DNA of 64,000 nucleotides. It comes from Kiritimatiellia bacterium. GTDB lineage: Bacteria > Verrucomicrobiota > Kiritimatiellia > CAIVKH01. The position numbers and the translations under genes are program-made. Each line of letters begins with the position of its first letter. The stretch's first letter is position 1. The notes under the pieces are model-generated. The model was not told where the DNA came from, ran no database searches, and saw nothing but the letters and a program-made list of their open reading frames with translations. The DNA lies in assembly GCA_025054615.1 (NCBI GenBank), contig JANWZO010000014.1, positions 1-64,000 of the forward strand. The letters run 5' to 3'. Shown one piece after another: positions 1 through 64,000 of the stretch.

Positions 1-215
1 GAGTCAGTCTTGCCGTGGGGGATGGCGATACCGTTTTGAAGGCCGGTCGACATTTTCCGCTCTCGCTCAAGGACGGTCTTCAGAGCCGCCTTTCGGTCCT
101 TGACGCGGCCGGCGCGCACAAGAACGTCAATCAGCTCTTCGATAATTCCTTCTTTTGTGGTCGCTTTGAGCGCCAACACGATGGTGTCTTTGGACAATAC
201 CCGTTTCGGGTTCAT
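1..215 (-). CDS. PTS EIIA (PtsN/fructose-type) domain protein, 3' end outside window
   Basis: The minus-strand frame opens with ATG at 215 and stays open to the window edge, so only the first ~71 residues are visible. It reads MNPKRVLSKDTIVLALKATT and later MSTGLQNGIAIPHGKTD. The IPHGKT segment is the phosphorylatable-histidine motif of EIIA domains of the fructose/nitrogen (PtsN) type. An AAAGGA Shine-Dalgarno lies 8 bases upstream. No EIIB or EIIC is visible. A second EIIA gene, fused to a DNA-binding domain, lies at 1622-2383, so a regulatory rather than sugar-transport role is plausible (inference). Whether this protein is a lone EIIA or part of a larger one cannot be seen. Confidence 0.85.
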   Translation of the reverse strand, partial: MNPKRVLSKDTIVLALKATTKEGIIEELIDVLVRAGRVKDRKAALKTVLERERKMSTGLQNGIAIPHGKTD

Positions 216-413
216 GTCGAGTCCTTTTGAAGGCGCTCATCTTTACGGTACACCTTTCACGGGGTCAATCCGCAAAGAATCGGCTTTCTTCTCGGAGACC
301 CTGGCATGGCAAGGAGAACGTCTCGCGTGGCCTTCGCGGCGTCACGCGCAAAAAAATCGCGATGGTCGGGGCCGTAGGGATGCGGGAGTGGAGAGAATCT
401 CGCGCTGGCGGCT

Positions 414-1406
414 TTATTCGCCATCATCCTCAAGGGGTCGCTCAAACCACACGAGGCGGTTCCGGAAGTCGAAGGTGACCTTGTATTTAGACAGAATCCC
501 TCGGCCGATCCGCGGATATTCGATTTCCCCGAGTCCTGCGTCGAGAGAGGGCGTGACCTCTACGTTGGACAGAACAAGATCGCCGATTGAAAGTCGGCGT
601 ATTATTGGGTCTTTAGGCTCGCTCATGGTCACCTGAAAATCTCCGCCCGTGTCCAGAATGAATGTGACCGGCTCACCCGCGATGGTGCCCTCCACCCCAA
701 GGGCGCCGCGAACCTCGAGCAGTTTGACCTTTTCGATTAATCGGTCCTCCGGCGCCCCTGGGAAGGGCATTCCGCTGGCGAAAACGGCGAGCCGCCCGGG
801 AAAATCCAACGTTGTGAAGCTGAAAGCGCGCATGAATGGCACGCCGAGCACGAGGTCTGGGGTGGGGGACTGGATCCACCTCGCTAGCGGACCGATCGAC
901 CCATGCGCCGCCCGGATGAAAAGAATGCTATTGTCCACCTGGACCGATCCAAGAGTGAGGCGTGGCAACAAAGCGGCATAGCCGCTGATTTCGTCGTAAA
1001 CATGCGCAGGATTGGCCTCATACGGCGCTGAACCCGCCAGGGGTGTCATCGCGAACTGGGCGGCGCGTTTCAAGGAGATCCAATTTTCCCTCGCGGCGGT
1101 GTCGAGAAGGGCAACAGCACGGATGTCGCCTCTCGCGCCGACGGCGATAAGGGGCACGCGAGATGATTTATCGCCTGCAAATGAGAGAACCGCCACCTGT
1201 TCCGGCCGAACGCGGTGAGCGCCTGCGAACAGGGGTCCCCGTTCCGTGGTGTAGACCGTCAGGCCAAAGGCCTGTGGGGGGCGCGCTTTTTTGAAAAGGG
1301 CGCGTATTTGTTCGGGACTTAACGGTCCGGTCGGCTCCTCTTTCGGAAGAGGAGTTACACAGCCGTTGCACATGAGAACTGCAAACAAGGCGAGAATTCG
1401 GCGCAT
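414..1406 (-). CDS. Secreted aspartyl-protease-like lipoprotein
   Basis: About 330 residues from the ATG at 1406. I chose this start because an N-terminal hydrophobic signal follows (MRRILALFAVLMCNGC) with a lipobox-like Cys at residue 16; an upstream ATG at 1460 would put 18 residues before it. Two retropepsin-like halves are visible: a degenerate LLDTAAREN near residue 102 and a canonical ILDTGGDF near residue 252. The C-terminus (GRGILSKYKVTFDF) resembles the end of such domains. Bacterial aspartyl-protease-like proteins of this kind are exported, but few substrates are known. The first DTG motif is altered, so activity may need a dimer or be lost. Substrate unknown. Confidence 0.65.
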   Translation of the reverse strand: MRRILALFAVLMCNGCVTPLPKEEPTGPLSPEQIRALFKKARPPQAFGLTVYTTERGPLFAGAHRVRPEQVAVLSFAGDKSSRVPLIAVGARGDIRAVALLDTAARENWISLKRAAQFAMTPLAGSAPYEANPAHVYDEISGYAALLPRLTLGSVQVDNSILFIRAAHGSIGPLARWIQSPTPDLVLGVPFMRAFSFTTLDFPGRLAVFASGMPFPGAPEDRLIEKVKLLEVRGALGVEGTIAGEPVTFILDTGGDFQVTMSEPKDPIIRRLSIGDLVLSNVEVTPSLDAGLGEIEYPRIGRGILSKYKVTFDFRNRLVWFERPLEDDGE

Positions 1407-1493
1407 GTGGCGAGAGTACTCTTGGGAAGCGCTAAAAAACAAGCCTGCCGCCCGGATCATCGCGGGGGATTAGCGGATGGTCCTCATCGACAG

Positions 1494-1521
1494 TTGACTT
1501 TTGGACGGTAGTCACTAACCT
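1494..1521 (+). promoter_or_regulatory. Candidate sigma-70 promoter for tRNA-Thr
   Basis: TTGACT (1494-1499) and TAACCT (1516-1521) are separated by 16 bp, placing a start site just before the tRNA 5' end at 1535. The -10 match is only moderate. Confidence 0.4.
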
Positions 1522-1534
1522 ACACACTACGGAT

Positions 1535-1610
1535 GCCAACGTAGCTCAGCTGGCAGAGCAGCGCATTCGTAATGCGCAGGTCGTCGGTTCGAATCCGTCC
1601 GTTGGCTCCA
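1535..1610 (+). tRNA. tRNA-Thr(CGU)
   Basis: Full cloverleaf. The acceptor stem GCCAACG pairs with CGTTGGC, and the D stem is GCTC/GAGC. The anticodon stem GCGCA/TGCGC encloses loop TTCGTAA with anticodon CGU. The T-arm contains GGTTCGAATCC and a CCA end is encoded. It reads the threonine codon ACG. A T-rich stretch (CGTTTTTTTA) follows immediately and the next gene starts at 1622. Confidence 0.95.
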
Positions 1611-1621
1611 CGTTTTTTTAT

Positions 1622-2383
1622 ATGGGTAAAACATCAACATCTGCGGGTGCGAAAACCACCCGCGTTCCTCATCGAATCTTCAATTTGTACGAGGTCGCCG
1701 ATTACCTTCACCTCTCGCGAGCGGATGTCGAAAGGCTCGTGCGGGATAATGAAATCCCGTACCAAAAACGCGGCGAAAAGCTCGTGTTCATTCGCAGCGA
1801 GATTGACGAGTGGGCGTCGAAACGGATCATCGGCTCGAAAAAGGGGGAGATCGACGAGGAACGATACACTCCACGTCCCAAGCCGCACAACCTCGACCGC
1901 CAGCATGCGATCATTCCCGAATTGCTAAAGGTCGAATATATCAACCCTGCGCTAAAGTCGAAGACCAAGGCCGCCGTCATCAACGATATGGTTGCGCTGG
2001 CGGACAAGACAGGTCTTCTGCTCCAGAAGGCGGACCTGCTGAAGAGCCTCAAGGAACGTGAACAGATGTGTTCGACGGCGCTCGCGGGGGGAATCGCCCT
2101 GCTCCACCCGCGGACGCACCAGCCTTACATGTTTGAGGATTCTTTCCTCGTTTTTGGGCGAACCGTCCAGCCCGTGCCCTACGGCGCGCCGGACGGCATG
2201 ATGACGGACCTCTTTTTTCTGGTCTGCTGTCAGGAGGACAAGATTCACTTGCATGTCCTCGCCCGACTTTGCGTGCTGTGTTACCAAACCACCCTTCTGA
2301 TCGATCTCCGCGAGGCGGAAACGGCCGAGGAAATGTATAACCTGCTGATCAGCGCCGAGCAGGAGATCATCAAGGATATGTAG
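1622..2383 (+). CDS. Excisionase-type HTH domain fused to PTS EIIA domain
   Basis: 253 residues. The N-terminal ~20-75 is a MerR/excisionase-like helix-turn-helix (LYEVADYLHLSRADVERLV, then EIPYQKRGEKLVFIRSEIDEW). The C-terminal ~100-253 is an EIIA fold of the PtsN type. The usual IPHGK active site reads ALLHPRTH here, with the histidine kept. Chlamydiae carry a similar PtsN paralogue with an HTH domain, usually beside a plain PtsN; the plain EIIA at 1-215 may be the partner here. A phosphorylation-sensing DNA-binding regulator is the likely role (inference). It starts 11 bases after tRNA-Thr. Targets are unknown. Confidence 0.8.
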   Translation: MGKTSTSAGAKTTRVPHRIFNLYEVADYLHLSRADVERLVRDNEIPYQKRGEKLVFIRSEIDEWASKRIIGSKKGEIDEERYTPRPKPHNLDRQHAIIPELLKVEYINPALKSKTKAAVINDMVALADKTGLLLQKADLLKSLKEREQMCSTALAGGIALLHPRTHQPYMFEDSFLVFGRTVQPVPYGAPDGMMTDLFFLVCCQEDKIHLHVLARLCVLCYQTTLLIDLREAETAEEMYNLLISAEQEIIKDM

Positions 2384-2539
2384 AGGATCCAGTGCTCGAC
2401 CGCCGCACCGCCAGGCGGTTGAAGTTCGCGAGGATCAACCTCAAACACGCTGCCGGCGGTATCATGGGCATCGCCATGCGGGAAAGCTCGCGCCGAGCCC
2501 ACTTGCCGGAAATGCGTGGCGGGAGTACCGTTCCCGCTC

Positions 2540-3112
2540 ATGCGTTCGATCACGACAAAGGTGGGTGACCGCGGCACCACATTCCTTTTTTCCGGAGAAG
2601 AGGTGCCCAAAGATTCGCCCCGTACCATGGCCTATGGCGACCTCGATGAATTGGTCAGCGCCCTCGGCCTCGCGCGATGTCATGTCGAGTCGGAAGAAAT
2701 CAAAAACGACATTCTGTTGATTCAACGCGATCTCTTCACGGTGGGCGCCGAATTGGCGACCGCGGTCGACCACGTCAATCTTCTGAAACAGCGGATTGGC
2801 GAGGCGGAACTTAGCGAGTTTGAGTCGCGCAGGTCTTCTCTCGAGGCGCGTATCCGGATGCCCGACGGATTCATCATCCCAGGTGGCAGCGGTTCGCGCG
2901 GCGCGGCCTTCCTCGATTTTGCCCGAGCCATCGCCCGCAGACTTGAGCGGCGGGCCGTTCGTTTGCAACGGGCGGGGCTGATCGACAACCGCCATCTGCT
3001 CATCTGGCTGAACCGGCTATCGGACTACCTGTGGCTGCTCGCGCGGCTGGAGGAAGGAGAATCCCTGTCGTTGAGGGAGTTGCGCAAGCGCAAGGATTTG
3101 CAGGGCACATGA
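2540..3112 (+). CDS. ATP:cob(I)alamin adenosyltransferase, PduO type
   Basis: 190 residues from ATG 2540 (MRSITTKVGDRGTTFLFSG), chosen because family similarity begins at this KVGDxG segment. This cytosolic family transfers adenosyl from ATP to cob(I)alamin to make coenzyme B12. Visible PduO-type hallmarks are TKxGDxGTT at the N-terminus, the mid-protein PGG (IIPGGSGSRGAAFLDFARA) and RRLERRAVRL followed by LIWLNRLSDYLW. It overlaps murB by the tetranucleotide ATGA (3109-3112), so the two are probably co-translated. No other B12 gene is in the window, so salvage or cofactor activation is a reasonable guess. Confidence 0.9.
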   Translation: MRSITTKVGDRGTTFLFSGEEVPKDSPRTMAYGDLDELVSALGLARCHVESEEIKNDILLIQRDLFTVGAELATAVDHVNLLKQRIGEAELSEFESRRSSLEARIRMPDGFIIPGGSGSRGAAFLDFARAIARRLERRAVRLQRAGLIDNRHLLIWLNRLSDYLWLLARLEEGESLSLRELRKRKDLQGT

Positions 3113-4044
3113 AGACGTACGAACCGGGTGCAGCGCGGCGCACCAAAGGGCCCCGCCTTGCCAATTACACGACGTTCCGGTTGGGCGGGCCCTGCCGCGG
3201 CCTGTTCAACTGTGCGACTCGCACCGAGCTTTTGAGGGCGGTCAACCAGCTCGGCGAGAAGGGGGAGCCGTTTGTTCTGATCGGGGGAGGCTCCAACTTA
3301 CTGGTCAGCGACCGAGGCATGGATACCCATGTGATCCGTTTTTACAGCGAAAAACCGGTCATCGCGCGCCAGGGCAATGAACTCACAGTTCAGGCGTCCA
3401 CGAAGCTGGACGACCTCGTGTCATTCACAGTCTTCAATGGTCTGGACGGATTGGTGTATTGCTCGGGAATTCCCGGCACCGTTGGCGGCGCGATTGTGGG
3501 AAATGCCGGCGCATTCGGCGAGCAAATTGGCGACCGGATTCTCTCCGTCACGGTCATGGACCGGGATGGCGAGGAAAGAGAGTTGAAGGCTGATGAATTG
3601 GGCTTCGGATACCGCCGCTCGGCGCTGGCTGATTCCGACGTGATTGTGGTATCGGCCCGGCTTCGCCTGCGGCCAGGCGACCGCGAACGACTGCGAATCC
3701 AGCGCCAGGAGATTCTGGCGATCCGAGCCGCCAAGCATCCCGATTGGACCCGCATTCCGACAGCCGGCAGTTTTTTCAAAAATATTGAACCGACGTCGAA
3801 AGCTGGCCGGAGGCAGGCCGCGGGCTGGTATCTGGAACAGGCGGGCGCCAAATCACTGCGCGTGGGCGGCGCCCGCACCTATGAGAAACACGCGAACATC
3901 ATCATCGCCGAGCGCGGATGCACGGCGGCGGACGTTCTCGAGCTGTCGCGCCAAATGGCTGCGCTTGTGAAGGAACGGTTCGGCATCGAACTTCAGCGGG
4001 AGGTCCGTCTTCTCGGCGACTGGGGGGAAAACCGGCCCAACTAA
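3109..4044 (+). CDS. murB: UDP-N-acetylenolpyruvoylglucosamine reductase
   Basis: 311 residues from the ATG that overlaps the previous stop. MurB is a cytosolic FAD enzyme that reduces UDP-GlcNAc-enolpyruvate to UDP-MurNAc for peptidoglycan. Seen: NYTTFRLGG near the N-terminus, FAD-binding IGGGSNLLV, SGIPGTVGGAIVGNAGAFG, GYRRSAL, the catalytic-serine segment AGSFFKN, YEKHANIII, and a C-terminal LQREVRLLG carrying the conserved glutamate. Length fits the shorter type II-like enzymes. It sits between a cobalamin adenosyltransferase and a flavin reductase, with no other mur genes nearby. Confidence 0.95.
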   Translation: MKTYEPGAARRTKGPRLANYTTFRLGGPCRGLFNCATRTELLRAVNQLGEKGEPFVLIGGGSNLLVSDRGMDTHVIRFYSEKPVIARQGNELTVQASTKLDDLVSFTVFNGLDGLVYCSGIPGTVGGAIVGNAGAFGEQIGDRILSVTVMDRDGEERELKADELGFGYRRSALADSDVIVVSARLRLRPGDRERLRIQRQEILAIRAAKHPDWTRIPTAGSFFKNIEPTSKAGRRQAAGWYLEQAGAKSLRVGGARTYEKHANIIIAERGCTAADVLELSRQMAALVKERFGIELQREVRLLGDWGENRPN

Positions 4045-4077
4045 GGGATCGGACAGGATTTGCAGGCCGACCTAGCG

Positions 4078-4761
4078 ATGGATCCTCGCGACGAAATTCG
4101 ATCCGTGGTTTCTGTCCGAAATATTGGGCCGGATATATTCGTGATCGAACTGGAACGCCGCGGCCTGGAATTCACCCCCGGCGACTGCATGGCCCTCTAC
4201 GCCGGTGATGGCCGCGTATCGAGGCCGTACAGCATCGCGTCGGGGACGCAGGAACCGGTCCTAAGGTTCATTATTCGGCGAATGCCGGGCGGCGATGTGA
4301 GTCCATTTTTGTGCGCCCGTCAGCCGGGCGACGTCGTCCGCGCGAGCGCTCCGTTCGGCTGGTTCCGACCCGGAGCCCATGCCGCCATACGGCCGTTCGT
4401 TTTTATGGCGACAGGGACAGGGATCGCCCCCTTCCTCGCCTATTTGCGCTCGCCGGGAGCTCGGCGGCCTGCCGCATTTCGATACGGTTGCCGACTCGGA
4501 GTGGACCTCGTCGATGCAGATTGGTTGCGGGACACATGGGGAGCGGAATGCTTCGTCTCGCGCGAGGACATTAACGGCTGTCGCCGAGGCCGGATAACGG
4601 AATGCATGGAGGAATTGCCGGTTGGCAATCTCGATTACTATCTATGCGGACTAGATGCGATGATTGACGAGGTCGGCCGTTTTTTGCAGGAACGCGGCGT
4701 GCCATTGACACAGATTCATCGGGAATGCTTCTTTAATGCACAATTTTCGGCCGAGCGATGA
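4078..4761 (+). CDS. Ferredoxin-NADP reductase-like FAD/NAD(P) oxidoreductase
   Basis: About 227 residues from ATG 4078; an in-frame TTG at 4060 is the alternative start, and the signals do not clearly decide. The fold is that of ferredoxin-NADP+ reductases: an N-terminal FAD barrel with RPYSIAS (the RxYS flavin motif), then a nucleotide-binding half with ATGTGIAPFLAYL and DYYLCGLDAMIDEVGRFL. No [2Fe-2S] or globin domain is attached, so the electron acceptor is unknown; flavodoxin, ferredoxin or a dioxygenase partner are possible. It overlaps the next gene by ATGA (4758-4761). Confidence 0.8.
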   Translation: MDPRDEIRSVVSVRNIGPDIFVIELERRGLEFTPGDCMALYAGDGRVSRPYSIASGTQEPVLRFIIRRMPGGDVSPFLCARQPGDVVRASAPFGWFRPGAHAAIRPFVFMATGTGIAPFLAYLRSPGARRPAAFRYGCRLGVDLVDADWLRDTWGAECFVSREDINGCRRGRITECMEELPVGNLDYYLCGLDAMIDEVGRFLQERGVPLTQIHRECFFNAQFSAER

Positions 4762-5441
4762 AGTGGCTGCTGACATACCCCGAAGATGGGCCCTCGGTGG
4801 CCCGCTACAAGGCATTTGTCGAAGCGTGCGGCGCTGAACCGCATATGATCGATTCGAATTATAAACACCCCGGATCCCTGGACGAGTTCGCGGCCCTCCT
4901 GTTACCCGGTGGAGGCGACGTTGAACCTTCTCGCTACGGGGATTCTTGGAGGCATCCGACGGTGTACGGGGTCCACCCGCCGCGCGATGAGCTTGAAATC
5001 CGACTCATTCGCGAATTCCTCGACATGGGACGGCCGATTTTCGGCATCTGTCGCGGAATCCAAATCCTGAACGTGTTCTTTGGCGGCGGTCTCATTCAAC
5101 ATGTCCCAGACGTCGTGCCCACCGACGTCGAACGGCACGAGAAGGTCGAAAGCTACGACGAGGTTCACGCGTTGAAAGCCGACCCATCCACCCGTTTGGG
5201 CGCCGCCTTTGCGGACGTCGTGGAAACCAATAGCGCCCATCACCAGGCTATCGATCCCGATCGGCTGGGCAGCGGGCTCGTGGTTGCCGCAGTCAGTGGC
5301 GCCGGAATTATAGAAGCCGTCGAATCGGTGGATCCAAACTTGCGGATTTCTGCCGTCCAATGGCATCCGGAACGTCTCAATCCGGACCACCCGGCGGCCG
5401 CGCGGCTCGTGGATCACTGGCGTAGCTACCTCATCGACTGA
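4758..5441 (+). CDS. Class I glutamine amidotransferase (peptidase C26-like)
   Basis: 227 residues. The nucleophile elbow GICRGIQILN contains the catalytic cysteine, and a later QWHPERL supplies the His-Glu pair. LLPGGGDVEPSRYG and the overall length fit the gamma-glutamyl-GABA hydrolase (PuuD-like, peptidase C26) family, which cleaves gamma-glutamyl bonds in small molecules. No putrescine pathway genes are nearby, so the real substrate is open. Start ATG overlaps the upstream reductase stop, suggesting co-translation. Its stop faces rlmD convergently at 15 bases. Confidence 0.75.
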   Translation: MKWLLTYPEDGPSVARYKAFVEACGAEPHMIDSNYKHPGSLDEFAALLLPGGGDVEPSRYGDSWRHPTVYGVHPPRDELEIRLIREFLDMGRPIFGICRGIQILNVFFGGGLIQHVPDVVPTDVERHEKVESYDEVHALKADPSTRLGAAFADVVETNSAHHQAIDPDRLGSGLVVAAVSGAGIIEAVESVDPNLRISAVQWHPERLNPDHPAAARLVDHWRSYLID

Positions 5442-5456
5442 CGTTTGCGATTCTCT

Positions 5457-6890
5457 CTATCCCGCCAGATTAAGCGGAGCCACGCATTCGATGTGGCCCG
5501 TCTGGGGAAATAAATCGACCGGCTGAACTGATCCAAGTCGATAGAGTCCATCGGCGCACAATTCACGGACATCCCTCGCTAGAGTTGCCGGATTGCAGCT
5601 CACATACACAATTCGATGGGGCTTCAAGGCCCTCAGCCCGGCTACAACTCGGGGATGAAGTCCTGCGCGGGGCGGGTCGACAACCACGACATCGGGAAAT
5701 GGAACGTCCGGAAGCGCGCGTATCGCCGCGGTAAAATCCTTCAAATCCACTGCGAGAAATTCGGCATTCCCGATCCCGTTCAACCTGGCATTCGCTTCCG
5801 CGTCGCGAATGGAAGCCGCTTCAACCTCAAATCCAAGAACGCGGCGGCAATGTGGCGCCAGCCACAGGCCAATGGTTCCCGTTCCACAATAAAGATCGAA
5901 AACGACCTCATGGCCCGTCAGCCCCGCTGATTTCAGCACCTCGCCATACAACCGTTCCGCCTGGACGGTGTTCGTTTGAAAGAAAGAAGTCGGTGATATT
6001 TCAAAGTACAGGTTCCCCAGCCGCTCGCGAATCACCCCGCGCCCGCGGACCACGATATCACGGTCACCGCGGGCCACGGTGTTGCGCCGTGTGGTAATTC
6101 CGTTGACCAGTGTGGTCAGCGCCCCGCCCAGTTTTGCTTCCAGAAATGCGTCAAAATCAGCCATGAGGCGGGGATCGTGCTCCGACGTGATGAGGTAAAC
6201 CATCGTCTCGTCCGTGCCGACAGCATGGCGAATCACGAGATTTCGTAAAAACCCCACATGCCGCCGCGTGTCATAAGCGCTCAGATTTCGCTCAAGGCCG
6301 AACTCGCGAGTCAGGTCCAACACGCGGTTCATGAATGGGGTCGCCAGTAGGCATGTGCCGATGTCGATTACCTTGTCGAAACGTCCGGGGGCGTGAAATC
6401 CAAGTGCGTAATCATGCCGGGCGGCTGACGATTCCCGCCCCAGCTCGGAGGGCGGGATGAAGCGGCGATTTCCAAAGGAAAATTCAATTTTGTTCCGGTA
6501 GGCGTAGGGGAGCGGCGAGGGGAGGGGATCCAAAACCACGTGTCCGGAGATCCCGCCGATATGTGCCAGCGCGTCCTCAACAAATTTTCGTTTGATCCGC
6601 AGTTGCTCGGCATAATCGACATGCTGCCACTTGCAGCCGCCGCACACGCCAAAATGGACGCAAGGCGGCGTGATTCGGCTGGGCGAGGGGTCCAGCACCT
6701 CAACGAGCCTTGCCTCGAGATAATTCGGCTTGATTTTCGTCACTTCGGCAGCCACCCGGTCGCCAACGGCCGCCGGTCCACTCACGAACATCGCCATACC
6801 GTCGGCCAGGCGGCCGAAACAGCGATCTCCATCCCCCATGTCGGACAGGACCACCTCAATGCGCTGACGCTTTCTATACGTCGTTGTCAT
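5457..6890 (-). CDS. rlmD: 23S rRNA (uracil-C5)-methyltransferase, RlmD/RumA family
   Basis: 477 residues. Domains in order: an N-terminal TRAM RNA-binding domain; a [4Fe-4S] cysteine cluster (CVHFGVCGGCKWQH and a later single Cys); and a SAM-binding Rossmann methyltransferase with DLYCGTGTIGLWL and VVDPPRAGLHP. The catalytic loop VSCNPATLARD carries the nucleophilic cysteine. The family makes m5U in 23S rRNA (U1939, or U747 for RlmC) or tRNA m5U54. Assignment among these rests on overall similarity only, so the exact target is uncertain. Transcribed alone leftward; the intergenic region upstream holds palindrome array 1. Confidence 0.85.
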   Translation of the reverse strand: MTTTYRKRQRIEVVLSDMGDGDRCFGRLADGMAMFVSGPAAVGDRVAAEVTKIKPNYLEARLVEVLDPSPSRITPPCVHFGVCGGCKWQHVDYAEQLRIKRKFVEDALAHIGGISGHVVLDPLPSPLPYAYRNKIEFSFGNRRFIPPSELGRESSAARHDYALGFHAPGRFDKVIDIGTCLLATPFMNRVLDLTREFGLERNLSAYDTRRHVGFLRNLVIRHAVGTDETMVYLITSEHDPRLMADFDAFLEAKLGGALTTLVNGITTRRNTVARGDRDIVVRGRGVIRERLGNLYFEISPTSFFQTNTVQAERLYGEVLKSAGLTGHEVVFDLYCGTGTIGLWLAPHCRRVLGFEVEAASIRDAEANARLNGIGNAEFLAVDLKDFTAAIRALPDVPFPDVVVVDPPRAGLHPRVVAGLRALKPHRIVYVSCNPATLARDVRELCADGLYRLGSVQPVDLFPQTGHIECVAPLNLAG

Positions 6891-7305
6891 CCTTCAGCGG
6901 GGTTCCTTATACCGCCGCGATTGCGCCGCTCCAACCCGCAAACCGAATGAAAAGTCGATGTCTCGGCACCGCGCGGCATTTTCCGATGCGCATGCGGACA
7001 GCCTTCGCCAGCCGCCCCTCGCTTTTTCCATGGAATGGAAAAACGTTTGTACAAATTTCCATGGAATGGAAAACCGCACGTCAAATTTTCCATGGCATGG
7101 AAAAACCATCGTGCTCGTTTTCCATCGCATGGAAATTTCGCTGTTTGCGAAAATGGTGGTTCTGGCACCGACTTTGGAGCTGAGCTGGGGCAAGATGCGG
7201 GATGGGTTTGGTGAACCCGCCGGATTGTGGCTTGCTCGGCGTTCCGTGCCAAAGCTAGATTCCTAGACGGCGGGTGGGCCTCCCACCTCGGCCGGACAGA
7301 GCGAG
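6891..7305. other. Divergent intergenic region rlmD/crcB with palindrome array
   Basis: 415 bases between the divergent starts of rlmD and crcB. The only clear structure is the four-unit palindrome array at 7023-7135. I saw no convincing -35/-10 pair. A fluoride riboswitch before crcB was considered and not supported. Confidence 0.7.
7023..7135. repeat. Array 1: four TTTCCAT-NNN-ATGGAAA palindromes, 31-32 bp period
   Basis: Four near-perfect palindromes with arms of 7-9 bp and a 3-base centre: 7023-7043 (centre GGA), 7056-7072 (GGA), 7086-7104 (GGC), 7119-7135 (CGC). Centre positions 7033, 7064, 7095 and 7127 give spacings of 31, 31 and 32 bp, about three turns of B-DNA. The 12-14 base spacers are not obviously alike. 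The same element recurs at 25097-25257. Similar units elsewhere in the window were not found by eye. Confidence 0.9.
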
Positions 7306-7683
7306 ATGGATAAAGTGTTGCTGGTTTTTATCGGCGGTGGACTGGGGTCGCTCGCACGTTTCGGAACGGCTGTGCTCTCGGCGCGATGGTTCGGCACCTC
7401 ATTTCCATGGGGTACAGCGATTGTGAATTTGGCCGGATGCTTTCTCATAGGACTCGTTTACGGGATTGCGGAAAGGACCTCATGGATTGGCCCCGGAGCC
7501 CGCCTGTTCGTCATGACGGGCTTTCTGGGCGGCCTGACGACCTTCTCGGCGTTTGCTGTGGAAAGCGTTGCCGCAGGCCGGCAAAGCGGCGCCGGCGCGC
7601 TGCTTTTGAATGTACTGATCAATAATGTAGGGGGCTTGGCGTTGGCGGCCGCCGGGATCCTGGCCGCCAAATGGGTGCGGTGA
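7306..7683 (+). CDS. crcB: Fluoride exporter CrcB/Fluc
   Basis: 125 residues with four predicted membrane helices. Fluc proteins are small dual-topology F- channels that work as dimers in the inner membrane. Hallmarks present: GGGLGSLARF near the N-terminus, GTAIVNLAGCFLIG with the conserved Asn in helix 2, and GFLGGLTTFSAF with the phenylalanine-box region in helix 3. It is 10 bases ahead of a DUF190-CBS gene, a frequent companion, which supports an anion-stress role. Confidence 0.92.
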   Translation: MDKVLLVFIGGGLGSLARFGTAVLSARWFGTSFPWGTAIVNLAGCFLIGLVYGIAERTSWIGPGARLFVMTGFLGGLTTFSAFAVESVAAGRQSGAGALLLNVLINNVGGLALAAAGILAAKWVR

Positions 7684-7693
7684 ACAGGGCCCC

Positions 7694-8977
7694 ATGAGCA
7701 TTCCGTACTCCGTAATTGAAATCTTCACCAGCGAGGAGGCGCGAGTGCAAGGCGCTCCGGTTGCTCAGCGGATTATGGAATTCGTTCGGGACCAGAAGCT
7801 GGCAGCGCGGTGCATCGTCCTGCGGGGCATCGCAGGGTGTTACGAAAACGGAGAAATGGCCGCCCATGGCATCGAGGTGCTCTCCTTCAACATGCCGCTA
7901 AAAATCGAGGTGATCCTGCCTGCGGCGGAGGTAGAGCGCATCCTGCCCGAGATCGAGAAGCTGGTGTCGGATGGGATTGTTGCTGTGAGAGACACTCATG
8001 TCCGACTTCATCGAGTCAGGGCTTGCCTTCTGCCCCGGCATCTGCGGGTGCGAGATGCGATGACCCCCGATCCGTACCGCGCCCGGCCGGATACGCCGCT
8101 CAGCGAAATCCTGTCCGCCATGATGCGCGAGCGGTTTGGCGGCGTACCCGTGGTGGACACGAATCTACGGCCCGTTGGCATTGTGACCCAGGGCGACCTG
8201 ATTCGGCGCGCGGGCATGCCGATCCGGAGAGGCCTGCTCGAGGCCTTTGGCCCCGACCATGTGAACAGCCTTTTGCAAAGCCTAGGGTCGATGAAGGCGG
8301 CTGACGTCATGAGTCAGCCCGTCGTCACGGTGAGGGAGCATGAGACGGTTCGCGTCGCCGTGGACTTGATGATCAAGCATAAGATCAAACGGTTGCCGGT
8401 GGTGGACTCCGAGGGGCGCCTGGTGGGAATTTTTTCGCGGCTGGATGTTTTCCGCGCAATTCAAAGGGCGGCTCCGACGACCGCGTCGCTACAGTCGCAA
8501 AAGGTGGACGTCCAAACCATTCGAACCGCGGGAGACCTCATCGAGGCCAGCGTCCCATCCGTTCGACCCGATACGCCGCTCGAGGAAGTGATCCGGCTGG
8601 TTGACACCACCGACGTGCAGTGCGCGGCGGTGGTGAACGAACGGGGAATTCTTTGCGGGCTGATTACGGACAAGCACCTGCTGGAAGCGTTTGCCGAGCA
8701 CAAAACGGGGCTTTGGGAATATCTGCTCGATAAATGGCCGTTTCGAGAAGTCGGCAGGCGCCGAGATGACCTGTTCAAAAACCTGCGCAGTCGCACAGCG
8801 GCTGATATAATGAAAGCTCCGGAGGCGACCTTGCGGGCCGAAACGCCGGTCGAGGAGGCGGTCTGCCTAATGGCCGAGAAAGGGATTAAGCAGATTCCGG
8901 TTGTGGATTCAGCCGGTCGGTTCCTGGGAATGGTCACACGGTCGGGACTTCTCCGGTTGGGCGCGGGAGCCGTTTGA
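7694..8977 (+). CDS. DUF190 (PII-like) protein with four CBS domains
   Basis: 427 residues. Residues 1-105 form a DUF190 domain, a small ferredoxin-like fold related to PII signalling proteins (LRGIAGCYENGEM is its characteristic loop). Four CBS motifs follow at about 115-170, 195-250, 270-325 and 365-425, each ending in a GIVTQGDL-, GIFSRLDV- or GMVTRSGL-type strand. CBS pairs usually bind adenine nucleotides. DUF190 genes commonly adjoin crcB, as here (10-base gap), so this is likely a nucleotide-responsive regulator of anion export or a related stress response. The function is inferred from context only. Confidence 0.8.
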   Translation: MSIPYSVIEIFTSEEARVQGAPVAQRIMEFVRDQKLAARCIVLRGIAGCYENGEMAAHGIEVLSFNMPLKIEVILPAAEVERILPEIEKLVSDGIVAVRDTHVRLHRVRACLLPRHLRVRDAMTPDPYRARPDTPLSEILSAMMRERFGGVPVVDTNLRPVGIVTQGDLIRRAGMPIRRGLLEAFGPDHVNSLLQSLGSMKAADVMSQPVVTVREHETVRVAVDLMIKHKIKRLPVVDSEGRLVGIFSRLDVFRAIQRAAPTTASLQSQKVDVQTIRTAGDLIEASVPSVRPDTPLEEVIRLVDTTDVQCAAVVNERGILCGLITDKHLLEAFAEHKTGLWEYLLDKWPFREVGRRRDDLFKNLRSRTAADIMKAPEATLRAETPVEEAVCLMAEKGIKQIPVVDSAGRFLGMVTRSGLLRLGAGAV

Positions 8978-9033
8978 CCGTCCACGTACCGACATGCGAA
9001 GGTTGGATCGTTCCCCGGCTAGGAGTTTGACGT

Positions 9034-9366
9034 ATGCGAACAGGTTCACCGTGGACGTGGTTGATCGTCGCAGGGCTCTGCGAGATCGTCTATGCAGTGC
9101 TCATGCCGCACACCCGCGCCTTTACGCGTCCGGTGCCGTCGCTATTGGCTCTCCTCTTTGTGGCTGCCAGCATGTACGGGCTCTCTGTCGCCGCGCGCGA
9201 GATTCCGATCGGCACGGCTTATGCCGTATGGGTCGGTATCGGCGCGGCGGGAACAGCCCTTGTTGGAATTCTGTTTCTCGGGGAAAGCCGGGATGCCCTG
9301 AGGTTGGTGAGTTTGTTGGCCATCATCGGCGGAATAGTTGGCCTCAAATTGACCTCGGGACCCTGA
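9034..9366 (+). CDS. Small multidrug resistance (SMR) family exporter, Gdx-like
   Basis: 110 residues, four transmembrane helices. The essential membrane glutamate is E17 in LCEIVYAV, equivalent to Glu14 of EmrE. IPIGTAYAVWVGIGAAGTALVG is the SMR helix-3 region and is closest to the Gdx/SugE (guanidinium exporter) subtype. The family exports cations in exchange for protons as a dimer. ATG 9034 is preceded by an AGGAG Shine-Dalgarno. Only one SMR gene is present, as expected for a dual-topology homodimer. Whether it exports guanidinium or drugs cannot be settled by reading. Confidence 0.8.
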   Translation: MRTGSPWTWLIVAGLCEIVYAVLMPHTRAFTRPVPSLLALLFVAASMYGLSVAAREIPIGTAYAVWVGIGAAGTALVGILFLGESRDALRLVSLLAIIGGIVGLKLTSGP

Positions 9367-9489
9367 ACCCATGGTTTCGCGCCAGTGATCCCGAGCGAAC
9401 AGCAGCGCGCCGGGGCATGCCCGGGCTCGGGGGTGGAGTCCGGCAATGGAGGCTGCCCCAGTTTGATAGGTAAACGATCGGGATCCCGC

Positions 9490-10662
9490 GTGAAATGGCT
9501 GAACCGATGCGTAGTTGGCATCGGGCTGGCCAGTCTGCTGAGCGACTGGTCTCATGAGATAGCCACTGCGGTTCTGCCGGTTTACCTTGCGGGGCTCGGT
9601 GTTTCGGCGGCGTGGCTGGGTTTGATTGAGGGAACGGCGGACGCAGTGTCCTCGTTCGCCAAAATGGGCTCCGGCTATTACACCGACCAATTTCAACGAC
9701 GAAAACCCATCGCCGTAGTGGGGTATATCATCACGGCTTTCGGGACGGCGGCCATCGGTCTGGCGTCTCAGGCGTGGCACGTGCTGTTGGCCCGTACTGC
9801 GGCTTGGTTTGGGCGCGGGATTCGAACGCCGGTCCGCAAGGCGCTCCTTGCGGCATCGGTGGAGGCGCCCGCTTATGGGCGCGCTTTTGGGTTTGAACGC
9901 ATGATGGACACCCTGGGCGCGATTGTCGGCCCGGCCACCGCCCTTGTGCTTCTGCAGTGGACGGGCCATCGGGCGGATGCCGTTTTGGCGATAACTCTGA
10001 TTCCCGGCCTAGCAGCGGCTGCCGCCATTGCCCTCCTCGTTCGCGAGCGGGCTAGGACCCCTGTTGCCCACGTTTCATTCGCGGCTCGACTTGCCGCCCT
10101 GCCTCTCGGGTTCCGCCGATTTCTACTGGGCGTGGGCGTTTTCGGGATCGGCGATTTTTCGCACACGCTACTGATCCTGCTAGCAGTGGAGTCGCTCACC
10201 CCCTCGATGGGGGCGGAACGTGCCTCGCTCGCCGCAACAGCGCTTTACCTGTTTCGGAACGTGTTGAATGCGGCATTCGCTTACATCGCCGGCTGGCTGG
10301 CCGACCGGTTTGACAAGCGTCGGATTTTGTCGGCCGGCTACGCATTGGCTGGCGTGATGGGCCTTCTCCTTGCCCTCGCCCCGCTCCGCCTTCCGGTATT
10401 CTGCGTCATCTTTGCGCTGGGTGGAATCTACATGGCAATCGAGGAGTCGCTGGAAGATGCCCTTGCCGCGGAGCTCGTGGATCGCGAACACCACGGCATG
10501 GGGTTTGGCACCCTGGCAACGGTCAATGGAATAGGCGATTTTTTGAGCAGCGCAGCCGTCGGATTTCTATGGATGCATTTCGGCCGGGAAGCGGCTTTTG
10601 CCTGTTGCAGCGTCCTTTTTTTTGCGGGGTCCTTGCTAGTGAGGAGCCGACCAAGGGAGTAG
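9490..10662 (+). CDS. Major facilitator superfamily transporter
   Basis: About 390 residues from GTG 9490, chosen because the preceding 35 in-frame codons look non-coding (Gly/Ser/Pro-rich, no helix); the open frame itself reaches back to 9385. Twelve hydrophobic segments are expected. DQFQRRKPIAVVGYI resembles the loop 2-3 MFS signature and LADRFDKRRILSAGY the loop 8-9 copy. It ends 4 bases before an arsenate-reductase-like gene, so export of an arsenic species is possible, but other substrates are equally allowed by sequence. Confidence 0.75.
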   Translation: MKWLNRCVVGIGLASLLSDWSHEIATAVLPVYLAGLGVSAAWLGLIEGTADAVSSFAKMGSGYYTDQFQRRKPIAVVGYIITAFGTAAIGLASQAWHVLLARTAAWFGRGIRTPVRKALLAASVEAPAYGRAFGFERMMDTLGAIVGPATALVLLQWTGHRADAVLAITLIPGLAAAAAIALLVRERARTPVAHVSFAARLAALPLGFRRFLLGVGVFGIGDFSHTLLILLAVESLTPSMGAERASLAATALYLFRNVLNAAFAYIAGWLADRFDKRRILSAGYALAGVMGLLLALAPLRLPVFCVIFALGGIYMAIEESLEDALAAELVDREHHGMGFGTLATVNGIGDFLSSAAVGFLWMHFGREAAFACCSVLFFAGSLLVRSRPRE

Positions 10663-10666
10663 CCTC

Positions 10667-11107
10667 ATGAACCGAGCGCGCAAGTTGAAGATTCTTTTTC
10701 TGTGCACCGGGAATTCCTGCCGCAGCCAGATGGCGGAGGGCTGGGCGCGGGCTCTCAAGGGGGATTCGATTGAACCCTTTTCAGCCGGACTTGAAGCGCA
10801 CGGACTCAATCCCAATGCGGTCCGCGTCATGGCCGAGGCAGGAGTGGACATTTCGGCGCAGCGGTCCAAGACGGTCGAAGAACTCCGCGGGGAGGCGTTC
10901 GATGTCGTGGTTACGGTTTGCGGGCATGCGGATGAAACCTGCCCCGCCTGGTTGCGCGGGGCGTCGCGCGTAATTCACGTGGGATTCGACGACCCTCCCA
11001 GGCTGGCGAAAATGGCCAGCAGCGAGGAAGAGGCGTTGGGTCATTATCGAAGAGTCCGGGATCAGATTCGTAATTTTGTCGCAACGATCGAACAATATTT
11101 GAGCTAG
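10667..11107 (+). CDS. Arsenate reductase-like low-molecular-weight phosphatase
   Basis: 146 residues of the low-molecular-weight protein tyrosine phosphatase fold. The P-loop Cys-X5-Arg is CTGNSCRS (Cys13 to Arg19), and VTVCGHADETCP near residue 85 carries the second and third cysteines of thioredoxin-coupled ArsC proteins. These reduce arsenate to arsenite in the cytosol through a cysteine cascade. Four bases separate it from the upstream MFS gene, so the pair likely works together (inference). A plain phosphotyrosine phosphatase would lack the downstream cysteine pair, so arsenate reductase is favoured. Confidence 0.8.
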   Translation: MNRARKLKILFLCTGNSCRSQMAEGWARALKGDSIEPFSAGLEAHGLNPNAVRVMAEAGVDISAQRSKTVEELRGEAFDVVVTVCGHADETCPAWLRGASRVIHVGFDDPPRLAKMASSEEEALGHYRRVRDQIRNFVATIEQYLS

Positions 11108-11145
11108 TCGCCTCGTTAATAGTTCCAGAGGACCGTTTCCTGGAT

Positions 11146-11592
11146 ATGGATTTCCCCATGAAGCTTGCAAACAAACTGACGTGGAATCGGATCGTCGATT
11201 TTCTGCTCTGGCTGTCCATTAGCCTGATGGCGGCCACCGGATTCATCCTCCGGTATCGATTGCCGCCCGGAAGCCGCGGAGGTCGCGGGCTCGAAATATG
11301 GGGCTTGAGCCGGCATGAATGGGGCGACCTGCACGCGTGGCTGGCATATGTGGCGATTGCGCTGGTCTTGCTCCATCTCGCCCTTCATTGGAAGTGGCTC
11401 TGGTACACGGCTTGGCCCGGTCTGAAATGGCCGGTTCTGGTGGGCTTGTTAGCGGGTCTGCTGTTGGTGCTGGCCGTCTGGATTCTTCCGGTGGAGCATC
11501 GGGGCTTCGCTGAAGAGCGTGGGTATCAGGGAGGAGAGGGGAGAGATGTCTCGGATCCACGATCGTCCCAACGAAGCTATTCTATCCCCTGA
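11146..11592 (+). CDS. DUF4405-like cytochrome b561-type membrane protein
   Basis: 148 residues with three hydrophobic segments (about 15-38, 62-88, 98-118). Histidines in HEWGDLHAWLAYVAI and LLHLALHWKW are spaced as in b-type haem-binding membrane proteins, and DUF4405 is described as such. The C-terminus is hydrophilic and poorly conserved-looking. The start may instead be ATG 11158. It is the last gene of the same-strand cluster beginning with crcB; a link to redox or detoxification is only contextual. Confidence 0.6.
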   Translation: MDFPMKLANKLTWNRIVDFLLWLSISLMAATGFILRYRLPPGSRGGRGLEIWGLSRHEWGDLHAWLAYVAIALVLLHLALHWKWLWYTAWPGLKWPVLVGLLAGLLLVLAVWILPVEHRGFAEERGYQGGEGRDVSDPRSSQRSYSIP

Positions 11593-11720
11593 AATTCTGC
11601 GCCCGAAAGAAAGGGTCCCAACAGAAACCCAAGAGACACACTTGAAACTTTCCGTTCAAAATCCAGTAAGGTGACTGTTTTCTTTCGTCGTGATAGGCCG
11701 ACGTTGCCCAATCAAGAATA

Positions 11721-11812
11721 TGGCGGAGAGGGAGGGATTCGAACCCTCGATACGGTGTTACCCGTATAACGGCTTAGCAAGCCGCCGCTATCGACCACTC
11801 AGCCACCTCTCC
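11721..11812 (-). tRNA. tRNA-Ser(GCU)
   Basis: Read on the minus strand. Acceptor GGAGAGG pairs with CCTCTCC, followed by G and an encoded CCA. Anticodon stem GCGGC/GCCGT encloses TTGCTAA with anticodon GCU, which decodes AGC/AGU. A long variable arm (about 17 bases, stem around ACGGGTAACACCGT) identifies a class II serine tRNA. T-arm GGTTCGAATCC is present. Confidence 0.95.
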
Positions 11813-11904
11813 GTTGTGGTTGAGCACAGCATTGGCACACTATCTGTTTAAGCGCTCCCTGGCAAGCCCGGAACCAAATCGTTTGATTTTGCGCCAGCAT
11901 TGCC

Positions 11905-11934
11905 TTGACTTGGCATCAATTTTTCGCGTATTCA
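11905..11934 (+). promoter_or_regulatory. Candidate sigma-70 promoter of the MotA/ExbB-like operon
   Basis: TTGACT (11905-11910), 18-bp spacer, TATTCA (11929-11934). It would give a leader of about 60 bases before ATG 11999. Confidence 0.4.
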
Positions 11935-11998
11935 ATCGGTCAAGCTCGCGCGGAGCATCAGCAGCCCACAAAAGCAAATAAATAACTACGGGGGCGAT

Positions 11999-13495
11999 AT
12001 GGATCAGACCGAACAACAGTCCGAAGTCCCGCTGGAAGCCCAACCCGAAGAATTTCAGTCACTACGGGGCGCGAGGCCGGGGACCGACGCCAACGTATTT
12101 ATACAGATCACCGTCGGCATACTGGGCACCGTTCTGGTGGCGCTCGCCGTTATTCCCCTGAAGGGGACCAAAGCGGACTACCTCTACGGCATCATCAACG
12201 ATCGCGGACCTGTTCAGTATTTGGAACTGCTGATGTCTTTCATGGTGGGTTCGCTGATCGCGCTCAAGAGCCGAATTGTGAATCGCAATCTTCGAGTGGT
12301 GGCGTCAAATCCGCTGCCGCCGGAGCTGGATTTGAACGATGACGCCGCTCTGCAGGCATTTCGAGATTCTTTGCCCCAACGGCCTGAATTTGAGTGGAGC
12401 ATTCTGCTGAACCGACTCGATCGCGCCCTCGCCCTCTGGCTGGGCAGCAAGGACGTTTCCCGGCTGGCCACCTATCTGCAATCGGAGTCGGCCCGTGATC
12501 AAGCCGCGTCAGACTCTTCCTATTCGCTGGCGCGGGCGTTGATGTGGGCGATTCCGATTCTGGGCTTTATTGGAACGGTCAACGGGCTCGGGCAGGCTGT
12601 CGCCGGATTCGGCGTTTTGGGCGGCGCGGCTGACGTCGGCGCCATCAAGGAGGCCATTGGGAAGGTCACCCTGGGTCTCGGCGTTGCCTTCGACACGACC
12701 CTGTTGGCTCTGATTCTCACAACGCTGCTGATGTTCCCATTGACGGCGTTTCAGCGTCGGGAAGAAAACCTCTTCGGCGAAATCGATAATTATTTGGAAG
12801 ACGTCCTGCTGGCGCGTCTTCCGTCTCCGGAACAAAAACCGATCGTGATTGAGAATCTGGAGGACTCCATTGAGGCCGCATTCCGCCGCTACATACCCGA
12901 CCCGGACCGTTACGATGAAGTGTTTACCCGCTCGATTGATCGGGCCGCGGCGGCGGTGGAAGAGCGCTTTGCGGGTCTTTCGGCAAAGTATGAAACAGCG
13001 CTCCGCGACATGGGGCAACGGCTGGCAGATCAGCTCAGTGGTGCCGGCACCGCGGTGGAGCAGAGCCTTCGTGGGTTGGCCGACGAAATCCGGAAGCAAG
13101 ATGATCGGACGCTGGAGGCTCGCCGCTTGCTCGGCGAGCAGGAGGCCACGCGATTCAGGGAGGTTGCCGCCGACATCAACGCGACCGCCGAGCGTATTGC
13201 GCGCAGCTATCGCGAGGGCGCCGAGTCGCTGCAATCCAGCGCCCGCGCAGTGTCTGAACAGATGGCGACCGCTTCCCGCGATCTTGCGGAAAAAATGACG
13301 GAAGTAAGCCGCCTTGCGGCGAATATCGATGGGCTTCTGAAAGTCAGCCAATCGATTGATCAGACTCTGGCGACCTTGTCCGCGTCCGAGGCATTCAAGG
13401 CGACTCTCGAAGATTTGAGGAAACAGCTCCAGGCGACAACCGAATTGTGCAACCGGTTGAGCCGGCCTCGCATCATTACGCTGCGCGAAGAATAA
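11999..13495 (+). CDS. MotA/TolQ/ExbB-family proton-channel protein with long coiled-coil tail
   Basis: 498 residues. Hydrophobic helices lie at about 33-54, 72-92, 178-207 and 222-250. The last two carry the family core: AIPILGFIGTVNGLGQAV and GLGVAFDTTLLALILTTLL. Residues ~310-480 are charged, heptad-like and predicted coiled coil (RSIDRAAAAVEERFAGL onward). TolQ/ExbB/MotA proteins form proton-conducting stators paired with a single-helix partner carrying an aspartate. The two following genes look like such partners. The extended cytoplasmic tail recalls ZorA of the Zorya defence system, but no nuclease or helicase gene is present. The force-generating role is inferred; the target is unknown. 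Confidence 0.75.
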   Translation: MDQTEQQSEVPLEAQPEEFQSLRGARPGTDANVFIQITVGILGTVLVALAVIPLKGTKADYLYGIINDRGPVQYLELLMSFMVGSLIALKSRIVNRNLRVVASNPLPPELDLNDDAALQAFRDSLPQRPEFEWSILLNRLDRALALWLGSKDVSRLATYLQSESARDQAASDSSYSLARALMWAIPILGFIGTVNGLGQAVAGFGVLGGAADVGAIKEAIGKVTLGLGVAFDTTLLALILTTLLMFPLTAFQRREENLFGEIDNYLEDVLLARLPSPEQKPIVIENLEDSIEAAFRRYIPDPDRYDEVFTRSIDRAAAAVEERFAGLSAKYETALRDMGQRLADQLSGAGTAVEQSLRGLADEIRKQDDRTLEARRLLGEQEATRFREVAADINATAERIARSYREGAESLQSSARAVSEQMATASRDLAEKMTEVSRLAANIDGLLKVSQSIDQTLATLSASEAFKATLEDLRKQLQATTELCNRLSRPRIITLREE

Positions 13496-13534
13496 ACCGG
13501 AAGTTTTAAGATGGGCATCAGGGAGTGAGGGGAC

Positions 13535-14062
13535 ATGGCTGAAAAGGAGACCAAGACAGACTTTTCGTCCTTCATGTGTGTCATCCTGATGCTCACGGGA
13601 TGTCTTGTCACAATCATGATCAGCAATGTGGTCGTTATTTCAGCCAATCCTGAAAACGTTCAGATTACCTCGATTATTCCGACTGGCGTTGGTGCGGGGG
13701 ACGACGAGTCGGATAAAGAGATTATTGACCCTTTCGGCAATGTCGTGAAAGCGCCATGGTATCTCGAGGTCTGGCGCGACCGGCTTATTATTCATCCCGG
13801 CGGAGAAGAAATTCTCATCCGCGAGCTCGAGTCGAAGGACAACAAGTTTGAGCGATTCCTCAAATTCGTGGAGGAGCGGAAAAATCGGCAGTACATCGTT
13901 CTCCTGGTGCGGCAAAATGCGGGATCCGTGGCTCGTAAATTGAAATATGTAATCCGCGACCGCAAAATCGACATCGGAATGGATCTGTTATACGGCACCG
14001 ACCCGATTCGGCTGAGAAATGTCGATACAAACCAGACAATGAGCGTTACCGGAGTCATTTAG
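13535..14062 (+). CDS. Single-helix membrane protein of the MotA/ExbB-like unit
   Basis: 175 residues. One hydrophobic helix near the N-terminus (about 12-37: FMCVILMLTGCLVTIMISNVV) is followed by a mixed alpha/beta domain (WYLEVWRDRLIIHPGGEEIL, YIVLLVRQNAGSV). This layout matches ExbD/TolR/MotB partners, though the helix lacks an obvious aspartate; a Cys-containing LTGC sequence is present instead. The middle segment predicts a compact domain like the C-terminal half of ExbD-type proteins. It sits 39 bases after the channel gene and 16 before the next gene. I do not recognise a named family. Confidence 0.6.
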   Translation: MAEKETKTDFSSFMCVILMLTGCLVTIMISNVVVISANPENVQITSIIPTGVGAGDDESDKEIIDPFGNVVKAPWYLEVWRDRLIIHPGGEEILIRELESKDNKFERFLKFVEERKNRQYIVLLVRQNAGSVARKLKYVIRDRKIDIGMDLLYGTDPIRLRNVDTNQTMSVTGVI

Positions 14063-14078
14063 GGATAGGAATCAAAGC

Positions 14079-14720
14079 ATGCCCCGCAAACATCAAACGG
14101 AGGGAGCTGTCAACCTGGACTCCTTCCTCGACATTCTCACCTGTTTGCAGGGAATCCTTATGCTGGTGATCATCGCCACCGGGATCGACGCGGCCCAGAC
14201 AAAAGTTCTGATCCCGACCCCTATGGAGCGCGTCAGCGCGCGAACGCCTGTTTATCTTGAATGTCGGGGCAACAAAATCTATCCGCTCGATAGTTTTGAG
14301 CTGGCGCGAAAAGCACGAGCCGAGGTGCAACGCATCAATCAGGAGGCCGCTGGGGATCCCATCCGCAAAATGCAGCTTCTCGGCGGCTTGCGGGTCACGG
14401 ACGATTTCTATGAGGTTGACATGTCCTATTATCTGGTCGGGCAGCTTGTTATCAAGCCGCGGCCCGATCCTGCGAGAGACGGCTATGAACTTGAGGAGCG
14501 GTCGACCTTCGCCACAGACAATTTTATGGTGAATCTCCTTAAGAATTTTCCGAAAGAGAATCGGCGCATCGTTTTGATCGCCCGCGACGACAGTTATTCC
14601 GTCTTCAAGGTGGCCCAACGGCTTGCCTTTCTGGCCCAGGTTGAGCTTGGCGTTGAAATTTATGACCGCAATGAAAACCTTCGATTCACCATGCAGGGCC
14701 TTCTGATCTCGACCTCGTAA
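14079..14720 (+). CDS. ExbD-like single-helix protein of the MotA/ExbB-like unit
   Basis: 213 residues. VNLDSFLDILTCLQGILMLV, about residues 11-30, resembles the ExbD/TolR entry: an acidic residue (D17 region, plus D at LDIL) at the start of a single helix, as needed for proton coupling. The rest is a periplasmic alpha/beta domain (FAQRLAFL-like helices, IVLIARDDSYSVFKVAQRL). It follows the 175-residue gene by 16 bases and precedes fabZ by about 80. Together with its neighbours it looks like a stator plus two different partners. Confidence 0.6.
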   Translation: MPRKHQTEGAVNLDSFLDILTCLQGILMLVIIATGIDAAQTKVLIPTPMERVSARTPVYLECRGNKIYPLDSFELARKARAEVQRINQEAAGDPIRKMQLLGGLRVTDDFYEVDMSYYLVGQLVIKPRPDPARDGYELEERSTFATDNFMVNLLKNFPKENRRIVLIARDDSYSVFKVAQRLAFLAQVELGVEIYDRNENLRFTMQGLLISTS

Positions 14721-14801
14721 CCTGTTCAGAGTCGCTTTTTTCCGCTTTCCGCGTCCGCATCTTTGGTTCACATTTACAGCAACTGGCGGAGGCTAGCCCA
14801 G

Positions 14802-15233
14802 ATGCCTGACATTCTGATTGAAGATATTATGCGGATTCTGCCGCACCGGTACCCGATGCTTCTCATCGATCGGGTGGTCGAATGCGAAGGGGACCGGGTA
14901 GTTGCGATCAAAAATGTGACGGCCAATGAGCCCTGCTTTTCCGGCCATTTCCCCGGGCGCCCGATTTTTCCCGGCGTTCTCCAGCTTGAAGCCATGGCGC
15001 AGGCGGGCGGCGTGCTGATGAATCAGTCGTATGGAGAGCCCGGGCGAATCGCCTATTTTCTGGCCGTGGACAAAGCTCGCTTCCGCCGCGTGATCCGCCC
15101 CGGCGACACCATGCGAATTGAAGTGGTTTTTCAGCGCGCGCGCCTCGGCATGATGCGGTTGCATGGAACGATTACCGTGGACGGTGAACTCGCCTGCGAG
15201 GCCGACATCATGTTCGGCTACGGGGATGCCTGA
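14802..15233 (+). CDS. fabZ: 3-hydroxyacyl-ACP dehydratase
   Basis: 143 residues from ATG 14802 (MPDILIEDIMRILPHRYPML), supported by a GGAGG Shine-Dalgarno about 10 bases upstream; a longer frame from 14763 is less likely. FabZ dehydrates (3R)-hydroxyacyl-ACP in fatty-acid elongation. Conserved points: PHRYPMLLIDRV with the catalytic His, and GHFPGRPIFPGVLQLEAMAQ with the catalytic Glu. It is followed after 3 bases by lpxA, matching the frequent fabZ-lpxA pairing in which both enzymes draw on 3-hydroxymyristoyl-ACP-type substrates. Confidence 0.95.
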   Translation: MPDILIEDIMRILPHRYPMLLIDRVVECEGDRVVAIKNVTANEPCFSGHFPGRPIFPGVLQLEAMAQAGGVLMNQSYGEPGRIAYFLAVDKARFRRVIRPGDTMRIEVVFQRARLGMMRLHGTITVDGELACEADIMFGYGDA

Positions 15234-15236
15234 AGC

Positions 15237-16010
15237 ATGGCCACAGTTCACCCCTCCGCCATCGTTTCGCCGAACGCCCGGTTGGGGGAGGATGTCTACA
15301 TCGGACCATATTGCACCGTTGGCCCGGATGTGGAGATCGGAGACCGCACGCGCCTCATCTCTCACGTCGTCGTCGACGGATTCACCCGGATCGGCAGCGA
15401 TTGCACGATCTTCCCATTTGCGAGCATCGGGCTGCAGACGCAGGATCTGAAATATCGCGGCGGTCGTCCCGGAACGGTCATCGGTGACCGCACCACGATT
15501 CGAGAGTACGTTACCATAAACGCCGCGACAAAAGATGGGGATCTGACGCGGGTGGGGTCCCATTGTCATATCATGGCTTATGCCCACATCGCGCACGATT
15601 GCGTCGTCGGAGACCATGTGATTATTGCCAATGTTGGCACGCTGGCGGGGCATGTAATCGTTGAAGACAGGGTCCTCATCGGGGGGCTGAGCGGCATCCA
15701 CCAGTTCGTTCGCCTCGGACGAAATTGCATCGTGGGTGGGTGCACAAAAATCACACAGGACGTGCCTCCATTCATGATGGCCGACGGCAATCCGCCGAGG
15801 GTCCCCGGCATCAATGCGTTGGGGCTAAAGCGCGCCGGTCTATCAGAGGAGGCGCAGCATGCTCTCAAACAGGCGCATCGGCTTCTTTATCGCAGCGGCC
15901 TGAATACAAGCGCCGCCCTCGCGCGGATGGAGCAGGAATTGCCGCGCCTGCCGGAAATCGAGCACCTCATCGCATTTATTCGGGCATCCGAGCGCGGGAT
16001 TATCAAGTGA
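15237..16010 (+). CDS. lpxA: UDP-N-acetylglucosamine O-acyltransferase
   Basis: 257 residues. LpxA performs the first step of lipid A synthesis in the cytosol. The N-terminal ~190 residues are left-handed beta-helix hexapeptide repeats such as AIVSPNARLGEDV and VIVEDRVLIGG. The catalytic-His region reads IMAYAHIAHDCVVG, and the lipid-ruler segment HQFVRLGRNCIVGG is normal. The C-terminal helical part (ALKQAHRLLYRSGLN) is typical. Its presence shows the host makes LPS. The stop overlaps the gspD GTG start (16007-16010). Confidence 0.95.
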   Translation: MATVHPSAIVSPNARLGEDVYIGPYCTVGPDVEIGDRTRLISHVVVDGFTRIGSDCTIFPFASIGLQTQDLKYRGGRPGTVIGDRTTIREYVTINAATKDGDLTRVGSHCHIMAYAHIAHDCVVGDHVIIANVGTLAGHVIVEDRVLIGGLSGIHQFVRLGRNCIVGGCTKITQDVPPFMMADGNPPRVPGINALGLKRAGLSEEAQHALKQAHRLLYRSGLNTSAALARMEQELPRLPEIEHLIAFIRASERGIIK

Positions 16011-17929
16011 AGCGAAGGGGACAACGAGCGCTGGCGCTCTGGCTAAGCCTTTCCTTGATAGCCACTGCGCGAGGACAGCTTCCGGCCGACGGTTATGTCA
16101 ACTTCAATTTCGACCAGGTCGACATCCCTGTTTTGATTAAACTGGTCGGCGAAATCACGGGGCGCCGTTTCGTGGTTGGGGAGGACATTTCGGGGCGGGT
16201 GACGGTCGTCACGCCGCAGCGCATTCCGGCACGCGACGCCTATCCGCTATTGCTTTCCATCCTTGAATCCCGTGGGCTGTCGGTGGTTGAACGCGGGGGC
16301 GTATTCCACGTCGTCTCCCTACCGGAGCGCGTGGTTGCCCCGGCCTCCGTGGTGGGGGAATCGCAGACCATGGAGTCCGCGGAGGGACTCGTAACCCGTA
16401 TCATTCGCGTGCAACACGTCGGCGTCGTGGAGTTGAGGCGATTGCTCGAGCCGCTCGTGCGCGGCGGCAAGGCAGGTGCGCTGGCGGCCTTCCCGCCGAC
16501 CAATCACCTGATCATCACGGACACGGCCGAAAACGTTCGTTTGATTGAAAAAATTGTGACTGAGCTCGACAAACCCGGAGCCGCCCGAGTCGTTGAGGTC
16601 ATTGAATTGAAACATGCCGCACCGGATGATCTGGCTCGCCAGATTGTCGCCGCGATGCGGGCCGGCGAGACAGCCGGGGAAAGAGTGCAACGCCACTTGC
16701 AACAGGTCACGGAAGGCATGGCGGCCCTGCCGGCCGATGTAGTTGTCGTACCGTCGCCGCGCGCAAACAGCCTGTTGATTGTGGGCACGCCGGTCCAGCT
16801 CAAGGAGTTGCGCGACATCATCGCTCGGCTCGACGTGCCGGCCCGATCCGGATACGGCCGGCTCCATGCGATTTTTCTTCGTTATCTCTCCGCCGAGGAT
16901 GCGGCGAAGAGCCTCAATGCGCTCCTCCAAAAGGCCGACAAGGAACAACGTTCACCGATCGCGATCGAGCCTAATCCCGCCAACAACGCGTTAATCGTGG
17001 ACGCGTCGCCACAGGATTACGAGTTCATTCGCGCGCTCGTCGAGAAACTGGATCAGGTCCCGCAGCAAGTTCTCGTCGAAGTGCTGCTGGCGGAAGTGGC
17101 GGTCGGCCGCAACCTCGATATCGGCGTGCGGCTTGCCACAGTGGAACAGCCCAAGGACGGCGCGACAACTGCATTAGGAACCAGCAGGCTGGGGGAGACC
17201 GATTCGCTCGCAGAATTCATCGAAAAAGGCGTTTTTCCGCAGGGATTGGCCATCGGCGTCGCACGGGGCGTCCTCATCAATCCTCGCACCGGTGATCCAG
17301 TCCCGAACATGCCGCTGCTCATCGAGGCGCTCGCCCGGAGCCGTGACGTAAAAATCCTATCAAATGTTCCCCTCTGGGCGCAGAACAACAGTGAGGCTAC
17401 CGTCAGCGTTGTCGACAACATCCCGATTCTTCGATCCACCATCGAGGGCGGATCAGGGACGGCACGGGACATTATCCAAAACATCGATCGGATTGATGTC
17501 GGTATCAAACTAAAGGTAACTCCCCACGTTAATCCTGACGGCGAGATCACGCTCAAACTTAATCCCAGCATCGAGGCCATCGTGGACCAAGGACCTCCCG
17601 GCACCAGCTTTGCGCCGACCATTGCCAAGCGGGAGGTTTCAACAACAGTGACCGTTCCCAATGGCGCGACGGTGGTGATTAGCGGCCTGATCCGCGAGGA
17701 TCGCGTTCAGGATGTGTATAAGGTGCCGATTCTGGGAGATATCCCGCTGATCGGTTTCTTTTTCCGCAAAAAGGGGGAGCGGATGGAGCGCACGAACCTT
17801 CTGATTTTTGTAACTCCGCATATTGTGACAGACATCCGCGTGGCGAAGGAGATGAAGGAACGTCTCCAGAAACAAACAGCGCTAACTTCAGAATCACTGC
17901 AGGGCCACGAGAACGAAACGCGGAGGTAG
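16007..17929 (+). CDS. gspD: Type II secretion secretin
   Basis: 640 residues from GTG 16007, which overlaps the lpxA stop (GTGA). The long upstream open frame back to 15725 is only the lpxA shadow. A signal peptide (ALALWLSLSLIATARG) precedes the N0 domain YVNFNFDQVDIPVLIKL. N1-type repeats follow (VVPSPRANSLLIVGTP and IEPNPANNALIVDASP). The C-terminal secretin beta-domain ends with VPILGDIPLIGFFFRKK. Secretins form the outer-membrane channel. gspE and gspF follow directly. No pilotin or GspC is adjacent; a GspC-like gene occurs at 43566. Confidence 0.9.
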   Translation: MKRRGQRALALWLSLSLIATARGQLPADGYVNFNFDQVDIPVLIKLVGEITGRRFVVGEDISGRVTVVTPQRIPARDAYPLLLSILESRGLSVVERGGVFHVVSLPERVVAPASVVGESQTMESAEGLVTRIIRVQHVGVVELRRLLEPLVRGGKAGALAAFPPTNHLIITDTAENVRLIEKIVTELDKPGAARVVEVIELKHAAPDDLARQIVAAMRAGETAGERVQRHLQQVTEGMAALPADVVVVPSPRANSLLIVGTPVQLKELRDIIARLDVPARSGYGRLHAIFLRYLSAEDAAKSLNALLQKADKEQRSPIAIEPNPANNALIVDASPQDYEFIRALVEKLDQVPQQVLVEVLLAEVAVGRNLDIGVRLATVEQPKDGATTALGTSRLGETDSLAEFIEKGVFPQGLAIGVARGVLINPRTGDPVPNMPLLIEALARSRDVKILSNVPLWAQNNSEATVSVVDNIPILRSTIEGGSGTARDIIQNIDRIDVGIKLKVTPHVNPDGEITLKLNPSIEAIVDQGPPGTSFAPTIAKREVSTTVTVPNGATVVISGLIREDRVQDVYKVPILGDIPLIGFFFRKKGERMERTNLLIFVTPHIVTDIRVAKEMKERLQKQTALTSESLQGHENETRR

Positions 17930-17931
17930 GC

Positions 17932-19482
17932 GTGTGCGCAGACCGTCCAGCCGTCGAACCGGGTGGCCTGCCCTTTGTCGAGCTCGTGGACCCTTCATGG
18001 TTGAGGCCGCAGTGGGTGGAAAAATTGCCAGTCGACTGGGCCCGGACTCATCAGGTTCTTCCCGTGGAGAAAGACGGTGTCCTCTACGCGCTGGCAGCGG
18101 GTCCTTCAGCCGCAGCGAGGGCCCATGAGCTTTCTTTGCTCCTTGGACGAGATCTGTTTCCTCTTCTGAGCACGCCGGAACAGGTCCGGCGCGCGATCGA
18201 CCTATGCTACTCCATGCGAGAGGCGCCCGCCATCAACGCGGAGCCCATCAGCGGGGTCCGCCAGATCGAGTCGAAGGCGGAAGACCTGTTGCGGGTCGGG
18301 GAAGATGCGCCAGTCGCCCAGTATGTCAGCGCTCTGCTTCTCGACGCGCTGAGGCGGCGCGCATCCGATATTCATTTGGAACCGTTCGAATCCCATCTGC
18401 AGATTCGTTTTCGAATCGATGGCTTTCTGTACGCTCAACCGCAGCCCCCGAGAACGATCGAGGATGCTCTGGTTTCGAGAATCAAAGTGATGGCCCGGCT
18501 CGATGTTGCGGAGCGAAGGCTCCCCCAGGATGGCATGGCGCGCGTTCGGATTGGAGAGCGCGAGTTCGACGTACGGGTCTCCACCATCCCGGTCGCGGAA
18601 GGCGAGCGTGTGGTCTTGCGCCTTTTGAATCCGGAAAGCCTCCTCCGGCCGCTCGAACAACTCGGTATGCCCAAACGGATTGAAGAGGATTTCCGCCGCG
18701 CCCTAAGGGAACCTCATGGTGTCATTCTGGTCACTGGTCCGACCGGCAGCGGCAAAACGACGACCTTGTATGCAGCCCTGCAAGCAATCGACACCGCGCG
18801 GCTCAACGTCCTGACCATCGAGGATCCGATCGAATATCAGATCCCAAACGTCAGCCAGATGCAGGTTCGCCCAAAAATCGGCCTGACGTTTGCCCAAGGT
18901 CTTCGCCACATTCTCCGACAGGATCCGGACGTCATCCTCGTCGGCGAAATCCGCGACGCCGAAACCGCGGAGATTGCTGTCCGCGCCGCGCTGACTGGCC
19001 ACCTCGTATTCAGCACGCTGCATACGAACGACGCCGTTTCCGCCGTAGCGCGCCTCGCGGACATGGGGGTCCCCACATATCTTCTGGCCACCGCGCTCCG
19101 CGGGTGCATGGCCCAACGGCTGGTTCGACGCCTCTGTCCGAATTGCCGCCGAGAATCTCGCGCTACGCCGGAAGAGCTTCAGTTGTTGGGCCGTCGCGCC
19201 GCTGAAGTCGCGGATCGGCCCATTTGGCGACCGGGGAGTTGTTCATCGTGCATGGGCGGATATTTGGATCGGATCGGCATTTACGAATGGGTTGCGTTCG
19301 GGCAGGACTGGGAATCAGCAATCCGAATGGGGCACAATGTCGAGTCCCTCCGCCGACAGGCGCGAAGTCGCGGAATTCCCTCGTTGGCCGATGATGGTAT
19401 GGAGAAAGTCCTCTCGGGGATCACATCACTCGACGAATTCTTCCGTGCGCTCGGCGGTTCACACACGCCCGACCTCGCATGA
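17932..19482 (+). CDS. gspE: Type II secretion ATPase
   Basis: 516 residues from GTG 17932, two bases after gspD. Residues 1-100 are an N-terminal GspE/MshEN-like domain and 115-440 the ATPase. Walker A is GPTGSGKTTT at 269-278; the Asp box is LTIEDPIEYQ; Walker B is DPDVILVGEIRDAETA; the His box is LHTNDAVS. Cysteines 402, 405, 437 and 440 (CPNC and CSSC) form the zinc-binding insertion typical of GspE/PilB. This cytosolic motor drives pseudopilus growth. It overlaps gspF by ATGA. Confidence 0.92.
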   Translation: MCADRPAVEPGGLPFVELVDPSWLRPQWVEKLPVDWARTHQVLPVEKDGVLYALAAGPSAAARAHELSLLLGRDLFPLLSTPEQVRRAIDLCYSMREAPAINAEPISGVRQIESKAEDLLRVGEDAPVAQYVSALLLDALRRRASDIHLEPFESHLQIRFRIDGFLYAQPQPPRTIEDALVSRIKVMARLDVAERRLPQDGMARVRIGEREFDVRVSTIPVAEGERVVLRLLNPESLLRPLEQLGMPKRIEEDFRRALREPHGVILVTGPTGSGKTTTLYAALQAIDTARLNVLTIEDPIEYQIPNVSQMQVRPKIGLTFAQGLRHILRQDPDVILVGEIRDAETAEIAVRAALTGHLVFSTLHTNDAVSAVARLADMGVPTYLLATALRGCMAQRLVRRLCPNCRRESRATPEELQLLGRRAAEVADRPIWRPGSCSSCMGGYLDRIGIYEWVAFGQDWESAIRMGHNVESLRRQARSRGIPSLADDGMEKVLSGITSLDEFFRALGGSHTPDLA

Positions 19483-20669
19483 AGACGTTCGCATACCGCG
19501 GATATACTCGCGGCGGGACACGCGTTCGGGGCATAGTCGAGGCAATCGGTCCGAAGGAAGCCCGGGAAAAACTCATTGCGCGGGAAATCCTGCCGGAGCG
19601 GATCGAACCGGCTGCTGGGGCGGCTGGTCGAAGCCGCATTCCGGCTTCAAAACGGGCGGCTCTCTACCGCGAGTTGGGGTCGCTCATTCGAGCCGGGGTA
19701 CCTCTGGAAAACGCTCTATCCCTGCTGGGGAACACGTATGCCACAGGCGCCGAGTCGCATGGGCTCGCATCGGCGCGCGATCGAATCCGCGAAGGCGTCG
19801 CTCCGGATGACGCGCTCGCTGCATCCCTGACGGGCATGACGCCATTCGAGGCCGCTCTCTTGCAGGCCGGCCGCCGCAGCGGGCGGCTAGGCGAGTCGAT
19901 GGAGCAGCTCGCCGGCTATCTGGAGAACGAGGAGCGGCTTCGCGAAGGGATCAAATCGGCGTTGATCTATCCGTTTCTCGTGCTCCTGCTTGGGCTGCTG
20001 ATCGGGGTTGTAGTCATTCTTGTCCTGTTTCCGCGTTTAGCCTCGTTGTTCGAGGAGACGGGCGCCGACCTGCCGAGTTTGACAAGGGCCTTGATCTGGA
20101 TGGGGCGCGACGGCCGAAACGCCTTGCTCGCTTCTGTGCTGGCAGCGGCTGCAGGAGTCATGTTCGGGGCTCGCGCGATCTCGCGGCCGGCGGCTCGAAA
20201 ATCCCTTGAACTTCGCGCTGTGCGAATCCCGTTGTTCGGCAGCCTGCTCCGCCTGTCGGCTGCCGCTCGTTTTGGCAGAACTCTGGCCCTCTGCATTCGG
20301 GGCGGGGTGCAAATTCCGGACGCCTTCCCGCTGGCGGGCCGAGCCTCCGGTATGCGTTCGGTGGAAGAAGCATCCATCGTCTGCGCCGAAGAGATCCGCC
20401 AGGGCAAAGCCCCTGCCGACGCACTAGGCAGATGCCCGATAGTCGGAGACCTCCTTGTTTCATGGTACTGCGCCGGTGAAGCGTCCGGCGATCCGGCGAC
20501 GCTGCTTGAACAGGCGGCGAACCAGTACTACGCGCGCTGGGAAAATCTAGTGCAGCGGATGCTCCGCCTCATCGAGCCGCTTCTCATCCTGCTTGTCGGG
20601 GCGATGGTTCTTGTGGTCGCCGTGGGCATTCTGTTGCCAGTGCTGTCCCTGAACCAGATCTCATGGTGA
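19479..20669 (+). CDS. gspF: Type II secretion inner-membrane platform protein
   Basis: 396 residues. Two copies of the T2SSF domain: about 58-180 (AALYRELGSLIRAGVPLENAL, then LEAALLQAGRRSGRLGESM) and about 260-380 (AARFGRTLALCIRGGVQIPDA, CAGEASGDPATLLEQAA). Three transmembrane stretches appear near 160-190, 207-228 and 363-390. GspF anchors the machinery and passes motion from GspE to the pseudopilus. No gspG-K pseudopilin gene follows; the next gene is a solute-binding protein 57 bases away, so the pseudopilins must be encoded elsewhere. Confidence 0.9.
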   Translation: MKTFAYRGYTRGGTRVRGIVEAIGPKEAREKLIAREILPERIEPAAGAAGRSRIPASKRAALYRELGSLIRAGVPLENALSLLGNTYATGAESHGLASARDRIREGVAPDDALAASLTGMTPFEAALLQAGRRSGRLGESMEQLAGYLENEERLREGIKSALIYPFLVLLLGLLIGVVVILVLFPRLASLFEETGADLPSLTRALIWMGRDGRNALLASVLAAAAGVMFGARAISRPAARKSLELRAVRIPLFGSLLRLSAAARFGRTLALCIRGGVQIPDAFPLAGRASGMRSVEEASIVCAEEIRQGKAPADALGRCPIVGDLLVSWYCAGEASGDPATLLEQAANQYYARWENLVQRMLRLIEPLLILLVGAMVLVVAVGILLPVLSLNQISW

Positions 20670-20726
20670 GGATCAGCTTGCAGACGGCGACACAGGGAGA
20701 AATAGTTCGGGAAAAGGGAGTTTCTA

Positions 20727-22499
20727 ATGAAGTCGACCCAGCGGTTTTCGATTTGGAGCTTAGGCCTTGTCCTGATGATAGCGGCGGCAGGCCGAAGCGA
20801 AACCGTCATCCCGTCCGAGGGTTGGCAGGAATCGACTCACCCCTACGCATCGGCTGACGCGGAGCCGGGCGGCGAAATGTCCATGTATGCAGGTCCGTAC
20901 CCTCGCAGCCTCAACTACTACCTCGACTCGTCCTCACATTCCGCAGAAATCCTCAACCTGCTGTACGACAGCCTGTTGACGATGAATCCTGCGTCCCTTG
21001 AATTCGAGCCGGGGATCGCGCAACGCGTTGTCGTCGGCGACGACAAAATGACCTTCACGATCCACCTGGATCCCGAGGCAGTTTGGAGCGACGGCCGTCC
21101 CATTACGGCCGAGGACATCGTGTGGACGTGGAAGGCCATCCTTGACCCACGGCATCTCACAGGTCCCCACAAGGTCGACCTCGAGCGCTTTCAGGAACCC
21201 GAAGTTCTCGATGAGCGGACAGTGCGTTTGGTGGCCCGTGAACCGCATTGGAAAAACCTCCTGGTCATTGCGGGATTCAATCCCTTACCCAAACACGCCT
21301 TTTCGACGAGTGATTTCAATAAATTGAACTTTGAGTTTCCCGTGGTCTCCGGTCCTTATCGACTCGCCGAGCTGCGCGAAGGCTTTTTCTCCCGCTTCGA
21401 ACGGAGAGAGGACTGGTGGCAGCGTCATCGGCTCCGGAACCAACATGTCGGGAATTTTCAGACCTTGCGGTACATGTATTTCCAGGAAAGAGAGAACGCA
21501 TTCGACGCGTTTCTGAAAGGGACAATCGACGTGTTCCCCGTCTACACGGCGCACGTCTGGGTGAATCAGACATCGGGCGAGCGATTTGAGCGCAACTGGA
21601 TCGTTAAGCAGCGCATCCATAACCACCAACCGGTGGGTTTTCAGGGCTTCGCCATGAACATGCGTCGATTCCCATTCGACGACGTGCGGGTCCGGCGCGC
21701 CCTCGCCATGCTGCTCAACCGGCAGCACATGAATGAAGTGTTGATGCACAATCAGTATTTTCTGCATCGGTCCTACTATGAGGACCTGTACACGCCGGAA
21801 CATCCCTGCACGAATCCGCTGATTCCCTTCGACAAGGCCGGCGCGCGAAGCCTCCTGGCCGAAGCAGGGTGGGTGGCGGATCCGCAAACCGGCATCCTGC
21901 ACAAAGATGGAAAACCGTTTCGCTTCACCTTCCTGACGCGAGACGCGGCCGTGGACCGCTTCTTGGTGATTTACAAGGAAGACCTGAAGGATGTCGGAAT
22001 CGAAATGAACATCGTCCAAAAAGATTGGTCCGCGTGGATGAAGGACATGGACGAATTCAATTACGACATGACCTGGGCAGCCTGGGCGGGAGGCATCTGG
22101 CGCGATCCTGAACACCAATGGTCCTCTCGCGAGGCGGACCGGCCGGGCGGCCAAAACATTACCGGCTTCAAGAACGAGCGCGTGGACGAACTGATCGCCA
22201 GGCAACGGACCGAATTCGACCTCGAAAAACGGAATGCGATCCTTCGCGAGATCGATTCGATCCTCACGGCAGAGGTTCCCTACATCCTCCTGTGGAACCT
22301 GAACTACACCCGGCTGCTCTATTGGAACAAATTCGGGACCCCACCGACTGTCCTGGGCAAATACGGAGATGAAAGCGCAGCCGCCAGTCTGTGGTGGTAT
22401 GACCCGGATGCCGCCGCCGACCTTCAAGACGCCATGGCTCGAGGTCTGTCCCTTCCGCCGAAACCGTCTGTCATCGATTTCAACGCGATTTCGCGTTGA
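20727..22499 (+). CDS. ABC-type peptide/nickel solute-binding protein (family 5)
   Basis: 590 residues. A signal peptide (SIWSLGLVLMIAAAGRSE) is followed by a family 5 binding protein: VVGDDKMTFTIHLDPEAVWSDG, PITAEDIVWTWKAILDPRH and the C-terminal EIDSILTAEVPYILLWNL. The family captures oligopeptides, nickel or sugars in the periplasm. No permease or ATPase lies beside it, so it must work with a distant transporter or act as an orphan receptor. Length is slightly long for the family. It follows gspF by 57 bases without an obvious terminator between. Confidence 0.82.
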   Translation: MKSTQRFSIWSLGLVLMIAAAGRSETVIPSEGWQESTHPYASADAEPGGEMSMYAGPYPRSLNYYLDSSSHSAEILNLLYDSLLTMNPASLEFEPGIAQRVVVGDDKMTFTIHLDPEAVWSDGRPITAEDIVWTWKAILDPRHLTGPHKVDLERFQEPEVLDERTVRLVAREPHWKNLLVIAGFNPLPKHAFSTSDFNKLNFEFPVVSGPYRLAELREGFFSRFERREDWWQRHRLRNQHVGNFQTLRYMYFQERENAFDAFLKGTIDVFPVYTAHVWVNQTSGERFERNWIVKQRIHNHQPVGFQGFAMNMRRFPFDDVRVRRALAMLLNRQHMNEVLMHNQYFLHRSYYEDLYTPEHPCTNPLIPFDKAGARSLLAEAGWVADPQTGILHKDGKPFRFTFLTRDAAVDRFLVIYKEDLKDVGIEMNIVQKDWSAWMKDMDEFNYDMTWAAWAGGIWRDPEHQWSSREADRPGGQNITGFKNERVDELIARQRTEFDLEKRNAILREIDSILTAEVPYILLWNLNYTRLLYWNKFGTPPTVLGKYGDESAAASLWWYDPDAAADLQDAMARGLSLPPKPSVIDFNAISR

Positions 22500-22644
22500 G
22501 AAGACCTCACCGCGCAGGAACGTCGCGGTATTTGCGCGGAAAATTCGCCTAATTTCAGGGCGGGTTCTGATCCGCCGATCGTCAATGGCGTTCGCAGACG
22601 GTTCCTTCTAGCAACGGATCGTTCGCGCAGCGGCTGAGGCGGCG

Positions 22645-25053
22645 TCAGCCCCTTCCCAACGGCGCCGCCGATGCCCGAACGCGCTGCAACGTTCCGCAAA
22701 ACCGCCACGATTTGGAAACGAGCCGAACGGGCGCCCCATCGAAAAATACCCGCGAGAAGCGGTCATATAGAACGAGCGCGATTGATCCGATGCCGAACCC
22801 ATCCTCGATCGTTTCCGTCTGGACGACGAGGTCGCGCCCATGCACTTCAGCCCGAATCACCACGGAACTCCGCTGCCCGGACCGATAGCCATCGGTATCT
22901 CCATCGTCGCAGGTGTAGGTGGCCGACGCCTGAGCCCCGTCCCTGTTTCGAAGGAAGATATGGGCCTCGATCTCCAACGGATTCCATCGGTTGTCGACCG
23001 GCTCGCCGACACTCATCGGAAGGATGCTTCCTTCCCGGACATAGAGCGGTGTTTGTTCCTCAGTCGGTGAAACCGTCAGGCGGCAGGGAGCTTCAATCCA
23101 ACGCGAATCGATCGCCGACCACCACGCTGCAGGTCCGGGCAGGATCACGTCCCGCGTCCGCCGTTCGCCATCGAGAATCGGTGCCTGCAGGATCGCCGGA
23201 CCAATCATGAATTCATCCTCGATGCGGTCCAGCGGGAAATCAGTCGTTGAGTCAAAGTCGTAGAACAGCGGCCGTATAATCGCGTCGCCGTCCTCTTCGT
23301 GCCGGATGAACAGGTTGTAGAGATAGGGTCGGAGCTTGTAGCGGAGCCGGATGTAATGCCGCACGACGCGAAGCGTGAGCCGATCGAACGCCCAGGGCTC
23401 CTGCCGGCGAGTGCCCTTCGCGCTGTGGTTTCGACAAAAGGGAAACAGAAAACACGCCTTTTGCCAGTCGCGCAGGAGTTGCGGTGATGTGTCGCCGGCA
23501 AATCCGCCAATATCCGGGCCATTGAACGGAACTCCAGAAAGAGCGAGGTTCAACGTGCACGGGATCGCGAGCTTCAGATAGTGGTAGTTGGAGCAATTGT
23601 CGCCGGTCCAAATCGCGGCATATTTGCCGATGCCCACGTAGCCGGAACGGCTGATCACGAAGGGCCGCCTGCCAGGGTGCGCCGCGGCGAAACCCTCACG
23701 CGTCGCGATCGCCATACCCAGGGCATATTGATTGTGAAACGCGTCGTGGGGCAGGCGCCCTTTCTGAAACCGCATCGCATCGTTCTGCACGAAGCCGGTC
23801 GACGGATCATTCATGTCGATCCACGCGCCGCGAATGCCCGCAGCGGCAAATTTCCGCACGTTTTCCGCCCACCATTTGCGCCCCTCGGGCAGCGAGAAGT
23901 CGGGGAAGACCGTGTCGCCTGGCCACACCTGGCCCACAAACTCGCCGCCTTGAGGATTCCGGCAAAAGATGTCGTGCTTTTGCCCGTCGTCGTAAATCGA
24001 GTAGCCCGGCTCGCGTTTTACGCCCGGGTCGAGAATCGGGATGACCTTTCTGCCGTTTTCCTCAAGTCTTTTGACGGCGGCCCCAAAATCGGGGAAATGT
24101 TTCGGATCGACCGTAAACACCTTGAACGACTGCATGTAGTCGATGTCGATCCACAAGCCGTCGCAGGGGATTCCATGCTCGCGGAATTTCCCGTCCAGCT
24201 CGAGGAGGTCCGATTCGGATTGATAGCCCCAACGGCACTGATGGTAGCCCAGCGCCCACACGGGGGGCAGCGGCGTACGACCCACGAGGGTTTGGTAAAG
24301 CCGCGTCAATTCGGGAAGGCTCTCGGCTGCGATCACGTAAAGGTCCGAGGCCCCGCTCTCGGCGCCCAGCGCGATTCGCGGCGCCGCGCTGCCGCTGCCG
24401 TCAGGGAACGATGCCCCCGTGTGAATGAACGTCGCTTGAGGATTGTCGAGGAGCAGGCCGATCCAGTGGCGCCCCCGATGCACAATCAGGTAGGGGATGG
24501 AGGCATAATACGGATCCGGTCGGTCCTCGAAGACTTCTTTCCAGTGAAAGTCGGCGAAGGCGTCGGTATTCCAAAATTTAGACTGCCGCCCCGAAAGCTC
24601 GAGCCCCAAGAGCTTTTCACCCATACCATAGAACCGATCGTCATCGCGTCTTTCAAACAGGAACACCGTCGCCGATCCGCTGACGCCGATCGCGGAGCCG
24701 GCGGGAGCCGAGAACACCTCGGCGCCGTCCGGCGCGCGTACAGCGACCGCGCCAGTGGCGTCCATCGAGGCCTCATAAACCGGCGCGCTGCCGCGTTTCG
24801 GCCTGCGCGGATCCAGTCCGCTGAGAAGCGGAACGGACTGCCACGGCCCTCTGAGCCGCAGTCGACAGATTCCATTGCCAAACTGGCGAAATTCGATGTG
24901 CAAGCCGGAGCGGCCGGCCCGGGCCGAACCGCGCCGATCTACCCGGCGAATGAATTCGAAATTCAGAAAATGCGGAAATTTGCGGAAATACACGCGGCGA
25001 CTAAACAAAACATCGCTCGCGTTGGGCAAGCGCGAATCAGCGCCGCGCCGCAT
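22645..25053 (-). CDS. Glycoside hydrolase family 31 alpha-glucosidase-like enzyme
   Basis: 802 residues from ATG 25053; the true start could be a later codon such as GTG at 24993, since the first ~20 residues look poorly conserved. GH31 core is clear: FYGMGEKLLGLELSGR, PVWALGYHQCRWGYQS, LWIDIDYM, the nucleophile Asp413 in WIDMNDPS, and the acid/base Asp485 in IWTGDN. An N-terminal galactose-mutarotase-like domain and C-terminal beta-domains fit the family, which acts on alpha-glucosides, alpha-xylosides or sulfoquinovosides. No signal peptide is evident, so it is likely intracellular. Palindrome array 2 sits 44 bases upstream. Confidence 0.88.
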   Translation of the reverse strand: MRRGADSRLPNASDVLFSRRVYFRKFPHFLNFEFIRRVDRRGSARAGRSGLHIEFRQFGNGICRLRLRGPWQSVPLLSGLDPRRPKRGSAPVYEASMDATGAVAVRAPDGAEVFSAPAGSAIGVSGSATVFLFERRDDDRFYGMGEKLLGLELSGRQSKFWNTDAFADFHWKEVFEDRPDPYYASIPYLIVHRGRHWIGLLLDNPQATFIHTGASFPDGSGSAAPRIALGAESGASDLYVIAAESLPELTRLYQTLVGRTPLPPVWALGYHQCRWGYQSESDLLELDGKFREHGIPCDGLWIDIDYMQSFKVFTVDPKHFPDFGAAVKRLEENGRKVIPILDPGVKREPGYSIYDDGQKHDIFCRNPQGGEFVGQVWPGDTVFPDFSLPEGRKWWAENVRKFAAAGIRGAWIDMNDPSTGFVQNDAMRFQKGRLPHDAFHNQYALGMAIATREGFAAAHPGRRPFVISRSGYVGIGKYAAIWTGDNCSNYHYLKLAIPCTLNLALSGVPFNGPDIGGFAGDTSPQLLRDWQKACFLFPFCRNHSAKGTRRQEPWAFDRLTLRVVRHYIRLRYKLRPYLYNLFIRHEEDGDAIIRPLFYDFDSTTDFPLDRIEDEFMIGPAILQAPILDGERRTRDVILPGPAAWWSAIDSRWIEAPCRLTVSPTEEQTPLYVREGSILPMSVGEPVDNRWNPLEIEAHIFLRNRDGAQASATYTCDDGDTDGYRSGQRSSVVIRAEVHGRDLVVQTETIEDGFGIGSIALVLYDRFSRVFFDGAPVRLVSKSWRFCGTLQRVRASAAPLGRG

Positions 25054-25096
25054 CTATCGCGATGGCCGCTGCGTTCCGTCCCCGATCACGCATGGA

Positions 25097-25257
25097 TTTC
25101 CATGAAATGGAAAACTTGCAGCGATGATTTTCCATCGCATGGAAAATCTGCAGCAACTTTTTTCCATGGCATGGAAAATCTGCGGCAACATTTTTCCATG
25201 GCATGGAAAATTTGCCGCAACACGTTTCCATCGCATGGAAATTTCCATGCCATGGAA
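25097..25257. repeat. Array 2: six TTTCCAT-NNN-ATGGAAA palindromes, 32 bp period
   Basis: Units: 25097-25113 (centre GAA), 25127-25147 (CGC), 25160-25178 (GGC), 25192-25210 (GGC), 25225-25241 (CGC), 25243-25257 (GCC). Centres at 25105, 25137, 25169, 25201, 25233 and 25250 give spacings of 32, 32, 32, 32 and 17. The spacers are alike too (ACTTGCAGCGATG, TCTGCAGCAACTT, TCTGCGGCAACAT and TTTGCCGCAACACG share TGCNGCAA), so each period is nearly a 32-bp direct repeat. It lies between the ligA stop and the GH31 start, both minus strand. The arms match array 1. Confidence 0.92.
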
Positions 25258-25344
25258 TTTTCGAGTGACATCGCTGAAAAAATTCGGCTCTGGAATCTGG
25301 TGCCGGCTGTGCAGGCGAACGGCCTCCGCCCTGAACAGATCCGA

Positions 25345-28975
<3,631 letters not shown>

Positions 28976-29039
28976 AATTGCGCTTTGCGCCGCAGTCGTG
29001 TCGGAGATCCGGAGATCCGCTGAGGGCCCGTGGCGCGCG

Positions 29040-30746
29040 TCACGCGCGGAAGAGAGCGCCGAGCTTTCTGCCGAGGATCGCCGATGCGCCGAGGATCGTC
29101 ACGGCGAGGAAGATCATCGCCCAGACGCCGAGGGCAGATGCGATATATTGGCCGATGCCGATCAACTGGTAGAGCTCGTAAATGGTTTTCGTAATGGGAT
29201 AATAATCCGCCCGCTGAGCGAGCATCAGGCTGTCTGAGACCTCCAGCATGCTGAAAGCAAAGGCGAGGAGCGCGCCGGCGATGAGATTCGCCAGAATGAG
29301 CGGCACGGTGATGCGGCGGAGCACCGTGAAGAATCGCGCGCCGAGGTTGGCGGCCGCCTCTTCGAGCGCAATCGACGTCTGCTGCAAACCAGCGACGGCG
29401 GAGCGGACCATGTACGGGAGCCGTCGCACGCTGTAGGCCATGACGAGGAAGAAGGTGGGATTCTCGCGGACGTCCAGCAGGTTTTGCCAGAACGAATTCT
29501 GTTTGACCCATTCCTGGTTGCTGAGGTGAGCGCTGACGGCCAGGTAGCCAAACGCCATCACCAGGCCCGGCACCGCGAGGGGCAGCATGGCGAGGGCGTC
29601 GAGCCATCCGCGCCCGCGGATGTCGGAGCGCACGACGACGTAGGCGATGGCGACCCCCAGGATGGTATTGAATGCGACCGCAAGGGAAGCGTAGACGAGG
29701 CTGTTGCGGATGCTGCTGACCGTCATATCGTGGCCGAGGGCTTCTACATAGTTGGCCAGCGTCCAGTCGGTCGGCAAGACGGATTGATACCAACTGCCAG
29801 GGCGCGCGAAACTTGTGGCGATCACGCCGAGGTGCGGCGTCATCGCGACGAGGATCACGAGCGCGAAGGGCAGGATTGCGAGGGCGGCACGCATGCCGGT
29901 GAGTCGTCGTGTGGCGGCGTGGATGGCGGCTTTGCTCTGCATGGCATAGGCCTGCCCGCCAAAGAGCATCTTTCCAGCGGCGTAGAGTAGCACGCTGGCC
30001 ACAAGCATGACAAAGACCAGGGCATACGGAAACGGGTTGGCGCCGATTTCCTTGAGCGCGTCAAAGACCTGGACGGATGCACACTTGGTGTAGTTCAGAA
30101 TCAACGGCGTGCCGAGTTCGGTAAAGCTCCAGATGAACACGATGGTTCCGCCGGCGAAAAGGCCGGGCATCATCAACGGCAGGGTGATGCGCCGAAATTT
30201 GGTGAAACCACGACAGCCGAGATTTTCCGCGGCTTCCTCCATCGCCGGGTCGATGTTCGCGAGCGCGGCGGTGGTGTTGAGGTACATGATGGGGTAGAGC
30301 GATAGCGCCTGCAGAATGACGACGCCCCAGTATTGCATGCGACCGAGCCAATCCACGGGCCCGAGGCCGAGGAGGCTGTTCAGGCCACCGTAGGGACCCA
30401 GAATCTGCTGGAAGCCGATGGCGCCGACAAAGGGCGGCAGGATCATCGGAATGAGGATCATGCCGGTGAGCCAATTTTTCCCGATAAAATCAAATTTGGC
30501 CGTCAGCCAGGCGAGCGGTAGCGCGATCAGCGTGGCCAGCGCGGTGGTGCCCGAGGCGATCAGGAAGCTGTTGAGAAGCCCTTCCGAATAAATGGGATTC
30601 AGAAACACGCCTGCGAGATATTCGAAGGTCAGACGCCCATGGACCCAGAATCCGCCCTGAATGACCGTTCCCAGGGGGACCAAAAAGAGGACCGCAAAGA
30701 TTGCGGAAGCCGCGACGAAAATGATGCGTGAGATCGTGCGGTTCAT
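29040..30746 (-). CDS. Iron(III)-type ABC transporter permease, fused two-domain
   Basis: 568 residues with about 12 transmembrane helices in two tandem permease units. Each unit has an EAA loop that contacts the ATPase: EEAAENLGCRGFTKFRRI in the first and EEAAANLGARFFTVLRRI in the second. This fused form is typical of FbpB/SfuB/HitB ferric-iron permeases. It is the last gene of the three-gene minus-strand operon, five bases after the binding-protein gene. A thiamine or 2-aminoethylphosphonate substrate is possible because those systems are related. Confidence 0.85.
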   Translation of the reverse strand: MNRTISRIIFVAASAIFAVLFLVPLGTVIQGGFWVHGRLTFEYLAGVFLNPIYSEGLLNSFLIASGTTALATLIALPLAWLTAKFDFIGKNWLTGMILIPMILPPFVGAIGFQQILGPYGGLNSLLGLGPVDWLGRMQYWGVVILQALSLYPIMYLNTTAALANIDPAMEEAAENLGCRGFTKFRRITLPLMMPGLFAGGTIVFIWSFTELGTPLILNYTKCASVQVFDALKEIGANPFPYALVFVMLVASVLLYAAGKMLFGGQAYAMQSKAAIHAATRRLTGMRAALAILPFALVILVAMTPHLGVIATSFARPGSWYQSVLPTDWTLANYVEALGHDMTVSSIRNSLVYASLAVAFNTILGVAIAYVVVRSDIRGRGWLDALAMLPLAVPGLVMAFGYLAVSAHLSNQEWVKQNSFWQNLLDVRENPTFFLVMAYSVRRLPYMVRSAVAGLQQTSIALEEAAANLGARFFTVLRRITVPLILANLIAGALLAFAFSMLEVSDSLMLAQRADYYPITKTIYELYQLIGIGQYIASALGVWAMIFLAVTILGASAILGRKLGALFRA

Positions 30747-30751
30747 GGACG

Positions 30752-32593
30752 TCAGCGGGTGGCCTCCTGTTCGAGCACGGCGCGCACGGCGGCCCGATAG
30801 CTAGCGCGGTAGAAAACGGTCCATTCGCGCATATAGTCGAGGCGGGAATACTCTCGAACCAGCCGTGGAGCCGAGCGCCAGGTGAGCGGTTCAGGTCGGT
30901 CCGGCAGGCGGGCGATCATGGAGAGCGCGGCCGCCTGGCGGACGGGCTCCCCGTGTGAAATGACGGCTTTCCAGGCGCGCTGCAGCTCCTCGGAGGCATT
31001 TAGGCACATCGCGCGAACTAGGTCGCGGTGGACGCCAAAATGGGAGGCCGTCCAACGCGGTCGGTACGTAAACTGCTCCGCCAACGCGTACGGATTGATT
31101 TGGGGGTCCGCGAGGTTGTCAGCCGCATATTGCATATGCTGCTTATGGGCGGCTTGGATTTCGGGATCTTCCGACGGGAAGAAAGTACGGCGGACGGGGA
31201 TTCGGCGGAGCGCGTATTTGATCGGGCCTCCAGGGGTCCCTGGGCGATAGGTCCACAATTTCTGGCCGTCCTCGCTCAGGACAAACTCGATGAATCGAAT
31301 CGCAATCTGCCGGTTGGGCGCGCCGCGGAGGAGACTGATGGGGTCGGAACTGACGCCCGTTCCACCGGCGGGCGCGACGAAACCCATCCGCTCTCGGCCA
31401 TCGGGCGACCGAGTGGTCTGGGCCTGGAAGCGCCCGTAGAAATCGATCGCGATGCCGGCGGCCGCCGCGCCCATGCTGACGTCGATTGGAACCTTCCCCG
31501 CCGAATCCGTGAAATATCGGGCATTCGCGCCGATCTTCTGGATGAGCCGGATACCGTTCTCCCAGCCGCGTTCGATGGCGCGTTGATAATCCGCGGGCAC
31601 TCCAGGAGGTAGTTCGCCAGGCGGAAGCCGGGCGGCCGCAATCTCCCGTTCAAATCGGTCGATGTCCTCTTCCGAAAAGCCCGCCGCGCGTACGGCTTCG
31701 TGACATTGTTGGTGAATGATGAGTTCAAATGCCTTGGCGATGCTCCCGCTTTTTGTCGGGTCGGCAACGCCGATCTGGCGGAAGTACCTTGGATCAGTCA
31801 GATCCGACCAATTCGTCGGGGGGCGTTCGATCCCCAAGTCCCGGAGCCGATCAAGGTTGTAACAAATCCCGAAAGTGGCCACAGCGTTGCCAAACATGGT
31901 GGGGGTGCGCCACGTCTCACCGGCGATTCGAGCGGGAATGATTTCGCGCCCGCGCGAATCGGTGAAGAGATCCGGCGGGGGGCTTTCGGGCGGCCACGGG
32001 GCAACGGTCAAGCCCTCGCCGTGGGCCTTCAGGTGGTCATAATCTCCGCCGCCGAAAAACAAATCGATCTTCGCAGAAATTTGGGACGGGTCGTCCGTCG
32101 ATCGGAAGCGGGTATAAAGTTCGCGCAATTCCCTCCAGCGGGCGAGTTCGGCCTCCGTGCGACGACGCCAGGATTCTTCCGATTCATCCGCCCGCCGGGA
32201 AATTTCGGGCGGGGCATCTACGGGAAAACGTCGGTCAATCAGAGATTCACCTGCCCCGGGGAGCCACGATCGACCCTGAGAGGTCCACCAAGCGCGCGCA
32301 GCAGCGATGAAAGAGGATGTCAGATAGCGGCTAATTTCCGAAGTTCCTCCAATCACGCGCCAATCGACTTTGACGGGCCTTCCGTAGCGTGCCTGGTGCC
32401 AGCGGGAGAATCCTTCGCCGAATTCGTATCGAATCGCCTCATTATGCGGCGAGATGATGACAAGTTCGGGATCGCCCGGTTTCCACTCCTCCGTTTCTGC
32501 TGCCGGCCGGCGGGCCAGAAAGGGGAGCGCGACCGTTGCGGCGGCCGCTAACAGGATGGCCGCATGACGTCCGAAGGTTGATTCTTTCCGCAT
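30752..32593 (-). CDS. Extracellular solute-binding protein of the iron-type ABC system
   Basis: 613 residues, far longer than the ~340 of FbpA-type proteins. An N-terminal signal anchor (AAILLAAAATVALPFLA) is followed by LVIISPHNEAIRYEFGEGFSR, the start of the binding fold. Segments DLFFGGGDYDHLKAHG, FGNAVATFGICYNLDRLRDLG and PDGRERMGFVAPAGGTGVS fit family 1/iron-type binding proteins. Additional stretches (residues ~110-170 and the C-terminal ~140) have no counterpart I recognise. Classical FbpA iron ligands are not obvious, so the ligand may differ. It sits between the ATPase gene and the permease gene. Confidence 0.8.
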   Translation of the reverse strand: MRKESTFGRHAAILLAAAATVALPFLARRPAAETEEWKPGDPELVIISPHNEAIRYEFGEGFSRWHQARYGRPVKVDWRVIGGTSEISRYLTSSFIAAARAWWTSQGRSWLPGAGESLIDRRFPVDAPPEISRRADESEESWRRRTEAELARWRELRELYTRFRSTDDPSQISAKIDLFFGGGDYDHLKAHGEGLTVAPWPPESPPPDLFTDSRGREIIPARIAGETWRTPTMFGNAVATFGICYNLDRLRDLGIERPPTNWSDLTDPRYFRQIGVADPTKSGSIAKAFELIIHQQCHEAVRAAGFSEEDIDRFEREIAAARLPPGELPPGVPADYQRAIERGWENGIRLIQKIGANARYFTDSAGKVPIDVSMGAAAAGIAIDFYGRFQAQTTRSPDGRERMGFVAPAGGTGVSSDPISLLRGAPNRQIAIRFIEFVLSEDGQKLWTYRPGTPGGPIKYALRRIPVRRTFFPSEDPEIQAAHKQHMQYAADNLADPQINPYALAEQFTYRPRWTASHFGVHRDLVRAMCLNASEELQRAWKAVISHGEPVRQAAALSMIARLPDRPEPLTWRSAPRLVREYSRLDYMREWTVFYRASYRAAVRAVLEQEATR

Positions 32594-32611
32594 CGACGCG
32601 GTCCCCCTCGT

Positions 32612-33706
32612 TCATTCAGTCAGGACAATCACGTTTTCCGGCCGGACCCAAACATGGGTGGCGCGCCGCTCATTGTCGTGTGCGATGATTTTGGGGTTCA
32701 GCTCAAATACGTTGACAGAGATATCTCCATTCCTCTCGGGAGATCGAATTTGAAAGGCGTGCTGGGCCATTTCTCCGAGGTAGACGGTATCGTGCAATTC
32801 GCCATGGAACACATTGGTCGGATCCTCGGGCGTGGTCCCCGCGTGCAGCGTCTCCGGACGAATGGAGAGGGTGACCGATTGGCCGCGGGACACACCGGAT
32901 GAGGGCAAGGATGTGGAAACGATTCGACCGATCTCGGTTCGAACCACGGCGCGCCCGGGTTGGGATTCTTCGATCACGCCTTCGATGAAATTCGTTTCTC
33001 CGATGAAGTTGGCGACGAAGCGATTTGCGGGGCGGCGGTATACAACGTCGGGCCGATCGCACTGCTGAATGACCCCTCGGTCGAAGACGGCAATCCGGTC
33101 AGCTATGGAGAGCGCCTCTTTCTGGTCATGGGTGACGTAGATGGCGGTGAGTCCGGCCTGCTTGCAAATCCGGCGGATTTCACTCCGCATTTCGAGCCGC
33201 AGTTTGGCGTCGAGGTTTGACAGAGGCTCATCGAGCAGGAGGCATTTCGGACGGATCACAAGGGCGCGCGCGAGCGCGACGCGCTGCTGCTGGCCGCCGG
33301 AAAGCTGGTTAGGTTTATATTCGGCGCGGTCAGCCATCTTGACCATAGCGAGAGCGTCCGCGACCCGTCTTGCAATCTCGTCTTTGGGGAGTTTTCGCAG
33401 CTCGAGCCCGAATGCCACATTTTCGGCGACGGTCATGTGAGGCCACAGCGCGTAACTTTGGAAAACCATACCCGTATCGCGCTCTTCCGGAGGGAGGCGC
33501 GTAACGTCGCGGTCTCCAATGTGGATGGACCCGCTATCCGGAAAGTAAAACCCAGCAATCGAACGGAGCAGGGTTGTTTTGCCACACCCGCTGGGCCCCA
33601 GGAGGAAGAAAAGCTCGCCCGCTTCAATGGTGAGCGAGATCCGGTTGACGACGATGAGGTCGCCGAATCGTTTGGTTACCTGTTCGAGGCGAACGGCAGC
33701 GCCCAT
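32612..33706 (-). CDS. ABC transporter ATPase, FbpC/PotA type
   Basis: 364 residues. Walker [11 protein letters not shown]-loop in [12 protein letters not shown], signature [15 protein letters not shown], Walker [13 protein letters not shown], and switch histidine [10 protein letters not shown]. The C-terminal ~120 residues form a TOBE-type regulatory domain ([10 protein letters not shown]). First cistron of the ATPase, binding protein, permease operon (gaps of 18 and 5 bases). Cytosolic energiser of the importer. Three bases upstream ends a short hydrophobic open frame (33710-33910). Confidence 0.9.
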
Positions 33707-33709
33707 ATC

Positions 33710-33910
33710 TCAGCCTTGAGTAAGCCTTGCCAAGCCGGTTGGTCCGGTCAAGGCGTGCCGTCGGGCTAACCGAATTCTAATTCGTGATCCGCGGCACTCT
33801 TCCCTCTGCACGGCAAGCATGGCGATTCCAACGATCACACTAGCAGCCCCGACGATCGAATGAGTCAAATTCACCACCATCGAAAGTAGGATGAAGATAA
33901 AGGATGGCAA
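33710..33910 (-). CDS. Possible small membrane protein (uncertain)
   Basis: 66 residues. The first ~40 are strongly hydrophobic (MPSFIFILLSMVVNLTHSIV and VIVGIAMLAV), which would make one or two helices, followed by a basic tail. The stop is three bases before the ABC ATPase start, so translational coupling is conceivable. I see no good Shine-Dalgarno and no known family. It could equally be a chance frame in a 412-base gap. Confidence 0.3.
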   Translation of the reverse strand: MPSFIFILLSMVVNLTHSIVGAASVIVGIAMLAVQREECRGSRIRIRLARRHALTGPTGLARLTQG

Positions 33911-34118
33911 ACCGGGTCGAGGTCGGGCACAGCCAGTGTGATTCTATCGCTCACGCGAGAGCCAGGTGGATAGGGCGGTCGTTTGGGTTTCAGCACCGTC
34001 CACAAATCGGGCGAGTTCATAACACAATGCTAACAATCCGGGAGCGTTTGAGAAATGGAAATCTCATTCCGCGCGCCGGATCGGAAGGGCGGTTGGACCA
34101 ATCGCCGCAGGGCCTCGG
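33911..34118. other. Intergenic region, nothing recognised
   Basis: Together with the uncertain frame at 33710-33910 this fills the 412 bases between the ABC ATPase start and the deoxyribosyltransferase-like gene stop. I saw no promoter, terminator, RNA or repeat that stands out. Confidence 0.5.
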
Positions 34119-34535
34119 TCACGCGTAGCGTTGGGCGACGAAGTGCTCTTTGATGTACGCGCAGGCCGCTTCCAGGTTCGGCAGAATTTTCGTGCAGAAG
34201 CGGATCATCCACGGGCTGCAGTCCTTGAAGGAGAATGGAGAGAAGGCAACGACGAATTTTCCGAGATCGTGCGAGGCGTAGAAGACCTCCATCGCGGTTC
34301 CGATGGACGGCTTGTTGTAATTGACGAGGAGGATGTCGGCATCTCGGATGTCCTGCAGATCGAATTCGACGATCTCGTTTGCGCTGTCCACTTCGCGGTC
34401 TTTGAAATTGCGCCGCATCGGATCGAGCAGAATGAAATCGTGTGCGAGGAGCTCCTTGGCCTTCTGTCGCCAGGCGCGCGCGTGTCCCTCGTGTTCATCC
34501 ATGATTGGCCCGCAGAGATAAATTCGCTTTTTCAT
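34119..34535 (-). CDS. Nucleoside 2-deoxyribosyltransferase-like protein
   Basis: 138 residues from ATG 34535 (MKKRIYLCGPIMDEHEGHA), with GGAGG upstream; an ATG at 34592 adds an unlikely lead. YLCGPI followed by an Asp-rich loop (EFDLQDIRDADILLVNY) and PSIGTAMEVFYA fit the nucleoside deoxyribosyltransferase/DUF4406-type Rossmann fold. These enzymes cleave or transfer the sugar of deoxynucleosides, but many relatives have no proven activity. The glutamate of GTAMEVFYA matches the usual nucleophile position. Single gene, no nucleotide pathway neighbours. Confidence 0.6.
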   Translation of the reverse strand: MKKRIYLCGPIMDEHEGHARAWRQKAKELLAHDFILLDPMRRNFKDREVDSANEIVEFDLQDIRDADILLVNYNKPSIGTAMEVFYASHDLGKFVVAFSPFSFKDCSPWMIRFCTKILPNLEAACAYIKEHFVAQRYA

Positions 34536-34624
34536 ACGCTGGAACCTCCGGATGGGAGCAAAGGAGAGTAATGCGGCGGCGCCGGCCCGCAAGGAGTTTT
34601 GGGATCACCCCTCCAGAGAGGGGC

Positions 34625-34653
34625 TTGCATCTTTAGGTCCGTCGCAATAAGTT
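34625..34653 (+). promoter_or_regulatory. Candidate promoter of the riboflavin operon
   Basis: TTGCAT (34625-34630), 17-bp spacer, TAAGTT (34648-34653). The predicted start near 34660 coincides with the first base of the FMN riboswitch P1 stem. The -10 match is weak. Confidence 0.4.
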
Positions 34654-34660
34654 CATCTCA

Positions 34661-34818
34661 GCGAACTTCGGGGCGGGGTGAGCCGGTCCGCAGAGATTGG
34701 CAAGTCCCCACCGGCGGTGAAGCCCGCGACTCTCCGAAAGGAGACCGAGACAGTCAGAGCGCCAGAATAGCGCTTCATCTGTCGCCGACCGTAAAGTCGG
34801 GATGAAATGAAGTGTCGC
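34661..34818 (+). promoter_or_regulatory. FMN riboswitch (RFN element)
   Basis: Conserved RFN blocks are present in order: TTCGGGGCGGGGTGA, then CCACCGGCGGTGAAGCCCGCGA, and after an internal stem CGCCGACCGTAAAGTCGGGATGAAATGAAG, each broken here only by variable loops. The P1 helix forms from GCGAACTTC (34661-34669) and GAAGTGTCGC (34809-34818) with one mismatch. FMN riboswitches sense FMN and switch off riboflavin genes, matching the downstream ribBA. Confidence 0.92.
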
Positions 34819-34831
34819 TCTGAGAGGTGGA

Positions 34832-34865
34832 GTCTGCCCCGAAGTCGCCGCCCTTAGGGGCAGAC
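34832..34865 (+). promoter_or_regulatory. Expression platform: hairpin burying the ribBA Shine-Dalgarno
   Basis: GTCTGCCCC (34832-34840) is perfectly complementary to GGGGCAGAC (34857-34865), giving a 9-bp stem with a 16-base loop that ends one base before ATG 34866. The AGGGG Shine-Dalgarno (34856-34860) is inside the 3' arm. No U-tract follows, so control is probably of translation rather than by transcription termination. Seen directly; the switching mechanism is inferred. Confidence 0.75.
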
Positions 34866-36086
34866 ATGATGAAAGAAAAAAACGAGTTGGAACAATTTGA
34901 TCGCCTGGAAGATGCGGTCGCCGCGATCGCTCGGGGAGAAATGGTGATCGTCGTCGACGACGAGCGGCGGGAAAATGAGGGCGACCTGATTCTGGCGGCG
35001 CAAAAGGTGACCCCGCAGGCCATTAATTTCATGGCCCGGCACGGACGTGGGTTGATTTGCGTTGCCCTGGAAAAGGAACGGCTTCTGAAACTCGGTCTCG
35101 CCCGGTTGATACCTCGCGGGGAGACGGATCCCTATCGCACAGCGTTTGTCGAATCGGTGGACGCGCGGCATGGCGTCACAACGGGCATCAGCGCCCATGA
35201 CCGAGCGCGCACGATTTCGGTACTTATGGATCCGGCAACAACGCCTGATGATCTCGTCACCCCAGGCCATGTATTCCCATTAGAGGCGGTGCCGGGCGGT
35301 GTGCTCAAACGGCCTGGCCACACGGAGGCGGCAATTGACCTCTCCAAATTGGCCGGACTCCAGCCCGGGGGCGTGATTTGCGAGATTCTGCGCGAAGACG
35401 GGAAGATGGCGCGGCGACCCGATCTGTTCGCGTTCGCGCGGCGGCACGGCCTGCGCATTATCACCGTTCAGGCCATCGCGCAGCATCGCCGGCGGACCGA
35501 GCGGCTGATTGAGCTGGAGGAGGACATTTCGCTGCCCACCATTTACGGGCTTTTTCGACTTCGAATGTATCACAGTCCGATCGAGGAGAAGCACCATCTG
35601 GCCCTGATCGCGGGGGATCCGTCCAGCGTTCCGGCGCCGCTCGTTCGTGTGCACAGTGAGTGCTTAACGGGCGATGCCTTCGGATCGCTCCGTTGTGATT
35701 GCGGATCTCAACTTCAGGCGGCGATGCGACTCATCGCGGAAAACCAGCATGGTGTGTTGCTTTACATGCGGCAGGAGGGGAGGGGCATCGGGCTTGAACA
35801 AAAGATTCGCGCCTACGCCCTTCAGGAGGCGGGGCTCGACACGGTCGAAGCAAACGAACAACTCGGATTCGAGGCGGATGCGCGCGACTATGCCATTGCC
35901 GCTCAAATTTTGCGGGACCTCGGGGTTCGATCCTGCCGGCTGTTGACAAACAATCCGCGGAAGGTTTCCGGCCTCGAGGACTATGACATCGACGTGGTGG
36001 AACGTGTGCCGCTCGTCCGACCGGCCACGTCGCACAATGAGAAATACCTTCGAACTAAGCGCGAAAAATTGGGTCATCTCTTGTAG
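34866..36086 (+). CDS. ribBA: Bifunctional DHBP synthase / GTP cyclohydrolase II
   Basis: 406 residues from ATG 34866, which lies five bases after AGGGG; an in-frame GTG at 34827 falls inside the riboswitch region and is rejected. RibB half: [15 protein letters not shown], then GHTEA. RibA half: zinc ligands in [20 protein letters not shown] and [14 protein letters not shown]. Together they make the two precursors of riboflavin, ribulose-5-phosphate-derived DHBP and the GTP-derived pyrimidine, in the cytosol. First cistron of the riboswitch-controlled operon; ribH follows after 11 bases. Confidence 0.96.
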
Positions 36087-36097
36087 GAGTTGCGACC

Positions 36098-36574
36098 ATG
36101 AAGACAATCATCGGCGAGGGATCTGCCAAGGGGCTGCGATTCGGCATCGCCGTTAGCCGATTCAATGACCACTTCACGAGGAATCTTCTTCAAGGCGCCC
36201 TGGAGGCTCTTCAGCGACATGGCGTTCGGGATGAAGACATCACGGTGGTCTGGGTGCCCGGTTCATTTGAGCTGCCCACCGTGTTGCGGCCGATGGCGGT
36301 CTGCGGGAAATATCATGCGCTGATCGCGCTGGGCGTGGTTATCCAGGGAGGTACGGACCACGCCGAGATCATCAACCGGCAGCTCGCCGCCTCCATCGCT
36401 GACATTATTGCTGAGACGGGCGTACCCGTAATCGACGGGGTCATCGGCGCGCAGAATGCGGATCAGGCGCTGGAGCGGAGCGGCGGCAAGCACGGGAATC
36501 GAGGCTGGACGGCTGCAGAATGCGCAATCGAAATGGCGAATGTGCTTCGCCGGTTGCGCGAAGAAGCGCTATGA
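36098..36574 (+). CDS. ribH: 6,7-dimethyl-8-ribityllumazine synthase
   Basis: 158 residues. RibH condenses DHBP with the ribitylamino-pyrimidine and assembles as a capsid-like shell. Conserved FGIAVSRFNDHFTRNLL, VPGSFELP, ALIALGVVIQGGTDHAEIINR and the C-terminal Gly-Ala-rich NADQALERSGGKHGNRG are present. The active-site His is in GGTDH. The stop overlaps the nusB ATG (36571-36574). Confidence 0.95.
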   Translation: MKTIIGEGSAKGLRFGIAVSRFNDHFTRNLLQGALEALQRHGVRDEDITVVWVPGSFELPTVLRPMAVCGKYHALIALGVVIQGGTDHAEIINRQLAASIADIIAETGVPVIDGVIGAQNADQALERSGGKHGNRGWTAAECAIEMANVLRRLREEAL

Positions 36575-37032
36575 AAAGCCGCCATGACGCCCGCCGTCTG
36601 GCGGTCCAGTTTCTCTTCCAACGCGATTTCAACGCGGGAAACCTGGATGAGGACCTGGAACTGTTTTGGTCCGATCAACCCGCGAGCGCCGCCGTGCGGC
36701 GATTTGCCGATTCGCTCATCCGCGGTGTCGAGGCGAACAAGCCGCAAATCGATCAGATTCTCGGGTCCTGCGCTGACCACTGGGATGTTCGCCGCATGGG
36801 CGCGGTGGATCGGAATGTGATGCGCGTGGCGCTTTATGAAATGATGCATCGGCCGGACATTCCCCATCCGGTGTCGATCGATGAGGCGGTTGAGCTGGCA
36901 AAAGAGTTGAGCTCGGAGGAATCCGGGCGGTTTGTCAACGGCATCCTGGATCGGGCGCGTCGCGATCTGCAAAGCGGTCGGATCGCCGTCGGCGCTGCAT
37001 CCGAAAATCCCGCCCCGATGCGCGAAGGATAG
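36571..37032 (+). CDS. nusB: Transcription antitermination factor NusB
   Basis: 153 residues from ATG 36571 (MKSRHDARRLAVQFLFQRDF), overlapping the ribH stop. NusB is an all-helical RNA-binding factor that with NusE/S10 binds boxA in rRNA leaders. The closing segments LARR-like basic N-terminus, VDRNVMRVALYEMMH and SIDEAVELAKELSSEESGRF are diagnostic. ribH-nusB is a common pairing in bacteria; here it is inside the riboflavin operon, so its level may depend on FMN (inference). Confidence 0.93.
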   Translation: MKSRHDARRLAVQFLFQRDFNAGNLDEDLELFWSDQPASAAVRRFADSLIRGVEANKPQIDQILGSCADHWDVRRMGAVDRNVMRVALYEMMHRPDIPHPVSIDEAVELAKELSSEESGRFVNGILDRARRDLQSGRIAVGAASENPAPMREG

Positions 37033-37033
37033 G

Positions 37034-37975
37034 ATGTTCTCTTGGTTTCAAGCCCTCAGCCGCACGCGGCGGCAGCTCGCGGATGCGGTCAGCCGTCTGT
37101 TTCAACGCGGCGCCAAGCCGGACGCGGAGACGCTGGAAGAACTCGAGGCGTCGCTCATTCTCGCCGATGTTCCCCCGAAAATGGCCGCTCGTTTCAGAGC
37201 CGATCTTGAAAAAGGCGGGTGGGAAGGAACTCAGGATCCTCGAGAGCGCCTTCGGTCCCTGTTGATCTCTACACTGGGTGAATGTCCGCCGTTCGACTGG
37301 CCACGCCGCGAGCCGGTTCTCTGCATCATGATCGTGGGCATCAACGGTTCCGGCAAAACCACGACTTGCGCCAAGCTTGCACACATGGCGAAACGCCAGG
37401 GGCTGCGGCCGCTGCTGGGAGCGGCGGACACTTTTCGAGCAGCCGGCTCAGATCAACTTCGGCTTTGGGCAGATCGCATCGGGTGCGAAGTGGTCGTGGG
37501 CCGCACTGGCAGCGACGCGGCAGCCACAGCATTTGATGCCCTGGCAGCGGCCGAAGCGCGCGGCTGCAACGTTGCGATCATCGATACGGCAGGTCGAATG
37601 CATACGAAGGCGCCGCTGATGGAAGAGCTTGGAAAGATTCGCCGTTCGCTGGCCAAACGCCTGCCGGAAGCGCCACATGAAATCTGGATGGTGCTCGACG
37701 CGACGTTGGGTCAGAACGCCCTGGCACAAGCGCGGTTGTTCCATGAGATTGTGCCGCTGACCGGAGCGATTTTGGCCAAGCTGGACGGCTCCGCGAAGGG
37801 CGGTTTTGTGTTTGGAATTGCGGCAGAACTCGGCGTCCCCATTCGATATGTCGGACTGGGCGAGGGGCCCGACGACCTTGCTGTCTTCGACCCCTCCGCC
37901 TTTGTAGATGCGCTGCTTGGCCTGGAGGCGTCAATTCGGGAACCGCATCATGCCGGTCGACCGGACATCCGTTGA
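37034..37975 (+). CDS. ftsY: Signal recognition particle receptor FtsY
   Basis: 313 residues from ATG 37034, one base after nusB; the open frame from 36932 is the nusB shadow. Only the NG domains are present (no long acidic A domain). N-domain helices at 1-90; G1 GINGSGKTTTCAKLA; DTFRAAGSDQL; G3 DTAGRMHTKAPLMEEL; DATLGQNAL; G4/G5 KLDGSAKGG. FtsY docks ribosome-SRP complexes at the membrane. It overlaps ribD by 26 bases. Confidence 0.93.
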   Translation: MFSWFQALSRTRRQLADAVSRLFQRGAKPDAETLEELEASLILADVPPKMAARFRADLEKGGWEGTQDPRERLRSLLISTLGECPPFDWPRREPVLCIMIVGINGSGKTTTCAKLAHMAKRQGLRPLLGAADTFRAAGSDQLRLWADRIGCEVVVGRTGSDAAATAFDALAAAEARGCNVAIIDTAGRMHTKAPLMEELGKIRRSLAKRLPEAPHEIWMVLDATLGQNALAQARLFHEIVPLTGAILAKLDGSAKGGFVFGIAAELGVPIRYVGLGEGPDDLAVFDPSAFVDALLGLEASIREPHHAGRPDIR

Positions 37976-39083
37976 TGAGCAGTGGATGCGCCGAGCGATC
38001 GAGCTGGCGAGGCGGGGCGAAGGGCTCACGAGGCCCAACCCCCCGGTGGGCGCAGTTATCGTCAAAAACGGCGGACTGGTGGCCGAAGGCTACCATGAGC
38101 GGGCGGGGGGTCCGCACGCTGAAGTGGTCGCGCTGCAGGCGGCCGGTGAACGTTCGCGGGGGGCTGACCTATATGTCACGCTGGAACCTTGCAGCACGTG
38201 GGGCAGAACTCCGCCGTGCACAGACGCCATCCTACGGTCGGGCATCCGACGTGTAGTTGCAGGTGTAGCTGATCCCAATCCACGGCACGGCGGGCGAGGT
38301 TTCGATTTGCTTCGGGCGTCCGGCATCTCCGTGACTGTCGGCGTCTTGGAACAGGAATGTGCGCGGCTGATTGAGCCGTTTGCTTGCCTGCAGAGACTGG
38401 GCCGGCCCTTTGTCACGCTCAAGCTCGCAATGACGCTGGACGGCAGAATTGCGGACGAGCGGGGCCGTTCGCGCTGGATCAGCGGCGAGCAGGCCCGAAA
38501 CGCCGTGCATCGCCTTCGCGCGCGTGTCGACGGAATCATGGTTGGCCGCGCAACCGCCGCGCTCGACAATCCGACCCTTTTGCCGAATCCCTCTGATGGA
38601 CGGCGGCCCTGGCGGATCGTGCTCGATCCCAAGGGACGATTGCCCTTTTCGCTCCGGCTGTTTCGCGATCGGTATCGTGAGCAGACACTGGTGCTGGTTT
38701 CCCCCGAGGCCCCCCGCGAGTTTCGTGAAATGTGCGCCACGCGGGGCATTCACCTTGCTGAGCTTCCCGCGCCGGACGGTCGGTTTCGTATGCGCCGAGT
38801 CCTCGGAGTGTTGGGCTCCATGGGACTTCTGCACGTCGTGTGCGAAGGCGGCGGAGAGCTGGCCGGCTCGTTGATCCGCGAGCGATTGGTCGACGAGGCG
38901 TGGTTTTTCTACGCGCCCAAAGTACTGGGCGCTTCGGGCAGGCCATCGATTGGCGGTGGATGGCGACTCCATAGGGCGCCGTTGTGGCGCGTAGAACGCG
39001 TGGAACAACTGGATCCCGATATCCTCGTGATTGCCCGACCGCTGCGCGGCTCACAGAAAGGAGGCTTATGTTTACAGGCATAG
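37950..39083 (+). CDS. ribD: Riboflavin-specific deaminase/reductase
   Basis: 377 residues from ATG 37950; the frame's first ATG at 37908 would extend it, but DEQWMRRAIELARRGEG fits the usual N-terminus. The deaminase half has the zinc motif HAEVVAL and PCSTWGRTPPC. The reductase half begins near residue 150 (RPFVTLKLAMTLDGRIAD) with SRWISGEQARNAVHRLRA and WRIVLDPKGRLP. It converts the RibA product to 5-amino-6-ribitylamino-uracil phosphate. It overlaps both ftsY (26 bases) and ribE (16 bases). Confidence 0.94.
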   Translation: MPVDRTSVDEQWMRRAIELARRGEGLTRPNPPVGAVIVKNGGLVAEGYHERAGGPHAEVVALQAAGERSRGADLYVTLEPCSTWGRTPPCTDAILRSGIRRVVAGVADPNPRHGGRGFDLLRASGISVTVGVLEQECARLIEPFACLQRLGRPFVTLKLAMTLDGRIADERGRSRWISGEQARNAVHRLRARVDGIMVGRATAALDNPTLLPNPSDGRRPWRIVLDPKGRLPFSLRLFRDRYREQTLVLVSPEAPREFREMCATRGIHLAELPAPDGRFRMRRVLGVLGSMGLLHVVCEGGGELAGSLIRERLVDEAWFFYAPKVLGASGRPSIGGGWRLHRAPLWRVERVEQLDPDILVIARPLRGSQKGGLCLQA

Positions 39084-39664
39084 TTCAGAGAACCGGTGAA
39101 ATTGAAACCCTAGAACGCAGCGGTGGACACGGCCGGCTTCGCGTGCGCGCCGGTGAATGGGAGCCCTCTATCTCCATTGGCGAAAGCGTAGCGGTCGAGG
39201 GAATCTGCCTCACGGTGACGGAAGCCAGATTTGGCGTTTTGAGCTTCGACGTTCTCAAGGAGACATTTGACCGGACGAATCTCGGCGAAAAGAAGATCGG
39301 CTCACGCGTGAATTTGGAACGAGCTCTTCGGGCGGGCGATCCGATCGGAGGCCATTTTGTGACCGGGCATGTCGACGGGGTAGGGCGGGTGCGCAAACTG
39401 ACGCCTATTGGTCGAGACTGGATTCTTGAGATTGGTTGCGATCCGGAGTTGATGATGCAAATGGTGGGAAAAGGCTCGATTGCAGTCAGCGGTGTGAGCC
39501 TGACCCTCGTCGATTTATTCGACGATGGATTCACCGTTCACCTGATTCCTCACACGTGGGCGAACACCTCGCTGTCAGAGTTGAGGCCTGGCGACGCCGT
39601 CAATTTGGAGACAGATATGATCGGCAAATACGTGCAGCGGTTTGTGCGTCTCCGAACTTCCTGA
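39068..39664 (+). CDS. ribE: Riboflavin synthase alpha chain
   Basis: 198 residues from ATG 39068 (MFTGIVQRTGEIETL), overlapping the ribD end by 16 bases. RibE dismutates two lumazines to riboflavin and a pyrimidine. Two homologous lumazine-binding barrels are visible: the first with SVAVEGICLTV and the second with IAVSGVSLTLVDLF. A GGHFVTGHVDGVG segment joins them. It completes the riboflavin set started by ribBA. The stop is 64 bases from the convergent CFA-like gene. Confidence 0.95.
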   Translation: MFTGIVQRTGEIETLERSGGHGRLRVRAGEWEPSISIGESVAVEGICLTVTEARFGVLSFDVLKETFDRTNLGEKKIGSRVNLERALRAGDPIGGHFVTGHVDGVGRVRKLTPIGRDWILEIGCDPELMMQMVGKGSIAVSGVSLTLVDLFDDGFTVHLIPHTWANTSLSELRPGDAVNLETDMIGKYVQRFVRLRTS

Positions 39665-39728
39665 TAATCAAGCGGTGAATCGGGAGGCAAAGATCAGCGA
39701 GATCCGGCTTGCTCACTAACCGGTAGGA

Positions 39729-40751
39729 CTAGCCGACATCTCTTGGAGCCAAAAGATAGTGGCCCACGTACCATTCTTCGCCGCCCCGATAGGCAAAGAG
39801 TTCAGCGCAGGCCATGAAAAAGATCCGCCAATACATCCACCAACGCTGGGCATCCTTTTTACCATAAACGCCTTCAAAAATCGGCCAAATGGCATCACGT
39901 GATGAATCCATCCGCTTCAACCACGCTTCAAGGGTTTGTGCATAATTGAGGCCGTTGACCTTCCAGGATTCGACCAGCCGCATATCGCGGTCGAATCGGC
40001 TCAACAAATCAAAGGACGGCATGACGCCTCCGGTGAAAAAGTATTTGGCCATCCAATCGTCATCCCCCTCCGCCTCGAACGGATAGGCATAACGGTCATG
40101 GCAAAAAATGTGCACAAATAGTCGGCCATTCGGCACGAGCCAGCGACGAATTCGAGCCAGCAGCTCCTCATAATTTCGCATATGCTCGAACATCTCGACA
40201 GAGATGACGCGATCGAATGTGCCGGGCGCCTGAAAGTCATTCATATCTGCCGTGATCACCTCGAGATTTTTCAGTCGGCGCTCGCGGATTTTTTCTTCGA
40301 TGAAGAGTCTCTGTGTCCTGGAATTCGAAACCGCAACAATCTTCGAATTCGGATAGTGTTCGGCGATGTACAGGGCAAGCGAGCCCCACCCGCAGCCGAG
40401 TTCAAGAATGCGTTGGCCATCTGCAACTTCAGCCCGCCGGCAAGTGAGACTCAGCATGGCCTCCTCTGCTGCGGCGAGATCCTCTGCGCCCTCGGACCAC
40501 AGACAACAACTATATTTCAGACGAGGCCCCAGAACGGTCTGGAAAAAAGAGGTCGGGAGTTCGTAGTGCTGCCGATTCGCCGCATCCGAATGGATGGCAA
40601 TCGGACCGCGTTTTAGGCTTTCGATCCATCGAGGCAAATCGCTGGCCCGGGCCGCCTCGATTTCCAGACGCTTTGAAAGGAGACGCCGAATACCCCATCG
40701 CAAAATCGGGTCGGGGATCCATCCCCTTTCGATCAAAGCCCAAGGTCTCAT
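39729..40751 (-). CDS. Cyclopropane-fatty-acid synthase family methyltransferase
   Basis: 340 residues from ATG 40751, which overlaps the DUF1295 stop by ATGA (40748-40751). CFA-type features: HYELPTSFFQTVLGPRLKYSCCLW, SAM motif ILELGCGWGSLALYIAEHYP, VISVEMFEHMRNYEELL and YWRIFFMACAELFAY near the C-terminus. Such enzymes methylenate or methylate unsaturated acyl chains of membrane phospholipids. The usual N-terminal lipid-binding domain is short, as in many CFA homologues of unknown product. It ends the four-gene operon starting at 42368. Confidence 0.8.
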   Translation of the reverse strand: MRPWALIERGWIPDPILRWGIRRLLSKRLEIEAARASDLPRWIESLKRGPIAIHSDAANRQHYELPTSFFQTVLGPRLKYSCCLWSEGAEDLAAAEEAMLSLTCRRAEVADGQRILELGCGWGSLALYIAEHYPNSKIVAVSNSRTQRLFIEEKIRERRLKNLEVITADMNDFQAPGTFDRVISVEMFEHMRNYEELLARIRRWLVPNGRLFVHIFCHDRYAYPFEAEGDDDWMAKYFFTGGVMPSFDLLSRFDRDMRLVESWKVNGLNYAQTLEAWLKRMDSSRDAIWPIFEGVYGKKDAQRWWMYWRIFFMACAELFAYRGGEEWYVGHYLLAPRDVG

Positions 40752-41539
40752 ATGACGTCCTTTCGGGGAGGCCACGGAACGAACATGCTGGTCTGCTGCT
40801 GGTAGCGTCGGTATGCCTCACCCTTTGACCGCAGCGCCTGTGCCTCCGTGGCCGGGATTCCGGTCACTCTGAGCAACACATATAACATGGCTGCAGGACA
40901 GGCCGCAGCCAGCCATCCTTGTGGAGCAGGCAGGCAAAAAATGGCGATTCCAACCCAGACAAGCCATTCAAAGAAGTAATTCGGATGGCGTGAATATCGC
41001 CAGAGGCCTCTTTGGCATACGCTTTCTGTTTTCATCGGATCCCGCTTGAATGCTTCTAGTTGGGCGTCCGCAATCCATTCCCCAATCCAGCCGACGGCCC
41101 AGATGATCAGCCCCGCCGAGTTCCACGCGGCCCATACGAGGTCCGAGGGCGATGTCGAGATGAGCGCTGCGGGCAGCGAAAAAAAAGCGATCGTTAGGGC
41201 CTGAAGCTGATAAAACGCGAGGAGCTTGGGTTGGAAATCCGGACCCCATTTCCGCCTTAATTCCGCGTACCGCCCATCTTCCGGCTTGCCGTGGCCACGT
41301 CGATGAATGTGAACGGCGAGTCGCAAACCCCATAGGCCTCCCATGATCGCGATCGCAAGGCGGTGGGCAGTTGGTCCTTCACCGAGCGCGGCGAAGATCA
41401 CAAACAGGGAACCGATTCCGGCTGCCCACGCGACGTCGACAATTCCGGCATTGCCGATTCTCCGCTGAATCAACCACAAGAAAACCATGGCGATCATGGC
41501 GGCCGCACAGCCTTCAATCATCAACATCCATCCATTCAT
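40748..41539 (-). CDS. DUF1295 membrane protein (steroid-5-alpha-reductase-like)
   Basis: 263 residues from ATG 41539, chosen because it overlaps the upstream stop by ATGA (41536-41539). Six or more helices. The C-terminal signature CQRGLWRYSRHPNYFFEWLVW is typical of DUF1295 and the related isoprenylcysteine-methyltransferase/steroid reductase clan, which bind NADPH or SAM. DUF1295 often accompanies CFA-type methyltransferases, so reduction of a modified lipid is a fair guess. Confidence 0.8.
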   Translation of the reverse strand: MNGWMLMIEGCAAAMIAMVFLWLIQRRIGNAGIVDVAWAAGIGSLFVIFAALGEGPTAHRLAIAIMGGLWGLRLAVHIHRRGHGKPEDGRYAELRRKWGPDFQPKLLAFYQLQALTIAFFSLPAALISTSPSDLVWAAWNSAGLIIWAVGWIGEWIADAQLEAFKRDPMKTESVCQRGLWRYSRHPNYFFEWLVWVGIAIFCLPAPQGWLAAACPAAMLYVLLRVTGIPATEAQALRSKGEAYRRYQQQTSMFVPWPPRKDVI

Positions 41540-42009
41540 GGCTGCACCCTGGAACTGGAGTTGCTCCTCCATGCGCTACGAAGTAGAAATCCCAGTGCGG
41601 CGTAAAGAGGTGGACCCAACGCCAGTGAAGCAATCAACCACGCGGCAACCGCACGAAGCGTGGCATCCCAGAATTCCCGAATCGCCATCACCCAATCCGT
41701 GGATAGAAGGTGAAAGATTTCGGACCCGCTCAACTCAAATTCACCCGTGCCGAAAAGGCGAGCGCCGACCCAATAAAACGGATAAAGAAGGGCGATTTGA
41801 AGCGGATACACCAACCAATTCGCGAGTTGGATGGCAACAAGATTCAAGCGAAATAGAAGGGCCACGGCCATGCACAAGACGGTGGTAATCCCGAGGACAG
41901 GAATGACACCGATCAGAGAGCCTAGTGCAAGGCTCGCGGCGAGTTTCGGCGGGCTGACGCCTTGTCGAAGGAGATCCAAAACGGTCTGAGCAAACCGGCG
42001 GCGGGTCAC
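41536..42009 (-). CDS. DUF2062 membrane protein
   Basis: 157 residues from GTG 42009. I place the start here because it overlaps the upstream stop (GTGA at 42006-42009) with GGAGA before it; the open frame to 42318 is the DUF1475 shadow. Hydrophobic helices include ASLALGSLIGVIPVLGITTVL and QLANWLVYPLQIALLYPFYWV, matching DUF2062. Function unknown; the family is often near lipid or glycosyl transfer genes. Confidence 0.75.
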   Translation of the reverse strand: MTRRRFAQTVLDLLRQGVSPPKLAASLALGSLIGVIPVLGITTVLCMAVALLFRLNLVAIQLANWLVYPLQIALLYPFYWVGARLFGTGEFELSGSEIFHLLSTDWVMAIREFWDATLRAVAAWLIASLALGPPLYAALGFLLRSAWRSNSSSRVQP

Positions 42010-42368
42010 CCGTGCGATCTCCGGAGTAGAATGAGGTGAACCGGCTGGCCGGGAGGAAGGCGTATGAGTTCCCGAAGGACATAAAATGACATCGCGAAAT
42101 TGCCCAGCAGCATGATGGCGACAAACCAGAGCAAACGGGCGGCCGCGCGCGTCTCTTTGTAATAAACCCATAGATAGAAGGTCAAAAAACCGAAATAGGC
42201 GTCGAAGAGAGCTGCCACAACCCAGGGATCGCGAATAAGTTCCCTCGTGGCGTCGATGACGTTGCGGTCCAGGCTGGCGCGGACCGTCGCCCACGACATG
42301 GCAGCGAATATCGAACAAAACAAAGCGTAGAAGAATACTTTTTGCCTATCCACGCCTGTATATCGCAC
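42006..42368 (-). CDS. DUF1475 membrane protein
   Basis: 120 residues, three helices (about 12-30, 50-68, 78-98). DRQKVFFYALFCSIFAAMSW, PWVVAALFDAYFGFLTFYLW and GNFAMSFYVLRELIRL match DUF1475, a family frequently beside DUF1295 and CFA-type genes. First cistron of the four-gene operon in which each junction is a 4-base overlap. Function unknown; a lipid-modification complex is inferred from context. Confidence 0.75.
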   Translation of the reverse strand: MRYTGVDRQKVFFYALFCSIFAAMSWATVRASLDRNVIDATRELIRDPWVVAALFDAYFGFLTFYLWVYYKETRAAARLLWFVAIMLLGNFAMSFYVLRELIRLPPGQPVHLILLRRSHG

Positions 42369-42448
42369 GGAGCACCATCTGCTTACATGGCGGAGCCGTT
42401 GACTTCGACAGCCTCGGGTCGTATCGTCGCCGGAATTTCAGGAGAAGC

Positions 42449-43153
42449 ATGTTGACATCGATTGAACAGTTGCTTGTTCTCCAGGACCGCGACCGGCGGA
42501 TCAAACAGCTCAAGCGTGAAATTGAGGATATTCCGGCGCGGAAAAAGCTGCACGAGAAGGCGTTGCAGGAACACAAGGCTGCGCTGAACGCGGCGCATGA
42601 AGCGCTGAAAAAAAACGCTGCTGCGATCAAAGCCATCGACTTGGAGATCGAATCCCTACGCCAAAAGATTGGTAAACTCCGCGCCCAACAAAACACTGTT
42701 CGGACGAACGAGGAATATCGCGCTCTGGACCGGGAGATCGCTGCGACGGAAAAGGCCATTCGGGACGAGGAGGATCGGGAAATTCAATTGATGGAAGAGA
42801 CCGAAGGGCTGCGCGCGAACCTGGCTTTGATCGAGCAGAAGTATAAGTCGGAGGCTGCAGTGTTCGAGAGCGAGGCCCGAGCGCTGGATCAGCGGCTTGC
42901 GAATCTTCGCGCGGAGCTGGAGAGGGCTGCTGCAGAGCGGTCGGAGCTAGCGAAACAGGTCGATCCGGCATGGCTATCCCGCTATGAACGCGTCCTCAAC
43001 CATACTGGCGATTTTGCCGTCGTTCCCGTGGACAGAGGATCGTGCGGCGGCTGTCACATGCAGTTGCCGCCGCAATCGGTGCACGACGCCAAGCGAGGAA
43101 CGGTTATGACGAGCTGTTCCTATTGCGGTCGTCTCTTGTATTGGCGCGGGTGA
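42449..43153 (+). CDS. Coiled-coil protein with C4 zinc ribbon
   Basis: 234 residues. Residues 1-180 are a long helical hairpin/coiled coil rich in Lys/Glu/Arg (LQDRDRRIKQLKREIEDIPA onward). The last ~40 hold a zinc ribbon with CGGCHMQLP and CSYCGRLLYW. This combination (zf-RING_7/DUF164 type) is widespread in bacteria, where the architecture suggests nucleic-acid or protein scaffolding; no reaction is established. It ends 18 bases before the rnpB 5' end, and its last codons overlap the rnpB -35 region. Confidence 0.75.
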   Translation: MLTSIEQLLVLQDRDRRIKQLKREIEDIPARKKLHEKALQEHKAALNAAHEALKKNAAAIKAIDLEIESLRQKIGKLRAQQNTVRTNEEYRALDREIAATEKAIRDEEDREIQLMEETEGLRANLALIEQKYKSEAAVFESEARALDQRLANLRAELERAAAERSELAKQVDPAWLSRYERVLNHTGDFAVVPVDRGSCGGCHMQLPPQSVHDAKRGTVMTSCSYCGRLLYWRG

Positions 43154-43164
43154 AGGGGTATATA
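43136..43164 (+). promoter_or_regulatory. Promoter of rnpB
   Basis: TTGTAT (43136-43141), 17-bp spacer, TATATA (43159-43164). The expected start site, about 43171-43172, is exactly the first base of the RNase P RNA P1 stem. The -35 lies in the final codons of the preceding gene. Confidence 0.6.
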
Positions 43165-43171
43165 TGATGCA

Positions 43172-43556
43172 GGCATGGCGCCCGGTCGCTCCCCGGTCCG
43201 CTCGGCGCCGGGGGGAGGAAAGTCCGGACTCCGCAGGGCAGGGCGTCCCGGCCGGAAACGGTCGGGAGGGGTACGGTCAAACCGTACTGACGGAAAGTGC
43301 CACAGAAAACAAACCGCCGACCGTTTCAACGGCCGGCAAGGGTGAAAAGGTGGTGTAAGAGACCACCGTTCCGGACCGAGAGGTTCGGAGCAAGGCAAAC
43401 CCCGCCCGGAGCAAGATCGCGTAGGAGGCACGAGGTGGCCCGCCTCTCCCCGCACGAGCGGGGGACCCCTGAACGGGGAGTGCCTCGGGTAGATCGCATC
43501 AGACAAATGACCGGACCGCTCAGGCGGTGACAGAATCCGGCTTACCGCGCCATGCC
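43172..43556 (+). ncRNA. rnpB: RNase P RNA, bacterial type A
   Basis: About 385 bases. P1 pairs GGCATGGCGC (43172-43181) with GCGCCATGCC (43547-43556). Universal blocks: GAGGAAAGTCCGGACTCC at 43215-43232, ACAGAAA in the mid section, GGGTGAAAAGGTGGTGTAAG (the P8/P10-11 region), and ACAGAATCCGGCTTA at 43530-43544, matching the CCA-binding and 3' core. It is the catalytic RNA of tRNA 5'-end processing. The GspC-like gene starts 10 bases later, so that gene may be read from the same promoter. Confidence 0.96.
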
Positions 43557-43565
43557 TTTCTTTAT

Positions 43566-44474
43566 ATGAACAGTATTGTCGCCAGTTCGGCCGCTGCGGG
43601 AGCGGCCCTTTGCCTTCTGCTCGCGGCCATGGCAGCCGTCCACGTCTACCTCACGCTTCGAGGCCTGCCTCGCTATGTTGAGCCGCCCGCTCCGTTGCCG
43701 GCTTCGACGACCGATCTTCAGGAACCCTTGCCTCCGCGCGACGCTTGGGGCGTCTTCCGGGCCGGAAGCCCCGCAGCTTCCGTTTCCGAGACTCCCGATT
43801 CCCGTTTTCGACTTGCCGGCACATTTTTCCTGTATGGGGCGGAATCCGAGGGACAGAGTGAACCGTCCGGTCGTTTGGCCATCATCGACGACATCGCGCG
43901 GAAAACGCAGTTCATTGTGAGGGAGGGGGATCAGGTTGAGGATGTCACCGTGCTGCATATCGAGGCGGATCGCGTTCGCCTTCGGCAGGACCAGCGGGTT
44001 TTTGAAATCACCCTCAGTTTCCGCGCGGCCTCCTCGTCCGAGCGGCACGTTGTTTCCACATCTTCGTCCGAGCCACTGAGCATGGAAGATATGCCCGCTC
44101 TTGAAACGTCTCGCTTCGGGAAGAGGGTGGGGGAGAATCGATGGGTGTTTCGACGGGACGAGTTGCTGAGGTATTACGCGGAGGTCCTCGAAGATCCGGA
44201 ACGAATCGCGAACGTCTATGCTTCGCTCAAGCCGGTGATGGATGGGGAGTCGATCTCGGGTTATGTCCTCGATTCCGAGGGCGAGGAGGACTTTTTTCGC
44301 GCGGTCGGGTTGCGGGAGGGCGATATAATCCGTCGGGTCAATTCGATGCGGATGGTCAGCCAGCGGAGGGCGGAATATTTTCTTTCCGAATTTCTGAAGA
44401 ATCGGATCAGCGCACTGGTTCTCGACATCGAGCGCGAAGGCCGTGAGGAAAAGTTGATTTACCTGATTCGATGA
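43566..44474 (+). CDS. GspC-like inner-membrane protein with PDZ domain
   Basis: 302 residues from ATG 43566. One transmembrane helix (about 4-30: SSAAAGAALCLLLAAMAAV) is followed by a homology-region-like domain (FRLAGTFFLYG, LAIIDDIARKTQFIVREGDQ) and a C-terminal PDZ-like domain (FFRAVGLREGDIIRRVNSMRM). This is the layout of GspC, which links the inner-membrane platform to the GspD secretin. gspD, E and F are at 16-20.7 kb, so the system may be split over the chromosome. It overlaps rnr by 16 bases convergently. Confidence 0.75.
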   Translation: MNSIVASSAAAGAALCLLLAAMAAVHVYLTLRGLPRYVEPPAPLPASTTDLQEPLPPRDAWGVFRAGSPAASVSETPDSRFRLAGTFFLYGAESEGQSEPSGRLAIIDDIARKTQFIVREGDQVEDVTVLHIEADRVRLRQDQRVFEITLSFRAASSSERHVVSTSSSEPLSMEDMPALETSRFGKRVGENRWVFRRDELLRYYAEVLEDPERIANVYASLKPVMDGESISGYVLDSEGEEDFFRAVGLREGDIIRRVNSMRMVSQRRAEYFLSEFLKNRISALVLDIEREGREEKLIYLIR

Positions 44475-46633
44475 CGCCCGCGACGGCCTTCGGGCGGCGC
44501 TCCGCGACTAGCCGGATCAGCCAGAGTGAAGTCTATTCTTTGTCGCCGGGTATCCACGCGGAGCAGATCCACTTGCACCGTGTCGCCGATGCGGTAAACG
44601 CGTTGGCGATCCCGTGACCGCGCCCGGCCCGCCTCCTCGTCCACGATGAAGTCGCCATCCCTCATGTCACGAAACAGGATCATCCCTCGTTGTAGGGATT
44701 CCTGAAGTTCGATGAGAAGTCCGCGGGGATTGACGCCGGTTATCAGCGCCTCATAGGGCCCTGTGCGGCCGGCTTGAAGTTGGGCCTCGTAGTAGGTCAG
44801 GCAAGCTTGGCGGAGGCTCTCTGCTTCCGCCTCATCGGCGTTGCGCTCCGTGGTGGAACAGTGATCGGCAAGAACCTGCAATTCTTCCCGTGTGTAGGGA
44901 GGCCGGCGGCCTGCCTGAAGGGATTTGAGGAGACGGTGAACAATCAAATCCGGATAACGGCGAATGGGCGAGGTGAAGTGCGTGTATTTGGGAAATCCCA
45001 GCCCGAAATGGCCGGAAAGTCTCTCGGAGTAAAGCGCCCGTTTGAGGTGACGAAGGATAGTCAAATTCACGATGTATTCCCGCGGCGTTCCGGCAACTTC
45101 CGCGCAGATCTGATTGATTTCCGACTTGTTTGAAGGAGCGTGCCGAATTCCCAGCTTCGCAAGGCTCTCGGCCATGGCCGCCCATTGTTCCTCCGATGGC
45201 TCATCATGGATCCTGTATAGGGCCGGCGATCGCCGGGCGGACAATTCCTCGGCGACAGCGACATTTGCCAGCAACATGAATTCCTCGATAAGATGGTACG
45301 CCTGGAGTGCTCCGCGCCTGCGAATCACCGCCGGGCGCCCGCTTTCATCAAGCTCGCATTTGATCTCCGGCATCGAAAGGTCGAGAGCTCCCAGCGCCAT
45401 ACGACGCCTTCGAAGAGTAGCAGCCAGCGACCACATGGCCTCCAACGTTTCGCGGATTTCCGAAGGTATGGTCGAGGAGGAGGGGCGGTCGAAATGTTGC
45501 TGCACCTGATCATAGTCCAGGCGCGCACGCGAATGGATAATGGAAGGAGCAATTCGGTGCCCGAGAACCTTTCCGTTGTTGTCAATCCGAATCCAGACGG
45601 AATAGGTAAGGCGGTCGATCCTTGGCGCCAGACTGCAGACGTCGGACGTCAAATAATGCGGCAGCATGGGCACAAAGCCGCCCGTGAGGTAGACACTGTT
45701 TCCGCGGCGGGCCGCCTCGCGGTCGACCGCCGAGCCCAGGGGCACAAAATGGGATACGTCGGCGATATGCACCCCCAATTCCCATCCATCCGAGATGGAG
45801 ACCAGCGAGACGGCATCGTCAAAATCACGCGCATCTTCGGGATCAATGGTGAATGCGATGAGGGCTCGCGCATCTTCGCGGCCTGCAAGGTCATCCTCGG
45901 TAAGTTTTGCACTTCGGCTTCGAGCGGTACGCTCGACGTCGTCGTCAAACGCCTCTTCAAGTTGGTAGTTCCGCAGAAGGATCCGGACGGGGAGCTTCGG
46001 GTCGTCCGACCTGCCCAGGATCTCAACCACGTTGCCGAGAAGCCCCTCGCCTGGTCCCTCCCACGGCGCCAGTTCAACCACAACGTGGAAATTCTCCCGA
46101 AGCGTGATGCCTGAAGCTGCCCCGGTGACGCGGATGTTGTCCCGAATCCGCGGGTGGTCCGGAATGACATACCAATAATAGGGCCCGCGGATAAGGACGC
46201 CGGGAATTTTTCGCAGAAAGCGTTCAATGACGCGCACGACCCGGGCCTGATGCCGTTCGACACCGTCGCGCATGCGGCGCCGAAAAAGTTCGAGCAACAC
46301 GCGGTCGCCGTGCAGTGCGCCGGCGAGATGGGTGCGGTCGATGTGAAATTCGCGCGCGGGGTCATCGGCGGCCGTCGCAATCGCATCGCCGCCGGGCAGA
46401 GACGTAATTCGCGCTTCGACATACCTCGTCGCCTGCGGCAGCGACCAACGATTTTTACGGAGCCGGACAATGCGGCCTGCCTTTTCCAGGTCGCGCAGAA
46501 GAGCGCGGAATGATGATCGATCGCGAGGTTGGACGCCCAGCTCGCGAATCAGGTCATGCTGCTTTAGCGGCTGATAGGCGGGGTCCGCCATTAGTTGCAG
46601 CAACCGATTTTCCAAGCTTGCTCTGGAAGCCAT
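44459..46633 (-). CDS. rnr: Ribonuclease R
   Basis: 724 residues. Domains: N-terminal winged helix (LKQHDLIRELGVQPRDRSSF), cold-shock domains, RNB catalytic domain with the Asp cluster TIDPEDARDFDDAV and FTSPIRRYPDLIVHRLL, and a C-terminal S1 domain. It degrades structured RNA 3' to 5' in the cytosol. Slightly shorter than E. coli RNase R (813) with no long basic tail, but a short Arg-rich end (RRGRHRIR) is present. It diverges from glgA by 54 bases. Confidence 0.92.
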   Translation of the reverse strand: MASRASLENRLLQLMADPAYQPLKQHDLIRELGVQPRDRSSFRALLRDLEKAGRIVRLRKNRWSLPQATRYVEARITSLPGGDAIATAADDPAREFHIDRTHLAGALHGDRVLLELFRRRMRDGVERHQARVVRVIERFLRKIPGVLIRGPYYWYVIPDHPRIRDNIRVTGAASGITLRENFHVVVELAPWEGPGEGLLGNVVEILGRSDDPKLPVRILLRNYQLEEAFDDDVERTARSRSAKLTEDDLAGREDARALIAFTIDPEDARDFDDAVSLVSISDGWELGVHIADVSHFVPLGSAVDREAARRGNSVYLTGGFVPMLPHYLTSDVCSLAPRIDRLTYSVWIRIDNNGKVLGHRIAPSIIHSRARLDYDQVQQHFDRPSSSTIPSEIRETLEAMWSLAATLRRRRMALGALDLSMPEIKCELDESGRPAVIRRRGALQAYHLIEEFMLLANVAVAEELSARRSPALYRIHDEPSEEQWAAMAESLAKLGIRHAPSNKSEINQICAEVAGTPREYIVNLTILRHLKRALYSERLSGHFGLGFPKYTHFTSPIRRYPDLIVHRLLKSLQAGRRPPYTREELQVLADHCSTTERNADEAEAESLRQACLTYYEAQLQAGRTGPYEALITGVNPRGLLIELQESLQRGMILFRDMRDGDFIVDEEAGRARSRDRQRVYRIGDTVQVDLLRVDTRRQRIDFTLADPASRGAPPEGRRGRHRIR

Positions 46634-46687
46634 TTCGTGGGACTATACACTGAGACGCCGGGATTCCAACGTGAAGCCGATGATTCC

Positions 46688-48130
46688 ATGAAAATCGCAT
46701 ACGTTTCGAGCGAGATATCACCATTCGCTTCGACAGGAGGCCTGGGCGAGGTTGCGGGGGCGCTGCCGGTTGCGCTCGCCAAGTTGGGTCATACGGTTCA
46801 TCGGTTCATGCCCTGTTATCGGACAGTGCTGGAGAAGGCGTCCCGCTTCAACCGGGAGGATTTGCGAGTGACCGTGCCCGTCGGCATGAAGCAGTACACC
46901 GCTGAATTTCTGACGGTCAATGACCGCGGGGTGATCACCTGGTTCGTGCGACGGGACGAGTTTTTCGACCGTTCCCAGCTCTACAATCTTCCCGAACGCG
47001 ATTACGAGGACAACTTCGAGCGGTTTGTTTTTTTCCAAAAGGCCGTGATTGCGCTCATTGACCGTCTGAACCTCGCTCCCGATGTCATTCATCTGAATGA
47101 CTGGCAAACGGGGATGATCCCGTATTTTCTCGAGCACGGTATTCAGGGAAAACGTCGAGGTCGCCGCGAGAAATGCATGTTCACGATACACAACATCGCC
47201 TACCAAGGTATTTACCCCGATGCGGATTATGCCCTGACCAATCTGCCCTTCAGCGCCTACTCCGTGAACACTTTTGAATATTACGGAAAGATCAACTGCA
47301 TGAAGGCGGGCATTACGGGTTCGGATGCGGTAACAACGGTCAGCCCGGGTTACGCGCGTGAAATTCTAACACCTGAGGGGGGATTTGGATTGGATGGTTT
47401 GCTGCGGAGCGTGAAGGACCGCCTTTTCGGCGTGTTGAACGGCATCGACGTCGAGGTGTGGAATCCCGCAACGGATCCGCACCTGCCAGCTCCCTATACG
47501 TCATCCGATTTGAAGGGCAAGGCAGCTTGCCGGCGCTCGCTTGCTGCCAAAATGGGTGTTCTGGTGGGTGAAAAGACGAAAATCGTCGGAATGGTTTCCC
47601 GGCTGGTCGACATGAAAGGCCTTGATATCGTCGCGGAGGCCCTGCCGGGAATGATGGAGCGCGACCTCGTATTTGTTTTGCTGGGCTCCGGGGAAAAGAA
47701 ATACGAGGATCTGGCGCGATCGTGGGCGGAAACCTTCAAGGGTAGGGTAGGGGTACTTATCGGATACAACGCCCCCCTATCCCACCTTATCACCGCGGGT
47801 TCTGATTTCATGCTCATCCCATCAAAATCCGAGCCTTGCGGTTTGACCCAGATGTATAGCCAGCGTTACGGAACTGTTCCGATTGTTCATTCGGTTGGCG
47901 GTCTCTCGGACTCCATTCGCGACCCGGATGAATCATCGGAGCCTACGGGCTTTAAGTTCCGCGAATACACAGCAACGGCGTTGCTTCGAGCGCTTGATCG
48001 TGCTCTCGAGTGGCACAAAACGACCAAGCGGTTGGAGCTCGCTCGGCGAATGATGGGGCTCGACCTTTCCTGGGAAAAGGCAGCCAAGCAGTATCTGGAT
48101 TTATACCATCGAATTGGAGCCCCGAATTAG
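46688..48130 (+). CDS. glgA: Glycogen synthase (ADP-glucose type)
   Basis: 480 residues from ATG 46688 (MKIAYVSSEISPFASTGG). Family GT5 features: GGLGEVAGALP, HLNDWQTGMIPYFL, the mid NGIDVEVWNPATDP and the C-terminal donor region PSKSEPCGLTQMYSQRYGTVPI with the retaining glutamate. It extends alpha-1,4-glucan from ADP-glucose. Oddity: the first signature reads S15-T-G-G-L where E. coli has Lys15 (KTGGL), a residue that binds ADP-glucose. No glgB or glgC is adjacent. A UDP-glucose donor cannot be excluded. Confidence 0.88.
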   Translation: MKIAYVSSEISPFASTGGLGEVAGALPVALAKLGHTVHRFMPCYRTVLEKASRFNREDLRVTVPVGMKQYTAEFLTVNDRGVITWFVRRDEFFDRSQLYNLPERDYEDNFERFVFFQKAVIALIDRLNLAPDVIHLNDWQTGMIPYFLEHGIQGKRRGRREKCMFTIHNIAYQGIYPDADYALTNLPFSAYSVNTFEYYGKINCMKAGITGSDAVTTVSPGYAREILTPEGGFGLDGLLRSVKDRLFGVLNGIDVEVWNPATDPHLPAPYTSSDLKGKAACRRSLAAKMGVLVGEKTKIVGMVSRLVDMKGLDIVAEALPGMMERDLVFVLLGSGEKKYEDLARSWAETFKGRVGVLIGYNAPLSHLITAGSDFMLIPSKSEPCGLTQMYSQRYGTVPIVHSVGGLSDSIRDPDESSEPTGFKFREYTATALLRALDRALEWHKTTKRLELARRMMGLDLSWEKAAKQYLDLYHRIGAPN

Positions 48131-48460
48131 GCAATCATTAGGGATATTGGAAGGGGTTGACTTCGACTGAGCGGAATTTGACCCGCCGCGTGAGTACTTC
48201 ACGGTGAAGGGACAATGAGCTCTGCCGTTCCGCGTCACCGCGATCTTACAATCCCGACTTTCTGCGAGGTTTGACACGCCTTGTGACCTTCGACGATTAC
48301 ATCGAGTCGACACCACAAGATATGGTTTTGTCCGCCCTAGGTTATTAGACATAATATGTATTATGCGACGTTGGTATACAAGAACTTTGGGCCGTCAACG
48401 ACGTGAATGACCATGTTACGAATCCCCTGAAAACAGATCGAAATTTTTGCGGGTCAATTT
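48131..48460. other. AT-richer convergent intergenic region with orphan palindrome
   Basis: 330 bases between the convergent glgA and lepB stops. Beyond the operator-like inverted repeat at 48350-48365 and a weak CGTGA/TCACG hairpin near 48190-48210 I see nothing. Short frames here look random. Confidence 0.6.
48328..48365 (+). promoter_or_regulatory. Orphan promoter-like sequence with inverted repeat
   Basis: TTGTCC (48328-48333), 16-bp spacer, CATAAT (48350-48355). The -10 overlaps the inverted repeat CATAAT-ATGT-ATTATG (48350-48365), and TATTA-GACA-TAATA overlaps it on the left. No plus-strand gene follows. Confidence 0.3.
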
Positions 48461-49564
48461 TTATCGCACCCAGCCCCATCGCCGACCGAACGGCCAGTAA
48501 ACCATAAAGGCCGGACCAACGATGTTTTTCCTGTCGACCCCGCCGAAATATCGTCCGTCGAGGCTGGACATCGTGTTGTCGCCCAATGGCAAATACTGAA
48601 ATTCGGAAAGCTTGAGGGTCTGACCCCGGAATCCAAGCGCCAGACGGGTTCGGCCGTCTGAAATCGGCAACTGGTACCCATGATAACCCTTGCGTTTGTC
48701 CTGCATTCTTTCAAAGGGGTATGGTTTGATGACGGGGCTTCCATTCACAACCAGATAAGGCGGGTCCAGTTGAACTTGCTCGCCCGGCAATGCGGCAATT
48801 CGTTTGATGTAAAATGAATCAGGTCGAATCCTTGGATAGTCGATTCCATCCGTGCTGAACACAAAGATATCGCCGCGCTTGGGTCGGCTGAAATTGTAGA
48901 TGACCTTGTTGACAAAAATGTGATCCCCGAGGCGAACGCGTCCGGAGGCCAGAATTTCGCCGCGCCGCACCTGGGAGCCCGGCTGGACGTTGACCACCAT
49001 GCCCCGCGGCAGGTCGTGCGGAACACCTGATACATAGAGGCGAATCGATTCTTCCGATTCATCAAACCGCGCCTCCAAACGGCCGTCTGCACGCGCCCGC
49101 ACCTCCTGGTATCGTTCACCAAACAGGGCCAGCGGAATGAGATTTATTGGAAAATAGTCGTACCACTTTTTTCCTTTTTGCGGCGTTACGGTGATCCCGT
49201 ATAGAGTGGGCTGCATAGAGCCCGTGGGAATTTTGAACGGCTGGATGAAGTAGGTCCGGAAGCCCATCGCCACCACAAGAGCAACGACAAGGACCTCCAG
49301 ATTCTCTCGGAGTCGCGGGTGCGCCCTCGGAGGCGCCAGCAGTTCGAGGGCCGCGCCGAGGCGCTCCGCCGCCTCTTCCATTTTCTGCCGGTCTCCCGAT
49401 TGCCGAGCGTGCCTCAGCTCCTCTTCTGCCCGGCGAACGGCGTCAATTGAGGCGGACGAAGCGATGTCCTCCCGCATCCGCCGGAGGTGCGCCGCCTCGT
49501 GGAGCAGATGGCGAACCGCTTTTCGAAGCCTGCGGCGCGATAGCCATTCGCTCAACCCTCTCAT
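48461..49564 (-). CDS. lepB: Signal peptidase I
   Basis: 367 residues from ATG 49564, overlapping the lepA stop by ATGA; the frame continues upstream to 49822 but only as the lepA shadow. A charged coiled-coil N-terminal extension (about 1-95) precedes the single membrane helix (LEVLVVALVVAMGFRTYFIQ). Catalytic Ser is in KIPTGSMQPTL and catalytic Lys in YIKRIAALPGE; GDN box is LPLGDNTMSSLDGRYFG. It cleaves signal peptides of exported proteins. The long N-terminal extension and a large insert between the Ser and Lys boxes distinguish it from the ~320-residue E. coli enzyme. Confidence 0.9.
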   Translation of the reverse strand: MRGLSEWLSRRRLRKAVRHLLHEAAHLRRMREDIASSASIDAVRRAEEELRHARQSGDRQKMEEAAERLGAALELLAPPRAHPRLRENLEVLVVALVVAMGFRTYFIQPFKIPTGSMQPTLYGITVTPQKGKKWYDYFPINLIPLALFGERYQEVRARADGRLEARFDESEESIRLYVSGVPHDLPRGMVVNVQPGSQVRRGEILASGRVRLGDHIFVNKVIYNFSRPKRGDIFVFSTDGIDYPRIRPDSFYIKRIAALPGEQVQLDPPYLVVNGSPVIKPYPFERMQDKRKGYHGYQLPISDGRTRLALGFRGQTLKLSEFQYLPLGDNTMSSLDGRYFGGVDRKNIVGPAFMVYWPFGRRWGWVR

Positions 49565-51363
49565 TCCACGCCGCCTTTCAGAACCTTTACGAACGCCTCC
49601 TGCGGTATGCTCACGCTTCCGAACTGTTTCATTCGTTTCTTGCCCTCTTTTTGGCGTTCGAGCAATTTCCTCTTCCGGGTGATGTCGCCACCATAGCATT
49701 TCGCAGTGACGTCCTTTCGATAGGCTCGGATCGTTTCGCGGGCGATGATCTTTCGGTTGACGGCAGCCTGGATCGCGATCGGAAACATGGCAGGCGGGAT
49801 CAGCTCTTTGAGCGCGACGCAAAGTTGACGGCCCCTCCCCTCCGCCTTCGTGCGATGGATGATGCAGGAAAACGCTTCAACCGGCTCGCCATGGACCAAG
49901 ATATCAAGCCGTACCAGATCAGACGGCTCGTACCCATGATGCTCATAGTCCATTGAGGCGTACCCCCGGCTTATGCTCTTCAGCTTGTCCTGAAAATCGA
50001 TCAGGATCTCATTCAACGGTAGCTTGCAAGTGAGCATTACCCGGCGTGTATCCAGCGACTCGGTTTTTTCGACGGTACCTCGGCGATCCATGATCAGTTG
50101 CAACATGTCGCCAATATGCTCGTTGTGGCAGATGATAAACGCCTTGATGATAGGTTCTTCGATGCGGGCGATTCTTGAGGGATCCGGCAGCTTCGTCGGG
50201 TTTTCCAGCTCGATCATCTCCCCATCGGTGGTGAACACGCGATACACAACGTTCGGATAGGTAGAAATAATGTCGACGTCATATTCCCTGCGGAGCCGTT
50301 CCTGCACGATTTCCATATGAAGCAGGCCGAGAAAACCGCAACGAAATCCGAGACCCAAGGCGACCGAGTTCTCAGGGGTGTAGCTGAACGAGCTGTCATT
50401 CAGGCGATACTTTTCCAGACTGGTTTTCAACTTTTCGAAGTCTGCTGTATTGATCGGATAAATGCCGCTGAAGACCATCGGATGAATCTCTTTGAACCCT
50501 GGTAGCGGAACGGAGGCCGGCCGTTGCGCGAGCGTAACCGTATCGCCAATACGGACTTCAGCAGGGTCCTTGATGTTTCCGATGAAATAACCCACTTCAC
50601 CGGGCCCCAGTGCGGCAACCTGCTCGGGATTTGGGGTGAATATGCCGACTTCTTTCACCTCGTAATCTCGCCCGGTGCTGAGCAGGCGCACTCGATCGCC
50701 CGGCTTCAGGGAGCCATCGACGACGCGAATGTAAGTGACCACTCCGCGGAAGTTGTCATAGGTCGAATCGAAGACCAGTGCGCGAAGTTGCTCGAGAGTC
50801 GTCCGAGGGGGCGGGATTCGGGCCACGATGCCCTCCAGCAGAAGATCCACCCCTAGCCCGGTGCGCGCACTGACCTTGAAGGCGTCCTGCGAGGGGATCG
50901 CGAGTATTTCCTCCAACTGCTTTTCCGCCTCCTCGATGCGGGCGTTCTGCATATCGATTTTGTTCAGCACGGGCACAATCGTCAGGCCTTGCGCGACGGC
51001 CAGGTAGGTGTTGGCGACCGTCTGGGCTTCCACGCCCTGGGTTGTGTCGACCACCAGCAACGCCCCCTCGCAGGCCGCGAGACTTCGCTGGACTTCGTAG
51101 GAAAAGTCCACGTGCCCGGGAGTGTCGATCAAGTTAAACGTGTAGCGCCTCCCGTCTTTCGCAGTGTAGTACATCGTTACAGGGTGGGCTTTGATCGTGA
51201 TGCCCCTCTCCCGTTCGAGGTCCATCGCGTCCAGGACCTGATCCTGCATCAGCCGCTTCTCAATCGTCGCCGTCATTTCCAGCAGTCGATCGGCGAGCGT
51301 CGACTTCCCGTGGTCGATGTGCGCGATGATGCAGAAGTTGCGGATGTGAGAGAGATCGCGCAT
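49561..51363 (-). CDS. lepA: Elongation factor 4
   Basis: 600 residues from ATG 51363 (MRDLSHIRNFCIIAHIDHGK); an in-frame TTG two codons earlier is an alternative. GTPase motifs AHIDHGKST, DTPGHVDF and NKID; RGITIKAHPVTM; the LepA-specific C-terminal domain includes KMKQFGSVSIPQEAFVKVL-like sequence near residue 580 (KRMKQFGSVSIPQEAFV). The factor back-translocates stalled ribosomes. lepA-lepB overlap is a classic arrangement; rpe ends 7 bases upstream. Confidence 0.95.
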   Translation of the reverse strand: MRDLSHIRNFCIIAHIDHGKSTLADRLLEMTATIEKRLMQDQVLDAMDLERERGITIKAHPVTMYYTAKDGRRYTFNLIDTPGHVDFSYEVQRSLAACEGALLVVDTTQGVEAQTVANTYLAVAQGLTIVPVLNKIDMQNARIEEAEKQLEEILAIPSQDAFKVSARTGLGVDLLLEGIVARIPPPRTTLEQLRALVFDSTYDNFRGVVTYIRVVDGSLKPGDRVRLLSTGRDYEVKEVGIFTPNPEQVAALGPGEVGYFIGNIKDPAEVRIGDTVTLAQRPASVPLPGFKEIHPMVFSGIYPINTADFEKLKTSLEKYRLNDSSFSYTPENSVALGLGFRCGFLGLLHMEIVQERLRREYDVDIISTYPNVVYRVFTTDGEMIELENPTKLPDPSRIARIEEPIIKAFIICHNEHIGDMLQLIMDRRGTVEKTESLDTRRVMLTCKLPLNEILIDFQDKLKSISRGYASMDYEHHGYEPSDLVRLDILVHGEPVEAFSCIIHRTKAEGRGRQLCVALKELIPPAMFPIAIQAAVNRKIIARETIRAYRKDVTAKCYGGDITRKRKLLERQKEGKKRMKQFGSVSIPQEAFVKVLKGGVE

Positions 51364-51370
51364 GTCCAAG

Positions 51371-52030
51371 TCACGCCAGGCATCGCAGGCAGCGATCGCG
51401 CATGCGAGCGATTTCCGCCTTCATGTCGGCTGATCGATATAGCGATGTTCCCGCGATCATCACGTTCGCCCCAGCCCGCGCGCACCGTTCGGCCGTCTCC
51501 GCGTGGATTCCGCCATCGACTGAGATGTCGATATTCGGCGCCAGGCGACGCAACTCGGTAATCTTCGGAGTGACATGCTCCAAAAACGGTTGGCCGCCGA
51601 ACCCCGGGTGCACGGTCATCACAAGAATTTCGTCGGACGCCCCGAGCCAAGGTTCAGCGGCGGCCGCCGGTGTTTCCGGATTGAGAACAACTCCCGCACG
51701 ACGGTTAGCCTCCCGAATCCGTTTGAGAAGAGGACCGGGCGATTCCCGCGCCTCCACGTGAACAAGAATCAGATCGGAGCCCGCATCGAGAAATGCCTCC
51801 AAAAGTGTTCCCGGGTGTGTGCACATGAGGTGAACGCTCAACGGCAATCGTGTGGCGCGGCGTGCTGCCCGGACGATGTCCGGCCCCATGGTCAGGTTGG
51901 GTACAAAATGGCCGTCCATGACATCCAGGTGCAGGCCATCCGCGCCGGCCGCCTCAGCGATGCGACAGGACTCTGCGAGAGCTCCAAAATCGCCGGCTAA
52001 CAAGGATGGAAGAATTTGGAGTTTCGGCAT
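51371..52030 (-). CDS. rpe: Ribulose-phosphate 3-epimerase
   Basis: 219 residues from ATG 52030 (MPKLQILPSLLAGDFGALAE); the frame's first ATG at 52090 adds a doubtful lead. TIM-barrel epimerase: LHLDVMDGHFVPNLTMGPD supplies metal-binding His/Asp, HLMCTHP, VMTVHPGFGGQPFLEHV, and ISVDGGIHAETAERC provides the second Asp and phosphate loop. It interconverts ribulose-5-P and xylulose-5-P. It is part of the minus-strand chain nrdR, hypothetical, rpe, lepA, lepB. Confidence 0.94.
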   Translation of the reverse strand: MPKLQILPSLLAGDFGALAESCRIAEAAGADGLHLDVMDGHFVPNLTMGPDIVRAARRATRLPLSVHLMCTHPGTLLEAFLDAGSDLILVHVEARESPGPLLKRIREANRRAGVVLNPETPAAAAEPWLGASDEILVMTVHPGFGGQPFLEHVTPKITELRRLAPNIDISVDGGIHAETAERCARAGANVMIAGTSLYRSADMKAEIARMRDRCLRCLA

Positions 52031-52093
52031 GTGCGAAGGAGATGCGACGCTAGCCAACACCCCAGCCAACGTCAAGGTCGGGCCCGCCAAAGG

Positions 52094-52726
52094 TCATGTG
52101 GAGGCCCATATAAGCCGGTGAGCTGTATCCATCCCAGCAAGATCGGCAAACAGACAGGCCACTTCGCCGCGCCACGCGGCGATGCGCTTCTTAGCGCCGG
52201 ATTTGGACCAGTTTTTCATCATCACGGCGCCAGGTCGACAGGCCGAATTGAGGATTTGCAGCGCATCGCGCAGCAGCGTTCGGATCATCGGCCAGAACGC
52301 GAAGTCGAGCGAAAGAAAACCACTGCGGCTTAGCGGCTCGCCGTCAAGCACGATACAAAAGCCCGGCACAAGCGCGGGTCTCTCGACGCCCCTCAGCACC
52401 CCCAGGGCCAGCGCCATCAATCCAGCGGTTGAAAGTTGTGCGGCGGGCAGACATCCGCCAAAAGGCCGTGCGGAATGCGCTAGTGCGCACGATCGTGCCG
52501 CTTCCTCCTTGAAGCCGCACAATGCGAGGGCCTTAGCGAGACACAAAGCCTCTGCATCCGCCACGTAATTCCTGGGGCAGCCAGTCTGATCCAGAAACAT
52601 CCTCACCCCGTTCCATATCTCTCGAATTGCGGCGTTATCGAATCCGGATTCAGAACAAAGGTCGACCAGAGAATCGACTCGGCGGAGCGGGTCCTCATAC
52701 GATGGAGCGGATGTGGGCCTTATCAT
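52094..52726 (-). CDS. Hypothetical protein coupled to nrdR
   Basis: 210 residues; not recognised. Mostly alpha-helical by eye, with a Cys/Ala-rich middle (LCLAKALALCGFKEEAARSC) and no signal peptide, membrane helix or metal motif. It starts within the nrdR stop (ATGA at 52723-52726) and ends 63 bases before rpe, so it is probably co-expressed with both. Composition and codon use look like its neighbours. No function is proposed. Confidence 0.6.
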   Translation of the reverse strand: MIRPTSAPSYEDPLRRVDSLVDLCSESGFDNAAIREIWNGVRMFLDQTGCPRNYVADAEALCLAKALALCGFKEEAARSCALAHSARPFGGCLPAAQLSTAGLMALALGVLRGVERPALVPGFCIVLDGEPLSRSGFLSLDFAFWPMIRTLLRDALQILNSACRPGAVMMKNWSKSGAKKRIAAWRGEVACLFADLAGMDTAHRLIWAST

Positions 52727-53178
52727 TCTCGACCGATCAGTCCCTCAACCTCGCTCAGGAACTGGTTCACATCTCGAAAGCGCCTGTAAACGGAGGCAAA
52801 CCGGACATAGGCGACCTCGTCGAGCTCTTCGAGTTTGTCCATCACCTTTTGGCCGATGACCGTGGATGGCACCTCGCGCTCGTATTCGCTTTCGAGTTCC
52901 TGGACGATCGAATCAACAAGCGCTTCGATTTGTTGAGAGCTGATGGGTCGCTTTTCACATGCGCGTTCGATGCCGGTGATCAGTTTCTTGCGGTCAAAAT
53001 CTTCATGCCGTCCATCACGCTTGATGACGCGCAAGCCGGGTTTGACGACCTCCTCATACGTCGTGAAGCGATAGCCGCAGGCCAGGCAAACGCGTCGTCG
53101 CCGGATCACATCGCCGTTTCGGACCATCCGGCTGTCGATCACTTTGTCATCCAAATGGTTACATTTCGGGCAACGCAT
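52723..53178 (-). CDS. nrdR: Transcriptional repressor NrdR
   Basis: 151 residues from ATG 53178 (MRCPKCNHLDDKVIDSRMVR). The zinc ribbon uses CPKC and CLACGYRFTTYE; residues ~50-140 are an ATP-cone. NrdR senses dATP/ATP and represses ribonucleotide reductase genes. Six upstream codons from 53196 are possible but unsupported. First identified gene of the minus-strand chain leading to lepB. I did not find NrdR boxes in its own upstream region. Confidence 0.94.
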   Translation of the reverse strand: MRCPKCNHLDDKVIDSRMVRNGDVIRRRRVCLACGYRFTTYEEVVKPGLRVIKRDGRHEDFDRKKLITGIERACEKRPISSQQIEALVDSIVQELESEYEREVPSTVIGQKVMDKLEELDEVAYVRFASVYRRFRDVNQFLSEVEGLIGRE

Positions 53179-53294
53179 AACGTCTCGATGCCACAACCTG
53201 TAGCGGTCTCGTGTAATTTATTCGACTAGGGGCTGTATAGCAAACAAGTTTTGAGGATTTCTACTTGCCAGAATCTGGTGGCATTCGTTAGCTG
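53179..53294. other. nrdR upstream region
   Basis: The nrdR leader and whatever promoter it uses should lie in these 116 bases. A TATACA sequence on the minus strand around 53233-53238 is the nearest -10 candidate, without a good -35. Nothing else recognised. Confidence 0.4.
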
Positions 53295-53344
53295 AAAAAT
53301 GAAATGACGACTCTTTGACCTTGAGAATCGCGAGTCGTCATTTC
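53295..53344 (-). terminator. Terminator of the Lys/Ala microORF
   Basis: A perfect 13-bp inverted repeat GAAATGACGACTC / GAGTCGTCATTTC (53301-53313 and 53332-53344, 18-base loop) is followed on the minus strand by ATTTTT (53300-53295). It lies about 40 bases past the microORF stop. Confidence 0.65.
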
Positions 53345-53348
53345 ACGG

Positions 53349-53379
53349 CCTGGCCGATCAACGGCCAGGTTCCTTTTTT
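53349..53379 (+). terminator. Plus-strand intrinsic terminator
   Basis: Stem CCTGGCCG (53349-53356), loop ATCAA, stem CGGCCAGG (53362-53369), then TTCCTTTTTT on the plus strand. No plus-strand gene is known upstream. It lies back to back with the minus-strand terminator. Confidence 0.6.
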
Positions 53380-53385
53380 ATCGGC

Positions 53386-53442
53386 TTATTTTTTCTTCGC
53401 CGCTTTCTTCGCCGCCTTCTTCGCTGCTTTCTTGGCGACCAT
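53386..53442 (-). CDS. Lys/Ala-rich histone H1-like micropeptide
   Basis: Eighteen residues, MVAKKAAKKAAKKAAKKK, from ATG 53442. A nearby ATG at 53451 adds MKA. I favour 53442 because AAAGGAGG ends about 10 bases upstream of it, whereas it lies only one base from 53451. The AKKA repeats resemble the tails of chlamydial Hc1/Hc2 and other bacterial H1-like proteins, so nucleic-acid binding is the natural guess. A separate 76-residue frame ends in ATGA overlap with 53451. An individual promoter (53708-53736) and terminator (53295-53344) support a real transcript; translation is unproven. Confidence 0.5.
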   Translation of the reverse strand: MVAKKAAKKAAKKAAKKK

Positions 53443-53447
53443 GGCTT

Positions 53448-53678
53448 TCATCCCTCCTTTCCGCTTTGCGTACCTTGTGTTTCCTTCGCTTGCTCGCCAC
53501 CCCGCCGTGGAACGCTAGCGCGTCCCAGGAAGATGGCGGCCTTCGAAGACAATCCGAACTCGAACCTGCGACCTTTGATAGCCGCTCTCGGATGCATGTG
53601 AAGCGGATCGGAGATCAGAGAGAAAAATGGATCAGCCAGCGACATGGCCAGCGATAGCATCGAACAAGTGTGATTCAC
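53448..53678 (-). CDS. Possible small ORF preceding the micropeptide (uncertain)
   Basis: 76 residues, MNHTCSMLSLAMSLADPFFS to the end in TQGTQSGKEG. It lies within the predicted transcript starting near 53701 and its stop overlaps the ATG at 53451 (ATGA). It has a hydrophobic start and polar tail but no recognisable domain and no clear Shine-Dalgarno. It may instead be a structured leader. Confidence 0.25.
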   Translation of the reverse strand: MNHTCSMLSLAMSLADPFFSLISDPLHMHPRAAIKGRRFEFGLSSKAAIFLGRASVPRRGGEQAKETQGTQSGKEG

Positions 53679-53753
53679 TGCTCATTAAATTCTATCACGT
53701 TTGCAACAGAATAAGAACACTTGTCGTTGCCGTCAACCATCGTTGCAAAAAAA
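53679..53753. other. Promoter-bearing gap after gmk
   Basis: Completes the ~300 bases between gmk and the micropeptide. It holds the minus-strand promoter at 53708-53736 and a T-run (TTTTTTT on the minus strand at 53756-53750) just past the gmk stop with no strong stem. Confidence 0.5.
53708..53736 (-). promoter_or_regulatory. Strong sigma-70-like promoter for the microORF transcript
   Basis: On the minus strand TTGACG (53736-53731), 17-bp spacer, TATTCT (53713-53708). The start site would be about 53701, giving a ~400-base transcript that ends at the hairpin at 53295-53344. Confidence 0.6.
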
Positions 53754-54377
53754 TCACACAGCTCTCCTCGCTACACGCCGGTGTTCGGCCACTACGATGG
53801 CTCGTAATGCGTCGTAGGAGGCGTCGAGCCGATCATTGATGATGAGATATTGATACTCGCGCCAGCGGCTCAACTCCTGCTCCGCTTGCGCGATGCGTCG
53901 TTCGATCACTTCGTCTGAATCCTTGCCACGCAAATACAGCCGTTTCCTCAGAACTTCGATGGACGGCGGCGCGATGAACACATCCACGAATCCAAGGCGC
54001 AGGGGATCGTTCGGCGGCAGCGCCGCGAGACTCGCGCGGATTTGCGCAGCTCCCTGGACATCGATGTCCATCAAAACGTCCCGCCCGGTCGCGAAGCCCC
54101 GCTCAATGAACCGCCGAAGGGTTCCATATCGGTGTCCGTGCACAATCGCGTGCTCGAGAAACTCTCCGGCTCGAACTCTTTTTTCGAACTCGGCCTCAGA
54201 GATAAAGTAGTAGTCAACGCCATCGACTTCGCCCTCGCGCGGCGGCCGGGTTGTGCAGGAAACGGAGTAGATCATCTGGTCAAACTCCGCGAGGAGGCGT
54301 TCGCAAAGCGTCGTTTTGCCGCCGCCCGACGGAGCGGAAACAACCAGCAAGAGAGATCTGGGAGGCAGATCAATCAC
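53754..54377 (-). CDS. gmk: Guanylate kinase
   Basis: 207 residues from GTG 54377 ([20 protein letters not shown]), overlapping the yicC stop by GTGA. P-loop SAPSGGGKTTLCERLL, GMP-binding SCTTRPPREGEVDGVDYYFI and LMDIDVQGAAQIR are normal. It phosphorylates GMP to GDP. It is the last gene of the coupled chain starting at prfB. rpoZ, often next, is absent; a promoter and micropeptide follow instead. Confidence 0.95.
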   Translation of the reverse strand: MIDLPPRSLLLVVSAPSGGGKTTLCERLLAEFDQMIYSVSCTTRPPREGEVDGVDYYFISEAEFEKRVRAGEFLEHAIVHGHRYGTLRRFIERGFATGRDVLMDIDVQGAAQIRASLAALPPNDPLRLGFVDVFIAPPSIEVLRKRLYLRGKDSDEVIERRIAQAEQELSRWREYQYLIINDRLDASYDALRAIVVAEHRRVARRAV

Positions 54378-55258
54378 TGGACATTTTGCACCTGTTCCCG
54401 AAACCGTTCCAATTCGGCGCGAAACATGACAGACATTTTTGCAATCTCACGGTCTGCCGACTTGGATGCGATTGTGTTGATCTCGCGGTTCAATTCTTGC
54501 GCGAGAAAGTCCAGCGCCCTACCCGCCGGCTCGCTTCCCCGCAGCAACTGCCGAGCCTGATTGAGGTGGCTTTCGATCCGTGTGCATTCCTCCGTGATGT
54601 CCACACGGTCTGCGAACATCACAACCTCCCGCTCGATGCGATCCGGATCGATCGGAATATCGCGCCGGATCGCTTGAACGCGCCTTGCAAGCGACCTTCG
54701 GTACCCTTCGACAGAACCTGGCACCCGGCGACGAATTTTGGAAGACAGGCGGGTGAGCCGGTCAATCCGTTTAGACAAATCGATCGCGAGCGCCCTCCCC
54801 TCGCGCAGGCGCATTTGGTCCAATTTCTGCAGCGCTTGACGTAGAGCTCGCTGAATGGCCGGCCAGACCTTTTCAGGATCTTCCTCCGGAGTTTCGATGG
54901 CCAAGACACCCGGCAATTCAGCAAGCATCCGAACGTTCACATCGGCGGGAATGCCCAACGCCTTTCCAGCCTTTTGAAACGCTTCCAGATAGGCTCTGGC
55001 GAGCGCGTAATCCAAGCGAACACTATGGCTGCCGTCGACCGTCGTCGTTTTCACCTTGATGCTTATCGAAATGCGCCCGCGCGACATCTCGGCGGCCACC
55101 TCTTCGTGAAGCCGTGCCTCCAGGCAGCTCAAGGGGCGGGGCAACGAGAGGACGACGTCGAGTTGCTTGCGATTGACGGAACTGATTTCGACTTCAGCGT
55201 GGATTCCGCCGACCGTTGCCGAGCCGTGCCCGAAGCCGGTCATGCTCCGGATGCTCAC
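54374..55258 (-). CDS. yicC: YicC family endoribonuclease-like protein
   Basis: 294 residues from GTG 55258 ([20 protein letters not shown]), overlapping the trpB stop by GTGA; the longer frame to 55450 is the trpB shadow. [24 protein letters not shown] and the C-terminal [20 protein letters not shown] with [13 protein letters not shown] are family signatures. E. coli YicC acts in RNA decay as an RNase. yicC-gmk is a widespread pair. Cytosolic. Confidence 0.9.
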
Positions 55259-56481
55259 CGGTCTCCTCCATTTCGGCCGGAGTGAGCCCGGCCGTGTTCC
55301 CACGCTTCGAGTTGCTGGACATCCTTGTCGCCCCGCCCCGACAAATTGATGATAATCAGGTCGTCTTTCCGGAAACGGCGTTTCGCCTTCAAAGCGTAAG
55401 CCACGGCGTGAGCCGTCTCCAGGGCCGGCAATATTCCCTCGAGTCGGCAAAGCCGGTTGAGCGCCTCCACCGCATCTTCGTCACAAATGTAGTGATATTC
55501 AGCGCGCTTCAAATCCCTCAGCAGGGCGTGTTCGGGTCCGATGGCGGCGTAGTCCAATCCCGCGCTTACCGAGTGAGTGAGCTGGATATTGCCGTCGGGG
55601 TCTTGGAGGAGATACGTGCGCGTCCCCTGGAGAATACCCACCTGCCCACCGGCGAATCTCGCCGCGTGCCGGCCGGGTCGGATCCCCTCGCCGCCCGCTT
55701 CAATGCCGATCAACGTCACCTCGTGGTCTCGGATGAAGGGGTAAAAAATTCCGATGGCATTGCTTCCCCCGCCCACGCAAGCCAGCACATGAGTCGGCAG
55801 CCGCCCTTCAGCTTTGAGAATCTGGGCGCGTGCTTCACGGCCAATCACGCTTTGAAAATCGCGAACCATCAGCGGGTAGGGATGAGACCCCAGCGCCGAA
55901 CCGAGGATGTAGTGCGTCGTGCGCACGTTGGTTACCCAGTCGCGCATCGCTTCGTTGATGGCCTCTTTCAAGGTTTGCTGGCCCGCAGTGACAGGAACGA
56001 CCGTGGCGCCCAATCGCTTCATGCGCGAGACATTGAGCGCCTGGCGTTCCATGTCCACTGCGCCCATGTAGATCACGCATTCCATCCCGAACATCGCCGC
56101 AGCCGTTGCCGTGGCCACTCCGTGCTGCCCGGCGCCCGTTTCGGCAATGACGCGTCGCTTGCCCATTCGCCGGGCAAGGAGCGCCTGACCCAGCGAGTTG
56201 TTGATCTTATGGGCTCCCGTGTGGCAGAGGTCTTCCCGCTTGAGATAGGTCCTGGCCCCGATTTCTTCCGATAAGCGCGGGGCATAGTAAAGCGGCGTCG
56301 GCCGGCCGACATAGTTCCGCAAATATTCGCCAAGCTCCCGACGAAACGCCGGATCTCTCCGAATTTTCATGTACTCAGCGGCGAGATCCTGCAACGGCTG
56401 CATCAAGGTCTCCGGGACATACATCCCGCCGTAGGGCCCGAAATGCCCCATGGAATCTGGTTCTGTCAGTCCTCTCGGCAT
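55255..56481 (-). CDS. trpB: Tryptophan synthase beta chain
   Basis: 408 residues. PLP lysine in [17 protein letters not shown]; glycine loop [35 protein letters not shown] and the C-terminal [12 protein letters not shown] bind cofactor phosphate. It condenses indole and serine to tryptophan. The partner trpA is not in the window; the next gene in this direction is yicC. It overlaps trpF by 16 bases. Confidence 0.95.
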
Positions 56482-57083
56482 GCTTCGATAAACGCTTTGA
56501 CCTTTTCCAAATCCTTCTGTCCCGGCGCCTCTTCAACCCCCGAACTAACGTCCACACCCCAGGGCTGGACCCTCCGTATGGCTTCCCGGACGTTGTTGGG
56601 CGTCAGACCGCCGGCGAGCCATACGGGCCTCGAACAGGCCACGACGAACTCGCGCGCCCGGACCCAGTCCCCTACCCTGCCCGTGCCACCGGGCGCTTCC
56701 TCACTATAAGTATCGATCAGATATGCGTCAACGTGCCATGCCGCTGGATCGACATGGGACCCGCTCGACAACCTCACGCTCCGCCACAATCCCCCACGAA
56801 ATCCGACGAACTCCTCCGGAGATTCGTTTCCATGCAGTTGGGCGATGTCGAGTCCGGCCACAGCCATGGTGCGTTCAATGTCGCTGCGTGTGGCATCCAC
56901 GAAAACACCAACCTTTAAAATATTGGTTGGGAGGTCGACGACCCATTCGGCGACATCGCGGGCGCGTACGGCCCGCTTGGAACCCGGCCAGAATACAAAG
57001 CCGATGGCATCCGGATGGCATTCAGCCACCGCAAGGACGTCCTTCGCGCGCGCCAGTCCGCAAATCTTCACCCTGACGCCCAT
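56466..57083 (-). CDS. trpF: Phosphoribosylanthranilate isomerase
   Basis: 205 residues. [11 protein letters not shown] at the start contains the catalytic Cys; [36 protein letters not shown] and [16 protein letters not shown] with the catalytic Asp ([14 protein letters not shown] region) complete the barrel. Third enzyme of tryptophan synthesis. It overlaps trpC (16 bases) and trpB (16 bases) at its two ends. Confidence 0.93.
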
Positions 57084-57859
57084 GCTCGACCCATCAAATC
57101 TTGAATGGCCTCCGCCAGCCTAGGGCGGCGCAGCAGCGATTCCCCCACCAATACCGCATGCGCCCCGGCGCGCCGCACGCGCTCGACGTCCTCCGCCGAC
57201 CCGATCCCACTCTCGCTGACCAGACAACACCCCGCCGGCGCAAGGCCCGACAGCTCTTCGGTCGTTTCCAACGTCGTATGAAACGTTTTGAGATCTCGGT
57301 TGTTGATGCCGATGCACCGGGCGCCCAGATCCGACGCGCGCGAAAGTTCGCTCGCGTCGTGAACCTCAACCAGCGGCACTAGTCCGAGCGATTCGGCGCA
57401 TCGACTAAGCTCCCTAAGGTCGCCGTCCTCCAAAGCAGCAACGATCAGCAAGACCGCGGAAGCGCCCATCGCTCGCGCATGAAACACCTGCCAGAGATCG
57501 ACCACAAATTCCTTGTACAATAAGGGAAGGTCCACCACCCTGCGGACCGCCTCGAAATCGCCCTCGCCTCCTCCGAAATACGGCGCGTCCATCAGAACCG
57601 AGACAGCTTGAGCACCTCCCCGTTCGTATTCTGTCGCGATCTCGGCCGGATCAAAGGGTGTACGGATCAAGCCGGCGGAGGGCGAGCGTCGCTTGACTTC
57701 GGCAATAAGTCCGATGGGCTTTGAACGGAGTGCGGCCAGAAAATCGGGTGGCGATGGGGATGCCAGCGCCCGACGTTCCATTTTGCGAAGCGGCACCGAT
57801 TGTTTTCGTTGATCGATTTCTCGCCGCTTATCGGCGAGAATCTGGTCGAGGATATTCAT
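57068..57859 (-). CDS. trpC: Indole-3-glycerol phosphate synthase
   Basis: 263 residues, monofunctional. ILDQILADKRREIDQRK, LIAEVKRRSPSAGLI with the catalytic Lys, VLMDAPYFGGGEGDF, LPLLYKEFVVDLWQV, GINNRDLKTFHT and VSESGIGSAEDVERVR are family blocks. It closes the indole ring. The start overlaps the prfB stop by ATGA (57856-57859), linking trp genes to a release factor. Confidence 0.95.
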   Translation of the reverse strand: MNILDQILADKRREIDQRKQSVPLRKMERRALASPSPPDFLAALRSKPIGLIAEVKRRSPSAGLIRTPFDPAEIATEYERGGAQAVSVLMDAPYFGGGEGDFEAVRRVVDLPLLYKEFVVDLWQVFHARAMGASAVLLIVAALEDGDLRELSRCAESLGLVPLVEVHDASELSRASDLGARCIGINNRDLKTFHTTLETTEELSGLAPAGCCLVSESGIGSAEDVERVRRAGAHAVLVGESLLRRPRLAEAIQDLMGRAWASG

Positions 57860-58978
57860 GCTTTGGCGCGTTCGGATCGCAAATAGGCCTCAATGAATCC
57901 GTCGAGGTCCCCGTCTAGCACGAGATCGGCCTGACCGGTTTCGAAATCGGTGCGATGATCCTTGACCATCGTGTAGGGCTGCAGCACGTAGCTGCGGATT
58001 TGGCGACCCCAGGCGATTTCACCCTTTTCGCCGTAAAATTTTTCCATCTCGCGTCGCTTTTTGTCCATTTCGTACTCGTACAGTTTCGCGCGCAGCATTT
58101 TCATCGCCTTGTCGCGGTTCGCGTGCTGGGAGCGTTCGGCCTGGCATTGGACGACGATGCCCGTCGGGATATGAACGATACGAACGGCCGAATCGGTTTT
58201 GTTCACGTGTTGCCCCCCCGCTCCGCTGGAGCGAAATGTATCGATCCGAAGGTCCTTATCCTGGATATCGATTTCCACGTTTTCGTCCACTTCCGCTACG
58301 ACATCCACGGCTGCGAAGGAGGTATGCCGCCGTTTGTTGGCGTCAAAGGGGCTGATTCTCACCAGCCGGTGAACCCCCCGTTCGGCCTTGAGGTAGCCGT
58401 AAGCGTAGGGTCCTGATACAAGAAGTGATGCGCTCTTTATCCCCGCTTCATCCCCGCGCTGCATGTCCAGCAAATCCACTCGAAATCCCCGTTTTTCACA
58501 ATAGCGCGTGTACATGCGCAGCAGCATCGCGGCCCAGTCGCACGACTCCGTTCCACCGGCGCCGGCGTTGATGTCGAGGTAAGCGTTATTCGCATCGAAA
58601 CGCCCGGAAAGCAGCGTTTGAAGCTCAAATCGCTTGTACGCGTCCTCCAGCCGATCCGTCCGTTCCTGAGCCTCACGAAGTGTTTCGTCGCGCGAAGGTC
58701 CCTCCGGCTCGCCGGCCGCCAGATCCAAAAGGACGGCTACTTCCTCCGTTTCATGAAGCAACTGATCGAATGGGTTTAGAATCGATTTGATTTGGTTGGC
58801 CTTTTCGATGGAGGCGCGGGCTTTGTTAGGGTCGTCCCAAAAGGTGGGTGAAGCCGACAACGCTTCCAGTTCCTCCAACTCTCTCTTGCGGCCTTCAACG
58901 TCAAAGAAACCCCCTTAGTTCGTCCAGCTTGCGCCGGACAAACTCCATTCGATCGGTCAATTCGCGAAGATCAGCCAT
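57856..58978 (-). CDS. prfB: Peptide chain release factor 2 with programmed +1 frameshift
   Basis: About 373 residues if read through the frameshift. From ATG 58978 the first frame runs MADLRELTDRMEFVRRKLDE and ends at an in-frame TGA at 58901-58903. The site reads AGGGGGTTTCTTTGAC: a Shine-Dalgarno-like AGGGGG, then CTT TGA C, the classic RF2 slip. In the +1 frame the protein continues DVEGRKRELEELEALSAS. Domains: stop-codon recognition SPF motif in RISPFDANKRRHTS, and the catalytic GGQ in SSGAGGQHVNKTD. RF2 releases peptides at UGA/UAA and regulates itself by this slip. Confidence 0.95.
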
Positions 58979-59094
58979 CTATCGATTCAGTTTTGAATAA
59001 TCGGTACAAGATGGGGATGAAGCGGCAATTTGACAATCGGAAACAACCGTTGAACGCGAAGTGCGCGACGCGTATCTTCCTTATTAAGACTGTC

Positions 59095-59463
59095 ATGAAT
59101 AGATTTTTGATACATTTGATGCGTTTTGCGCTGGCGGTCCTTGCAGTCCTGCTCCTTGGCGGATGTGATGTTGATGACGATCGGGACCATATTCCGGCGC
59201 CAGGGAATGGCGCTCTTTTTGTGGAGAACAATACTTCATGGGAAATCCGGGTTTACGTGAATGGCGAGTTTGTCGGGCGTGTGGGGCGTTTCTCCGACCG
59301 GCCGTTTGATCTCCGGCCGGGTGTTTATCGTGTGGTGCTTGACCAAAAGGACACCGCGCGGAACTGGCGCGATGATGTCGATGTCATCACCGGCCGCCTG
59401 ACAGTTCTCGATGTAGCGGATGCCCCCGATTCGGAGTTGGATGTGGTTGTATTCTTCGATTAG
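59095..59463 (+). CDS. Small lipoprotein, PEGA-like beta domain
   Basis: 122 residues from ATG 59095, chosen to place the signal peptide (FALAVLAVLLLGGC) and lipobox LGGC with Cys24 correctly; the frame from 58993 would bury it. The mature part ALFVENNTSWEIRVYVNGEF resembles short PEGA-like beta-sandwich surface domains. It would be anchored in the inner or outer membrane, facing the periplasm. Role unknown. Confidence 0.65.
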   Translation: MNRFLIHLMRFALAVLAVLLLGGCDVDDDRDHIPAPGNGALFVENNTSWEIRVYVNGEFVGRVGRFSDRPFDLRPGVYRVVLDQKDTARNWRDDVDVITGRLTVLDVADAPDSELDVVVFFD

Positions 59464-59546
59464 TCCGAGCGACCGCTTCTTTTCCTGAGTCCGATTCAGC
59501 TGCTCCCTGTTGGATATCTTCCAGTGCTAATCAGACGGAGTTCAAT

Positions 59547-62441
59547 ATGAGTGTCTCTGGATCATTTGAGCCATTGCGATCAGAATCGATCGAGGAATAT
59601 GGCGCCGAGGCGACACTCTACCGGCACACCCGTACCGGGGCTGAAGTGATGTCGGTGCGTGTCGACGACGAGAACAAGGTCTTCGGCATTACCTTTCGCA
59701 CACCGCCGCCGGATCACACCGGCATAGCGCACATTCTTGAACATTGCGTGCTATGCGGCTCGCGTTCCTACCCGACCAAGGAGCCTTTTGTCGAGTTGCT
59801 GAAAGGCTCTCTTCAAACCTTTCTAAACGCCTTCACCTACCCCGACAAAACCTGTTACCCCGTGGCGAGCCAGAATCTTCAGGATTTTTACAACCTGATC
59901 GATGTGTACCTCGACGCGGTATTTTACCCGTTGCTGACCGTTGAGGCTTTTGAGCAGGAAGGGTGGCATTACGAGTTGGAGGCCCCAGACCAGCCGCTGT
60001 CTTTCAAGGGAGTCGTTTTCAATGAGATGAAGGGGGTCTATTCGTCACCGGACAGCGTGCTGATTGAACAGGCCCAGCATTCCCTGTTTCCCGATACGGT
60101 ATACGGGTTGGATTCTGGCGGAGACCCTTCGCGAATCCCCGATTTGACCCATGATCAACTGGTAGCGTTCCACCGGCGTTTCTATCACCCGTCGAACAGT
60201 CGAATCTGGTTTTACGGAGATGATGACCCCCAAAAGCGATTGGAATACCTCGAGCCCTGGCTCTCGGCTTTTGAGGCGCGACACCCGGATTCCGATGTGC
60301 CATTGCAAAAACCATTCGATGCGCCTCGGCGGATGGAGCACAGATATCGCACGGATGATCCGCACGCCAAATCGTTCGTCGCACTAAACTGGGCGCTGCC
60401 TTCTCCGACCGACGCGCAGAGCGCTCTCCACGCGACCATCCTGGCGCACATCCTGATCGGGACGCCGGCGTCGCCGCTTCGAAAAGCCCTGATCGATTCC
60501 GGCCTGGGCGAGGATCTTTGCGGGTGCGGCCTCGAAACTCACGCCCGGCAAATGTTCTTTTCCACAGGACTGAAAGGGGTCGAGCCCCGCCGATGCGGCG
60601 AGGTCGAAGCGCTGGCCCGCCGCACCCTAGAACGGCTTGCGTCCGAGGGAATCGAGGCCGCTACTGTCGAATCATCGCTGAACACCGTGGAGTTTACGCT
60701 GCGCGAAAACAATACGGGTTCGTATCCCCGGGGTTTGTCGCTGATGTTGCGATCGCTCACGAGCTGGCTGTATGGGGGTGATCCATTCGCGCCCCTTCTA
60801 TTCGCTAAGCCTCTGGCGGACGTGCGCGCGCGATGGGCATCCGGCGAGCCGTTCTTTGAAAAACTTGTCCGGGCATGGCTCCTCGACAATCCCCATCATA
60901 CGGTTTTGACCCTTCATGCCGATCCCGAACTGGGTCGACAACTCGATGAGGCCGAGAAGAGACGACTCGACGAGGCAAGGGCCGGACTGACCGAAGATCA
61001 ATTGCGGGAGCTAGCTGCCCATACGGCAGCATTGAAGGCGCGCCAGACCGCCCCCGATGATCCGGCTGCCCTCGCGAAAATTCCACGACTCTCCGTTAAA
61101 GACCTTCCCAGGCGGAATAAAAACATCCCCACAGCGAAGTTGATTGTGGCAAAGGCTCGCGCCCTCCACCATGACATCTTTACCAATGGCATCTTCTATT
61201 TGGATGTCGCTCTGAACGTTCGAGCCCTATCACCCGGCCAATTGCCTTATGTGCCCCTGCTGGGGCGCTGCCTGTTGGAGACCGGCACGACCCGGGAAGA
61301 TTTTGTCGCTCTCCAGCAGCGGATCGGCAGCCGTACAGGCGGGATTGTGCCGAGAACCTTTTCATCCATTGTTCGCGAGACCGATTCCGGAACAGTCTGG
61401 CTGGTCCTGCGTGGCAAAGCACTGGACGCCCAGGCGGCCGACCTGATCGATATTCTCCGAGATGTTCTGTTCCATGCGCGGCTCGACCTCAAGACCCGAA
61501 TCCGGCAACTCGCCGCGGAGGAGAAGGCCCGCCTTGAGTCCGATCTCATCCCGTCCGGCCATCGGTTTGCGGCGCTGCGAGCGCGCGCGCTTTATAATGA
61601 ATCAGATTATGCCGCCGAACGGATGGGGGGCGTCAGCTACCTCGTTTTCCTCAGAAATTTGATCGCGGAGATCGACGCCAACTGGCCCGCTGTCGCTGAT
61701 GCTTTGGAAAACATACGCAGCCTTTTGCTCAACCGGCGAACTATGATTTTCAACGTCACCTGTTCCGCGGACACGTGGACCAAGGTGGAGCCGCTTCTCG
61801 AGGAATGGATCGATTCCATTCCGGAGCGGCCGGATCGCCGACCTCCGTGGCCGTTGAATGCGGCCCCAGCTTTCGAGGGGCTGGCGGTTCCGGCAACAGT
61901 TCACTATGTTGCCAAGGTCTACGACCTCCGCGTCGGCGCTCATGCCTTCCGGGGCTCCGACCTCGTTGCTGCGCGTTTCCTGAGGAACGGTTACCTGTGG
62001 GAGCGCGTCCGAATGCGTGGCGGTGCCTATGGGGCATTCTGTTCGCTCGACCACCGTTCCGGATTGGTCACGTTTTCCTCGTACCGCGACCCCAACCTTC
62101 GCGAGACCATTGAGGTCTTCGACCAGGCCGCCGAATTCCTGAAGCAAATCGAGCTCGATAAAAACGAGATGGAAAAAGCGATTATTGGCGCTATCGGAGA
62201 CCTTGACCAACACATGCTGCCCGACGCGCGGGGATACGCGGCGTTATGTCGATGGTTGGCCAACGACCCCGAACCCTTTCGCCAACGAATGCGTGAAGAA
62301 ATTCTTGATGCGCACGTCGACGACTTCCGCCTGTTGGGCGAGGCTCTTCGGCAGGCCCGAGAATACGGACGTGTGGCGGCGGTGGGCAGTGAATCCTCCC
62401 TGTCGAGCGTCGTCGGGTCGTCCATTACGCGTGTGCTGTAG
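59547..62441 (+). CDS. M16C zinc metalloprotease (presequence-protease-like)
   Basis: 964 residues. The inverted zinc site HILEH is at 62-66 and the third ligand Glu160 in VVFNEMKGVYSS, as in M16 proteases. Two halves (about 1-480 and 520-960) follow the PreP/Cym1 (M16C) plan; ILEHCVLCGSRSYPTKEPF is nearly diagnostic. Such enzymes degrade short peptides inside a closed chamber. No signal peptide, so it is probably cytosolic. It stands alone between a lipoprotein and panE. Confidence 0.88.
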   Translation: MSVSGSFEPLRSESIEEYGAEATLYRHTRTGAEVMSVRVDDENKVFGITFRTPPPDHTGIAHILEHCVLCGSRSYPTKEPFVELLKGSLQTFLNAFTYPDKTCYPVASQNLQDFYNLIDVYLDAVFYPLLTVEAFEQEGWHYELEAPDQPLSFKGVVFNEMKGVYSSPDSVLIEQAQHSLFPDTVYGLDSGGDPSRIPDLTHDQLVAFHRRFYHPSNSRIWFYGDDDPQKRLEYLEPWLSAFEARHPDSDVPLQKPFDAPRRMEHRYRTDDPHAKSFVALNWALPSPTDAQSALHATILAHILIGTPASPLRKALIDSGLGEDLCGCGLETHARQMFFSTGLKGVEPRRCGEVEALARRTLERLASEGIEAATVESSLNTVEFTLRENNTGSYPRGLSLMLRSLTSWLYGGDPFAPLLFAKPLADVRARWASGEPFFEKLVRAWLLDNPHHTVLTLHADPELGRQLDEAEKRRLDEARAGLTEDQLRELAAHTAALKARQTAPDDPAALAKIPRLSVKDLPRRNKNIPTAKLIVAKARALHHDIFTNGIFYLDVALNVRALSPGQLPYVPLLGRCLLETGTTREDFVALQQRIGSRTGGIVPRTFSSIVRETDSGTVWLVLRGKALDAQAADLIDILRDVLFHARLDLKTRIRQLAAEEKARLESDLIPSGHRFAALRARALYNESDYAAERMGGVSYLVFLRNLIAEIDANWPAVADALENIRSLLLNRRTMIFNVTCSADTWTKVEPLLEEWIDSIPERPDRRPPWPLNAAPAFEGLAVPATVHYVAKVYDLRVGAHAFRGSDLVAARFLRNGYLWERVRMRGGAYGAFCSLDHRSGLVTFSSYRDPNLRETIEVFDQAAEFLKQIELDKNEMEKAIIGAIGDLDQHMLPDARGYAALCRWLANDPEPFRQRMREEILDAHVDDFRLLGEALRQAREYGRVAAVGSESSLSSVVGSSITRVL

Positions 62442-62549
62442 AACACAATCCCACCGCGGCAGTCGCAAACCGCCGAACGTCGCGCATGCCCACGGGGCCC
62501 GCATGATCGCATCTCGCTATCCTCAATGCGATTATGCTAAAAGGGCGGC

Positions 62550-63482
62550 ATGAGTCGACGATATGCGGTTATCGGCACGGGAGCTGTAGGCGGATTCTAT
62601 GGAGCGCGCCTGCAGCAGGCCGGTTTTGAGGTTCATTTTTTGCTCCATAGCGATTACGAACATGTGCGGGAATACGGGCTCCGAGTGGAGTCGCAAAATC
62701 GAATTCTCACGCTCGGGCGAATCAACGCCTACAAATCAGCGGCTGAAATGCCGCCGTGCGACGTTGTCATCGTTGCGCTAAAGACCACTCACAACCATCT
62801 TCTGCCCACCCTTCTCGCCGGCCCGCTCGCTCCCGAAGGGGTGGTGCTCATGCTGCAGAACGGATTGGGCGTCGAGGCGGATGCCGCCGCGGTTGTGGGG
62901 CCGGATCGCGTAATTGGCGGACTGTGTTTCATTTGCGTAAACAAAATCGCGCCCGGCTCCATCCTTCATTTGGATTATGGGGATGTCGTGCTTGGGGAGT
63001 ATCGGCCGGATGGCAAACCGGGGGGCGTTACGCCTCGTCTGGAAGCCATCGCGGGCGATTTCCAAGCGGCTCAGGTCCGTGCGATGTGCACGGAAGACCT
63101 GCTTCGCGCGCGTTGGAAAAAGCTGGTCTGGAACATTCCTTTCAACGCCCTCTCGGTCATTTTGAGAAGTACAACGGACCGATTGATGCTAAACCCATCG
63201 AGCCGGGAGCTGATCGAGTCACTGATGATGGAGGTGGCGGATTGCGCGGCGGCCTGCGGGAAACAAATTGACCGCGCGTTCGTGCAGAAAATGCTGGACG
63301 ATACGGACCGCATGAAACCGTACAAAACCAGCATGATGATCGACTACGAACGCGGCCGTCCGATGGAGATCGAGACGATTTATGAGCGGCCGTTGGCAGC
63401 CGCGCAGGCAGCAGGCCGCTCCGCGCCTCAAATCCAGACTATCCTCCGGCAACTGCGTTTTCTGGATTCGGTCCGCCCGTGA
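62550..63482 (+). CDS. panE: 2-dehydropantoate 2-reductase family protein
   Basis: 310 residues. N-terminal Rossmann motif YAVIGTGAVGGFYGARLQQ, VIVALKTTHNHLLPTLL, LMLQNGLGVEADAAAVVG and the C-terminal helical core with WKKLVWNIPFNALSVILR and SMMIDYERGRPMEIETI (the acidic/Asn region of the active site). PanE reduces ketopantoate to pantoate with NADPH for CoA synthesis. Paralogues with other ketoacids exist, so the symbol is moderately sure. It overlaps the next gene by GTGA (63479-63482). Confidence 0.8.
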   Translation: MSRRYAVIGTGAVGGFYGARLQQAGFEVHFLLHSDYEHVREYGLRVESQNRILTLGRINAYKSAAEMPPCDVVIVALKTTHNHLLPTLLAGPLAPEGVVLMLQNGLGVEADAAAVVGPDRVIGGLCFICVNKIAPGSILHLDYGDVVLGEYRPDGKPGGVTPRLEAIAGDFQAAQVRAMCTEDLLRARWKKLVWNIPFNALSVILRSTTDRLMLNPSSRELIESLMMEVADCAAACGKQIDRAFVQKMLDDTDRMKPYKTSMMIDYERGRPMEIETIYERPLAAAQAAGRSAPQIQTILRQLRFLDSVRP

Positions 63483-64000
63483 TCGCTCGCCGTTCTATGG
63501 TCGCGTTGCTTCTTGTGGCCCAACTCGCGGCGGCGCAGGCGACCTCGAAATTGGAGATTTATCCCTTGAATGGCGCGGACCCTCAGACTGTTCTCGAAGC
63601 CGTACGATTCGTGATAGGGCCGGAAGGCAACGCAACGGTTGATCCCTCAGGTCAACGGCTGCTGGTCATTTCGACGCCAGAACGCCACGCCCTCGTGGCC
63701 GATTTGATGAAAAAATTTGCGCCCCCTCCCCGCAACGTGCTGATTGAAGTGCAGATCGTGCCGGCAGCCCGGGTTCGCGAATCGGGTGCCGCTATTGAGG
63801 CCAGCGGCTCGATCGTTCTCGAGCGAACCGAAGGGCTTGGAGCGGTCCGGTTCCGACCCCGCGTGTACCACCACTCCTCTACCCATTCCAGCTCAATCAC
63901 TCAGACACTCCTCGTCGGCAGCGGTCGGGAGTCGTCTCTCGCGATCGGCGAAGAAGTGCCCTATTTGGATTGGCTTCTGCAATTCGCGTCGGATAGTGGC
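63479..64000 (+). CDS. Secretin-like N-domain protein, cut by window end
   Basis: The frame starts at GTG 63479 (or ATG 63497) and is still open at 64000, so 174 residues are seen. A signal peptide (SMVALLLVAQLAAAQAT) is followed by a secretin N1-type domain: IYPLNGADPQTVLEAVRFVI, then VDPSGQRLLVISTPERHALV. After this a beta-rich part begins. It resembles the N-domains of GspD/PilQ but no channel domain is visible yet. It could be a second secretin or a truncated relative. Confidence 0.7.
   Translation, partial: MIARRSMVALLLVAQLAAAQATSKLEIYPLNGADPQTVLEAVRFVIGPEGNATVDPSGQRLLVISTPERHALVADLMKKFAPPPRNVLIEVQIVPAARVRESGAAIEASGSIVLERTEGLGAVRFRPRVYHHSSTHSSSITQTLLVGSGRESSLAIGEEVPYLDWLLQFASDSG

Follow-up and report, generated by a model that had tools for sequence, protein, structure and literature searches.

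What is a row of short palindromes, set at a nearly constant distance from each other between a GH31 glycoside hydrolase gene and the gene of an NAD-dependent DNA ligase, doing in a Kiritimatiellia genome? We analyzed this row in its window (the whole stretch of 64,000 nucleotides that was read), in the rest of the host genome, and in related and unrelated genomes. On balance, we favor the reading that the array is a cluster of putative binding sites for a dimeric sequence-specific protein, with such sites occurring genome-wide in Kiritimatiellia.

Palindrome arrays in the window and in the host genome

The original prediction described five palindromes exactly 32 bp apart and a sixth one 17 bp further on, an arrangement that we confirmed, with the array end moved by one position from 25257 to 25258 (Table 1). 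It had also placed all dyads on the same side of the helix. This applies to the five units with 32-bp steps but not to the sixth, which follows at 1.6 turns and thus is not on the face of the others. A second array in the same window had been overlooked. It is located between two divergent genes, crcB and one of the TRAM/tRNA-U5-methyltransferase type. When up to three mismatches to TTTCCATNNNATGGAAA were allowed, 15 matches were found in the window, whereas dinucleotide shuffles gave 2.27 ± 1.44 and at most 6, so that the palindromes far exceed the level of shuffled sequence.

Table 1. Positions of palindrome units, arrays, and adjoining genes in the 64,000-nt window
Feature	Position	Strand	Remark
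Unit 1, TTTCCATGAAATGGAAA	25097..25113	.	exact match to TTTCCATNNNATGGAAA
Unit 2, TTTCCATCGCATGGAAA	25129..25145	.	exact match; 32 bp from unit 1
Unit 3, TTTCCATGGCATGGAAA	25161..25177	.	exact match; 32 bp step
Unit 4, TTTCCATGGCATGGAAA	25193..25209	.	exact match; 32 bp step
Unit 5, TTTCCATCGCATGGAAA	25225..25241	.	exact match; 32 bp step
Unit 6, TTTCCATGCCATGGAAT	25242..25258	.	one mismatch; abuts unit 5, 17 bp step
Second array, four exact units (7025, 7056, 7087, 7119)	7025..7135	.	steps 31, 31, 32
GH31 glycoside hydrolase gene	22645..25053	-	Pfam PF01055; 25097 array upstream
NAD-dependent DNA ligase gene (ligA)	25345..27708	-	Pfam PF01653; 25097 array downstream of stop

The 15-bp spacers of the 25097 array are similar to each other. 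The shared spacer sequence that had been pointed out, TGCNGCAA, is exact in three of the four, the first spacer being TTGCAGCGA; it is confined to this array, and spacers elsewhere differ. A CRISPR was considered and rejected, since 17-bp palindromes alternate here with spacers that are alike within the array and not unique.

The host genome (2.48 Mb in 51 contigs) contains about thirty such arrays, the 25097 array among them. In this genome, we counted 107 exact TTTCCATNNNATGGAAA sites and 54 tandem pairs, compared to 0 for the reversed-pattern control. These exact sites are mostly found in intergenic tandem arrays with 31- or 32-bp steps. Array anatomy was studied in a sample of 457 kb and in twenty further stretches around arrays, with genes called by a simple script of our own, so that single start sites are approximate. 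In this DNA, about 90% of which is coding, 32 of the 34 clusters lie between genes, and the remaining two were called genic, each at an uncertain gene start. Steps between neighboring sites measure 31 bp in 34 pairs and 32 bp in 18; the others are 17, 48, 62, or 63 bp. The palindromes show perfect dyad symmetry around a free N3-N5 center, where GC-containing triplets are favored, and the spacers are AT-rich (GC 0.41 versus 0.61 in the genome sample) and on average themselves dyad-symmetric, roughly WTTYKCSGAAAWWT. One 17-mer variant, TTTACAGACGATGGAAA, is identical at three host loci (L036:1293, L036:17533, and L041:5414).

A specific link to the GH31 gene had been proposed, and the position of the 25097 array directly upstream of this gene, whose start is not certain (25053 for the longest frame, 24765 by the gene caller), would suit a local operator for GH31, or for ligA. 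However, the host arrays adjoin unrelated genes, among them those for phosphoglucose isomerase (PGI), citrate synthase (gltA), an aconitase family protein, and G6PD, as well as ruvA/ruvB, metG, argG, panB, gcvP, ligA, GH31, and crcB, which have no common functional theme. Multiunit clusters lie in tandem, divergent, and convergent gene contexts in numbers of 17, 6, and 3 versus a background of 154, 58, and 34; the host arrays have no promoter preference or gene-orientation bias. A GH31-specific operator was therefore rejected, the arrays being genome-wide and orientation-neutral, and we regard a local operator of any kind here as most improbable. Among the flanking genes scanned, none encodes a transcription factor or another DNA-binding regulator. 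Two of the array loci have features of their own. The largest array of the host (seven units) adjoins a gene for a 365-amino-acid protein with weak similarity to RdgC (L050:4978-6072), and a six-unit array of 172 bp lies between ruvA and ruvB, usually close neighbors but separated here by roughly 400 bp (L070:7201-7601).

Helical phasing and the grammar of steps

Distances between pairs of sites have a period of 10.42 bp in the host, 10.37 bp in family f26, and 10.42 bp in families f7, f36, f21, and f5, and none of 2,000 random sets attained the phase score observed for adjacent steps. A uniform step of 31 to 32 bp is by itself insufficient proof of a 10.4-bp period. The strongest case is f26, because 21- to 22-bp steps are used there besides those of 30 to 31 bp. 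A spacing of 1.5 turns (16 to 17 bp) is seen at a minority of sites. With the 10.4-bp phase present in several lineages, spacing does not vary freely between genomes, and the view of the array as a dyad-symmetric, helically phased DNA element, intergenic, genome-wide, and common to relatives, is borne out.

Palindromes and steps persist while spacers diverge between arrays. At the one locus compared between species, the difference between the orthologous arrays of genomes G066 and G086 is exactly one complete 31-bp unit. The G086 arrays are composite and have a direction, and every type of step has its own spacer consensus. The 22-bp step leads from ATGAT to ATGGT in 27 of 31 cases, the 30-bp step starts from ATGGT in 23 of 24 cases, with ATGAT or ACGAT at its other end, and units with ATGAT or ACGAT are linked by 31-bp steps. 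Steps of 22, 30, and 31 bp with a step-dependent palindrome center were recorded at loci L155-L174 of G086 and L098 of G066. In another genome, G103, two arrays at a distance of 1.5 kb each have the inverted repeat TGTCGGATATGCCGACA immediately upstream (L092:6940-6975 and L092:8450-8487).

The arrays might also be transcribed RNA elements, such as tandem hairpins, a terminator, or an sRNA-like structure. Their strands fold better than shuffles (z of -6 to -8), which is inevitable for a palindrome, but both strands fold alike, no Rfam match was found at the array, and phasing to B-DNA is unnecessary for RNA. Moreover, the directional G086 arrays are oriented with their co-directional neighbor genes in four cases and against them in five, i.e., without relation to transcription. 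The preference in the original prediction for a DNA site over an RNA hairpin hence stands, and there is very little chance that an RNA element explains the arrays.

Mobile extragenic palindromic repeats of the REP/BIME or MITE-like kind, spread by a transposase, would account for sites that are intergenic, dispersed, and composite. G086 contains dozens of scattered related array copies, many with 85 to 94% identity over about 110 to 200 bp, and two arrays of G047 have common flanks. Yet the units are symmetric, and spacers differ where palindromes do not, which is the opposite of what recent copying would leave. The occurrence of Y1 (RAYT-type) transposases does not follow that of the sites: the bearer G046 has none and the non-bearer G018 has 21, some non-bearers have them in abundance, and the single match in G000 is partial and at a contig end. 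This distribution led us to reject the RAYT transposase as a marker of bearers. Mobility would explain the dispersal in f26 but neither this transposase distribution nor the coding sites described below, which are substitutions and not insertions, and spread by mobility appears quite improbable.

Distribution in the class and sites inside genes

A search for the core TTTCCA-N5-TGGAAA in 346 genomes of Kiritimatiellia, mostly drafts, detected it in ten families, and the highest number in any one genome was 1,363. Bearers include f1 (121 copies in the host and 1,164 in G079), f7 (244 to 1,363 in genus g11), and f26 (19 to 458), in addition to f36, f21, f30, f16, f17, f8, and parts of f5, whereas f31, f37, f10, f2, f25, f18, and others have 0 to 5 copies. 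Outside the class, no genome in a sample of 388 from the phylum had more than 8 copies. Similar arrays had been suspected in Verrucomicrobiota at large; they are indeed present in relatives, but these belong to Kiritimatiellia, the rest of the phylum being at background. Among 84,980 species genomes, the tandem pair of the host form was found only in records titled Kiritimatiellae or uncultured bacterium. A viral or plasmid origin was rejected, as the tandem pair occurred in 3 of 2.9 million viral contigs and no similar plasmid DNA was found. Our search of the open PubMed Central literature for the palindrome motif found nothing.

The half-site TTTCCA recurs across many families, a constancy built into the search pattern, and base 7 differs by lineage: it is T in the host, A in f7, f36, f21, and part of f26, and C or T in the remaining part of f26. 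Copy number changes rapidly, with 7 versus 244 to 1,363 copies in two genera of f7 and 0 to 5 versus 620 within genus g45, where G071, G090, G187, and G218 are at the low end and G061, G113, and G119 have 380 to 620. Arrays are not universal, sites in f16 and f30 being mostly single and often located in genes. No clear clustering at origin or terminus, as had been considered, was seen; in G145 and G081, sites lie around the whole chromosome and are mildly clumped.

The complete chromosome of G081 (f16) is informative regarding sites inside genes. Its sites are mostly single, and 34 of the 52 sampled are within genes. Across 111,286 codons, we counted 7, 6, and 19 sites in the three reading frames, where codon usage predicts 0.00, 0.02, and 0.03; the total of 32 versus about 0.05 is hundreds-fold above the codon expectation. 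The peptide FQxLE is found 32 times versus 1.0 expected. The proteins ClpX, PrmC (two sites), PriA, M17 aminopeptidase, and PdxB align to solved homologs without a site-sized insertion, and YicC has a gap of only two residues near the site. Therefore, these coding sites of G081 were written by substitution, and an inserted mobile element was rejected for them on the same alignments. The coding-site loci are L117 and L123-L142. A DNA-level force acts on the motif, strong enough to alter protein sequence.

Such a force could be a genome-wide drive that keeps a highly iterated palindrome by methylation-linked biased mismatch repair or, as with DNA uptake sequences, biased uptake instead of selection at each site. 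The former has been modeled for HIP1 of cyanobacteria. HIP1 shows similar behavior from lineage to lineage and goes along with methyltransferases (PMC4390886). The G081 sites, which override codons in all three frames, even enrich FQxLE, and arose by substitution in the housekeeping genes named above, fit a drive, as does the rapid turnover of copy number within a genus. On the other hand, a drive leaves unexplained the phased arrays, the 22/30/31 grammar, and the near-exclusive intergenic placement in G000. Overall, we consider it unlikely.

A putative dimeric binder and comparison with known systems

Returning to a dimeric binding protein, which is the simplest single explanation, each TTTCCA-N5-TGGAAA would take one dimer, with one subunit per half-site, and steps of two or three turns would place successive dimers on the same face of the DNA, where neighbors may touch and bind cooperatively. 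The putative protein probably bends or wraps intergenic DNA, like multidimer Lrp-type regulators. Many small arrays, as in the host, or many single sites, as in other lineages, would point to a global nucleoid-organizing or broadly regulatory role and not to one operator. More doubtfully, we speculate about a class-specific, sequence-coded nucleoid-organizing system, in which a new protein would assemble on palindromes with a two-turn/three-turn grammar and mark intergenic DNA at hundreds of points as well as, in certain lineages, housekeeping coding sequence. The range from 0 to 5 up to 620 copies in one genus counts against a dimeric binder, as it is odd for an essential architectural system. 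The minority of sites at 1.5 turns, the mostly single sites of f16 and f30, and the lack of a DNA-binding regulator beside any array scanned also count against it.

None of the protein families tested qualified as the binder, as Lrp/AsnC, ParB_N, and RdgC-like proteins occur in bearers and non-bearers alike. A conserved Lrp-like protein of 159 residues was found in 66 of 67 bearers and 98 of 126 non-bearers, counts that are uncorrected for shared ancestry and include, among 29 negatives, 9 (G168 among them) inferred from being unlisted. G168, with a genome 88% complete, is the sole bearer in which this protein was not found. Its recognition segment varies greatly from bearer to bearer, unlike the half-site. 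Lrp as the binder is phyletically possible but was set aside, lacking bearer specificity and a constant recognition helix. The Lrp/AsnC-like proteins of the class (L179-L198) are mostly encoded once per genome, mostly end in (V/I)SP or (V/I)TP, and have an unusually variable HTH region. As bearer markers, we also rejected the RdgC-like protein, matched in 144 of 193 class genomes regardless of sites, and ParB_N, with no bearer-specific ParB paralog.

If the sites are protein-bound, much of a bacterial class carries a positional code across its genomes, the phase, the grammar, and the turnover of this code are readable from sequence, and the site choice of a nucleoid protein, with gain or loss of hundreds of sites per genus, becomes testable via close relatives. 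If a drive makes the sites, they are an equivalent of HIP1 that arose independently and changes protein sequence, which is equally testable.

Among known systems, the sites of Noc and ParB (NBS and parS) are likewise dispersed palindromes in tens per genome, and the NBS core reads TTTCC...GGAAA. In contrast to these, the Kiritimatiellia palindrome has a gap of N5 instead of none and forms tandem 31-bp arrays. REP/BIME elements with RAYT are similarly extragenic, dispersed, and built of composite palindromic units, but the Kiritimatiellia units are symmetric 17-mers in strict phase that do not co-occur with a Y1 transposase. HIP1 is also present in coding DNA, as is the Kiritimatiellia palindrome in some lineages; overrepresentation in both coding and noncoding DNA, a feature of HIP1, was found in G081 and not in G000. 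HIP1 differs in being 8 bp long and contiguous, and we know of no helically phased HIP1 arrays; G000 sites are nearly all intergenic. Both are clade-wide, highly iterated palindromes with variable copy number among relatives (PMC4390886).

Lrp proteins bind as cooperative dimers to sites two or three helical turns apart, center to center, and wrap the DNA (PMC2995911, PMC10201364). The Kiritimatiellia arrays may work like Lrp-type arrays, but membership in that system is not supported by our comparison; they differ in that a genome has hundreds of strong, nearly identical sites and lacks a regulon. The multisite operators of Lrp/AsnC proteins (Ss-LrpB, BarR, and E. coli Lrp) resemble them in having several short (semi-)palindromic sites per region (PMC2995911, PMC10201364), and Lrp-like spacing is found in the Kiritimatiellia arrays, with steps of 21 to 22 and 30 to 32 bp in a phase of 10.4 bp.
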